Source: Candidatus Latescibacterota bacterium
Lineage (GTDB): Bacteria; Krumholzibacteriota; Krumholzibacteriia; WVZY01
DNA length: 39,665 nt
Direction: 5' to 3'
Assembly: GCA_020352495.1 (NCBI GenBank)
Contig: CP070677.1
Location: 1,862,959-1,902,623, forward strand
Shown in pieces: positions 1 to 39,665 of the stretch. Under the pieces are notes generated by a model. That model saw only the letters and a program-made list of their open reading frames with translations, ran no database searches and was not told where the DNA came from. Made by a program: the position numbers and the translations under genes. Position 1 is the stretch's first letter. The number at the start of each line of letters is the position of its first letter.

Positions 1-525
1 GACACGGATCGGAAGCACACGCTGGTGTCGAATGTGCGCAACGGGGTCAGCCGCCACCGAGATGATCGAGGGCGCCCGATCATAGATCTGTGGGTCGATT
101 CGATATTCTTGCGAGGCAAACGGTTCGCCGTCGTCGTCGTTCAGCACCAAAGGAAAGGGTACCGGTTCGAGACGACGTTTCCCCAGCGACTGTGAGCGTT
201 GTACGGTGTGACGGACCGAATACCCGCCGGCCGGTGGGAGTGCTACGAGGAACGTCCGCCCAGGCACCCTCGCTTCGCCGGGCTGTGAAAAACTGCCAAA
301 ACCCGGAATGACAAGCGCCTCGGTCCCTTCCAGACCCGACGAGCTCTTGATCGTATAACGACTCAGGTCGATTTCGAAAACGACTCTCGAATCATCGGCT
401 TCGAGCAGCTTCGATCCGCCCGGAACCGAACTCGCCACCACAGATTGGAACATCATCCCAATCAAGACCGCTAACATCAAAAAGGAGCCACGAGAGGGAC
501 AGGCGAGTCGTATGGCGGGTTTCAT
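1..525 (-). CDS. N-terminal part of a gingipain-like (peptidase C25 family) secreted protein, truncated by the window edge
   Basis: The 175 codons from ATG at 525 down to base 1 contain no stop, so the gene continues outside the window. A strong AGGAGG lies 9 bases before the ATG. Residues 1-36 form a signal peptide: a basic start (MKPAIRLAC) and then a hydrophobic stretch (LMLAVLIGMMFQSVVAS). The mature part contains the pattern FSQPGEARVPGRTFLVALPP and ends near VLPIRV. Together these resemble the propeptide of gingipain-type C25 cysteine proteases and related FCB surface proteins, where a PGEP-lP-rt--valP block is typical. The catalytic domain is not visible, so the protease call rests on the propeptide alone. 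In known members this region is an export and folding prodomain. The secreted-protein array downstream in coordinates runs in the same direction and leads towards this gene. Alternative: a non-proteolytic surface protein with the same propeptide. Confidence 0.72.
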   Translation of the reverse strand, partial: MKPAIRLACPSRGSFLMLAVLIGMMFQSVVASSVPGGSKLLEADDSRVVFEIDLSRYTIKSSSGLEGTEALVIPGFGSFSQPGEARVPGRTFLVALPPAGGYSVRHTVQRSQSLGKRRLEPVPFPLVLNDDDGEPFASQEYRIDPQIYDRAPSIISVAADPVAHIRHQRVLPIRV

Positions 526-641
526 CGAGCGAGACCTCCTCAGTACTGTGTCGTCATCGTCACACACAAACGGGGGTATCCGGAATACGATTCGTTTAGA
601 GTCTGGTGCAGGGGGCGATTATCAGGCTGGCTAACTAAATA

Positions 642-671
642 AAAATAATAATTTTATGCCGCCGAGGTCAA
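642..671 (-). promoter_or_regulatory. Possible promoter of the C25-like gene
   Basis: TTGACC (671-666) is followed after 18 bases by TATTTT (647-642), inside a markedly AT-rich stretch (631-657) that contrasts with the GC-rich genes around it. The leader to the ATG at 525 would be about 110 bases. The match is only moderate. Confidence 0.35.
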
Positions 672-752
672 GACGGAACCCCCGGCTGATGGTAGAATTA
701 TACACGATCCGGGGTTGGCCGTCAACGCATCGGCAGGGTCGTTTCATGCAAA

Positions 753-794
753 GAAAAAACCTAGCCCTTATCTCGTTGGTAGATAAGGGCTAGG
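753..794 (-). terminator. Intrinsic terminator of the secreted-protein gene at 837-1421
   Basis: A perfect 14-bp stem (760-773 with 781-794) closes a 7-base loop. On the minus strand it is followed directly by six T (759-754). It lies 43 bases past the stop codon of the gene at 837-1421 and separates that gene from the C25-like gene downstream. Confidence 0.93.
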
Positions 795-836
795 TCCGTA
801 AATCTCGGATCGCCCGCTCAACTCGGAGCGCGTCTA

Positions 837-1421
837 TTAGTCAGAAGAGTACATCGCCTTGATCTTACCCCAACTGGAAGGCTCAGCCGGCACGATCGCC
901 GAGCACGGACACGAGCCATCTGGGTTAATGACGCCGGACTGGCCCGCGGCAAACAACAGATCCAGGTTACAGTCGACGACTTCGATTTCACCGGATGGAG
1001 CGGCCGGGTCCGGCCCGACCTCGTACACGCAGCACGGCGGTGTCGTACCCGATGCAAAGACCTGGACGGTCAAGACGTGAATTGGCGTGGTCAGATTCAA
1101 CCCGTAGCCAATCGAAACACCGGTTTGCGAGTTCCCGATCGTCACTCCAAACACCGCACCGTCAGCTAGATAACTAGCAGTTGTACACCCCGGAAGCTCC
1201 GCTTTGAACTGACACGCCGTCGCACACGTACCAGGATTGCTCGGATCATCGACGTGAACCAGGTAGATATTCAAGAGACCCGCCGTGTCATCGGTGACGG
1301 CGCAATCGTCTACGGTGGTCGGGTTCTGGACCCCGAAGACCCCGATGCGGCCCGGTAGCTGCGCAAACGCCACGCTTGCCGCAAGCACCAGGACAAGCGT
1401 CATTATCAGTACGGTTCTCAT
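837..1421 (-). CDS. Secreted beta-sandwich protein with C-terminal W-G-K-I-K motif (paralogue 1, subfamily A)
   Basis: 194 residues. ATG at 1421 follows GGGAGG at 5 bases. Residues 1-20 are a signal peptide (MRTVLIMTLVLVLAASVAFA), with cleavage likely before QLPG. The mature protein is rich in cysteine and glycine. It shares VTIGNSQTGVSIGYG, a CC-x-Y pair and PSGEIEVVDC with the protein at 3313-3861, so the two are close paralogues. The last residues, PAEPSSWGKIKAMYSSD, carry the C-terminal motif found in every paralogue of this array. There are no catalytic motifs. The fold is probably an extracellular or periplasmic beta-sandwich stabilised by disulfides. The function is unknown and I do not recognise a named family. 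The gene has its own terminator downstream (753-794). Confidence 0.85.
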   Translation of the reverse strand: MRTVLIMTLVLVLAASVAFAQLPGRIGVFGVQNPTTVDDCAVTDDTAGLLNIYLVHVDDPSNPGTCATACQFKAELPGCTTASYLADGAVFGVTIGNSQTGVSIGYGLNLTTPIHVLTVQVFASGTTPPCCVYEVGPDPAAPSGEIEVVDCNLDLLFAAGQSGVINPDGSCPCSAIVPAEPSSWGKIKAMYSSD

Positions 1422-1910
1422 ATCGCCTCCCTTGTGTTTTTGAGTAGAACCTCATGCTGCCGGAGCGGTCGCCGCGTCCGGCCAATCCGTTGCCATTAAA
1501 CCAACGCGACCGAGGACCTGCCTCAAACCACGCGCAACTCGCCGTTGCTATTCTAATATAGCTGCATCACCCCTTTCCGCGTGAGTTTTCTACGTTCCCG
1601 GAAACCCTGTCAAGCTCTTTTGTTACTTAATTTATTCAATTCTCTTCAAGTCCGATATGACAAAAAAACTGTCACAGACGCTTGTATCCGCAAAACATGT
1701 GCCGGTTGCATTTGCCTATTCGGGGGGCGCGTGGTGCCAGCCGTCCTGCAAAGAGCTTAACAGCTTGCCAAGAAATTGTTTATCTTTCCCCGTCGGATCT
1801 GCGGCCAAAAAACCACCCGAAGCCTCACAGGACCTCTCCTGGCCAAATGGGGTTCGGCCGGACACGCTCGCGGCGCGCCCGGCCAAACGCAAGCCGAATT
1901 CGTTTCGGCA
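1422..1910. other. 489-bp intergenic stretch between secreted paralogues
   Basis: No convincing gene. The part next to paralogue 1 (1540-1660) is AT-rich and must hold its promoter. TTGACA is present on the minus strand at 1615-1610, but no good -10 lies at 16-18 bases. An imperfect inverted repeat of TGACA and TGTCA flanks an A-run near 1655-1675. The part next to the stop of the gene at 1911 is GC-rich and has two weak hairpins (1828-1841 and 1856-1884) upstream, on the minus strand, of a T6 run (1812-1807). These may form a poor terminator. Confidence 0.5.
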
Positions 1911-2462
1911 CTAGTCGGTAAACATCGCCTTAATTCGGCTCCAGGTGGTCTCGTCCGTTGCCACGGTCGAACACACAAGTGCCGTCATGCCCGTCGCATC
2001 TATGAAATCGTAATCCGGGAAGTTGGTAGCACGCACCTTCCCCGTCATGGGATGCGGCCGGACCTGGACCGGGTCGTTTTCGACGGTGCACCCGTTGCAG
2101 TTCCACTGGAATTGGATTCTCGCCACGAGGAATCCGTTGACTCCATCCTGCGGAATCGCCCAGGCCTCCGAGATTCCGGTCGGGGTGGAACCCACCGTGA
2201 CCGGAGGGGTATCCAGGTCGGCGAGCCAGATCATACTCGCGGGATACACGATGGAATACTCCACACCCGAGATGAACTGGGCGAAATCCATGGCCACGAC
2301 ATACGCGATGTCCGTACCCCCTCCGACCGGGCAATCCTTGCTTCCCTGGGTGCAGTCCTCGTCGAAGTAGACGCGCACCGTTGGTGACGGCTGAGCATCC
2401 GCCGAGGCGGGAAGCAGCATCACGATCGCGAGGATCGCCGCAATTGCTAGCACTGCTCTCAT
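1911..2462 (-). CDS. Secreted beta-sandwich protein with C-terminal W-S-R-I-K motif (paralogue 2, subfamily B)
   Basis: 183 residues from ATG at 2462. I chose this start because AAGGGGGTGAC lies just before it and the signal peptide MRAVLAIAAILAIVMLLPASADA begins there; an in-frame start 18 codons further upstream would put a charged tail in front. The mature protein begins QPSPTVRVYFDEDC. It shares with the protein at 4096-4662 the order VYFD, GVE[YF]-[SA]-[IV]-[VA]-YP, PVT[VI]G-T--G[IL]S-AWA-PQ, WNC-GCT, HP--G, FP-Y and G[ML]T-L[VI]C. The C-terminus DETTWSRIKAMFTD carries the array motif. The GVE...YP strand followed by repeated hydrophobic strands is reminiscent of a cohesin-like beta-sandwich, but this is inference. 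Likely exported; function unknown. Confidence 0.85.
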   Translation of the reverse strand: MRAVLAIAAILAIVMLLPASADAQPSPTVRVYFDEDCTQGSKDCPVGGGTDIAYVVAMDFAQFISGVEYSIVYPASMIWLADLDTPPVTVGSTPTGISEAWAIPQDGVNGFLVARIQFQWNCNGCTVENDPVQVRPHPMTGKVRATNFPDYDFIDATGMTALVCSTVATDETTWSRIKAMFTD

Positions 2463-2726
2463 TCTGTCACCCCCTTCTTGCCGGGACTGAATCAGGTCAG
2501 ACGGGGGTGCTTGCAAGACCGAGACCGGATGTCGATCCGAACCGAGGAAAGACTCTCAGACGGGGTGCGTCGAGCGGGACAATGCCCGTGCAAACACGAG
2601 CATTTAGAAATTTCTGATATAACACGGTAAAACTATTTTCAATCAGTCGTTAGTAATTCCAGTGTCATATCTCTGATGCCGTGAGCGACGTGGAATCTCG
2701 ACGGGCGGGTCTCTGGCGGACACACC

Positions 2727-3062
2727 TTACCGCAAAAGAACTAGACGCTTGGCAAAATGCACGCGAGAGCAAAAAAAGCCGCTGGGCGAAACGGACTCCC
2801 CAGATATTGGGTTAGATTTGACCGCTTCACCCAGCGCGGCGGGTTTATCGAATCGACCAGTTAATTCCCTAAAGAGCGCTTTTACTTTACCCCAGGTAGT
2901 TTCCTCCGCCGGAATCGTCGCGCGGATGAGCAACGTCATGCCATAGGCGTCGTGGCGCTCGAAGTTCTTTCCCGAAATCCGTCCTGCACGGACTCGCCAA
3001 GAAGATCCGTGTGCCCCGACACGACAACTGCGTTGTCGAACGACTATGTAAACAAGTTCCAA
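2727..3062 (-). pseudogene. Decayed secreted paralogue: C-terminal remnant without signal peptide or stop at the usual place
   Basis: The minus frame ending at 2727 encodes RATIPAEETTWGKVKALF, nearly identical to the C-terminus of the protein at 4096-4662 (ICATIPAEETTWGKVKALYE). This segment is preceded by YGMTLLI, matching VGLTSLI there. Instead of stopping after ALF the frame continues for 48 codons through the terminator hairpin, as expected if one base was lost just before a TAG. Upstream only about 60 unrelated-looking residues are open and no signal peptide exists. An adjacent frame shows VVVSGHTDLLGESV, which may be the frame-shifted sequence before it. A good promoter (3124-3096) and terminator (2840-2771) still flank it. 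The unit therefore looks like an internally deleted, frameshifted copy, though transcription may persist. It is unlikely to make a working exported protein. Confidence 0.78.
2771..2840 (-). terminator. Intrinsic terminator of the decayed paralogue
   Basis: On the minus strand CGCTGGGTGAA (2836-2826) pairs with TTCGCCCAGCG (2790-2780; one G-U pair), and GGC then T7 follows (2777-2771). The hairpin lies inside the run-on reading frame of the pseudogene, which supports loss of the original stop. Confidence 0.85.
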
Positions 3063-3095
3063 AACACTGCCGTACCTTAGATGAGTTACGCCGAG

Positions 3096-3124
3096 ATGTT
3101 ACCATACGGACGCCACAAAGTCAA
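3096..3124 (-). promoter_or_regulatory. Promoter of the decayed paralogue
   Basis: TTGACT (3124-3119), a 17-base spacer and TAACAT (3101-3096), with a TGG just before the -10 (extended -10 type). A start near 3089 would leave only about 27 bases before the remaining open frame. The missing N-terminal coding part must therefore have been deleted from between promoter and remnant. Confidence 0.7.
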
Positions 3125-3243
3125 CTCGGTAGTTCCGCCTAATTGCGCTACACCGGCATCGCTATCGGTCGCGATCCGCCGCAACCGCACCGGCAATGTA
3201 CCCATGTTTAGTCAGCGGCACACAATCGGTCTTCGACAAAGAG

Positions 3244-3280
3244 AAAACGCCTGGCTGTTGACAAAACAGCCAGGCGTTTT
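3244..3280 (-). terminator. Intrinsic terminator of the secreted-protein gene at 3313-3861, symmetrical
   Basis: A perfect 16-bp stem (3244-3259 with 3265-3280) has a 5-base loop. The outer A4/T4 give a T-run on both strands, so it could act in both directions. It lies 33 bases past the stop at 3313. Confidence 0.92.
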
Positions 3281-3312
3281 TCGGTCCTTAACAGGTGTCA
3301 AAAATCGCTGGT

Positions 3313-3861
3313 CTAGTCAGTGTACAGCGATTTCACCTTACCCCAAGTGGAGTCCTCCGCCGGAACGTTGCAATCGCAGTTCGCGTTGGAGTTAATGATA
3401 CCGGTTCCACCGGTAGCATAGAGCAGAGCGTTGGAGCAGTCCACGACCTCGATTTCGCCCGATGGGGCGTTCGGGTCCGGAACCACCGTATAGTAACAGC
3501 ACGGACCGGTCAGACCCTGACAGAACAAGCTGATATCCAGCACGTTCGTCGGGGCGCCGACGCAGCCACCGTAACCAATCGACACGCCGGTCTGCGAGTT
3601 TCCGATTGTGACCGGGAATTTCTGCCCATCAGAGAGATACGTCCCCGCAAAGCAGGACGGAAGCGGTGCCGCGAACTGGCACGCCGTGGCTCCCCCGTGG
3701 AGCACGTGGACAAAGTGATATGTGCACAGACCCGGAACCACATCCAGAAGGTTGCAGTCTGTGCCCGCCACGTCTGCAAAGACACCAACGCTGCCCGCCT
3801 GGGCGAATGCCATCGTGGCGCTCAGCATTAGAGCCAACGTGAGTAACAGTGCCTTTTTCAT
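3313..3861 (-). CDS. Secreted beta-sandwich protein with C-terminal W-G-K-V-K motif (paralogue 3, subfamily A)
   Basis: 182 residues. ATG at 3861 lies 5 bases after AAAGGAG; a GTG two codons earlier overlaps that Shine-Dalgarno and is unlikely to be used. The signal peptide is MKKALLLTLALMLSATMAFA, followed by QAGSVGVFAD. It shares PVTIGNSQTGVSIGYG, PCCYYTVVPDP and APSGEIEVVDCSN with the protein at 837-1421. About ten cysteines in the mature chain suggest disulfides and an extracytoplasmic site. It ends VPAEDSTWGKVKSLYTD, the array motif. It has its own leader and terminator, so it is probably a single-gene transcript. A TTGACA at 3939-3934 upstream has only a weak -10. Function unknown. Confidence 0.85.
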   Translation of the reverse strand: MKKALLLTLALMLSATMAFAQAGSVGVFADVAGTDCNLLDVVPGLCTYHFVHVLHGGATACQFAAPLPSCFAGTYLSDGQKFPVTIGNSQTGVSIGYGGCVGAPTNVLDISLFCQGLTGPCCYYTVVPDPNAPSGEIEVVDCSNALLYATGGTGIINSNANCDCNVPAEDSTWGKVKSLYTD

Positions 3862-4027
3862 TCTCACTCCTTTGCGCGAAGATTAACGAACACGACCTTC
3901 GACAAAGATTCACAAATGCAGCTCAGTAAGAGCGGTGTCAACCGTTGGTTGCCGGTCGCGATCCGCTCATCTCGGAAAGGCAATACTCGGAACGAAGTTC
4001 CTTGCTCACCCCCTAACGCAGCGTTTG

Positions 4028-4081
4028 CTGGATGAACCGCCTCTGGGCTGATGGATGAACCCTACTAGGGGTTCATCCAGC
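4028..4081. repeat. Three copies of GGATGAACC / GGTTCATCC forming alternative hairpins after the gene at 4096
   Basis: GCTGGATGAACC (4028-4039) and GGATGAACCC (4053-4062) can each pair with the same right arm, GGTTCATCCAGC (4070-4081) or GGGTTCATCC (4069-4078). It begins 15 bases past the stop at 4096. There is no T-run on the minus strand, so it is not a standard intrinsic terminator. It may protect the 3' end or fold into two competing stems. Confidence 0.6.
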
Positions 4082-4095
4082 CGCACGCTTCCTTC

Positions 4096-4662
4096 TTACT
4101 CGTACAAGGCTTTGACCTTACCCCAGGTCGTCTCCTCCGCCGGGATCGTCGCGCAAATGAGCGACGTCAGTCCGACAGCGGGATGATTGACGTACCCAGG
4201 AAAGTCCACCCACTCGATCACACCGGAAACGGGGTGTACGACAACGGGCATCGGAATGTCCGTCGATGTACAACCATCGCAGTTCCAGAAGAAATCCACA
4301 CCACAGATGTAGACGGCTGAGAACCCGTTTTGGGGATTAGCCCATGCCATCGACAGACCTGACGCGGTATTTCCGATCGTCACCGGCTGGGTATCGAAAT
4401 CAGCAACGTGAACGATCTCGGGCGGGTACGCCACGGCAAACTCCACGCCCACCACAAACATGTTCGCGTTGGAGAGCGCTATGTAAAGCTTGCCAGGAAA
4501 ACCCGGTCCCACACCTGGACATGACTGCCCCGGAGGTGGAATCAAAGCCTCGGTCGTATACGTCTGGTCAAAGTAGACCGCAATGTACGGAGTCGTCTGC
4601 GCACTAACGGTAACTGCACTCAGCACCATAAGTACGAAGACAATCAGTGTTGCAGTTCTCAT
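4096..4662 (-). CDS. Secreted beta-sandwich protein with C-terminal W-G-K-V-K motif (paralogue 4, subfamily B)
   Basis: 188 residues from ATG at 4662, 6 bases after GAGGAG; an in-frame TTG two codons earlier is less likely. The signal peptide is MRTATLIVFVLMVLSAVTVSA, then QTTPYIAVYFDQ. Conserved with the protein at 1911-2462: VVGVEFAVAYP, PVTIGNTASGLSMAWANPQ, FFWNCDGC, VVHPVSGVIEWVDFPGY and VGLTSLICATIP. The end is EETTWGKVKALYE. The shared VTIGN--x-G-S core also links this subfamily to subfamily A, so all four intact proteins are probably homologous. The gene starts 89 bases after the EF-hand protein gene at 4752-5390 with no terminator between them, so the two may be co-transcribed. This would put an EF-hand/dockerin-like and a cohesin-like protein in one operon (inference). 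Confidence 0.85.
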   Translation of the reverse strand: MRTATLIVFVLMVLSAVTVSAQTTPYIAVYFDQTYTTEALIPPPGQSCPGVGPGFPGKLYIALSNANMFVVGVEFAVAYPPEIVHVADFDTQPVTIGNTASGLSMAWANPQNGFSAVYICGVDFFWNCDGCTSTDIPMPVVVHPVSGVIEWVDFPGYVNHPAVGLTSLICATIPAEETTWGKVKALYE

Positions 4663-4751
4663 CTTCAACTCCTCTTGTCTGCTGTAGTACCTAGAGACGC
4701 AAACCCATTTAGGAGTCCGATGCTAACCCAAGGCTTCGCACTGAGATTCGA

Positions 4752-5390
4752 CTATTGACACTCGTGTCCCGGAGGACCGAAGTGGAACGCGAATCTCGCA
4801 AGGTCCTGAAGGTTGACGAGCCCGCTGCAGTCGAAGTCACAGCACGTGTCATACGGCTGCGGCGGATAACACGTCGCAAAAATCGACAAGTCAACCAGTG
4901 TGACCGCCAGGTCACCGTCAAGATCCGGGGTGCGAACGTGAATGTCCCAACAGTACGCAGGACAACCCGGTCCCGGAGCCGGCCCCAAGACAAAGCCCTG
5001 AACGACCATCGAGAGCCCATCGGCGCAACCGCCAGCGGCCAGCGTGGCGTCGCCCATGGTCGTGGCACCCGAGTCGTTCGTCGCAGAATCCGCCGCTGTT
5101 GACGCAGAACCTGCGCAAAGCGCCAGATTGTTGACAGGATCGCAATCGATTAGCCAGAAATCGCTACCAGGGATATCGGGAATCGGCTGGCCTATGAGGT
5201 CATTGATGACCATTGACCACGAAAACCCAGCCTGATTGAACGTCTCCGTGTCACCCTGCGGACAGGCGAAATAGCACTCGGGCTCTACGCCATTGTACAC
5301 AACAGGCGAGTTACACGGATCGATGATCCCCGCACTGGCGATTCCGGCTACCAAAAGTAGTGAGGCTGCAAAGAGTACAACCTTAGACAT
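4752..5390 (-). CDS. Secreted protein with C-terminal EF-hand / dockerin-like pair
   Basis: 212 residues. GGAGGTG lies 6 bases before ATG 5390. The signal peptide is MSKVVLFAASLLLVAGIASA. The N-terminal two thirds hold many cysteines (CNSPVVYNGVEPECYFACPQGD and others) in a probable beta-rich domain. Near residues 157-173 is DLDGDLAVTLVDLSIFA, and near 192-208 is DFDCSGLVNLQDLARFAF. Both fit the Ca-binding loop plus helix of dockerin or EF-hand repeats (D-x-D-G-D-x-x-V-x-x-x-D-L). The second loop has C at the usual D/N place. In known systems dockerins bind cohesin domains and anchor secreted proteins to a scaffold. This protein lacks the array C-terminal motif and ends GPPGHECQ. A good promoter lies upstream (5551-5522). 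No enzyme domain is recognised. Confidence 0.82.
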   Translation of the reverse strand: MSKVVLFAASLLLVAGIASAGIIDPCNSPVVYNGVEPECYFACPQGDTETFNQAGFSWSMVINDLIGQPIPDIPGSDFWLIDCDPVNNLALCAGSASTAADSATNDSGATTMGDATLAAGGCADGLSMVVQGFVLGPAPGPGCPAYCWDIHVRTPDLDGDLAVTLVDLSIFATCYPPQPYDTCCDFDCSGLVNLQDLARFAFHFGPPGHECQ

Positions 5391-5431
5391 TCGTACACCT
5401 CCAAAAAGTTTGGAATGAATGCACTCTTGGC

Positions 5432-5453
5432 ATCGGGTGATACTTCACCCGAT
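5432..5453 (-). promoter_or_regulatory. Perfect leader hairpin upstream of the EF-hand secreted protein
   Basis: ATCGGGTGA (5432-5440) and TCACCCGAT (5445-5453) form a 9-bp stem with a 4-base loop in the 5' leader, 42 bases before the start codon at 5390. There is no T-run on the minus strand, so it is more likely an mRNA-stability or regulatory structure than a terminator. Confidence 0.5.
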
Positions 5454-5521
5454 AAGAAAAGAAGCCAGGGGAAGAACACCTCCTTCCACCAGTGGCATTA
5501 CAGCCTTACTCGACAGCTAAG

Positions 5522-5551
5522 ATTTTATCATAGATCGGCGCCCCTTGTCAA
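5522..5551 (-). promoter_or_regulatory. Promoter of the EF-hand protein gene (and perhaps the gene at 4096)
   Basis: TTGACA (5551-5546), an 18-base spacer and TAAAAT (5527-5522), with TG one base before the -10 (extended -10). A start near 5515 gives a leader of about 125 bases that carries the hairpin at 5432-5453. Confidence 0.7.
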
Positions 5552-5771
5552 CTCTCAAATCTCACTGCAAAAGCTTCATTTTACGAGTCTTACGCCGAGA
5601 ACCCAAACCGACGAAATGCCCCGGGGCAAAACCCGGTAAATGACGTAAGTAGAAGCCCGACGGTGAGTTCCAGAGATTCGGAGGCGGGGTCCCGGACGGA
5701 ACGGGAACATCGCCGGCGAGCGTTTGCGAGGCGGGGTCCGTCAGAACGGTTTTCCGTGGTTGAATGGGAAA
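5552..5771. other. Intergenic stretch between the secretome array and tRNA-Val
   Basis: No gene seen. On the minus strand it follows the tRNA 3' end. It holds a direct repeat of GACCCCGCCTC in the 5690-5745 part and a small CCGGG/CCCGG hairpin near 5620-5637 without a clean T-run. Confidence 0.5.
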
Positions 5772-5847
5772 TGGTGGGCGAAACAGGACTTGAACCTGTG
5801 ACCTCCTGCTTGTAAGGCAGGCGCTCTCCCAACTGAGCTATTCGCCC
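5772..5847 (-). tRNA. tRNA-Val (anticodon UAC), CCA encoded
   Basis: On the minus strand the 5' end GGGCGAA (5847-5841) pairs with TTCGCCC, followed by A and an encoded CCA (5774-5772). The D arm (AGCTCAGTTGGGAGAGC), the anticodon stem CCTGC/GCAGG around loop CTTACAA, and the T arm with GGTTCAAGTCC are all intact. The anticodon TAC reads GUA and, by wobble, other valine codons. It lies 18 bases past the stop of the small membrane gene, at the end of the larE operon, and may be processed from that transcript. Confidence 0.97.
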
Positions 5848-5865
5848 TGCCAGACCGAGGGCAAT

Positions 5866-6027
5866 CTAGAGAAAAGACAACGGTATCAGAATGCAGTATC
5901 CCAGGACAAGCAGGATCGGCGATATCGAGATCTCGCTAAAAGCGAGGAGCACGTAGCCCAGTACGATCGCGGCCATACCCGCCAGAAAGATCTTCCACTT
6001 GAATCTGAATGACTTTTTTTTCTCCAT
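5866..6027 (-). CDS. Small two-helix membrane protein, 53 residues
   Basis: ATG 6027 to TAG 5866. It starts with a lysine-rich head (MEKKKSFRFKWK) and a hydrophobic helix at about 13-30 (IFLAGMAAIVLGYVLLAF). A short SEISIS turn and a second helix at about 36-53 (SPILLVLGYCILIPLSFL) follow. By the positive-inside rule both ends are probably cytoplasmic or peripheral, giving an inner-membrane hairpin. The Shine-Dalgarno AGGA overlaps the TAG stop of larE (6041-6039) and only 11 bases separate the two frames, so translation is probably coupled. The layout recalls small DUF3098-type proteins of Bacteroidetes (helix, short turn, apolar helix with P-[IL]-[LV]-x-L-G), but the assignment is uncertain. 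Function unknown. Confidence 0.75.
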   Translation of the reverse strand: MEKKKSFRFKWKIFLAGMAAIVLGYVLLAFSEISISPILLVLGYCILIPLSFL

Positions 6028-6038
6028 GTCATCACATC

Positions 6039-6896
6039 CTAGCCGAGTACGTCGTTCAGCCGACCACTTCTAAAGCCCTCGAGATCGAGCGTGACGTACT
6101 CGAATCCGATCGTTTTCAGCCGTTCCACAATCCTCTCCCACACCCCATCCCTCAACAGACGCGTGTGATCCTCGACCGGGGTCTCGATCCGGGCGAGATT
6201 CCCGTGATGCCGGACGCGACATATCTTCAGCCCCAGGTCCTTCAACACGTTCTCCGCGGCCTCGATCTGCGCCAGTTTCTCGATCGTGACTTCTTCGAAA
6301 TACGGGATTCTCGACGCGAGACATGGAGAGGCAGGTTTGTCCCACAGCAACAGGCCGAGCCCCCGGGCCAGTTCCCGAACCGTGTTCTTGTTCAGTCCTG
6401 CCTCCACCAGTGGAGCAACAACCTGATTCTCGCCGGCGGCCACCTCGCCCGGTCGATAGTCCGCGCCGTCATCCAGGTTCGAGCCGTAGGCAACGACCGA
6501 GAACCCCCGATCCGATGCGACGCGGCGAATCTTTCCGAAAAGCTCGGACTTGCAATGATAACAACGGTCGGGGTTGTTCCTACGGTAATGTTTGTTTTGG
6601 ATTTCGTTGGTTTCGATCCGCTCGAAGGGAATCCCATGTCGCGTCAAAAACTCGATGGCCGCCTCTTCCTCTCTCTTGGGAAACGAAGGTGAGATCCCGA
6701 GGACCGAAAGCATACGGTCGCCCAAGACATCCCAGGCGACAAAAGCCAGCAATCCCGAATCCACACCACCGGAGAACGCCACGGCCACCGACCCGTATCC
6801 CTCGATGATTTGTCTAAGCCTTTCGTACGCTCCCCTGACCTCGTCGGATGAGATCCCCGTGTCGAGCACCGATCGTTTATTTTGTTCAATTCCCAT
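6039..6896 (-). CDS. larE: LarE-type ATP-dependent sulfur transferase (PP-loop)
   Basis: 285 residues, the usual LarE length. The PP-loop SGGVDS at residues 42-47 binds ATP. The PASPCLASRIPYFEEVTIEKL block (C192) matches the conserved LarE region that carries the cysteine. A second pair, C112-x-x-C115 (DRCYHCKSELF), would give three cysteines, as in LarE proteins proposed to hold a 4Fe-4S cluster rather than to sacrifice a cysteine; whether that holds here is inference. In known systems LarE sulfurates pyridinium-dicarboxylate mononucleotide to make the nickel-pincer cofactor of lactate racemase and relatives. No larB, larC or larA lies in the window. The gene overlaps the end of mltG by 11 bases and is followed at 11 bases by the small membrane gene. 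Alternative: another PP-loop enzyme with a thiolation role. Confidence 0.88.
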   Translation of the reverse strand: MGIEQNKRSVLDTGISSDEVRGAYERLRQIIEGYGSVAVAFSGGVDSGLLAFVAWDVLGDRMLSVLGISPSFPKREEEAAIEFLTRHGIPFERIETNEIQNKHYRRNNPDRCYHCKSELFGKIRRVASDRGFSVVAYGSNLDDGADYRPGEVAAGENQVVAPLVEAGLNKNTVRELARGLGLLLWDKPASPCLASRIPYFEEVTIEKLAQIEAAENVLKDLGLKICRVRHHGNLARIETPVEDHTRLLRDGVWERIVERLKTIGFEYVTLDLEGFRSGRLNDVLG

Positions 6897-7917
6897 CTTG
6901 CCCCGCCGATCTTGATCTCTTGACCTTCTGGATAGCCGAAAGATGATCCTCGAGAGTCAACGAGAATATATGTCCTCCATTACCCTCCGCAACAAAATAA
7001 ATCGCGTGACACGTTGTATCCGGGTAGAGCGTTGCCCGTATCGCCGCCTCTCCCGGATTGCAGATTGGACCCGGTGGAAGACCTTCGTATCGATACGTGT
7101 TGTATGGTGAGTCGATCTCCAGGTCCTTATAATACAGCCTTCCCTTATATCCCCCCATACCATACGCAACGGTCGGGTCCGCCTCCAGCCTCATTCCCCG
7201 TCTCAGTCGGTTGTGGTAAACCGCCGACACCAGCGGCAGTTCTTTGGGCAGCCGTGTTTCCGCTTCGACGATCGAAGCGAGGGTCAAAACCTCGTGCCGA
7301 CTCAGCTCGATCTCACGGGCTCGTTTGCGCAGCTCATCGTCGAAGACTTCTTCCAGGCGTCTCACCATCATCCGGACGATCTCGCGTGGGGATGATCCCC
7401 AGGGAATCAGGTACGTGTCCGGAAAGAGATACCCTTCGAGTGTCGGCCCCGGCACATTCAGCTCCGTGCGAAGATCCGGATCCACGAACAGATCGGTAAT
7501 CGAGGTGGAATCAGTGCTGAATTCTGCAGCGAGTACGCCGGCGATTTCCCGGATCATGAACCCTTCGGGGATTGTAACGGACACTTTGTGAATATCACCC
7601 ATCACGAGTTTCTTGATTATGTCCCGCGGACTCTCGTCACGTGCGATGTTGTACGTACCCGCTTTCACCTGTCGGTCGTACCTCCGAAGCCACGCATACA
7701 GACTGACCGCCCGCCGGTGTTTGATCAAACCCTCTTCCGACAGCCGCCTGGCGATCACCGAGAACGGCTCTCCACTGTTTACTGTGAACAGCACCGGCAC
7801 CGGGGCGGTTTCGGACACCTCGGGTGCCGTGCGTACGATCTTGATGAGCGTCAACATTGATATGATGACTATCACCATGGCGAGGCCGACAGTGATGAGC
7901 AGTACACGCTTGATCAA
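6886..7917 (-). CDS. mltG: Endolytic murein transglycosylase MltG (YceG-like)
   Basis: 343 residues. One N-terminal membrane helix (residues 4-27) anchors the protein in the inner membrane with the rest in the periplasm. A LysM-like part follows (VLFTVNSGEPFSVIARRLSEEG, about 42-63). The catalytic block LTLASIVEAE puts the glutamate at residue 218, followed by YHNRL and LEADPTVAYG. MltG cuts nascent glycan strands and so sets glycan chain length. The start is TTG at 7917 after GGGAGGAG. Its TTGA overlaps the TGA stop of yqgF (7916-7914), so the two are coupled. The yqgF-mltG neighbourhood is common in bacteria. The C-terminus overlaps larE by 11 bases. Confidence 0.95.
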   Translation of the reverse strand: MIKRVLLITVGLAMVIVIISMLTLIKIVRTAPEVSETAPVPVLFTVNSGEPFSVIARRLSEEGLIKHRRAVSLYAWLRRYDRQVKAGTYNIARDESPRDIIKKLVMGDIHKVSVTIPEGFMIREIAGVLAAEFSTDSTSITDLFVDPDLRTELNVPGPTLEGYLFPDTYLIPWGSSPREIVRMMVRRLEEVFDDELRKRAREIELSRHEVLTLASIVEAETRLPKELPLVSAVYHNRLRRGMRLEADPTVAYGMGGYKGRLYYKDLEIDSPYNTYRYEGLPPGPICNPGEAAIRATLYPDTTCHAIYFVAEGNGGHIFSLTLEDHLSAIQKVKRSRSAGQDGN

Positions 7918-8321
7918 CGGCTCCTCCCAAGGTAATCAAGATAGCTCTGCAGGATGATCACGGCCGCGATCTTGTCGACCGCGCTCTTGGCCGCCCGATG
8001 CCCCCTGAGCACCCGCTTCGCCTCTTCGCTCGAAAAACGCTCGTCCCAAAGCGTCACCTTGACCGAGAGCCTTTCCTGCAAAACATCAGCGAGTTCCCGC
8101 GCCATCACGCCCGACGCGCCTTCGCCACCGGAGAGCCCAATCGGGTATCCGATCACGATCTCGGCAACGTCATACTCCTCGACCAGCCTTTTTGTGAAAT
8201 CGACGAGATCGTCTCCGCTCTTCCTGTCGAACGTCTCAAGACCTTGGGCCGTGATGCCCAACTCGTCGCTTACGGCGAACCCAACACGCCGCTCTCCGTG
8301 ATCGATCCCCAGTATGCGCAT
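7914..8321 (-). CDS. ruvX: YqgF/RuvX-family RNase H-like nuclease
   Basis: 135 residues, a typical length. It opens MRILGIDHGERRVGFAVSD, the DxGxxRxG-type start of the RNase H fold. EIVIGYPIGLSGGEG and TLWDERFSSEEAKRVLRG follow, and DKIAAVIILQSYLDY closes, all family landmarks. Acidic residues D7 and D(E) in WDER, with D near 119, are candidate metal ligands. The family acts in 16S rRNA 5' maturation and has been called a putative Holliday junction resolvase. ATG 8321 follows GGAGA. A long inverted repeat (8337-8444) ends immediately upstream of that Shine-Dalgarno and separates this gene from the phosphatase gene before it. Confidence 0.93.
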   Translation of the reverse strand: MRILGIDHGERRVGFAVSDELGITAQGLETFDRKSGDDLVDFTKRLVEEYDVAEIVIGYPIGLSGGEGASGVMARELADVLQERLSVKVTLWDERFSSEEAKRVLRGHRAAKSAVDKIAAVIILQSYLDYLGRSR

Positions 8322-8336
8322 GTGTACTTGTCTCCG

Positions 8337-8444
8337 CGGTGGTTGGTGCGGCGTCTGTCCTCTCTCCGCTGCGGTCGGCTACGCGCCTGCGGCGCGGGAT
8401 CCTCCCTTGCTCCGAGCAACGGACAGACGCCGCACCAACCACCG
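8337..8444. repeat. 108-bp palindromic element, 24-bp perfect arms
   Basis: Arms at 8337-8360 and 8421-8444 are perfect reverse complements (CGGTGGTTGGTGCGGCGTCTGTCC). They flank a 60-bp GC-rich centre that has its own smaller self-complementary parts. The element fills nearly all of the gap between the phosphatase stop (8480) and the yqgF Shine-Dalgarno. There is no T-run after the stem on either strand. It looks like a non-autonomous or REP/MITE-like element, or a very strong mRNA hairpin. No transposase gene or second copy is in the window. Confidence 0.8.
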
Positions 8445-8479
8445 TCAGTTCGTTATTCCACGAGGGACATGCCCTACCG

Positions 8480-10747
8480 CTACTCTCTCTTCAACACGAC
8501 GAGCGTCAGGTCGTCCTGGTACTCGCCTTCCCTCGAAAATTCCCTCACTTCGACGAGAATACTCGAACAGAGATCTCTGGAGTTCATGTCCCCGCTTCGC
8601 TCCAGTGTGTTTCGAAGCCGCTCCTCGCCAAAGCTCTCGCCGTCCGTTGTCGCCGCGTCGATGATCCCGTCAGTATAAAGAATAAGTGTGCCCCCATTTG
8701 GAATCCTGCAGGAGGTTTCCGTATACGAGTAGTCCTTTATACATCCGATGATCGTCCCGCCCCCGCCAAGCTGGCGGATGCCTTCCCTTGAAACAAGATA
8801 GGGGAACTCATGGCCCGCACTGGCGTACTTCATCTCACCATCGCCGAGTTTTACGACGCCGTAGAAGACGGTCGCGAACTCTTCGGCCGACGTACTCTCA
8901 TAGAGGAGAGAGTTGATCCTTTGGAGCATGTCCGCGGGTCGTTCCCTCACGTCGGCGTTCGAATTCACCGCCGCCCTGAGTGTTGCCATCAGAAGCGACG
9001 CCGGCATCCCTTTTCCCGATACATCCGCAACGACGAGGACAAGCGTCCCATCATCGAGGAGTTGGAAGTCATAGTAGTCGCCCCCGACGTGGCGAGCCGG
9101 GATCGTCGAGGCACTGAGATCATATCCGGCAATGTGTGGCGAGGACCCGGGTAGCAACCGTGATTGCACCCGCCTCGCGATTTGAAGTTCCTCTTCGAGA
9201 ACCTTTTTCTCGACGTTTTCGCGGAGCAATCGAACGTTGTCGAGAGCGACCCCGATTTGGTCGGATATAACAGACAACATGGCGAGCTCCTCGGCACCGT
9301 ACCTCAACCCGTGCGTCTTCTCACCGAGCGCGACAAAACCGATGCATTTTCGCTCTCTCATGATAGGAACCAATACTTCATCCTCGCCGACCAGGGCTTC
9401 GACCTCCGCTTCCCTCTCTCTCGCGAGATCATCGTTCGATTGATCACGGGCAGACCCCTGCGACCCTGCGTTATCGTCCCACAATCGCCCCTTTTCGGCG
9501 AGCTTTAGAATCTCGTGTCGCATGATCGGTTCCCCGATTTGCTCCAGTATCCCGACCAGATTCTCGGTCCGAGTTCCTTCGCCGCCAAGGTTGAGACTCA
9601 CCGAAGTTGCATCGAGTATATCCTGCAGCCTGCTCTGAAGCAGACGCTCGAGCTCGTCCTCGCTCGTCACATTGGAAATCTCGCTTCCCAGTCCCTTGAA
9701 TCGCTGCTGCAGGTCATCCTTTCCCTTCAATAATATACGTTCGAGCATTTCTTCGATCCGAAGAAGTGTTGGCTGAAACGCAATGATCGTAAGAATGATG
9801 AAACCGGTTTCGAACGCCTCCTTGCTCACGACACTATATTGGCCAAAAAAGTCACTCACCGGTTTGACGACAAGGAGGTAAACCGCCGCGAACATCAGCG
9901 CGGCCCCGCCATAAAGCACGCTCCGACGTGCTACATGCCGAATGCCGAGAAATTGTTGCTTGACCACGGCATACGCGACGGATCCACCGCCGGCAACAAG
10001 AGAGAAATTGATCAGCGCGAGACTCATGTTCTCTGATCCCAGCCTCCCCGGGGCCATTGGGATCAGTTTGGCGAGAGTGTAGCCGATGATGCTGACCGTC
10101 AGCCCGACGAGCACGGTCTTCAGCTGACCCGTGATTCGAGGGTTCACGTGGAGTCTCATACTTCTTGTAATGAAATAGAGACCGGCGGACGCATAAAGGA
10201 TATTTACGATAAGGAACAGTTGCTTGTGGAGTTTTACGAGCGTTGTGAACAACACCGAGACGATACTACCCGCGCCAGACAACGACAGCGTTCGCTCACC
10301 TACCGAGACCTCTCTTTCCAAAGGGAGATTCTTGGACATATCGAGGACGCTTTTCAAAACACCCTCCCCCGCCATGATGGTCACAAGGTGGAAGATGTAA
10401 GGGGCAAACAGAATGAGGCCAAAGAATGTGGAGTTTCTGATCACGCCATACTCCCGCGGGTACGACAGTGCAAACAAAAGCAGCGAGGGGAAATAAAACT
10501 CCCAAAGATACTCGAAGTTTTCCACCATCGACCGATACACCATGGCATCCTCCCTGAGCGTGCTTTGGAGTATGATGCTTGTGGCGCTGAGGATGGGGCC
10601 AAGACCGGCAAAGAAGAGTATCAGGGCTGTGGCCCGGGTGGGAGTACTGCTTGTTCCGGTCCGAAGAATGGTGAGTCCGAGGAGAAATATGAAAACGCCA
10701 CCGGTGAGGTAGAAGATCGAGAGCAGAAGCGTATAGGAATCACCCAT
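8480..10747 (-). CDS. Membrane-anchored GAF plus PP2C-type (RsbU/SpoIIE) phosphatase
   Basis: 755 residues from ATG 10747; a TTG eight codons upstream (10771) is open but no better supported. The first ~310 residues hold eight to nine hydrophobic helices, a 7TM-receptor-like sensor domain. A helical linker and GAF-like domain follow (about 340-520, with CIGFVALGEK), then the linker QIARRVQSRLLPG typical of RsbU enzymes. The SpoIIE phosphatase is at about 560-755, with GGDYYDF, ADVSGKGMPASLLMA, YASAGHEFPYL, LILYTDGIIDA and DDLTLVVLK; the aspartates in GDYYD, ADVSGKG, YTDG and DDLT are the Mn/Mg ligands. In partner-switching systems such enzymes dephosphorylate STAS antagonists. The cognate STAS and RsbW-like genes lie directly upstream in the same direction. 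The ligand of the membrane domain is unknown. Confidence 0.93.
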   Translation of the reverse strand: MGDSYTLLLSIFYLTGGVFIFLLGLTILRTGTSSTPTRATALILFFAGLGPILSATSIILQSTLREDAMVYRSMVENFEYLWEFYFPSLLLFALSYPREYGVIRNSTFFGLILFAPYIFHLVTIMAGEGVLKSVLDMSKNLPLEREVSVGERTLSLSGAGSIVSVLFTTLVKLHKQLFLIVNILYASAGLYFITRSMRLHVNPRITGQLKTVLVGLTVSIIGYTLAKLIPMAPGRLGSENMSLALINFSLVAGGGSVAYAVVKQQFLGIRHVARRSVLYGGAALMFAAVYLLVVKPVSDFFGQYSVVSKEAFETGFIILTIIAFQPTLLRIEEMLERILLKGKDDLQQRFKGLGSEISNVTSEDELERLLQSRLQDILDATSVSLNLGGEGTRTENLVGILEQIGEPIMRHEILKLAEKGRLWDDNAGSQGSARDQSNDDLAREREAEVEALVGEDEVLVPIMRERKCIGFVALGEKTHGLRYGAEELAMLSVISDQIGVALDNVRLLRENVEKKVLEEELQIARRVQSRLLPGSSPHIAGYDLSASTIPARHVGGDYYDFQLLDDGTLVLVVADVSGKGMPASLLMATLRAAVNSNADVRERPADMLQRINSLLYESTSAEEFATVFYGVVKLGDGEMKYASAGHEFPYLVSREGIRQLGGGGTIIGCIKDYSYTETSCRIPNGGTLILYTDGIIDAATTDGESFGEERLRNTLERSGDMNSRDLCSSILVEVREFSREGEYQDDLTLVVLKRE

Positions 10748-10879
10748 TTGGACTAACTCGACGTCACGCAAGGGAAGGCGGTCACTTTTTTAGTACGCCC
10801 GGCCGGACTCAAAGGTTCCCCGGTGTGCCGGGTTTGCCTGTCCGGTCGATGAGCTGAGCGACACGCGGTGAGCCCCGTT

Positions 10880-11323
10880 TCAGGAGTCATCCTCGGCGGT
10901 TCCGCCGCAGGCTTTGGTTAGCTCAACGCACAATCCGGTCTTTGGATTAAACGAGTAATTTAGCTGGTCCGTGAACGCCTGCATGATCATAATGCCGCGG
11001 CCTCGTTCACTGAGGGGATCCGGCGGAGGTGCATGGGAAAGATATTTTTTGAAGTCAAAACCCTTGCCTTGATCGTGCACGCGGCTAATGATCCGTCTCT
11101 GGTTCAACTCGACGGTGATTCGGACTCGTTTTTTCCTTCCGTACTTGTTGCCGTGTTCGATCGCGTTGGTGCACGCTTCGACAAGAGCGGTACTGAAATC
11201 ATCGATCCACTTCTGGGCACAGGAGAACTCCCGGGCAAGGTCTTGAACGGCAGCATCCACCGCGCCCAGGTACTTGAAATCGCTGGGAATAATCAGCTCC
11301 ATGACATTGTGTTGTCCGGCCAT
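10880..11323 (-). CDS. RsbW-like anti-sigma / serine kinase (HATPase_c)
   Basis: 147 residues. ATG 11323 follows AGGTG. It has the GHKL ATPase N-box EACTNAIEHGNKYG, the G1 box DQGKGFDF and the G2-like GRGIMIMQAF, in the short layout of RsbW/SpoIIAB-type kinases. These bind a sigma factor or other target and are released when they bind an unphosphorylated STAS protein, which they also phosphorylate. It starts 21 bases after the STAS gene at 11345-11695 and is followed by the phosphatase gene. No sigma factor gene is in the window, so its target is unknown. Confidence 0.92.
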   Translation of the reverse strand: MAGQHNVMELIIPSDFKYLGAVDAAVQDLAREFSCAQKWIDDFSTALVEACTNAIEHGNKYGRKKRVRITVELNQRRIISRVHDQGKGFDFKKYLSHAPPPDPLSERGRGIMIMQAFTDQLNYSFNPKTGLCVELTKACGGTAEDDS

Positions 11324-11344
11324 CGATACACCTGCTTGCGGAGA

Positions 11345-11695
11345 TTATTCCTTGCTTTTTCTGAGGTATTCGGCGGCGTCTTCCTCGCCCTCAAACGCTT
11401 GGAAAAGCAGATTGAGCTTGGTGACGTAAAGGATACTGTCGATCCTGTCACCGACGTTGCAGAGCACCAGATCGCCACCGGCCTTGCGGACGGATGTGTA
11501 CCCGCTGATCAGAATTCCCAAACCGGTGCTGTTGATCCAGTCCACCTTCTTGAGGTTTACGATGATGTTCATCTTGCCGTCGCTCACCAACTCTTTGAAG
11601 ATGTTACGGAACGTCTCCGCTTCCGGACCGCCCGTGAGCTTTCCCTGTAATTCCAGAACCACGGCGCCGTACAACTCTTTCTGGGTGACCTTCAA
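11345..11695 (-). CDS. STAS-domain anti-sigma factor antagonist (RsbV-like), copy 1
   Basis: 116 residues. The start is TTG 11695, supported by AAGGAGG at 7 bases; no in-frame ATG lies near. The chain opens MKVTQKELYGAVVLELQGKLTGGPEAE and holds VDWINSTGLGILISG, where the serine of N-S-T-G is at the phosphorylation site known from RsbV and SpoIIAA. It is about 60% alike with the STAS protein at 11918-12262 (GKLTGGPEAETFR is identical). The two are recent duplicates and may respond to different signals or compete for one kinase. Two GTTCGAAC palindromes sit just upstream. Confidence 0.93.
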   Translation of the reverse strand: MKVTQKELYGAVVLELQGKLTGGPEAETFRNIFKELVSDGKMNIIVNLKKVDWINSTGLGILISGYTSVRKAGGDLVLCNVGDRIDSILYVTKLNLLFQAFEGEEDAAEYLRKSKE

Positions 11696-11718
11696 GTCCT
11701 CGCCTCCTTCATTGATTG

Positions 11719-11746
11719 TGCGTTCGAACCGTCCCTGCGTTCGAAC
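11719..11746. repeat. Two TGCGTTCGAAC repeats, 17 bp apart, before STAS copy 1
   Basis: Copies at 11719-11729 and 11736-11746 each contain the 8-bp palindrome GTTCGAAC. The 17-bp period is about 1.6 helix turns. They lie 24-51 bases before the TTG start in a 222-bp gap that interrupts the otherwise tight operon. A regulator site is possible; there is no direct proof. Confidence 0.45.
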
Positions 11747-11917
11747 TCGGCACGGTTACGGGGCGCCCGGTGAAACTCGAGCAAGCAGACTTCTCAACGC
11801 GCCCGACGCTCTTGTCTTGGTCGCGTATCACCCGATCGGCTCAGACGTCTAACCCCTCACCAAACCGTTCGGGGCCCATGTTGAGTGCGACCTGGTATCG
11901 CCTCTACCGAAATACTA

Positions 11918-12262
11918 TTATGACTTTTTGAAAAACTCCACGGCTTCGTCTTCGTTGGCCGCGATTTTGAAAATGTGATCCAACCGAAGGACGTTGAACA
12001 CCTGCTGGGTCCTCTCGCCGACACGCACGATCACGAATTCACCCCCGGCTTCACGCACCGTTTTGTATCCGCGGATCAATATCCCGATCCCCGTGCTCGA
12101 GATCCACTCGATATCCCTCAAGTTTATGATGACATGTTTCTTGTCCTGTTGGACCAGGCTCTTGAAAAGATCCCGAAAGGTCTCCGCCTCGGGGCCGCCC
12201 GTAAGTTTACCCTTGAGGTCCAAAGTCACATATCCCTCGTAATCTCTCTGACTGAACTTCAA
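11918..12262 (-). CDS. STAS-domain anti-sigma factor antagonist (RsbV-like), copy 2
   Basis: 114 residues. The start is TTG 12262, 8 bases after AAGGAGG. The TTGA at the start includes the TGA stop of rluD (12261-12259), so the genes are translationally coupled. The site IEWISSTGIGILIRG keeps the phosphorylatable serine. KLTGGPEAETFRDLFKSLV aligns with copy 1 (KLTGGPEAETFRNIFKELV). Likely partners are the RsbW-like kinase at 10880 and the phosphatase at 8480. Confidence 0.93.
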   Translation of the reverse strand: MKFSQRDYEGYVTLDLKGKLTGGPEAETFRDLFKSLVQQDKKHVIINLRDIEWISSTGIGILIRGYKTVREAGGEFVIVRVGERTQQVFNVLRLDHIFKIAANEDEAVEFFKKS

Positions 12263-13269
12263 CCTCTCACCTCCTTGGATGAGGTCTCGCGGTATAACAT
12301 TTCCAGTGCAAGCCGCATATCCTCCGGCAGCGCCGTCGTGAATTCCAGCCTATCGCCCGTTGAGGGGTGGCTCAAAGAAATCTTCGAGGCGTGGAGGGCC
12401 TGTCGCTGCATTACCTTGAGCAGAGCGTTGAGCTTGGAGCGAATCCTCGCGTTCGATGAGACACCTTTGATTCTACGCCCGCCGTAGACAGGGTCACCGA
12501 GAATCGGATGGGATACGTGCGCAAGATGCACTCGAATCTGATGAGTCCTGCCCGTAAATGTAGTGACCCGAATATAATCGAAATGCTCAAGGGTGTCCAC
12601 CACAAACACCTCGGTGCGCGCCTCACGCCCTCCCCGCTTTGCGACAGCCATCTTCTGGCGGTGCACGGGATGACGGCCAATCGGGTCGTCGATGGTCCGG
12701 TGCCGGACACCCAGGTGCCCCCACGACAATGCGTGATAAATCTTTTGAACCTGCCGCGACTTGAGCTGTTCTGTCAGGCTTTTGTAGGCGGCGTCGTTTT
12801 TTGCGACGACGAGTAGACCCGACGTGTCCTTATCCAAACGATGAACGACACCGGGACGTTCTGGCCTCCCAATTTGTGACAGCTGTACCCCGCACCCCAG
12901 AAGAGCGTTGATCACGGTGCCCTCCCAATTGCCGTGCGCCGGGTGGACGACCATCCCCGCCTCCTTGTTGATGACGATCAGATCATCGTCTTCGTAGACT
13001 AAATGAAGCGGAATATCTTGGGGGATCGGTTGCTTTTGGCTCTCATCCACCGGCGGGAGAGAGATCCGGATCGCCTCGCCGGCCTTCACCGGATAACGAT
13101 CGGGGTGTGCCACGCCATCGACGAGAATTCGACCTTCGCTATTGTGTTTCTGTATTTGGTTTCTCGAAAGTTCCTCGATATGTGAGGCGCAGAATATGTC
13201 GAGGCGGAGACCCTCTTCATCGGGGCCGACTACAAGCAGTGTTTGGAAGCTACGGTCGTTTTGACTCAC
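12259..13269 (-). CDS. rluD: 23S rRNA pseudouridine synthase, RluD family
   Basis: 336 residues from GTG 13269, inside the end of lspA (20-base overlap). Further upstream the frame stays open but yields sequence unlike the family. An S4 RNA-binding domain lies at about 20-80 (GLRLDIFCASHIEELSRNQIQKH). The synthase domain has VVHPAHGNWEGT, RPGVVHRLDKDTSGLLVVAK with the catalytic aspartate in RLDKDT, YHALSWG and GRTHQIRVHLAH. It should modify uridines of 23S rRNA helix 69 or a related site. The lspA-rluD order is common in bacteria. No strong Shine-Dalgarno precedes the GTG, consistent with coupling to lspA. Confidence 0.94.
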   Translation of the reverse strand: MSQNDRSFQTLLVVGPDEEGLRLDIFCASHIEELSRNQIQKHNSEGRILVDGVAHPDRYPVKAGEAIRISLPPVDESQKQPIPQDIPLHLVYEDDDLIVINKEAGMVVHPAHGNWEGTVINALLGCGVQLSQIGRPERPGVVHRLDKDTSGLLVVAKNDAAYKSLTEQLKSRQVQKIYHALSWGHLGVRHRTIDDPIGRHPVHRQKMAVAKRGGREARTEVFVVDTLEHFDYIRVTTFTGRTHQIRVHLAHVSHPILGDPVYGGRRIKGVSSNARIRSKLNALLKVMQRQALHASKISLSHPSTGDRLEFTTALPEDMRLALEMLYRETSSKEVRG

Positions 13270-13699
13270 GTCTGAGCGAGTAGGTGATGATGAGCAAAAT
13301 GCCGCCCAATGTAACGGCGGTATCGGCGAAATTGTAAACGGGCCACCGATGAGAACCCAGACCCATATCGATAAAATCAATCACGTGTCCGGGGTAGATA
13401 CGATCGATCAGATTACCCAAGGCCCCCCCGAGGATCATCCCCAAGAAGACCCGCTTCGCGAGGCTCTCGCCCCGCATCCTCTGGGCCAAAAAAATGATGA
13501 AAATCGAGGCTATGACGCTCGAAATGATCAAGAAAACACGTCCGCCCTGGAGCATACCAAAGGCGGCGCCCGCGTTTCGAACGAGCGTGATCCGTAACAC
13601 TCCGTCGATAACGTCGAAATTCTTGCCCAGAGCCCAGAAGAACTGTTTCGAGACTTGATCGAGGAGAACGACGATCAAGGCTGGCAGAAGAAACCCCAC
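13250..13699 (-). CDS. lspA: Prolipoprotein signal peptidase (signal peptidase II)
   Basis: 149 residues from GTG 13699, 6 bases after AAAGGAG. A TTG two codons earlier abuts the Shine-Dalgarno and is too close. There are four membrane helices. Family blocks are DQVSK, RNAGAAFGML, GGALGNLIDRI, VIDFIDMG and YNFADTAVT; the aspartates in VIDF and FADT are the catalytic pair of this aspartic protease. It cleaves lipoprotein signal peptides before the lipid-modified cysteine. Its substrates include the lipoproteins encoded at 36635 and 39040 in this window. It lies directly after the dksA-like gene and overlaps rluD. Confidence 0.96.
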   Translation of the reverse strand: MGFLLPALIVVLLDQVSKQFFWALGKNFDVIDGVLRITLVRNAGAAFGMLQGGRVFLIISSVIASIFIIFLAQRMRGESLAKRVFLGMILGGALGNLIDRIYPGHVIDFIDMGLGSHRWPVYNFADTAVTLGGILLIITYSLRRESKRP

Positions 13700-13701
13700 A
13701 T

Positions 13702-14079
13702 TCAACTCCTTTGGAGTTTCTCCTGTTTGGATTTGCAGTCAACACAGAGTTTCGCTGCCAGATAGGCCTCGAGACGTTTGACAGGAATCTTGCTCGAGCA
13801 TTCCTCACACACTCCGTAAGTCCCGTCTTCGATCCGCTTCAAGGCATCGTCGAGTCGTCTGAGGTAGTCGGTACCTTGACTTGCGTGCAGGAACGCCTGC
13901 TCCTGCTCCATGGCGTCGCTGCCTATATCCGCCATGTGGTTGGAGTAGCCCTGGCTCCCGCTAGCCTTGTTCGAGGTGCGATCCGAAATCTCTTCCCCGA
14001 TCACGCCGAGTTTCTTGAGAACTCTCTCTCTCTCTTCCTCAACGAGTTTTCTGAAACGCGCGAGCTCTCGTTTGTTCAT
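13702..14079 (-). CDS. DksA/TraR-family zinc-finger protein
   Basis: 125 residues. The N-terminal half is a coiled coil (RFRKLVEEERERVLKKLGVIGEEI). The C-terminal zinc finger is GVCEECSSKIPVKRLEAYLAAKLCVDCK, two C-x-x-C pairs in the DksA C4 pattern. Between them is the segment DYLRRLDDALKRIEDGTYG that is usual in this family. DksA-like proteins bind RNA polymerase in the secondary channel and modulate rRNA and stress promoters with ppGpp. Short members located next to lspA and ileS are common and may have a narrower role, so I give no gene symbol. Confidence 0.9.
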   Translation of the reverse strand: MNKRELARFRKLVEEERERVLKKLGVIGEEISDRTSNKASGSQGYSNHMADIGSDAMEQEQAFLHASQGTDYLRRLDDALKRIEDGTYGVCEECSSKIPVKRLEAYLAAKLCVDCKSKQEKLQRS

Positions 14080-14164
14080 GCCAACCTCATACTGCCTGTT
14101 ATCAATCGTCAGAGCAAAGGGTTGTCCAAAAGCGATGATAACATACTAACGGCCAAATTACTTG

Positions 14165-17100
14165 TCAATCAGATTCTCTTCGAATCCAAAGTCTTATCGT
14201 TTCACCGTCTACCTCGAACTCAACACTATCCTTCCAATCCGATTCACCCTTTCGGGAAGACAGCGCCAGCGTTTCGCGTCGGACAAACTCGCCCTGTTTC
14301 GCGAAAACCTGGTCGGCGATCTTGCCGCCATGGTAACGCACGGCGATCCGGTCGCTGACCTCGAGACCGGCCTTCTTTCGAAGGTTCTGAAGACGGTTCA
14401 CGAGCTCCCTCGCCACGCCTTCGAGCCGGAGTGACGCGTCGATTTCGAGATTGAGCGCGACGGTGATTCCGTGTTCCATCCGCGCACCATACGGAGCGAC
14501 ACCGGAGACGCCGACCGACATATCCTCGCGGCCAATCCGGATTTCTCCATCCTCCAAGCCAATGTGGAGTTCGCCGTCGCGGATAAACTTCTCGAGCTCG
14601 CCGCCCTCGAGACCGCCTATGCGATCTGCGATTTCGGGAACTCGCTTTCCAAAACGCTTGCCGAGCACCGGATAAGCGGGAACCGCTTTGATCAGAACAT
14701 ACGTGGATAGGTCGTCGGCCACGGTGAGTCTTTTGACGTGGAGTTCGTCGAGGACGATCTCGCGTATTTCGTCGTGTCCTAGGAGACTCTCACATCTTCC
14801 AGCGTTGTCCCAGATTACCATCTCACCGAGCGGCTGGCGGATCCTGATGCCGGCCTCATTGCGCACCGTCCGACCCAGTGAACAAACCTTGAGCGCCGTA
14901 TCCATCAACGCCTCTAGATCTTCGTCGATCGCTTCCGTGTCGCACTCCGGAAACTCCCCCAGGTGGACGCTCTCGCCCGCCGACTCACCGGTCATGGCCG
15001 TATGGAGCGCTTGGTGGATCTCTTCAGAAATAAACGGGACGAACGGTCCCAGCATTCGGACCGTACCCGAGAGGACAAAGTAGAGCGTGTTGTAGGCGGC
15101 GATCTTGTCGGGCCCCATCTCACCCTTCCAGAATCGCCGCCGCGATCGGCGAACATACCAATTGCTCAGCTCATCCAAGAGGAACGATTGAAGCGCGCGC
15201 GCCGCCCGCGTCATGTCATAGACATCGAGCTGGCTCCTCACTTCCGCCGCCGTAGAATGAAACCGCGAGAGTATCCATCTATCGAGTAGATTCTGCGCGC
15301 CCTTCTCCTCGCCAGGCCGGAAATCATCGAGCTCCGCATACATCGCAAAAAACGAGCAAACGTTTCGGAGTGTCCCAAGAAGTTTTTGGGATGTTTCTAT
15401 GATACTTTTCCGGTCGAAACGCGTCGGAAGCCACGGTGGACTGCTCGAGATCAGGTACCAACGAAGCGCGTCCGCTCCCTCTTTCTGCAACAGATCCCAC
15501 GGCTCCACGACGTTCTTCCTGCTCTTGGACATCTTCTGTCCCTTTTTGTCGAGAATGAGTTCGGTAACAACGCAGCTCTTGTACGAACTCTCGCCCTTGA
15601 GAAAGGTCGAAATTGCCAACAGCGAGTAGAACCACCCTCGGGATTGATCGATTCCCTCCGAGATGAAATCGGCGGGAAATTGGTGATCGAACATCTTGTC
15701 TTCGTCAAAGGGGTAATGGTATTGCGCGAAAGGCATGCTCCCCGAATCGAACCACGCGTCGATGACCTCCTTCACGCGTTTCATGCTGCCACCGCACTCC
15801 GGGCATTCGAGCACGTAGTCGTCTACCTGTGGGCGATGAAGATCGAGATCACCATCGCCGGGAATGTTGTCGCCCAACTTCCGGAGTTCCTCGATGCTCC
15901 CCACCGCCACATTGTGCCCACCCTTCTCGCACACCCACACTGGAAGCGGTGTTCCCCAGTACCGTTCCCTGCTCAGTGCCCAGTCGACGTTGTTTTCCAG
16001 CCAGTTGCCAAACCTGTGTAGGCCGACTTCTTTTGGAATCCAGTTGATGTTTCTGTTGGCGGCGATCATCTCCTCTTTGAACGCCGTGGTCCTGATGTAC
16101 CACGAACGGCGTGCGTAATAGACAAGCGGCGTTGTGCATCGCCAGCAGAACGGGTACGCATGGATTACCGTTCCACTCTTGTAGAGTTTCCCCTCATCGT
16201 CGAGTGCCTGGATGATCTTGGGATCCGCATCCTTGATCCACTGCCCGGCCCACGGCACGACGTCCTCGGACATCGTGCCCTGAAGGGTCACCGGTTGCAG
16301 AAGCGGGACGCCCAAATCTACATGCATTTTGTAGTCGTCTTCACCAAAGGCGGGGGCGATGTGAACGATTCCCGTTCCGTCTTCGAGGCTCACAAAATCC
16401 GCCGCATGCACAATGAACCCGTTCTCCGCCGTCTCAAAAAAAGGAAAGAGCGGCTCGTACCTTCGTCCCGCGAGTGTCTCCCCCTTGAAACGATCCAGGA
16501 CCTTGTAGTCACCGTCCAAAACACAGAGAAGCGCCTCGGCGAGGATGAGCCTCTCGCCTTTGTGTTCGACTCGTACGTAGTCGTAATACGGACCCACGGC
16601 GAGCGCTGCGTTGGCCACCAGCGTCCACGGTGTCGTCGTCCAAACGAGGAACCGGTCGTCCCCGTCAGCAGCTTTGAATTTGACAAAGATGGACGGGTCC
16701 GAGACATCCTGGTACCCAAGGCTTACTTCATGGCTCGATAGAGAGGTCTCGCAACGCGGACAGTACGGGACGATTTTGTGTCCCTCATAGAGAAGATCTT
16801 TCTCCCAGAACTGCTTGAGAATCCACCAGACGGTTTCGATGTAATCGTTAGTGTATGTCACGTATGGATGATCAAGATCGAGCCAATATCCGATCCGCTC
16901 CGTGAACTTCGTCCACTCTTTTTCGTACTTGAAAACGCTTTCACGACACTTCGCGTTGAAGTTGGCGATCCCGTAGGCTTCGATTTGATCCTTGCTGTCG
17001 ATGCCGAGTTCCTTTTCGACTTCGATCTCGACGGGGAGACCGTGGGTATCCCACCCCGCTTTGCGGATGACCTGGTACCCCATCATCGTCTTGTATCGAC

Positions 17101-17317
17101 AGATGATGTCCTTGCAAAGCCGCGCGATCACGTGGTGAACACCCGGCCGGCCGTTCGCAGTTGGCGGGCCTTCGAAAAATACAAACCGTGGTCTGCCCTC
17201 GAGCCGGGATACGCTCTTCTCGAACGTCTTGTCCCTGTTCCAAAAATCGATTATCGACTCTTCGACTTCGGGAATCCGGTTGGGAGTAGCAACTGACTTG
17301 AATCGTTTGGTCTTCAT
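14165..17317 (-). CDS. ileS: Isoleucyl-tRNA synthetase, long eukaryote-like type
   Basis: 1050 residues from ATG 17317; a GTG four codons earlier is also open, and neither has a strong Shine-Dalgarno. The class I signature appears as EGPPTANGRPGVHHVIARL, the PG-[VI]-HH form known from Bacteroidetes- and Chlamydia-type IleRS rather than HIGH. KMSKS is present in QKMSKSRKNVVEP. The editing-domain region (WTTTPWTLVANAALAVGP) and the GWDTHGLPVE block are clear. The length and missing C-terminal zinc finger fit the IleS2 group, often less sensitive to mupirocin (known of the group, not shown here). It lies 4 bases after the nucleoside phosphorylase gene without counting the optional GTG, and 85 bases before the dksA-like gene, in one operon direction. 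Confidence 0.97.
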   Translation of the reverse strand: MKTKRFKSVATPNRIPEVEESIIDFWNRDKTFEKSVSRLEGRPRFVFFEGPPTANGRPGVHHVIARLCKDIICRYKTMMGYQVIRKAGWDTHGLPVEIEVEKELGIDSKDQIEAYGIANFNAKCRESVFKYEKEWTKFTERIGYWLDLDHPYVTYTNDYIETVWWILKQFWEKDLLYEGHKIVPYCPRCETSLSSHEVSLGYQDVSDPSIFVKFKAADGDDRFLVWTTTPWTLVANAALAVGPYYDYVRVEHKGERLILAEALLCVLDGDYKVLDRFKGETLAGRRYEPLFPFFETAENGFIVHAADFVSLEDGTGIVHIAPAFGEDDYKMHVDLGVPLLQPVTLQGTMSEDVVPWAGQWIKDADPKIIQALDDEGKLYKSGTVIHAYPFCWRCTTPLVYYARRSWYIRTTAFKEEMIAANRNINWIPKEVGLHRFGNWLENNVDWALSRERYWGTPLPVWVCEKGGHNVAVGSIEELRKLGDNIPGDGDLDLHRPQVDDYVLECPECGGSMKRVKEVIDAWFDSGSMPFAQYHYPFDEDKMFDHQFPADFISEGIDQSRGWFYSLLAISTFLKGESSYKSCVVTELILDKKGQKMSKSRKNVVEPWDLLQKEGADALRWYLISSSPPWLPTRFDRKSIIETSQKLLGTLRNVCSFFAMYAELDDFRPGEEKGAQNLLDRWILSRFHSTAAEVRSQLDVYDMTRAARALQSFLLDELSNWYVRRSRRRFWKGEMGPDKIAAYNTLYFVLSGTVRMLGPFVPFISEEIHQALHTAMTGESAGESVHLGEFPECDTEAIDEDLEALMDTALKVCSLGRTVRNEAGIRIRQPLGEMVIWDNAGRCESLLGHDEIREIVLDELHVKRLTVADDLSTYVLIKAVPAYPVLGKRFGKRVPEIADRIGGLEGGELEKFIRDGELHIGLEDGEIRIGREDMSVGVSGVAPYGARMEHGITVALNLEIDASLRLEGVARELVNRLQNLRKKAGLEVSDRIAVRYHGGKIADQVFAKQGEFVRRETLALSSRKGESDWKDSVEFEVDGETIRLWIRRESD

Positions 17318-17332
17318 CGTTTGCTGCACCGT

Positions 17333-18154
17333 CTATAACCGCTGCAGGTATTCGACCACGAGTTCACGGAGCTTTGGCTCGGTGCCCTCCGCGGTCTCGA
17401 TGATCTCTTTGATATCGGCGGGTTGTAAGTTGTCCGCTGGGCAGAGGTCCGTGACGATCGAGAGCGCCAGCACCTTCATGCCGCTATGGGCTGCCACGAT
17501 AGTCTCGGGAACGGTGGACATCCCAACGACGTCGGCACCGATTCTCCTCAAGAATCTGTATTCAGCCGCCGTCTCCAAGTTGGGTCCGGCGACCGCGACA
17601 AGCACCGCTCGGCGGACGGTAACGCCCTTTTCCAACGCAATCTTTTCGAAAATCCGCCGTCTCTCCCCGTCGAACGGCTCGGACATGTCGGGAAACCGGG
17701 GCCCAAGCCTGTCGTCATTCCAACCGATGAGGGGGTTGTCACCCATCAAGTTGATAAAATCGGTCAATGCAACGATGTCACCGCGATCGAGATGCGGATT
17801 CATACCTCCCACGGCACTCGACATGACGAGCTCTCCCGCGCCGAGCGCGTGCATCACTCGGAGTGGAAACGTGATCTCTTTCATCGAGTAACCCTCGTAG
17901 TAGTGCAAGCGACCCTGCATTGCGACCACGTTCTTCCCACCCAGCTTACCCACCACCAGATTGCCATCGTGACCGAGCCCCGTCGCCTTGACGAAATGCG
18001 GGATGTCATCATATGGGATCGTCGCTTCCGCCTCGATCGACTGTCCCATTCCTCCCAGTCCCGTGCCCAAAACGATGGCCACCTGGGGACGCGTCTTGAT
18101 TCTGGCCTCAACGGCTTTTTTGGCCTCTTCGATCTTTTCAAAAAGACCTTTCAC
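17333..18154 (-). CDS. punA: Purine nucleoside phosphorylase (trimeric type)
   Basis: 273 residues from GTG 18154 (a GTG one codon earlier is only 2 bases from AGGAGG). Landmarks are VLGTGLGGM (phosphate loop), MQGRLHYYEGYSM, VMSSAVGGMNPHLDRGDIV, GPNLETAAEYRFLRRIGADVVGMSTVPE and LSIVTDLC. These place it in the PNP/MTAP family that splits purine nucleosides with phosphate in the salvage pathway. The N in SIVTD instead of SLITN fits neither hypoxanthine/guanine specificity fully; aspartate at the usual asparagine place may widen use to adenosine (inference). The family is cytoplasmic. It sits between yggU and ileS. Confidence 0.92.
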   Translation of the reverse strand: MKGLFEKIEEAKKAVEARIKTRPQVAIVLGTGLGGMGQSIEAEATIPYDDIPHFVKATGLGHDGNLVVGKLGGKNVVAMQGRLHYYEGYSMKEITFPLRVMHALGAGELVMSSAVGGMNPHLDRGDIVALTDFINLMGDNPLIGWNDDRLGPRFPDMSEPFDGERRRIFEKIALEKGVTVRRAVLVAVAGPNLETAAEYRFLRRIGADVVGMSTVPETIVAAHSGMKVLALSIVTDLCPADNLQPADIKEIIETAEGTEPKLRELVVEYLQRL

Positions 18155-18284
18155 CACAACCTCCTCTTCCTTTATTGAAGCTCACTCGGGCGGAGACCCA
18201 ACACCAACCGACGACCCCAACCCATTTGGGATGTGTCTGAAGCGCCCGGAGGAACCCACGATTTTCTCGGAGTAGCGTATTCTA

Positions 18285-18578
18285 TCAGATGTCTGTAAAG
18301 CTTAAAAGGCGATTCTTGGCGACGCGAGGAACCGTAAGGCGTTTGAGTCTGGAGCGCGACCCCGAGGAAATTACGACATCGGTCTTGCGTATCTCCAGGA
18401 CTCTTGAAAGGAGCTTGACGAGTTCTTGATTCGCGGCGTCGTCCACCGGAGAGGCGGTCACCGACACCTTTAGCCAGCCCCCTTCGGTCCACCCGATGAC
18501 TGCATTTTTTGACGCCCGGGGGTTCACGCTGACAGAGAACCCGAGACGCCCGTCGGCGAGGTCGTCAACCTTTATCAT
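18285..18578 (-). CDS. yggU: DUF167 / YggU family small protein
   Basis: 97 residues, the family length. The start ATG 18578 lies 14 bases inside the divIVA frame; further upstream the open frame is only antisense or off-frame to divIVA. It has the family run VNPRASKNAVIGWTEGGWLKVSV, then ASPVDDAANQELVKLLS and VVISSGSRSRLKRL. The function is unknown. It is often found next to yggS, yggT and divIVA, as here. Confidence 0.9.
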   Translation of the reverse strand: MIKVDDLADGRLGFSVSVNPRASKNAVIGWTEGGWLKVSVTASPVDDAANQELVKLLSRVLEIRKTDVVISSGSRSRLKRLTVPRVAKNRLLSFTDI

Positions 18579-19509
18579 CTTGCGTGGACGAACCGGCAAG
18601 TATGTCCCGCTTGAGTCGTTCGAGCGACCACTCACCGGGTTCACCTGGGCCTGGTGTGGAGACGGTCTTTTTTCCCGCGGCATCATCTTTGGCAACCACC
18701 GAGCCGTCCCCCGTTTGCTCAGGTCGGCTGTCCGTCTCCGACGGCGGGGACGTGGCGCCGTGCGGTTGCGGTGTTGTTTTTTCCTCGGCGATCACACGAT
18801 CATCCGCGTCGGTATGAGGAGGTGGTGTCTCGTCCCGCGAGGTGTCTCGGGATGACTCGGTTGTCGGGGTTGCCGTCGCTGCGGAAGCGGCCTCCGTCGC
18901 CGGCACCTCTCTTTCCGACTCAAGGGCGTCTTTTTGTTGCTCGATCACCCTGTCGAGGATCTCACCGATCTTACCGGGCTGAGAACCTTTGTCCGCGGCG
19001 TCTTGTTTGTCGTTTTCCAGTTTTTGCTGTTCCACCATCAGCCGTCTCTCTTCGTCCGCGAAATCCTTCTCGGCGGATTCGACGAATTTCAAGTGCGACT
19101 CGACGAGAACCTTTATCCGCGAAAGATAACTCTCGCGCTGCTGTTTCAACTCCTGGATTTCCTGACGAAGCTTCATCGCAGTCGTGCGGATATCGCGCAC
19201 CGCCTTCTCCGCTTCGATCTGCGCCTCTTTAATAATGAGGTCCGCTTCCCGATTTGCGTTCTCCTTCGCCTCCACCGTCACGCGCTCCGCCGTGAGGAGT
19301 GTGTCGCGAAGGGTCTTTTCCATGTTGCGGTACTCCTGGACCTTGTCGTCGAGCTCGAGCAAACGCTCCCTGAACGCCTTGTTATCGTTGATGACCGCCT
19401 CGTACTCGTCGGCGATCGTGCTCAAAAAAGCGTAAACCTCGTCGGCGTCGAGCCCCCGCATTCCTTTCCTGAATTCCTGCTTTCTGATATCCAGCGGCGT
19501 CAAACGCAT
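18565..19509 (-). CDS. divIVA: DivIVA-domain coiled-coil protein with long charged C-terminal tail
   Basis: 314 residues. GGGAGG lies 8 bases before ATG 19509. The start MRLTPLDIRKQEFRKGMRGLDADEVYAFLSTIADEYE is the classic DivIVA N-terminus; it has the F-x-[KR]-x-x-R-G-[LY] signature that forms the membrane-binding loop in known members. A coiled coil covers about 30-185. From about 190 to the end the chain is low-complexity (Ala/Thr/Glu/Pro/Asp), probably disordered. DivIVA proteins mark negatively curved membrane and organise division or polar growth. In this gene set (yggS, divIVA, yggU) the role is presumably in division or envelope layout. Confidence 0.93.
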   Translation of the reverse strand: MRLTPLDIRKQEFRKGMRGLDADEVYAFLSTIADEYEAVINDNKAFRERLLELDDKVQEYRNMEKTLRDTLLTAERVTVEAKENANREADLIIKEAQIEAEKAVRDIRTTAMKLRQEIQELKQQRESYLSRIKVLVESHLKFVESAEKDFADEERRLMVEQQKLENDKQDAADKGSQPGKIGEILDRVIEQQKDALESEREVPATEAASAATATPTTESSRDTSRDETPPPHTDADDRVIAEEKTTPQPHGATSPPSETDSRPEQTGDGSVVAKDDAAGKKTVSTPGPGEPGEWSLERLKRDILAGSSTQDDKG

Positions 19510-19797
19510 GTTTCATCCTCCCGGGAGTAGTAATCGACTTGTCCAGGTGTATATTATTGTGTTCAAAATCGATAAACCTCCGAACGAGCAAGTATTGCGC
19601 CAACCGTCGTGCGCCGATCCGGCATGTTAAGCCTATTTTTCATAATGAGTTAGGCGCCTTTTTGTCCTCCTCGCTCCACATGCTGTTCCACAAGATACAC
19701 GATCCACCCAAGATTGGTAGGTTTTTTTCCGCCCTCAAATCGGTGATATTGCCGGGTCCGCCCGGCACAGTCGGCTTAGCGCCTTCGGGGATACAAC
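19510..19797 (-). other. 288-bp gap between yggS and divIVA with possible structured RNA; no yggT
   Basis: No membrane-protein (yggT) frame is present. On the minus strand CGGTGA (19815-19810, within the end of yggS) can pair with TCACCG (19746-19741). Inside it sits a perfect GCCGGG-CGGA-CCCGGC hairpin (19766-19751), and CGGC/GCCG pairing is also possible. Further on are three GTGGA repeats (about 19706-19674), then GCCTA/TAGGC and GCGCC/GGCGC pairings, then an AT-rich stretch before the divIVA Shine-Dalgarno. I match it to no RNA family from memory. It may be a leader, an attenuator or a small RNA. Confidence 0.4.
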
Positions 19798-20487
19798 TTA
19801 GCCGGGCCGCTCACCGAGCAGTACTCGCCCCAGCCGCACCAGTGTGGCCCCCTCCTCGACGGCAATCTCGAAATCATCGGTCATTCCCATACTAAGATGA
19901 CGAAGCCGAGTGCCCAAAGCGGACTCGGTGTGCTCTTTCAGCCGAAAAAGCGTTTGATAGGACCTGCGTACCGACACAAGGTCATCGGTCAAAGGGCCGA
20001 CGGTCATTAGCCCGCCGAGGTCGAGCCGCGGAAGTTCGCTGATGATCCCCGCTGCATCGGTTACGTCTTCGGGGGAAAAACCGTGCTTGGACGCCTCGCC
20101 CGACGTGTTTACCTCGATAAGCACCCTTGTATCGATCTCTCTCTCTTCGCCAAGACGGCTCAACGTCTGCGCGAGTTTGAGGCGATCAACGGAGTGTATC
20201 AAATCGAACTGCCCGATCGCCTTTGGTGCCTTGTTGCGCTGAAGCGTGCCGACGAGATGCCACCGGCAGTCGATTTTCACCTCCGCTTTTTTTTCGATGA
20301 ACTCCTGTATCCGGTTTTCCCCAATATCGACCACTCCGGCCTTCACCAACGCCTCGACGACTTCGGGGCCAAAAGTCTTGGTGACGCCGACGATCGTCAC
20401 GTCGTCAAAGCGCCGGCCCACGCGGTCGCACGCACGCTGAATCCGTTCGCGGACCCGCGAGAGGTTTTCGTCGATGCTACCTGTCAT
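19798..20487 (-). CDS. yggS: YggS/PROSC family pyridoxal-phosphate homeostasis protein
   Basis: 229 residues. The chain has VTIVGVTKTFGPEVVEAL, with the PLP-binding lysine at residue 37, then DIGENRIQEFIEKK and WHLVGTLQRNK. DLGGLMTVGP and LRHLSMGMTDDFEIAVEEGATLVRLGRVLLGER follow. The fold is the alanine-racemase-like TIM barrel without the second domain. It buffers free PLP and affects amino-acid and keto-acid balance. ATG 20487 follows GAGGAGAG. It is the first gene of the long minus-strand run that reaches ileS and beyond. Confidence 0.95.
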   Translation of the reverse strand: MTGSIDENLSRVRERIQRACDRVGRRFDDVTIVGVTKTFGPEVVEALVKAGVVDIGENRIQEFIEKKAEVKIDCRWHLVGTLQRNKAPKAIGQFDLIHSVDRLKLAQTLSRLGEEREIDTRVLIEVNTSGEASKHGFSPEDVTDAAGIISELPRLDLGGLMTVGPLTDDLVSVRRSYQTLFRLKEHTESALGTRLRHLSMGMTDDFEIAVEEGATLVRLGRVLLGERPG

Positions 20488-20796
20488 CCGTGTCTCTCCT
20501 CGGTTCGCTCACGCTTTGATCCCCGACGACGTAGTAAATATGCCACGAGAAGCAACCCTCTTGACCAGCGAAATCGAACTCATTTTGACGCGAAAATCGG
20601 TATGAGATCACTCAACGGTCACGATTCGTCATACTTCTTGACAGCGACAAGGGGGTCGATGATGATCTTCACACCCCCTCCGGTCGTGAGAGACTACATG
20701 CTCCCGCCCGGGGGCCCGATCCCGGAGCGGACGTAGGTCGTGGCTCTCGGCCGCCGGCTTCCGCGCCGCTCACCGATCACCGACCGGATCTCCGTC
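20488..20796. other. Divergent intergenic region between yggS (-) and the MFS gene (+)
   Basis: No gene of its own. On the plus strand TTGACA (20638-20643), 17 bases and GATGAT (20661-20666, 4 of 6) is a moderate promoter for the MFS gene. A yggS promoter must also lie here, but I cannot place a convincing one. An in-frame GTG at 20740 would lengthen the MFS protein by 19 residues unlike the family start. Confidence 0.45.
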
Positions 20797-22077
20797 ATGA
20801 CCCGGAACAACCAAAGAAAAAGCGTCTTTTCGTGGGTGCTCTACGACTGGGCGAACTCGGCGTTTTCCACTACGGTTGTTGCCGGCTTTTTTCCCGTTTT
20901 CTTCAAGCAGTATCTGAGCGCCGGAGCGGACGTGACTGTGAGCACGCTTCGCCTCGGTACGGCCAATTCACTTGGCAGCATCATCGTTGCGGTGCTCTCC
21001 CCAGTCTTGGGCGCCATCGCCGACAAAGGCGGGGCAAAGAAAAAACTCCTTTTTATGTTCGCGATGCTCGGAATCGTCATGACGGGCGCTCTTCATTTCG
21101 TAGAGAAGGGCCAGTGGGAGATCGCCGTTCTCATCTACGTTACGGCTACGATCGGCTTCGCGTCGGCAAACAACTTCTATGATTCGCTGCTCGTGAGCGT
21201 CGCCTCGGATGAACGTTCCGATTTTGTGTCCGCGCTGGGATTCGCGACCGGTTACCTTGGTGGCGGTGTGCTGTTCGCGCTGAACGTCGTAATGACGTTG
21301 AAACCCGAACTGTTTGGCCTCCGGGACTCGGCCCACGCGGTTCGAGTGTCTTTTGTCACCGTGGCGGTGTGGTGGGCGATCTTCTCGATTCCAATCTATC
21401 TGTTTGTCAAGGAGCCGCCCGGTGAAACACGTGGGACCGGTGCAACGGTGAGGGCCGGCCTCCGCCAGCTCAGACACACATTTGACGAAGTGAGACGGCT
21501 CAGGGTCGTGTTTTTGTTTCTCCTGGGTTACTGGTGTTATATCGACGGCGTCCACACGATCACCCGAATGGCCGTCGATTACGGTCTTTCTCTTGGGTTC
21601 GAAGCCAACAGCCTCGTTGTCGCGCTCATCATTACGCAGTTCGTCGGGTTTCCCGCAGCCATCGTCTTTGGCAAGATTGGCGAGAGGAGAGGGGCAAAGA
21701 CGGGGATCACCATCGGTATCATTGTCTACATCGGAGTCTGCGTCTGGGCGTATTTCATGAAAAACGTGACGGAGTTCTACGTGCTTGCCACAACGGTTGG
21801 GCTCGTCCTCGGCGGTATCCAGTCGCTCAGCCGGTCACTCTACTCCCGGATCATTCCCAAGAACAAGGCGGCCGAATTTTTTGGCTTCTATAATATGCTC
21901 GGGAAGTTTGCCGCGGTAATCGGCCCTGTTCTGCTCGGGTGGGTCGGCGTGCTCACCGGCAATCCCCGATTCGCGATTCTCTCGGTGATTGTTCTCTTTG
22001 CGGTAGGTGGGCTGCTTCTCTTCCGGGTCAACGAGTCGGCCGGCCGGGAAGCCGCGCGCGAGCTGGAACGAGTGTGA
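20797..22077 (+). CDS. MFS permease of the UMF1 (Atg22-like) group
   Basis: 426 residues from ATG 20797, chosen because the family begins close to the WVLYDWANSAFSTTV signature, here residues 14-28; the open frame upstream is not family-like. About twelve membrane helices are visible, with GAIADKGGAKKKLL at the cytoplasmic loop 2-3 site, and IGFASANNFYDSLLVSVA and GGIQSLSRSLYSRIIPKNKAAEFFGFYN in the second half. Relatives include the yeast vacuolar amino-acid exporter Atg22; bacterial members are mostly uncharacterised, so the substrate is unknown. It is convergent with phoU, with a long inverted repeat between them. Confidence 0.9.
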   Translation: MTRNNQRKSVFSWVLYDWANSAFSTTVVAGFFPVFFKQYLSAGADVTVSTLRLGTANSLGSIIVAVLSPVLGAIADKGGAKKKLLFMFAMLGIVMTGALHFVEKGQWEIAVLIYVTATIGFASANNFYDSLLVSVASDERSDFVSALGFATGYLGGGVLFALNVVMTLKPELFGLRDSAHAVRVSFVTVAVWWAIFSIPIYLFVKEPPGETRGTGATVRAGLRQLRHTFDEVRRLRVVFLFLLGYWCYIDGVHTITRMAVDYGLSLGFEANSLVVALIITQFVGFPAAIVFGKIGERRGAKTGITIGIIVYIGVCVWAYFMKNVTEFYVLATTVGLVLGGIQSLSRSLYSRIIPKNKAAEFFGFYNMLGKFAAVIGPVLLGWVGVLTGNPRFAILSVIVLFAVGGLLLFRVNESAGREAARELERV

Positions 22078-22094
22078 TCTAGCGCCCAACGACC

Positions 22095-22251
22095 AGTATC
22101 CCGTCCCAAAAGTTACTCGTCTTGTTAGCGTGGGTGACCGCGCGGGTCCTGTCGCCGATTACCCCCACCGTGCTCGCAAGCTGCGCGCGGCGGGGGGCCC
22201 CCATCGGCGCCACCCGCGCAAAAAAACAGGGAACTTTTGGGACGGGATACT
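22095..22251. repeat. 157-bp palindromic element, 20-bp perfect arms, between convergent genes
   Basis: AGTATCCCGTCCCAAAAGTT (22095-22114) is exactly reverse complementary to 22232-22251. The 117-bp centre is very GC-rich, with C and G tracts and an A7 run (22220-22226) that reads as T7 on the minus strand. The right arm overlaps the phoU stop codon (22252-22250), so the element supplies the end of that gene. It may serve as a two-way terminator. It is similar in design, not in sequence, to the element at 8337-8444. Confidence 0.78.
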
Positions 22252-22915
22252 AGGTCCGGTAGTCTTCCTTTTGGTGCCGGACGATCTCGCCTTCCATCAT
22301 ATAAATGACATCTTCGGCGATGTTGGTGGCCTGATCTGCGATCCTTTCAAGACAACGCGACACACTGAACCACTGAATCTGTCCTTCGATCTGATCCGGG
22401 CGTTCGCGTATCTCGGCCTGGACTCTCGCAAACACACTCCGGTGAAGCTCGTCGACCTCACCATCGAGCGCGCGGACTTTGGCCGCTTTGTTTGTATCCA
22501 TATTGACGAGCGCGTCGAGGCTCTCGCGAAGCATCACCCGCACCTTCTCGACCATGGGTGGAATCACCGGTGGGGCCTCGATATGCTTGTGTTGGGCGAG
22601 GTACACGGCCCGCTCTGCAATATTGGTCGCCTGATCTCCGATCCGTTCGAGGTCGTTGTTGATCTTGAGAACGGCGATTATAAAACGAAGATCCATGGCC
22701 ACCGGCTGGTGAAGTGCGAGAATCTTTAGGCACTCTTCTTCGAGTTCGACCTCGAGGGCGTCGATTTCGGCGTCTCCATCGAGGACCTGGTGCGCCATCG
22801 CGGAATCCCGCTCCTCGGTTGCAGTGACCGCCTTGCGAACGCTCTCTTCTACCGCGGCGCTGAGCGAGAGGATACGTTTCTTGAGTCTCTCGATTTCGAT
22901 TTTGAGCCTTACCAA
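22250..22915 (-). CDS. phoU: PhoU phosphate-signalling protein
   Basis: 221 residues from TTG 22915, 7 bases after GGAGG. Longer starts add residues unlike the family. It is an all-helical protein of two PhoU repeats. Each has the metal-binding box, NNDLERIGDQATNIAERAVYL in the first half and SRCLERIADQATNIAEDVIYM in the second. PhoU links the Pst phosphate transporter to PhoR and keeps the kinase inhibited when phosphate is ample. It follows phoR by 84 bases in the same direction. No pstSCAB is in the window. Confidence 0.95.
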   Translation of the reverse strand: MVRLKIEIERLKKRILSLSAAVEESVRKAVTATEERDSAMAHQVLDGDAEIDALEVELEEECLKILALHQPVAMDLRFIIAVLKINNDLERIGDQATNIAERAVYLAQHKHIEAPPVIPPMVEKVRVMLRESLDALVNMDTNKAAKVRALDGEVDELHRSVFARVQAEIRERPDQIEGQIQWFSVSRCLERIADQATNIAEDVIYMMEGEIVRHQKEDYRT

Positions 22916-22999
22916 TTGGGTTCCTCCGAAGGATAATGTTTCATTCTTGAGATGTTTTTGCCAGTCTTTTCCACCCGCGGGTCCAGACAATCACCTGAG

Positions 23000-24772
23000 T
23001 CATCGGACGGGAAGATGAATTGTAAAGACACTCCCTTCACCCAGGACGCTTTCGACGTCCACCCGTCCCCCGTGGACCAGCGCGACGTGCTTGACGATGG
23101 CAAGCCCAAGGCCCGTTCCACCCTGTTCCCGGCTTCTGGCACGGTCCGTTCGGTAAAACCGTTCGAAAAGTCGGGGAAGATGTTTCTTCTCGATCCCCCA
23201 CCCGTGATCTCTTACCGTGACAACGACCTCCTCCCCCCTCTTCTCGGCGCCGACTTCCACCTCCGTGCCGGGTTCGCTGTATTTCACGGCGTTGTCGATC
23301 AGATTTACTATGGCATGTTCGAGCAGCTGTGCGTTGACACGACCCTCCACCACGTCATCACCGTGCAGTTTCACCGACACATCTCTCACTTGTGTACGCG
23401 GTCTGCTGACCTCGATCGCCGAATGGATGATGCCAACGAGGTTCTGTGGCTCGAATTCGATCTCGTCCCTTTCGGTTTCCTGCTCGAGCCTCGACAGTGA
23501 CAACAAATCCTCGATGATCGAGTCCAGCCTCTCGCTGTGTTTCGCTATTATCTTCAGGAATCGCTCGAGGTCTTGGGCGCTGTGCATCGCGCCTCCCAGA
23601 AGCGTTTCCACAAAACCTTTGATTGTTGTTATCGGAGTCTTGAGCTCGTGAGAAACGTTTGCGACAAAATCGCGTCGTATCTTCTCGAGTCTACGGATCT
23701 CCGTAATGTCATCCAGTACCAACAACGCGCCAATGTTGGCATCTTGCGCATCTCGAAGCGATGTTCCGTGGACTTGCAGCACCCGCTCTTCTGGATCGTA
23801 GATTGCGATCTCACCCTCGACCGGGGTGTCGCTCGAGAGCGTTTCCGTTGCGAGTTTCTCGAGCTCCGGGTTTCGAACGATTTCCTGCAGGGGCCGCCCG
23901 TGGACGTCTTCGGGCCGAATGTTGAACAACTCCGCGGCAGCGTGATTGATCGTGATGATTCGTTCCTCTGAGTCGATCGCCAGCACACTTTCAACCATAC
24001 TGGCGAGTACGGCCTGCTGCTCGTTCCGTTGTTCGATCATTGTGCGAAGACGGGCATCGAGCCGTTCTGCCATCTTGTTCATTGCGATCGCGAGGCTTCC
24101 AATTTCTTCAGAGTCGGGTACGGCAAGTGGAACTTTGAGCTCTCCATGCGCGAACCGCTCGGCGGCGCGTTCGAGGTCCACCAACGGCCGGGCAATCCGC
24201 TTTGACATTATGAGACTGGCGACGGCGACAATCACTGCAAGAAAAACCGCTCCAACAGCGATTTTTCCGTAAATGGATCGAAGCGCGCTGTCGATTGCAC
24301 TGGTGGGAATCGAGGTTCTAACGACGGCCAATGTTTCACGCCCCTCGGAGAGCGGAATGGCCAGATACATCATGTTGGTTTTGAGTGTCGCGCTGTAACG
24401 CAGCGAGCGACCGGTTTGTCCCGACATCGCCTCGATGATCTCGGGGCGGTCGGCGTGGTTTTCCATCTGCGCGGGCTCTTCATCGGAATCCCCCACGACC
24501 TCACCGGTCGGAAGTATAATCGTGATTCGTGTCCGGGACTCTCTGCCAAGCTCTTTACAGAGTTGGTCGATCCTCTCGAATTCCCGAGCTGCGATAGGCG
24601 TCCCGATTTGGCTTCGGAAAAGCGTCGCTCTGGCTTCGAGATCCGCAGCGACCTCGTCGAGATAAAAGACACGGAGTGAACGCGAGGCATACCATGTCAC
24701 GGCCAGCACCAAAAAAAGAGTGATGAGAAGAAAAGATGGATAGATCTGCCAGAGTAGTCGTTTTCTACGCAT
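23000..24772 (-). CDS. phoR: PhoR-like membrane sensor histidine kinase
   Basis: 590 residues. TM1 is at about 10-30. A periplasmic part of about 135 residues (31-168) follows, then TM2 at about 169-189, HAMP at 190-243, and PAS at about 250-360 (VLAIDSEERIITINHAAAELF). The H-box FVANVSHELKTPITTIKG has the phosphorylated histidine at 375. The ATPase domain carries NLIDNAVKYS, VTVRDHGWGIEKKHLPRLFERFYR and GGTGLGLAIVKH. With phoB upstream and phoU downstream it is most likely the phosphate-limitation kinase. The larger periplasmic domain differs from E. coli PhoR (nearly none) but is usual in many phyla. Confidence 0.93.
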   Translation of the reverse strand: MRRKRLLWQIYPSFLLITLFLVLAVTWYASRSLRVFYLDEVAADLEARATLFRSQIGTPIAAREFERIDQLCKELGRESRTRITIILPTGEVVGDSDEEPAQMENHADRPEIIEAMSGQTGRSLRYSATLKTNMMYLAIPLSEGRETLAVVRTSIPTSAIDSALRSIYGKIAVGAVFLAVIVAVASLIMSKRIARPLVDLERAAERFAHGELKVPLAVPDSEEIGSLAIAMNKMAERLDARLRTMIEQRNEQQAVLASMVESVLAIDSEERIITINHAAAELFNIRPEDVHGRPLQEIVRNPELEKLATETLSSDTPVEGEIAIYDPEERVLQVHGTSLRDAQDANIGALLVLDDITEIRRLEKIRRDFVANVSHELKTPITTIKGFVETLLGGAMHSAQDLERFLKIIAKHSERLDSIIEDLLSLSRLEQETERDEIEFEPQNLVGIIHSAIEVSRPRTQVRDVSVKLHGDDVVEGRVNAQLLEHAIVNLIDNAVKYSEPGTEVEVGAEKRGEEVVVTVRDHGWGIEKKHLPRLFERFYRTDRARSREQGGTGLGLAIVKHVALVHGGRVDVESVLGEGSVFTIHLPVR

Positions 24773-24836
24773 AGAGCTTCGCGCGATTACAGACGGTTCG
24801 TAGACCTAAGGGGCCAAACGGTGGTGTATCGACGAT

Positions 24837-25541
24837 TTAATCCGAGTCTTCGCCGGGCTCCTTGAAACGGTACCCCACACCGCGAACGGTCTGGATATAG
24901 TGCCCGTACTTGCCAAGCTTCTTTCGGAGACCGACGATCTGGACATCCACGGACCGGTCGGTCACCGCGTAATCTCCCCCGCGTACCGCTTCAACGATTT
25001 GATACCGCGTAAATACCCAACCCGGCCGCCGGACCAGATAGTGGAGGATTTCGTATTCCGTAAATGTCAGGCTGACCGGCCTGCCTTTGACCAACACTTC
25101 GTGCCGGCCAGGATGAATCTCGATTTCATCGATCCTGATGGGAACCTGGTCGTCGGAGACGCCCTTCGCGCCCCGCCGGAGCACGGCGCGAACCCTCGCG
25201 ACTAGCACCTTTGGACTAAACGGTTTCGTAATGTAGTCCTCTGCACCGAGTTCGAGACCGACGACGATATCGGTCTCTTCCCCTTTTGCGGTCAACATCA
25301 CGATGGGAATTTCCGACGTCCTCGTGTCCGCCTTCAGCTGCCTGCAGACTTCCAGCCCATCCAATCCAGGCAACATGAGATCGAGAATAATGAGATCGGG
25401 TTTTTCTGAGTGGGCTATGTCGAGGGTTCTCTCTCCGCTCGTGACGCGGATTACGTTGTAGCCTTCATGCGAGAGATTATAGTCGACCAGCTCGAGAATA
25501 TCCTCTTCGTCATCCACGGCGAGGACGGTCTTGGGAGCCAT
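24837..25541 (-). CDS. phoB: PhoB-like OmpR-family response regulator
   Basis: 234 residues from ATG 25541, 8 bases after AGAGGT; an upstream in-frame extension of 62 residues lacks family likeness. In the receiver domain D10, D11, the phospho-acceptor D54 (LIILDLMLPG) and K106 (YITKPFSP) are all present. The winged-helix DNA-binding domain has LTFTEYEILHYLVRRPGWVFTR and YIQTVRGVGYRFKEPG. It should activate phosphate-starvation genes. The leader region (25542-25740) holds its promoter, which overlaps that of the divergent YihY gene. Confidence 0.95.
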   Translation of the reverse strand: MAPKTVLAVDDEEDILELVDYNLSHEGYNVIRVTSGERTLDIAHSEKPDLIILDLMLPGLDGLEVCRQLKADTRTSEIPIVMLTAKGEETDIVVGLELGAEDYITKPFSPKVLVARVRAVLRRGAKGVSDDQVPIRIDEIEIHPGRHEVLVKGRPVSLTFTEYEILHYLVRRPGWVFTRYQIVEAVRGGDYAVTDRSVDVQIVGLRKKLGKYGHYIQTVRGVGYRFKEPGEDSD

Positions 25542-25691
25542 GTGAAATACCTCTGCTCGATAATGGTTGCGAGCGTGTTCCCGTCGGACGAAGGATAGTG
25601 CGTACCATAAAGAATATGAAGGGTAATCTTCCCGGCCCGAGACGTCCGCCTCTTTATCCGGCGGCGTCCATAACGGCATTGAACCGGGGTG

Positions 25692-25720
25692 TTGACGTAA
25701 TTTCGGCAACGGTTTATGTT
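25692..25720 (+). promoter_or_regulatory. Promoter of the YihY-type gene
   Basis: TTGACG (25692-25697), a 17-base spacer and TATGTT (25715-25720). The -10 overlaps the -10 of the opposing phoB promoter, so the two transcription units may compete. Confidence 0.55.
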
Positions 25721-25751
25721 TTATCAACCCTTGATGTCAACTCTTTTGACA
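25713..25751 (-). promoter_or_regulatory. phoB promoter with TGTCAA-N5-TTGACA inverted repeat
   Basis: On the minus strand TTGACA (25740-25735), 16 bases and CATAAA (25718-25713). The -35 forms one half of a perfect inverted repeat TGTCAA (25735-25740), CTCTT, TTGACA (25746-25751), so a dimeric regulator could cover the -35. Autoregulation by PhoB is known in other bacteria, but the site here is an inverted repeat rather than the direct repeat of a pho box. Confidence 0.5.
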
Positions 25752-25818
25752 CCGGAGCACCGACCCTGAGTTGCCAAAGAGATCCAATATACGACTGGAA
25801 CAGAGTGTGAAAAGATTT

Positions 25819-26736
25819 ATGCGAGACAGACCCACCATGACGCCCCGCGACATCGGGAAAGGCGCGTCACGCGCGGTCACGCTGTTTGCGCAGGGTGTCG
25901 CAGGACTTGGCCGCGCGGTTCAAAGAGCCTGGGATGGGTTTTTCGAACGGCGAGTACCGATGATGGCCGCCGGGCTCGCATTCTATTTTCTCCTCGGTTT
26001 GGTCCCGTTCCTTTTTCTTGTCGCCGCGACCAGCGGCTATTTTTTGAGCACGAGTCCCGGCATTCTCGATCAAATAAACGTAACTCTCCTCGAAATCCTC
26101 CCCCCGGGAATCGGTGAAAAGCTGCTCACTGAGATCCAGAGCGCCGCGTCGAACTGGGAAGCGCTCGGCGCCTTGGCGCTTGTTTCGCTCATACTTGTCG
26201 CGATGGGGCTGTTCGACGGATTGGATGAAGGGATCAACGCGGTGATGGGGACAAAGAAGAAGGTTGGTTTTTTGAAGGGCCGGATTATCTCGTTCGCCTA
26301 CATCGTGGGCGCGATTCTGTTTTTCTCGGTGGCGGCGGTGGCCGGATACAGTCTCAAATTGTTTGAGACCATTCCTTTCTTCCAGAGACACCCCGCGTTG
26401 ATCGAGATACTCGGGAAATATTTCTCGGTGTGGGTGTTCGCGGTGTTTCTCCTCGCCCTTTACATGACCCTGCCGGTCAAGACACCCAAACTACTTCACG
26501 CGATCATAGTGGCCCTTGCCGTGACCGGTGCGTGGTCGATCCTGCAGCGGCTAGGAACCTACATTACGGCGGGCATCTCGAGACGACAGGCCATCTACGG
26601 TGCTCTTGCCGGCGCGGCGGTCTTCCTCACGTGGATGTATCTGCTGGCCATCCTCATTTTACTCGGGGCTCGAATCCTTGACTTCTGGCGCGGCTCGTCC
26701 GTGGGTTCGCCCACGGACGCCGACGAATACATGTAG
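25819..26736 (+). CDS. YihY/UPF0761-family inner-membrane protein
   Basis: 305 residues from ATG 25819; a TTG at 25771 and an ATG at 25837 are alternatives. Six membrane helices start with PMMAAGLAFYFLLGLVPFLFLVA. Family landmarks are the A-x-A-F-x-x-L-[LF]-x-[LF]-x-P pattern there, GLFDGLDEGINAVMGTKKKVGF, TLPVKTPKLLHAI, and RRQAIYGALAGAAVFLTWMYLLAILILLGA near the end. The family was once called RNase BN, but that activity belongs to another protein; the real role is unknown. It is divergent from phoB. Confidence 0.92.
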   Translation: MRDRPTMTPRDIGKGASRAVTLFAQGVAGLGRAVQRAWDGFFERRVPMMAAGLAFYFLLGLVPFLFLVAATSGYFLSTSPGILDQINVTLLEILPPGIGEKLLTEIQSAASNWEALGALALVSLILVAMGLFDGLDEGINAVMGTKKKVGFLKGRIISFAYIVGAILFFSVAAVAGYSLKLFETIPFFQRHPALIEILGKYFSVWVFAVFLLALYMTLPVKTPKLLHAIIVALAVTGAWSILQRLGTYITAGISRRQAIYGALAGAAVFLTWMYLLAILILLGARILDFWRGSSVGSPTDADEYM

Positions 26737-26866
26737 ACGCATCACACGGCTCGGACGCTCCCGTTCGCCGGCCATGACGCCGCTAGTTCCCGGCATGTCC
26801 GCCCGGCAGCGTGCCCCATTGACACCCACCGAGGCACCCGGTTAGAATTTGTATGGAGACAAAGGC

Positions 26867-26895
26867 TTAAAAATCTCCCTTTTTTTTGTTATAAT
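26867..26895 (+). promoter_or_regulatory. Promoter of the Crp/Fnr gene
   Basis: TTAAAA (26867-26872), a 17-base spacer and a perfect TATAAT (26890-26895), in an AT-rich island with a T-run, 30 bases before the ATG at 26925. Confidence 0.65.
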
Positions 26896-26924
26896 ATTAA
26901 GTCGGGCCAAGCCCTTGCCGGAAA

Positions 26925-27638
26925 ATGATACAGCACTTTCAGAAACCCTACTGTACCGATTGCGAACACCGCATCAACTCGATATTGCGGGACCTCGATG
27001 ACTACGCGCTCGACACCCTGGATTCCACAAAGGCTTGTTACGTCTACAAAAAGGGCCAGGTAATCTTCACCGAAGGAATTCCCCCGACCGGTCTCTTTTG
27101 CATACACAAAGGAAAGGTCAAAGTCTACAAGACGGGAGACGAGGGGCGTGAGAAGATCATGCGACTGGCCGGGGATGGTGACGTGATCGGGTACCGGTCG
27201 CTCATCAGTGGAGAACCTGCTACGGTGTCGGCCGCCGCCCTCGAAGAGTCCGTCATTTGTTGCATCCCACAGGAGACCTTCTTCAAGTTGTTGAGGGCCA
27301 ACGGCAGTTTTTCGATGCGCATCATCAAGCTTCTCTCCGGTGAGCTCGACAGGGCGGAAGAAGAGATCGTTCACCTTGCCCAGAAACCTGTTCGGGAACG
27401 GCTTGCGGAAGCCCTGCTCCTTCTAAAGGAAACCTACGGCACGGAGGATGGCGACAGTTCGGCGCTCAACGTAAGGCTCTCGCGCGAAGAACTCGCCAGC
27501 ATGGTTGGGACCGCAATCGAAACGCTCGTTCGCACGATCGCAGAATTCAAACGTGAGCGTTTGATAACGACGGAAAAGAAAAAGATACGCATTCTCGATC
27601 TACCGGGCCTCATTAGAGTGGGAAATGTCCACGACTGA
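26925..27638 (+). CDS. Crp/Fnr-family transcription regulator with FNR-like cysteines
   Basis: 237 residues. The cyclic-nucleotide-like beta-barrel is at about 38-125 (GQVIFTEGIPPTGLFCIHKGKVKVYK). A dimer helix follows at about 126-160. The C-terminal HTH is LSREELASMVGTAIETLVRTIAEFKRERLI. The N-terminus has C10-x-x-C13 (YCTDCEHR) and a C112-C113 pair in SVICCIP, at the place of FNR C122 (VCEIP). The third N-terminal cysteine of the FNR cluster is not in its usual spacing, though C38 might replace it. The protein may sense oxygen or redox state through Fe-S, or may simply be a Crp homologue; ligand unknown. It is a single-gene unit with its own promoter. Confidence 0.9.
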   Translation: MIQHFQKPYCTDCEHRINSILRDLDDYALDTLDSTKACYVYKKGQVIFTEGIPPTGLFCIHKGKVKVYKTGDEGREKIMRLAGDGDVIGYRSLISGEPATVSAAALEESVICCIPQETFFKLLRANGSFSMRIIKLLSGELDRAEEEIVHLAQKPVRERLAEALLLLKETYGTEDGDSSALNVRLSREELASMVGTAIETLVRTIAEFKRERLITTEKKKIRILDLPGLIRVGNVHD

Positions 27639-27778
27639 CCTCCACACTAACCTCACGTTCCTCGCAACCCACCATCGGCACATTGGAGAACGGAAACCGT
27701 TCTCGTAAAAGCCTCTAACAAATTGGACGCCTACGTCTCGAGCACGGCGGCCCGACCCCAACCACCGAAGCTCTGTTC

Positions 27779-27806
27779 TTGACAACGCTCGAGGCTGTTT
27801 TATTCT
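27779..27806 (+). promoter_or_regulatory. Promoter of the AsmA-family gene
   Basis: TTGACA (27779-27784), a 16-base spacer and TATTCT (27801-27806), giving a leader of about 90 bases before the ATG at 27902. Confidence 0.6.
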
Positions 27807-27901
27807 GAAATCGGTGTCAGGACCGAAGTGCGGGAAACGGTCGGGCGCGGTGGTTGGCGCCCTCTCGGACGGCGTGTCTGCAAAAAGGAGTCTAAAGTTC
27901 G

Positions 27902-30301
27902 ATGCGAAAACTCGTCATCATCGGTATCGTTTTAATTGTCCTTGTCGGAGCCGTGGCCCTGCTCCTCGTCAACCTCGATGGGATCGTAAACAAGAACAAG
28001 GACTTTCTGCTTGACCGCGCAGAGGCTACGCTGGGACGGAAGGTCAGTGTCGGCGAGATTGGTGTAACGCTTCGCGGAGGCATTGGTGTCAACCTCAAGG
28101 ACGTGTCGCTCGCCGATGATCCATCTTTCGCCAACGAACCATTTGTCGAAGCTTCCGACCTGCAGGTCAATGCCAAGATTCTTCCCCTTCTTCGAAAACA
28201 GTTCCGGGTCAAGCGTGTGATATTGCGCAACCCGGTCATCCGTCTCATCCGCAACGAGGACGGAAACCTGAACATCCTATCCCTCACGCAATTCGAACGC
28301 GGGGACGAGCCGTCCGAGGTATCGGAAACGGGACGACGTATCGGTGGCGCCGCACCTCTCTTGATATCTTTGGCAAGCATCGATAACGGCGAGGTGCACT
28401 TTGTCGACAAAAAGGATAGCCTCGAACTACGTGTGACAAAGATCGAATCGTCGGTCAAGGATCTCGATTTGGAGAAGCCGATCTCCCTCGAACTCGAGGC
28501 GGCTCTTGTCTCGGACGAAAGAAACGTCAAGTTGAGCGGCACATTCGGGCCGGTGGGAAGCGATCCTTCTTCACAACCTGATTTCCCGATCCAGGCCGAG
28601 GTCGACCTCACACCGATCGATTTGACCAAGTTGTTCGAATCCTTCCCCCGATTGAAACAAGGCCTGCCACCGGATCTCAGCATGGAAGGTTCCGCAACGG
28701 TTCGTGTTCGCGCCGACGGCCGGTTATCGGACATGACCGTGTCGTTGGATCTCGATGGAACACAGATTCACGTTCGGGGACCACAGGGTTTCGAAAAGGC
28801 GGCCGGTATCGCGCTGACGTTCAGCGGCGATACTCGTTACTCCAAGGAGAGACTCACGCTTAACGGGGCCGAGCTGCGCTTTGGCCCCCTGGAGACCCAA
28901 CTCGACGGCGACATTCTTTTTGGACCGCCGCCGGCGCTCGACATAGACGTCAAATCGAAAAACGTGAACCTCGCGGGATGGGAGTCGATTGTCCCGATGG
29001 TCGCGGAGTACGGGCTTTCGGGGAGTGCCGACATCGCCGCAAAGATCGAGGGCAGTGTGGGGGCGGGGCGGACTCCATCGATCACTGGGACTGCCAAAAT
29101 TTCCAATGCCCAGGCGACGCTCCCCCAGTATCCAAAGCCGCTGACAGAGATCGGTTCGGACATTGCATTCTCCGAAAAGAGGGCCGAGGCGCGCGACCTT
29201 TCGCTTCGCATCGGCGGGTCAACCGTTGAGGGGAGCGCTACCATCGAGAACTTCACCCGTCCCGTTATCGACTATGCGGTACGATCGTCCTCTCTCGCGC
29301 TTGCCGACCTTCGTCCACCACAGCCGAACATTAAAAAACCCGAGATCCTCAAAAATGTAACGGCGCAAGGTCGGCTGATTGCCGGCGACGACCCGACCGG
29401 CGGCGGGACGATTGCTTCACCGGCCGGTTCGATCGCCAACTTTGACTATGAGGACTTGAACGCAACGTTTTCCATAGCGGGGAAGAAGATCCTGATCGAT
29501 GACATGAAAGCTCGCACCATGGGTGGCGAGCTTGCCGGCAAGGGCCAAATCACGACGGGTGATGAATCGACGACGTTCGATTTTCAAGCCAAGGCGAATG
29601 GGGTTGATATAACCGAGCTGTTCAGTGCCCTTCCCGGATCGGTCCAACAGAGCCTGCGCGGGACGGCGAGCCTGGATCTGAGAATTTCCGGAGCGGGGCG
29701 CGAGTGGGGCGAAATGAAGAAGACGTTAAACGGTGACGGGCTTGCCGAAGTGCTTCAAGGAGAGATAATCGACTGGAATATCGGACGCAGTCTGTTCGCC
29801 GAAATCGATCGGTTCGCCGGGTCGAGCCTGATATCACAGCAGGTGAGAAACAAATACCCCAAAGTCTTCGATCGACAGCACACGGAATTCAAGAACCTGG
29901 CGAGCGATTTTGTCATCCAAGACGGAAAACTTTTGGCGAGAAATCTACAGCTCAATCACGACGACTATCGGATCAAAGGAAGGGGTTCTCTCGACTTCGA
30001 TCGCGGGCTCGAGTTCGTCGCTACATTTGTCGTATCGAACCAGCTCTCGGCGGATTTGATAAACCAGTACAGCGCCGCCAAACATCTAAAGAACCAACAA
30101 GGCCAGATAGAAGTGCCGATCGTTCTCTCGGGGACCCTCCCCGGTGTCAAAGTGAGACCCGACTCCGACTACTTGCGCAGCGTGATGAGCAAGGCCCTCG
30201 TCGACGAGGGACTCGATCTTCTCAAAAAGAAAAACTTGAAGGACATCTTCCCTTTCGGCAAGAAATCGGAGTCAAAAGCGGACTCGACCCAAAAACGCTA
30301 G
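27902..30301 (+). CDS. AsmA-family envelope protein
   Basis: 799 residues. AAGGAG precedes the ATG by 11 bases. One N-terminal membrane helix (residues 5-23) is followed by the AsmA start pattern: LLDRAEATLGRKVSVGEIGVTLRGGIGVNLKDVSLADDP. Long stretches of alternating hydrophobic residues rich in G, S, T and D follow, as expected for the repeating beta-groove of AsmA/TamB-like bridges. The C-terminal part (about 500-760) has FDFQAKANGVDITELFSALP, GTASLDLRISGAG and YRIKGRGSLDFDRGLEF, typical of the AsmA C-terminal domain. Proteins of this group are thought to help move phospholipids between the two membranes. The end is convergent with the deacetylase gene, 7 bases away. Confidence 0.9.
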   Translation: MRKLVIIGIVLIVLVGAVALLLVNLDGIVNKNKDFLLDRAEATLGRKVSVGEIGVTLRGGIGVNLKDVSLADDPSFANEPFVEASDLQVNAKILPLLRKQFRVKRVILRNPVIRLIRNEDGNLNILSLTQFERGDEPSEVSETGRRIGGAAPLLISLASIDNGEVHFVDKKDSLELRVTKIESSVKDLDLEKPISLELEAALVSDERNVKLSGTFGPVGSDPSSQPDFPIQAEVDLTPIDLTKLFESFPRLKQGLPPDLSMEGSATVRVRADGRLSDMTVSLDLDGTQIHVRGPQGFEKAAGIALTFSGDTRYSKERLTLNGAELRFGPLETQLDGDILFGPPPALDIDVKSKNVNLAGWESIVPMVAEYGLSGSADIAAKIEGSVGAGRTPSITGTAKISNAQATLPQYPKPLTEIGSDIAFSEKRAEARDLSLRIGGSTVEGSATIENFTRPVIDYAVRSSSLALADLRPPQPNIKKPEILKNVTAQGRLIAGDDPTGGGTIASPAGSIANFDYEDLNATFSIAGKKILIDDMKARTMGGELAGKGQITTGDESTTFDFQAKANGVDITELFSALPGSVQQSLRGTASLDLRISGAGREWGEMKKTLNGDGLAEVLQGEIIDWNIGRSLFAEIDRFAGSSLISQQVRNKYPKVFDRQHTEFKNLASDFVIQDGKLLARNLQLNHDDYRIKGRGSLDFDRGLEFVATFVVSNQLSADLINQYSAAKHLKNQQGQIEVPIVLSGTLPGVKVRPDSDYLRSVMSKALVDEGLDLLKKKNLKDIFPFGKKSESKADSTQKR

Positions 30302-30308
30302 CGGGGAT

Positions 30309-31334
30309 CTACAGTTTCCAAAACTGCTGTTGGATGTTTCGAACTGCCGAGACGGCAAAACAGGTCTCGCCCCGCCCAACAGGCTCCTCATCCCGTCCTT
30401 GCTCACCCAGTCTATCCAGCACGCAGGCTACCGATTCCGTCATCGCATCCAGATGATAGCCGCCTTCGATCACGGCGGCCATGCGACCCCCTGCGTGATC
30501 CCTGGCTACCGAGAGAAGACTCCCGGTCATGGCGGAAAATCCTTTTGTCGTCAACCTGATCTGCGAGAGAGGATCCAGCTCGTGACCATCGAACCCGGCC
30601 GATATCAAAACGAAATCCGGATCGAACTGTCGAGCGACCGGCTCGACGATCCGGTGAAACGCTTCTATGTACTCCTCATCTCCGTACCCCGGTGGAAACG
30701 GCAGATTGACCGTGTAACCCAACCCCTTTTTTGTACCAAGCTCATCGAGCGCACCGGTGCCAGGGTAGTGCGGATACTCGTGCGTCGACACATACAGGAC
30801 GCTGTCGTCGTCGTAGAAACTGTTTTGGGTACCATTCCCGTGATGGACGTCCCAGTCCATGATCAGAATCCGCGAGAGATCGTATTGGTTTTTGAGATAC
30901 CTGGCCGCAACCGCAACATTATTGAAGAGACAGAACCCCATCGCGCGATCTCTCTCTGCATGATGTCCCGGCGGCCGGACCAGCGCGAACCCGTTGTCGA
31001 TGTCTCCCTTCATCACGGAATCGATCAATGCGAGCAATCCACCGGTCGAGAGGAGGGCCGTTTCGTATGACCGGCTCGAGGCGTGGGTGTCGAGGTCAAA
31101 GACAAAATGTTCTTTCTCCGCCGTGGCTGCGACTCGATCGATGTGTTGCCGATCATGGGTTGATTCCAACTCGTCCACCGTGGCCGGCCGGGGTTCGACA
31201 CGAACGAGCCCCTCCCTCTTGTAGTTTTTCATCAAATCGAGAAGCGCAGCGATCCTCTCGGACCGCTCGGGATGACCGGGGGGATTTATGTGATTCTGAT
31301 AACGTTTGTCGAGGACGTACCCGGTTTTCAACAT
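30309..31334 (-). CDS. Histone-deacetylase superfamily amidohydrolase (AcuC/HdaH-like)
   Basis: 341 residues from ATG 31334; earlier starts at 31343 and 31370 add only a few residues. The catalytic features are complete: GHPERSERI near the N-terminus, RPPGHHAE with H124 and H125, ILIMDWDVHHGNGTQ with zinc ligands D162 and H164, and ISAGFDGH with zinc ligand D249. Y in the GGYHL turn stands at the usual transition-state position. It removes acyl groups from lysines, polyamines or other amines; the substrate cannot be told from sequence. It is most like the class II bacterial enzymes. It stands alone, head-to-head with the flippase gene. Confidence 0.93.
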   Translation of the reverse strand: MLKTGYVLDKRYQNHINPPGHPERSERIAALLDLMKNYKREGLVRVEPRPATVDELESTHDRQHIDRVAATAEKEHFVFDLDTHASSRSYETALLSTGGLLALIDSVMKGDIDNGFALVRPPGHHAERDRAMGFCLFNNVAVAARYLKNQYDLSRILIMDWDVHHGNGTQNSFYDDDSVLYVSTHEYPHYPGTGALDELGTKKGLGYTVNLPFPPGYGDEEYIEAFHRIVEPVARQFDPDFVLISAGFDGHELDPLSQIRLTTKGFSAMTGSLLSVARDHAGGRMAAVIEGGYHLDAMTESVACVLDRLGEQGRDEEPVGRGETCFAVSAVRNIQQQFWKL

Positions 31335-31425
31335 AGCCCACATGCTACTGCCAACTGGCTTGACCTTCAATAGCTATTGGAGTAAGGTGTCGATAAATCG
31401 TTTCGCGTGACATCGGATTAATGTT

Positions 31426-33018
31426 TTGCTCGAACCGATCGTGTTCACTCAATCTCGACCCCCAACCGACAACACACCCGCTTCGGATCCCGAACGATTT
31501 CTCCGTGTTGACCACCTCGGCACGGATCTCCGCGGTCGCTCGGTTCGTGGCGGCGCGGTAACACTCGGCAGCCAGGGTGGAAAGTTTCTGCTCACTCTCG
31601 GCTCGACGGCGATACTGGCCAGAATCCTCACTCCCGAAGATTTTGGGCTGATCGCGATGGTCATCGTGATCATCGGCTTTATCGGCATCTTCAAAGACAT
31701 GGGGCTTGCCATGGCGACGGTACAAAGAGCCGAGATCAATCACGGACAGGTGAGCACACTGTTCTGGCTGAACCTCGCCATCAGTATCGGGATCATGGCG
31801 ATCACGTCGGCTCTCGCACCTTTGCTCGCGGCGTTCTACAAAGAACCCCGTGTCACCGGGATCACCGTAGTGCTCGCGATCACGATCATATTCAGCGGGC
31901 TTACCGTACAACATCAGGCGCTCCTGCGTAGACAGATGCGGTTTGCGGCGCTTGCCGTCGTCGAAGTCTCCGCGTTGCTAATCGGCGCCGCGGTGGCGAT
32001 CACCTGTGGACTGGCGGGTTTTAGATACTGGTCCCTCGTCATCTTACACGTAGTCCGGGAAATTGTTACGATGTTTGGAGTGTGGGTGCTCTGTGGCTGG
32101 CGACCGGGCGCGCCGGTTCGAAAATCCGGTGTTCGATCGATGATAGCGTTTGGCGCTCACCTAACGGGATTCAACATTGTCAATTATGTGGCGAGAAATG
32201 TTGATAAGATGCTCATCGGCTGGTATTGGGGCGCCGCTCCACTGGGACTCTACAACAACGCGTACCGGTTGCTCCTCCTTCCCATTCAGCAGATCAACGT
32301 ACCGCTGACCAGTGTCGCGGTTCCAACGTTGAGCCGTTTGCAGGAACAGCGGGAACGCTATCGCGCCTACTACCGACGCGGGGTCCTGTTGACCGTTGCC
32401 GCGGGGATGCCGATCGTGGCATTTCTCTTTGTCGCCGCGGAAAAGGCCGTGCTCACGTTTCTCGGGTCGCAGTGGCTCGACGCGGTGGCGATATTCCGCG
32501 CCTTTGGGCCGGCGGCGTTCATCGGGACTTTCAACGTGGCAACCGGATGGGTGTATGTGTCGTTGGGTACGACACGGCGGCAGTTCGCGTGGGGTATTTT
32601 CGGATCGGCTGTAACGGTTCTGGCCTACGTCATCGCGCTTCCATGGGGACCGATCGGCGTGGCTGCTGCGTTCAGTGTGACGCTCGTCGTTCTTCGTTTC
32701 CCCTCCGTGGTGTATTGCTTCCGCCGATCGCATCTCGAACTGTCAGATCTCGGCGTGGCGTTGTGGCGTCCGGCGATGGCATCACTGGCGGCGGGCGGAG
32801 CGCTCTTTGGCTTGAACACGATGTTCGAAATACCTGTTCCCGTAGGAGTGGGACTCGCACTCGATTTTGTTTTTTACGCGGGCCTTTATTTGTTGGTCTG
32901 GTTGTTGCTGCCCGGAGGACGGCAATCGATCCGGGACATCTTGGAGATTGCCCGTGATCTTCGACAGTCCCAGCCAAATCCAAGGGATGGATATGTCGGC
33001 CAGAGCGAAGAAACATAA
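31426..33018 (+). CDS. Polysaccharide flippase (Wzx/WzxC-like, MOP superfamily)
   Basis: 530 residues from TTG 31426, though a GTG 15 bases later or a start closer to the first helix is equally possible. About twelve to fourteen membrane helices are visible. Landmarks are GAVTLGSQGGKFLLTLGSTAILARILTPEDFGLIAMV, the first family helix, then FNIVNYVARNVDKMLIGWYWGAAPLGLYNNAYRLLLLP. This is the Polysacc_synt_3/WzxC layout for moving lipid-linked oligosaccharide across the inner membrane. The end overlaps the sulfotransferase start by 26 bases, suggesting that the exported glycan is sulfated. No glycosyltransferases are in the window. Confidence 0.9.
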   Translation: MLEPIVFTQSRPPTDNTPASDPERFLRVDHLGTDLRGRSVRGGAVTLGSQGGKFLLTLGSTAILARILTPEDFGLIAMVIVIIGFIGIFKDMGLAMATVQRAEINHGQVSTLFWLNLAISIGIMAITSALAPLLAAFYKEPRVTGITVVLAITIIFSGLTVQHQALLRRQMRFAALAVVEVSALLIGAAVAITCGLAGFRYWSLVILHVVREIVTMFGVWVLCGWRPGAPVRKSGVRSMIAFGAHLTGFNIVNYVARNVDKMLIGWYWGAAPLGLYNNAYRLLLLPIQQINVPLTSVAVPTLSRLQEQRERYRAYYRRGVLLTVAAGMPIVAFLFVAAEKAVLTFLGSQWLDAVAIFRAFGPAAFIGTFNVATGWVYVSLGTTRRQFAWGIFGSAVTVLAYVIALPWGPIGVAAAFSVTLVVLRFPSVVYCFRRSHLELSDLGVALWRPAMASLAAGGALFGLNTMFEIPVPVGVGLALDFVFYAGLYLLVWLLLPGGRQSIRDILEIARDLRQSQPNPRDGYVGQSEET

Positions 33019-33841
33019 TTCCCCGTTTCACGCGGCGCGGATGTTTTTCCGAAAGATGGCCGTGAATCTGATGGCGGATATCAAGTCGCTGACGGCGAGC
33101 GTCCACCCCAGCCCCCTCTTTGTCCTTGGCAACCAGAAGTCCGGAACCACGGCCGTCGCTGCACTCCTCGCGGAAATGTCCGGACTCAGCGTCACCCTCG
33201 ACCTCAAGAAAGAGTGGTATCATCCCGTGATCGATCGGATCAAAACGGCCGATCTCTCCATGGCCGATTTCGTGAGACGAAACAAAGCCGACTTTTCGAG
33301 AGATATTATCAAAGAGCCCAGTCTTTCCGTTTTCTATCCGGAGCTTGCCGCGCACTTCCCCTATGCAAAATTCGCGATGGTAATCCGCGATCCGCGTGAC
33401 AACATCCGGAGCATCCTAAACCGGCTCAAGATCCCCGGCACGGTAGATGATTTGCGCGACGAACACGAAACCGAGATCACCCGAGCTTGGGAGCTGATCA
33501 TCAACGGACGATGGCTGGGTCTCGATGGCTCCAACCATATCGAGATGCTCGCCCAACGCTGGAATTACATCACCGACTCCTACCTCGACAACGCTCAAAG
33601 CATCCTGTTGCTTCGCTACGAGACGTTTCTCAATGACAAGGTTGGAGAAATGACCCGTTTAGCGCAGTCGCTAGGATTGGCTCCAAAGTATGACATCTCT
33701 CATCGTGTCGATTTCCAGTTCCAGCCAGCCGGGGACCGAAACGTCCGTTGGAGGGACTTCTTTGGGCCCACCAACCTCGCACGGATCGAGAGGGTCTGTG
33801 GTGAACAAATGGCAAAGCTCGGTTATGAAATCGAGACGTGA
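32993..33841 (+). CDS. PAPS-dependent sulfotransferase
   Basis: 282 residues from ATG 32993 (AAGGG 6-7 bases before); ATG 32987 is also possible. PLFVLGNQKSGTTAVAALLAEMSG is the 5'-phosphosulfate loop that binds PAPS. AKFAMVIRDPRDNIRSILNRL is the 3'-phosphate-binding region with the R-D-P-R-D-x-x-x-S core. QRWNYITDSY and SILLLRYETFLND follow as in Sulfotransfer_1/3 proteins. It should move sulfate from PAPS to a hydroxyl or amine. Overlap with the flippase gene points to a glycan or glycolipid acceptor, which is inference. Confidence 0.88.
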   Translation: MSARAKKHNSPFHAARMFFRKMAVNLMADIKSLTASVHPSPLFVLGNQKSGTTAVAALLAEMSGLSVTLDLKKEWYHPVIDRIKTADLSMADFVRRNKADFSRDIIKEPSLSVFYPELAAHFPYAKFAMVIRDPRDNIRSILNRLKIPGTVDDLRDEHETEITRAWELIINGRWLGLDGSNHIEMLAQRWNYITDSYLDNAQSILLLRYETFLNDKVGEMTRLAQSLGLAPKYDISHRVDFQFQPAGDRNVRWRDFFGPTNLARIERVCGEQMAKLGYEIET

Positions 33842-33959
33842 TCGACCCGCCGACGCCCTCCCGCCCCTGTTCGATCGATTGGTGGTTCTCTGCGGCGCGC
33901 CTTCGGCATCTCGCAGGTCGACAGGTTCGGCCAAAAACAACGCCTCCCCCAGCGGTTCC

Positions 33960-33988
33960 TTGACGGTAGCTTGCCGATTCAGTATATA
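33960..33988 (+). promoter_or_regulatory. metE promoter
   Basis: TTGACG (33960-33965), a 17-base spacer and TATATA (33983-33988) within an AT-rich TATATAAGTATATT stretch. The leader of about 95 bases shows no SAM or cobalamin riboswitch that I can recognise. Confidence 0.6.
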
Positions 33989-34088
33989 AGTATATTGGAA
34001 TGCTCTTTGCGTCCGCGCTTTTCAGCCATTCCGGCGATCACCCGTAGTTCACGACCCGTTTCCTCAAGCAGAGAGAAGGGAACCTGAG

Positions 34089-36413
34089 ATGGTACGCGCC
34101 ACAAACCTCGGATATCCAAGGATCGGTCCCAAACGGGAGCTCAAAAAAGCCCTCGAGAAGTACTGGTCCGGTGGCTTGACCGAGACCGAGCTCGACAACG
34201 TGGGCCGCAAAATCAGACAAGATAACTGGCGGCTGCAGAAGGAGCTCGGAATACATCATATCCCTTCCAACGATTTCTCGCTCTATGACCACGTTCTCGA
34301 TACGGCCGCGATGGTCGGGGCCGTGCCGTCTCGTTTTCGCTGGGACGGGGAGCGAGTCGACCTCACCACGTATTTCGCGATGGCGCGCGGTGTCCAAGAA
34401 AAACACGCCGGGTCGACCCACACCGGCAAAGCGCAGAACGCTCCGGCGATGGAAATGACAAAGTGGTTCGACACGAACTATCACTACATCGTACCCGAAT
34501 TCGAAAAAAGCCAGACATTCCGGCTGGCGTCTACGCGTCCTGTCGACATGTATCTCGAGGCAAAATCGCTTGGCATCGAAACCCGCCCTGTGCTTCTCGG
34601 TCCGATCTCATTTCTGCTGCTCGGAAAATCGAAGGATCCGGATGTCGAGCCGATCTCGCTCCTCGATGATCTGCTTTTTGTCTATGACGACGTGTTGCAA
34701 CGGCTTGCTCAGGCGGGCGCCGAATGGGTGCAGATCGACGAACCGTGTCTCGTCCTTGACCTCGATCCCAAGGTCCTGGAAGCGTTCAAGATCGGCTACT
34801 CGGTTATCGAACACGCCGTACCGGATCTCAAGATCCTCATCGCGACCTATTTTGGCGAGCTTCGAGAGAACCTCGATGTGTTGTTCGAGCTCCCCGGGCA
34901 CGCGGTTCATCTCGATCTCGTGCGAGGACCCGACCAGCTCGACGAGACGCTCTCGAAGATCCCCGACGACAAGATTCTCTCGCTTGGCGTTGTCAACGGG
35001 CGGAACATCTGGAAAACGGATCTTGCACAGACGCTTCCGGTCTTGAAAAACGCGTGTGAGGCGCTGGGCCCTGAGCGTGTCTGGGTCGGACCGTCCTGCT
35101 CGCTTCTCCATAGCCCCGTCGATGTTTCGCTCGAAACGAAGCTCGATGAGGAGCTTCGGAGCTGGCTTGCCTTTTCGAAACAGAAGTGTGAGGAGATCGT
35201 CACGCTCGCACGTGCGTTCAACGAAGGCGAAGCCGCGGTCGAAAACGAACTCACGGCAAACCGGGAAGCGGTCGCGGCGCGATCGACGTCAACACTCATA
35301 CACAATGATGAGGTGAAAAAGCGAACACGTTCTGTCTCGACTGACATGCTTTTTCGCCACAGACCGTTCCCCGAAAGAAGAGACGTTCAAAGGGAAACAC
35401 TCTGTCTTCCCGTTTTTCCAACGACAACGATCGGGTCGTTTCCTCAAACCAAAGAAGTGCGCGCGGCAAGGGCCGAGTTTAGAAGCGGCAAACGCGACGC
35501 CTCCGAGTATGAAAAGTTCCTCGAGGAAGAGATCGAAAAGACGATCCGTTTTCAAGAAGAAATCGGGCTGGACGTGCTCGTGCACGGTGAATCGGAACGC
35601 AACGACATGGTCGAATACTTTGGCGAACAGCTCTCCGGTTTTGCCTTTACCAAGAACGGTTGGGTCCAGAGCTACGGGTCCCGTTGCGTCAAACCACCTA
35701 TCATCTTCGGAGACATTCAACGGCCGGCGCCAATGACCTTGGACTGGGCGCGATACGCGCAGTCCCTCACGGAGAAGCCCGTCAAGGGTATGCTCACCGG
35801 TCCGGTGACGATCCTTCAGTGGTCGTTTGTCAGAAACGACCAACCGCGCTCGGAAACATGCCGCCAAATCGCACTCGCCATAAGGGATGAAGTCCTCGAT
35901 CTCGAGACAGCAGGCATCAGAGTTATACAGATCGACGAGCCCGCGCTCCGGGAGGGTTTCCCACTACGACGTGATCAGTGGGAATCGTATCTCGAGTGGG
36001 CGGTCGAGGCATTCCGGATTGCTTCATCCGGCGTCCGTGACGAGACACAGATTCACACCCATATGTGTTACTCCGAATTCAATGAGATCATCGAAGCGAT
36101 TAGTGAGATGGACGCCGACGTGATATCGATCGAAGCTTCCCGCTCCCAGATGGAACTGCTCAGCGCGTTCAAGGATTATCATTATCCAAACGAGATCGGC
36201 CCCGGCGTTTACGACATACACTCCCCTCGGGTGCCGACACGCGAGGAAATCGTCTCCCTCCTCGAGAAAGCCGTCGAGGTGCTCGACCCTGGGCAGCTCT
36301 GGGTAAACCCGGACTGTGGTCTCAAGACCCGTCGATGGGAGGAGGTCCGGCCCTCTCTTGCCGCCATGGTCGAGGCGGCCAGAATGATGCGGTCCACTGC
36401 CCAGAAGACATAA
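34089..36413 (+). CDS. metE: Cobalamin-independent methionine synthase
   Basis: 774 residues, the usual MetE length with two barrels. The N-terminal barrel starts with TNLGYPRIGPKRELKKALEKYW. The C-terminal catalytic barrel begins at about 450 (FPTTTIGSFPQTKEVRAAR). The zinc ligands are all present: H658 and C660 in HTHMCYSEF, E682 in VISIEASRS, and C743 in VNPDCGLKTR. It transfers the methyl of 5-methyltetrahydropteroyl-triglutamate to homocysteine, with no B12 need. AAGGGAACC precedes the ATG. It has its own promoter at 33960, and the next gene is on the other strand. Confidence 0.98.
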   Translation: MVRATNLGYPRIGPKRELKKALEKYWSGGLTETELDNVGRKIRQDNWRLQKELGIHHIPSNDFSLYDHVLDTAAMVGAVPSRFRWDGERVDLTTYFAMARGVQEKHAGSTHTGKAQNAPAMEMTKWFDTNYHYIVPEFEKSQTFRLASTRPVDMYLEAKSLGIETRPVLLGPISFLLLGKSKDPDVEPISLLDDLLFVYDDVLQRLAQAGAEWVQIDEPCLVLDLDPKVLEAFKIGYSVIEHAVPDLKILIATYFGELRENLDVLFELPGHAVHLDLVRGPDQLDETLSKIPDDKILSLGVVNGRNIWKTDLAQTLPVLKNACEALGPERVWVGPSCSLLHSPVDVSLETKLDEELRSWLAFSKQKCEEIVTLARAFNEGEAAVENELTANREAVAARSTSTLIHNDEVKKRTRSVSTDMLFRHRPFPERRDVQRETLCLPVFPTTTIGSFPQTKEVRAARAEFRSGKRDASEYEKFLEEEIEKTIRFQEEIGLDVLVHGESERNDMVEYFGEQLSGFAFTKNGWVQSYGSRCVKPPIIFGDIQRPAPMTLDWARYAQSLTEKPVKGMLTGPVTILQWSFVRNDQPRSETCRQIALAIRDEVLDLETAGIRVIQIDEPALREGFPLRRDQWESYLEWAVEAFRIASSGVRDETQIHTHMCYSEFNEIIEAISEMDADVISIEASRSQMELLSAFKDYHYPNEIGPGVYDIHSPRVPTREEIVSLLEKAVEVLDPGQLWVNPDCGLKTRRWEEVRPSLAAMVEAARMMRSTAQKT

Positions 36414-36634
36414 CGCATTGACATTAGATATCTTACTGGCGTGTTCTCCCGGCAAACCGGGTCGGGGGCTCCCCTGCCCTTGAACGACTGTTCTGCAAAC
36501 CTCACCTTCCCGAAATGGGTGACTATGTCACCGGCCGTTTTGGCTAGTTCGATTTCTTCTTTCCGCTCGACCGAGATCCCGTGGCAGGTTTCGTTTGGTC
36601 ACGTTATCGACGGCGCGCGAGCGGCGGGGATCTT

Positions 36635-38008
36635 CTATCGTCTCAGCACAATATGAAATCTGGAGCCGTCGGGGGAGGTCCACCGACCGAGCTGCGCAGC
36701 CGAGTAGCTGTTGATCGGCTGTCTTTGACCGTTGACGAACACGTATTGATCAAAGACCTCGTTGGACGGCAGGTCTCGGCCCATCACGCTGAAGTCATAG
36801 CTTTTGTCATTCCATTCAGGCGGGTTGTTGACAAAAACCTCGTCGCCGTTCATGTCGTCACTCGGATAGACCGCCACCCATTCAAAGGTGTCGCTCAAAG
36901 CGTTGACCATAATGCCATCTACCCAGTTTTCCGAGCGGGCGAACTTCTGGGTACCCGGGATCCCGACGTTCGCGAATTGATAAAACCACGAATAGACCCC
37001 CGACCCTTCGCGTTCCTTTGGATGATCGTGACCGGTGGCCTCGATCACAAAGTAGAAGGTTTTCGTCTTTTTGAGTTCGGATCCGATGACAACGAGCCCG
37101 CTGTCCACGGGTTCCCACCAGTCCCAAACCAGCGTTTCCCCGTCACCGATTGACTCGCCGCTGTGATTCTTGATCGTAAAGCTGTCCAATGTTGGGTCGA
37201 AGTTGCCGATGATCGGAATCTCCGCCGGAGTCGGGTCGACTCGGCCATAAAAATCCACGGCTCGAGCACGTATTGTGTACTCCACACTGCCGATGTTCAT
37301 GCTTGTGGAGTCGTTGGCGCCAAACGGGTTGTTGTCTTCCGGGTCGGCAGGCATCCACGGCGTCTGCGCGTGCGAACCGGGAACGCGATCCGAATCGCGC
37401 ACATAGCTCTTCTGGTATGACAGGCATTTGTTCACGGGGTCGGAACACTGTGAACTCGCCTGGGTGGTATCAATTCCCCTGTAGAATATTGTGATCCAGC
37501 TTCCATACGGCACGGTGTCAGGGATGTCATCGAGAAAATCAATCTCATCTGTAAATTCGTTTTGCCCGACCTTGTAGAAATTGAGAACTTGTATCAACTC
37601 CGTCTCGGGTCCCTGTCCCACCATGACAGTCAATCCATCGGACCATTTCGATGTGACGTTCGGGTGACGCGAGCATCTCGCCTGCGCCTTTACGCCCTTT
37701 ATTCCAGCCGAAGTCCACGCCTTTTCAACACGCGCGTCAATACCCCAGGCACTATAGTCGTGTTCGCCGTCGGCATCGAAGTCGAAGCGGTACTCGACGA
37801 GATGCCCCCGACTGCTCGTGGCACCACCCGTCGTCACCATCATCGACTCACCGACATCGACGAAAACATTCCCCGTCGGGGTTTCGGGAACGGTCACCTT
37901 CTCATCCGACGTGCCGATGATCTCGTTGGCTCCCTTGGGGGGTTCGTAATCTCCGCAACTCCAAAGCAACCCGACCATCACCAAAGCAACTGACAACAGG
38001 TATCTCAT
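36635..38008 (-). CDS. Lipoprotein with N-terminal PKD-like domain
   Basis: 457 residues from ATG 38008 with AAGGGGAGAG before it. The signal MRYLLSVALVMVGLLWSCG has a lipobox LLWS-C, so it should be lipidated and cut by LspA. After a short linker a PKD-like beta-sandwich lies at about 40-130 (DVGESMMVTTGGATSS, then YRFDFDADGEHDYSAWG, then KGVKAQARC). The rest (GSVEYTIRARAVDFYG and KTKTFYFVIEATGHDH) is beta-rich and resembles no enzyme I know. It may sit on the outer membrane as a binding or structural protein. A strong promoter lies 220 bases upstream, so the leader is unusually long. Confidence 0.8.
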   Translation of the reverse strand: MRYLLSVALVMVGLLWSCGDYEPPKGANEIIGTSDEKVTVPETPTGNVFVDVGESMMVTTGGATSSRGHLVEYRFDFDADGEHDYSAWGIDARVEKAWTSAGIKGVKAQARCSRHPNVTSKWSDGLTVMVGQGPETELIQVLNFYKVGQNEFTDEIDFLDDIPDTVPYGSWITIFYRGIDTTQASSQCSDPVNKCLSYQKSYVRDSDRVPGSHAQTPWMPADPEDNNPFGANDSTSMNIGSVEYTIRARAVDFYGRVDPTPAEIPIIGNFDPTLDSFTIKNHSGESIGDGETLVWDWWEPVDSGLVVIGSELKKTKTFYFVIEATGHDHPKEREGSGVYSWFYQFANVGIPGTQKFARSENWVDGIMVNALSDTFEWVAVYPSDDMNGDEVFVNNPPEWNDKSYDFSVMGRDLPSNEVFDQYVFVNGQRQPINSYSAAQLGRWTSPDGSRFHIVLRR

Positions 38009-38300
38009 CTCGACTCTCCCCTTCTCACTCTGGGCCGTTTCCGGCGCCTTGGTTGTGTGTGGGGATAGGAAATCCTCGCGCGGAGCACGGCGTTCGCCGA
38101 CACGGTTTTGTGGAGGGGGAAGCAAAACACGATACAGCCTCGGTTATCGAGCCGGTTCCAACGGCACGAAATCCCCGACCGCTGCGAAACCGGGCCCACG
38201 CAGAGTGCGCTTTGTGGGGTACGTCCAAAGAATAATCAACAGTTTGAGGGGTGTCAACCGGTCCGGTTTCGGGGACGGCAACGCCGGGGCCCTGCGAGGC
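38009..38300. other. Leader and intergenic region between the PKD lipoprotein and the ferritin-like gene
   Basis: No gene seen. It holds the lipoprotein promoter (38257-38229) and a 214-base untranslated leader with high GC and no recognised riboswitch. The ferritin-like gene hairpin lies just above it. Confidence 0.5.
38229..38257 (-). promoter_or_regulatory. Promoter of the PKD-like lipoprotein
   Basis: A perfect TTGACA (38257-38252), 17 bases and TATTCT (38234-38229). The start would be near 38222. Confidence 0.65.
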
Positions 38301-38330
38301 CGCCGGGGGTTAGGAACACCACCCCCGGCG
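38301..38330 (-). terminator. GC-rich hairpin after the ferritin-like gene
   Basis: A perfect 10-bp stem CGCCGGGGGT / ACCCCCGGCG (38301-38310 with 38321-38330) with a 10-base loop, 11 bases past the stop at 38342. No T-run follows on the minus strand, so it is either a poor terminator or a 3'-end protector. Confidence 0.5.
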
Positions 38331-38341
38331 TATCCAGAGGT

Positions 38342-38794
38342 CTAGCTTTCCGATAGTATGTTGTCGTCGTACTCGATCTCGAAACGGAGTTTGTGCTTGG
38401 CCTCTTCCTGCGCGAGCGAGAGGAACGTGTTTTTGAGAGCGCCCTCGACCCGCTGCGCAAGATCCGTGTACATCTTGAATGCCTTTTTCTCTTTCTTCAT
38501 GGCCAAGATCAGCGCGTCTTGATATTTCATATCCGGTGTGGCCTCCATCTCAACGAGATAATCGCCGATCTTCAGATCCAATACTTTGTCTTTCGACGGC
38601 AGAAGATGCTTGCCCTTTTTTACGTCGAGTAGCTTTGCCTTGTGGCCTTTTTCTTCCTTCGCAAAACTCTCGAAGACCTTGCTCATTCCCGGCGTGTCGA
38701 TTCTGGAAGCCAAATCGGTATAGAATTCGTAGGCCTCTTCTTCATTCTTGATTGCGAAGTCCAGTATTTCATCAACGGATTTGAAGTTCTCCAT
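38342..38794 (-). CDS. Rubrerythrin-type ferritin-like diiron protein
   Basis: 150 residues from ATG 38794, which follows GAAGGAG; a TTG five codons earlier overlaps that Shine-Dalgarno. It forms a four-helix bundle with the metal ligands in the expected order: EEEAYEFYTDLA (helix 1), EEKGHKAKL (helix 2, E-x-x-H), KKEKKAFKMYTDLA (helix 3) and EEAKHKLRFE (helix 4, E-x-x-H). The rubredoxin domain of classic rubrerythrin is missing. Such proteins reduce peroxides or act as stress-linked diiron proteins; the electron donor is unknown. A 13-bp palindrome in the leader suggests repression by a stress regulator. Confidence 0.9.
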   Translation of the reverse strand: MENFKSVDEILDFAIKNEEEAYEFYTDLASRIDTPGMSKVFESFAKEEKGHKAKLLDVKKGKHLLPSKDKVLDLKIGDYLVEMEATPDMKYQDALILAMKKEKKAFKMYTDLAQRVEGALKNTFLSLAQEEAKHKLRFEIEYDDNILSES

Positions 38795-38814
38795 TTCTAT
38801 CTCCTTCAAGGTGT

Positions 38815-38827
38815 CTGTGTAACACAG
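38815..38827. promoter_or_regulatory. Palindrome CTGTGTAACACAG, probable operator of the ferritin-like gene
   Basis: Perfect apart from the central A. It lies about 12-24 bases after the start expected from the -10 TATAAT (38851-38846, minus strand; the -35 is poor) and 21 bases before the ATG. A repressor bound here would block elongation or the Shine-Dalgarno. The cognate regulator is not known. Confidence 0.45.
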
Positions 38828-38934
38828 GGTGGAAGAATCCCCGAGATTATATTCAATTCCAAAGGGCTGCGAAAGCGGTTTTTTTTCGAGTGCCGAAAAG
38901 TCGCCAAGGCGGGGGATGATTTACCGACTCAGAG

Positions 38935-38966
38935 ACCGCCTTCTCGAAAACCAAAGGCGGTTTTTT
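38935..38966 (+). terminator. Intrinsic terminator or attenuator before the M28-like gene
   Basis: ACCGCCTT (38935-38942) pairs with AAGGCGGT (38954-38961), followed by T6 (38961-38966). It faces the plus strand, where no complete gene lies before it. It may end a small transcript from 38830-38930, or may act as an attenuator in the leader of the gene at 39040. A TATACT (38969-38974) directly after it could be the -10 of that gene. Confidence 0.7.
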
Positions 38967-39039
38967 GGTATACTTTCCCCACCATGATTGTGAAGCCTCC
39001 CGGCAATGTCTATTTGGCGGTAAAGGGGGATACGACCGT

Positions 39040-39665
39040 ATGAGAAGCATTGAGCGATTTGTTGTTGTGATCCAGTGTGTCATTTGGCTTGCCCTAAGTC
39101 TCATCGCGGGGTGTGGGGCAGAACAAATGAACATCCAGAAAGCCGAAAACAGTATCACCAAACAAGACCTGGAACGACATGTGATGGCACTGGCGTCGGA
39201 CGAATTCGCGGGCAGAAAGCCTTTTACCGAAGGTGAGACAAAGACAACACAGTATTTGAAAACCGAATTCGAGAAGATGGGTCTGGAGGGCGCCAACAAC
39301 GGTAGTTACTTTCAGGATGTGCCGCTTGTTGAAATCACGGCAGACCCCTCCCCACTAATGAACGTTGCAACAAAGAGCGATACGTTTCACCTCGCCTATA
39401 TGGGAGAGTTCGTCGCCTCGACCCAACGCATCACCGACAGGATTGACATCCAAGATTCCGATCTCGTCTTCGCCGGCTACGGAATTATAGCGCCGGAATA
39501 CGACTGGAACGACTACGAGGGTCTTGATGTCGAAGGAAAGACTGTTCTCGTTCTTGTCAATGATCCCGGGTTTGCGACACAGGACGGGGCACTGTTCAAG
39601 GGAAACGCCATGACCTATTACGGGAGGTGGACATACAAGTACGAGATCGCCGAGGAGATGGGAGC
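39040..39665 (+). CDS. M28-family peptidase-like lipoprotein with PA domain, N-terminal part
   Basis: 208 codons are visible and the window cuts the gene. ATG 39040 follows AAAGGGGGAT. The signal ends in the lipobox LIAG-C at about residues 22-26. ITKQDLERHVMALASDEFAGRKPFTEGETKTTQYLKTEFEKMGL is the usual start of M28 aminopeptidases of the outer envelope. A PA-domain segment follows, with LVFAGYGIIAPEYDWNDYEG, GKTVLVLVNDPGF and MTYYGRWTYKYEIAEEMGA. The zinc-binding catalytic part lies outside. It probably acts at the cell surface or in the periplasm in peptide use. Confidence 0.88.
   Translation, partial: MRSIERFVVVIQCVIWLALSLIAGCGAEQMNIQKAENSITKQDLERHVMALASDEFAGRKPFTEGETKTTQYLKTEFEKMGLEGANNGSYFQDVPLVEITADPSPLMNVATKSDTFHLAYMGEFVASTQRITDRIDIQDSDLVFAGYGIIAPEYDWNDYEGLDVEGKTVLVLVNDPGFATQDGALFKGNAMTYYGRWTYKYEIAEEMG

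Follow-up and report, generated by a model that had tools for sequence, protein, structure and literature searches.

A short C-terminal tail on diverse secreted proteins of Krumholzibacteriota and Eisenbacteria: very likely a sorting signal, perhaps one served by type IX secretion

C-terminal signals of the type IX secretion system (T9SS) come in more than one kind, and its type A and type B CTDs are served by different shuttles (PMC12618676). The type A CTD (PF18962/TIGR04183), which spans about 100 residues and folds as an Ig-like beta domain (PMC12618676), is found at the C-terminus of diverse Sec-exported cargo, on dozens of proteins per genome, in genomes that encode SprA and PorV. In the known T9SS, loops of PorV bind the CTD within the pore of SprA (PMC10994853). 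The type B CTD (TIGR04131), of 150-235 residues, is read by PorP/SprF-like shuttles, and its genes usually adjoin the gene of their shuttle. Reviews describe the T9SS as confined to Bacteroidetes (PMC7463736, PMC7906972). Two further systems, PEP-CTERM/exosortase and GlyGly-CTERM/rhombosortase, rest on a short C-terminal homology shared by unrelated secreted proteins, and both were found through genome-wide recurrence (PMC1569441, PMC3237569); their signals have a transmembrane stretch and a basic end, on which an intramembrane enzyme acts.

The tail that we describe here was also found through its recurrence in a genome. It resembles the type A CTD in its position, in the diversity and number of its cargo and in the presence of SprA and PorV, and the two swap on homologous cores; however, it is only about 12-17 residues long, at the extreme C-terminus, and helical in the model. 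It has no sequence likeness to the type B CTD, and tail genes, unlike type B genes, mostly do not adjoin a shuttle gene. Unlike PEP-CTERM and GlyGly-CTERM, it has no membrane-spanning helix.

The window, by which we mean the whole stretch of 39,665 nucleotides that was analysed (G000:C1:1862959-1902623), lies within a 4.3-Mb single-contig Krumholzibacteriota genome. Its four intact tail ORFs and one remnant are all on the minus strand:

837..1421, minus strand: cohesin-like secreted protein, subgroup A, with signal peptide, beta-sandwich and tail PAEPSSWGKIKAMYSSD
849..872 (= G000:C1:1863807-1863830), minus strand: its tail motif WGKIKAMY, then SSD and stop (tail-pattern match)
1911..2462, minus strand: cohesin-like secreted protein, subgroup B, tail TDETTWSRIKAMFTD (ORF)
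1920..1943, minus strand: its tail motif WSRIKAMF, then TD and stop (tail-pattern match)
2727..3062, minus strand: ORF of a gene remnant, a 31-residue scrap of a subgroup-B C-terminus, tail ATIPAEETTWGKVKALF
2871..2894, minus strand: tail motif WGKVKALF in the remnant (seen in the sequence)
3313..3867, minus strand: cohesin-like secreted protein, subgroup A, tail PAEDSTWGKVKSLYTD (ORF and modelled structure)
3322..3345, minus strand: its tail motif WGKVKSLY, then TD and stop (tail-pattern match)
4096..4668, minus strand: cohesin-like secreted protein, subgroup B, tail PAEETTWGKVKALYE (ORF)
4102..4125, minus strand: its tail motif WGKVKALY, then E and stop (tail-pattern match)

The ORF at 1911 is open to 2516 (TTG), and the ATG at 2462 is its likely start. 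The remnant resembles the C-terminus of the 4096 protein, but its stop is lost and the frame reads on. A sequence-only reading of this DNA had noticed tails on four intact proteins and one remnant, which we confirm; the intact ones stop 1-3 residues past the motif. The same reading placed an acidic E/D pair before every tail, which does not hold for the 837 protein (E-P there). It also regarded the proteins as one paralogous family, and indeed all four are homologous, although they fall into two distantly related subgroups (837 with 3313, and 1911 with 4096).

According to the AlphaFold model and structural comparison, the window family has a confidently modelled beta-sandwich that is closest to cohesin modules. 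In the 3313 protein the model places a signal helix at residues 2-22, the sandwich at 26-158 and the tail helix at 174-182, and the tail is modelled as a separate short helix of low confidence appended outside the sandwich rather than as part of the fold core (pLDDT about 60, against about 97 for the sandwich that precedes it). The minus-strand gene at 4752-5390 of the window encodes a secreted, tail-less protein in which a C-terminal dockerin-like calcium-loop repeat can be seen by eye, with no match in Pfam; given its place beside genes whose products are modelled with a cohesin-like fold, a cohesin-dockerin pairing is possible. Two large T9SS-CTD proteins, with open frames of 1327 and 1271 aa, are encoded within 8 kb outside the window start (G000:C1:1855138-1855368 and 1858959-1859189, minus strand).

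An alignment consensus of [TP]-V-P-V-E-[ED]-S-[TS]-W-[GS]-x-[IV]-K-[AS]-[LM]-[YF]-R, then stop, emerges from 172 tail ORFs; more generally, the last position is R/x. Conservation extends upstream of the search pattern, with E at -4 in 116/172 ORFs and T/S at -1 in 157/172, both positions that lay outside that pattern. When the genome was searched with a degenerate (IUPAC) DNA pattern of the tail, 34 matches were found, against none for the reversed pattern that served as control, which puts the tail far above chance, and at least seven further tail variants exist in this genome besides the strict-pattern matches. The expectation that the motif is always terminal is borne out by 32 of the 34 copies, in which the stop follows 1-3 residues past the motif; the two exceptions are the window remnant and one protein with a 10-residue extension. 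In a few cohesin-like proteins (L039, L341) a conserved extension of 10 residues (APExxKAxRx) comes after the tail. An apparent fusion of nadD to a tail protein (L335, G000:C1:1476800-1479000) turned out to be an artefact of an N run that joins two genes in frame. The motif occurs mid-protein too. Among the 119 matches listed from a scan of public genomes 62 are terminal, and 45 of the 57 non-terminal ones are in IF-2-like proteins; we judge its presence in the translation initiation factor IF-2 from other bacterial phyla to be a separate, unrelated chance resemblance, which leaves the interpretation of the tail standing.

Otherwise unrelated proteins carry the tail. With signal peptide and tail removed beforehand, 164 tail proteins from the fetched loci fall into 59 sequence clusters (E<1e-3), 11 of which have members in this genome; the motif itself defines this sample, and the assemblies are masked and partly fragmentary. 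Hence, the tail extends well beyond one domain family. The Pfam and NCBIfam domains on the carriers are of typically extracellular types: beta-helix, lamin-tail (LTD), CHRD, DUF642, NHL, cohesin, GEVED and Cleaved_Adhesin, along with the NCBIfam choice-of-anchor C and J. The name choice-of-anchor refers to the differing C-terminal anchoring signals of the members, and the families to which some tail proteins belong (TIGR04362, NF038128) describe cargo domains, not the signal. One carrier is related to a diheme protein family, and a few are lipoproteins (L040, L087, L100). The predicted signal peptides are also found, with a signal-peptide-like N-terminus in 132/152 tail proteins against 43/100 background genes (p=2e-13), by a lenient hydrophobicity rule that 43% of background genes pass as well; in most cases inspected, the carriers failing this rule are truncated or masked.

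None of the sorting-signal models in Pfam and NCBIfam covers the tail, which agrees with the earlier impression that no named system matches it. It is neither LPXTG nor PEP-CTERM, having no membrane-spanning hydrophobic stretch in its 12-17 residues with E-E-S-T-W-G-x-I-K, and it lacks the beta-domain look of T9SS signals: it is modelled as a helix, and no tail protein scanned matches the type A CTD models. An outer-membrane beta-signal was considered as well, and the spacing of G and aromatic residues in the tail does not seem to fit it. In our literature search the tail sequences searched were not found in any paper, nor was a paper found that links Krumholzibacteriota or Eisenbacteria to the T9SS.

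The strict pattern is present in 63/80 Krumholzibacteriota genomes, with one control match overall. A looser pattern has 11-59 matches in most Eisenbacteria-type genomes tested and exactly one in nearly all genomes tested of Bacteroidota, Rhodothermia, Ignavibacteria and Neomarinimicrobiota, while its control has no match in any of 30 genomes. Nearly all terminal matches listed from public genomes belong to these same groups, that is to Krumholzibacteriota, Eisenbacteria, and Bacteroidota with the relatives just named. In Bacteroidota, Rhodothermia and Ignavibacteria there is at most one tail protein per genome, a small secreted FN3-like protein of about 135 aa ending in RTWGSIKAMFR (L138:5692-6093, L162:3943-4344, L248-L276). 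Its FN3 domain varies widely, but the last 11 residues, RRTWGSIKAMFR, are nearly invariant, and its model too has a short C-terminal helix. A PDB search with this protein and with the tail profile returned no T9SS subunit or other relevant match, and in Bacteroidota its gene has only housekeeping neighbours (Maf, SpoIID) and no partner. By the strict pattern the gene occurs in 53 of 297 Bacteroidota genomes drawn. All 53 have SprA, and the gene is present in 0/68 Bacteroidota without SprA (Fisher p=3e-7, a value that ignores ancestry; the SprA-less Bacteroidota may be one clade). A further 176 Bacteroidota genomes have SprA and no strict-pattern match.

Translocon-like genes, for which the sequence-only reading had advised a search, do co-occur with the tail. 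The SprA of this genome scores 571.6 bits against TIGR04189 (cut-off 200; 4e-171). The full-length SprA/Sov gene, at G000:C1:1464951-1466180 (L194:11820-18017), adjoins LptF/G-like and rimP-nusA-infB genes. SprA is found in 77/78 Krumholzibacteriota genomes, in 66 by Pfam and in 11 of the remaining 12 by protein search, and the sole genome without it is 61% complete; the seeming lack of SprA in some tail-bearing genomes was an artefact of Pfam-model sensitivity. SprA is present in all Eisenbacteria-type genomes tested and PorV in 36/36 FCB genomes tested. SprA was present in each genome with multiple tails that we examined, and PorV in each of those tested. Nearly all Krumholzibacteriota and Eisenbacteria have SprA, PorV and T9SS CTDs. 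This genome has 107 PF18962 CTDs, although some such counts may be inflated, since the CTD and FlgD Ig-like families of Pfam resemble each other.

In our opinion, the strongest evidence for a T9SS connection is the interchange of tail and CTD on homologous proteins. At the C-terminus, members of the window family have the tail or a type-A-like T9SS CTD, never both; in two of them (L338 and L345) the CTD also matches PF18962, and a few members end in neither, some being frameshifted or masked. Among 250 tail ORFs (from overlapping loci, with duplicates counted) none has a CTD, and for 110 a core homologue ends in one, in several families including beta-helix proteins. One export route is the simplest explanation for this exchange of tail and CTD within families of cargo.

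We are highly confident that the tail is a real and previously undescribed C-terminal sorting signal. The notion of a sorting, anchoring or docking signal behind a signal peptide is well supported by its terminal position, its presence on many unrelated proteins and its place outside the modelled fold. With moderate confidence only, and on the grounds of shared cargo and co-occurrence, we favour the tail as a short alternative to the T9SS CTD that is read by SprA/PorV. Sec would carry the proteins over the inner membrane by means of their signal peptides, as the heuristic evidence for these suggests. In the periplasm the tail, a putative short amphipathic helix on a flexible linker, would be recognized, and the protein would then be handed to the outer membrane or the cell surface. 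The likeliest reader would be the SprA/PorV outer-membrane export machinery of the T9SS, or a PorV-like shuttle. The tail may thereby be a third, minimal T9SS signal besides the type A and type B CTDs, and it is conceivable that such a signal would have its own or a shared shuttle.

Several points speak against reading by SprA/PorV. The co-occurrence of tail and SprA is confounded by shared ancestry, SprA being nearly universal in these phyla. Known CTDs are beta domains of 100-235 residues, against a tail of a dozen residues that is helical in the model. Lipoproteins are unusual as T9SS cargo. Bacteroidota have at most one tail protein per genome, and many of their SprA-bearing genomes have no strict match at all. 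Finally, no recurrent or dedicated receptor gene was found among the neighbours of tail genes in Eisenbacteria and Krumholzibacteriota loci, save PorV-family genes near the tail lipoproteins of two related Eisenbacteria (L087:4393-5544, L100:1156-2064).

Some of these points would suit a true sorting signal of a separate post-Sec machinery that exists alongside the T9SS and has a receptor or transpeptidase of its own. The tail, short and helical, differs from both known CTD types, it can sit on lipoproteins, and the many coexisting T9SS-CTD proteins mean that a CTD route is already in the cell. However, no candidate genes were found beside the tail genes, and the swap of tail and CTD on the same cargo families argues for a common route; we therefore consider a separate machinery rather unlikely. 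About as improbable, in our estimate, is the related idea of a novel pathway for export or surface display that has a receptor of its own and takes the tail as its signal; dozens of proteins per genome would use it in Krumholzibacteriota and Eisenbacteria, and in Bacteroidota and relatives the single conserved FN3-like protein would do so, as the ancestral client or a component of the machinery.

The tail could also be an anchor or docking peptide with no role in translocation, an amphipathic W..I..LY helix that tethers proteins to an envelope partner or a membrane face. Its spacing (W1, I/V4 and L7/Y8 on one face, K5 on the opposite one) and the helix prediction fit this, the near-invariance of the tail in the small FN3-like protein of Bacteroidota hints at a specific partner, and the cohesin-like fold of the window proteins makes assembly into larger complexes plausible. 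Yet lipoproteins, which are already anchored, carry the tail too, and the fact that tail and T9SS CTD exclude each other points to a common role in export, so that we hold this to be a good deal less probable than export by SprA/PorV. C-termini are what PDZ proteases like DegS and Prc recognize, and the position of the tail would agree with a tag by which a periplasmic protease or quality-control factor knows its targets; but the tail ends in charged residues, its conserved extent is 16 residues, and it occurs not sporadically but on dozens of secreted proteins that are well conserved, which makes such a tag very unlikely. We give practically no credence to the motif being just part of the structure of a single paralogous domain family: within the window there is indeed one family only, but the 59 clusters, the modelled position outside the fold and the relatives that end in a CTD and lack the tail all contradict it.

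If the tail is the sorting signal that we believe it to be, it matters, as C-terminal sorting signals define whole secretomes. Display and secretion methods would gain a compact tool in an export tag of a dozen residues. A new signal would make it possible to recognize which proteins two poorly known phyla export, and it would test whether the T9SS works beyond Bacteroidetes and takes a minimal peptide in place of CTDs of 100-235 residues.
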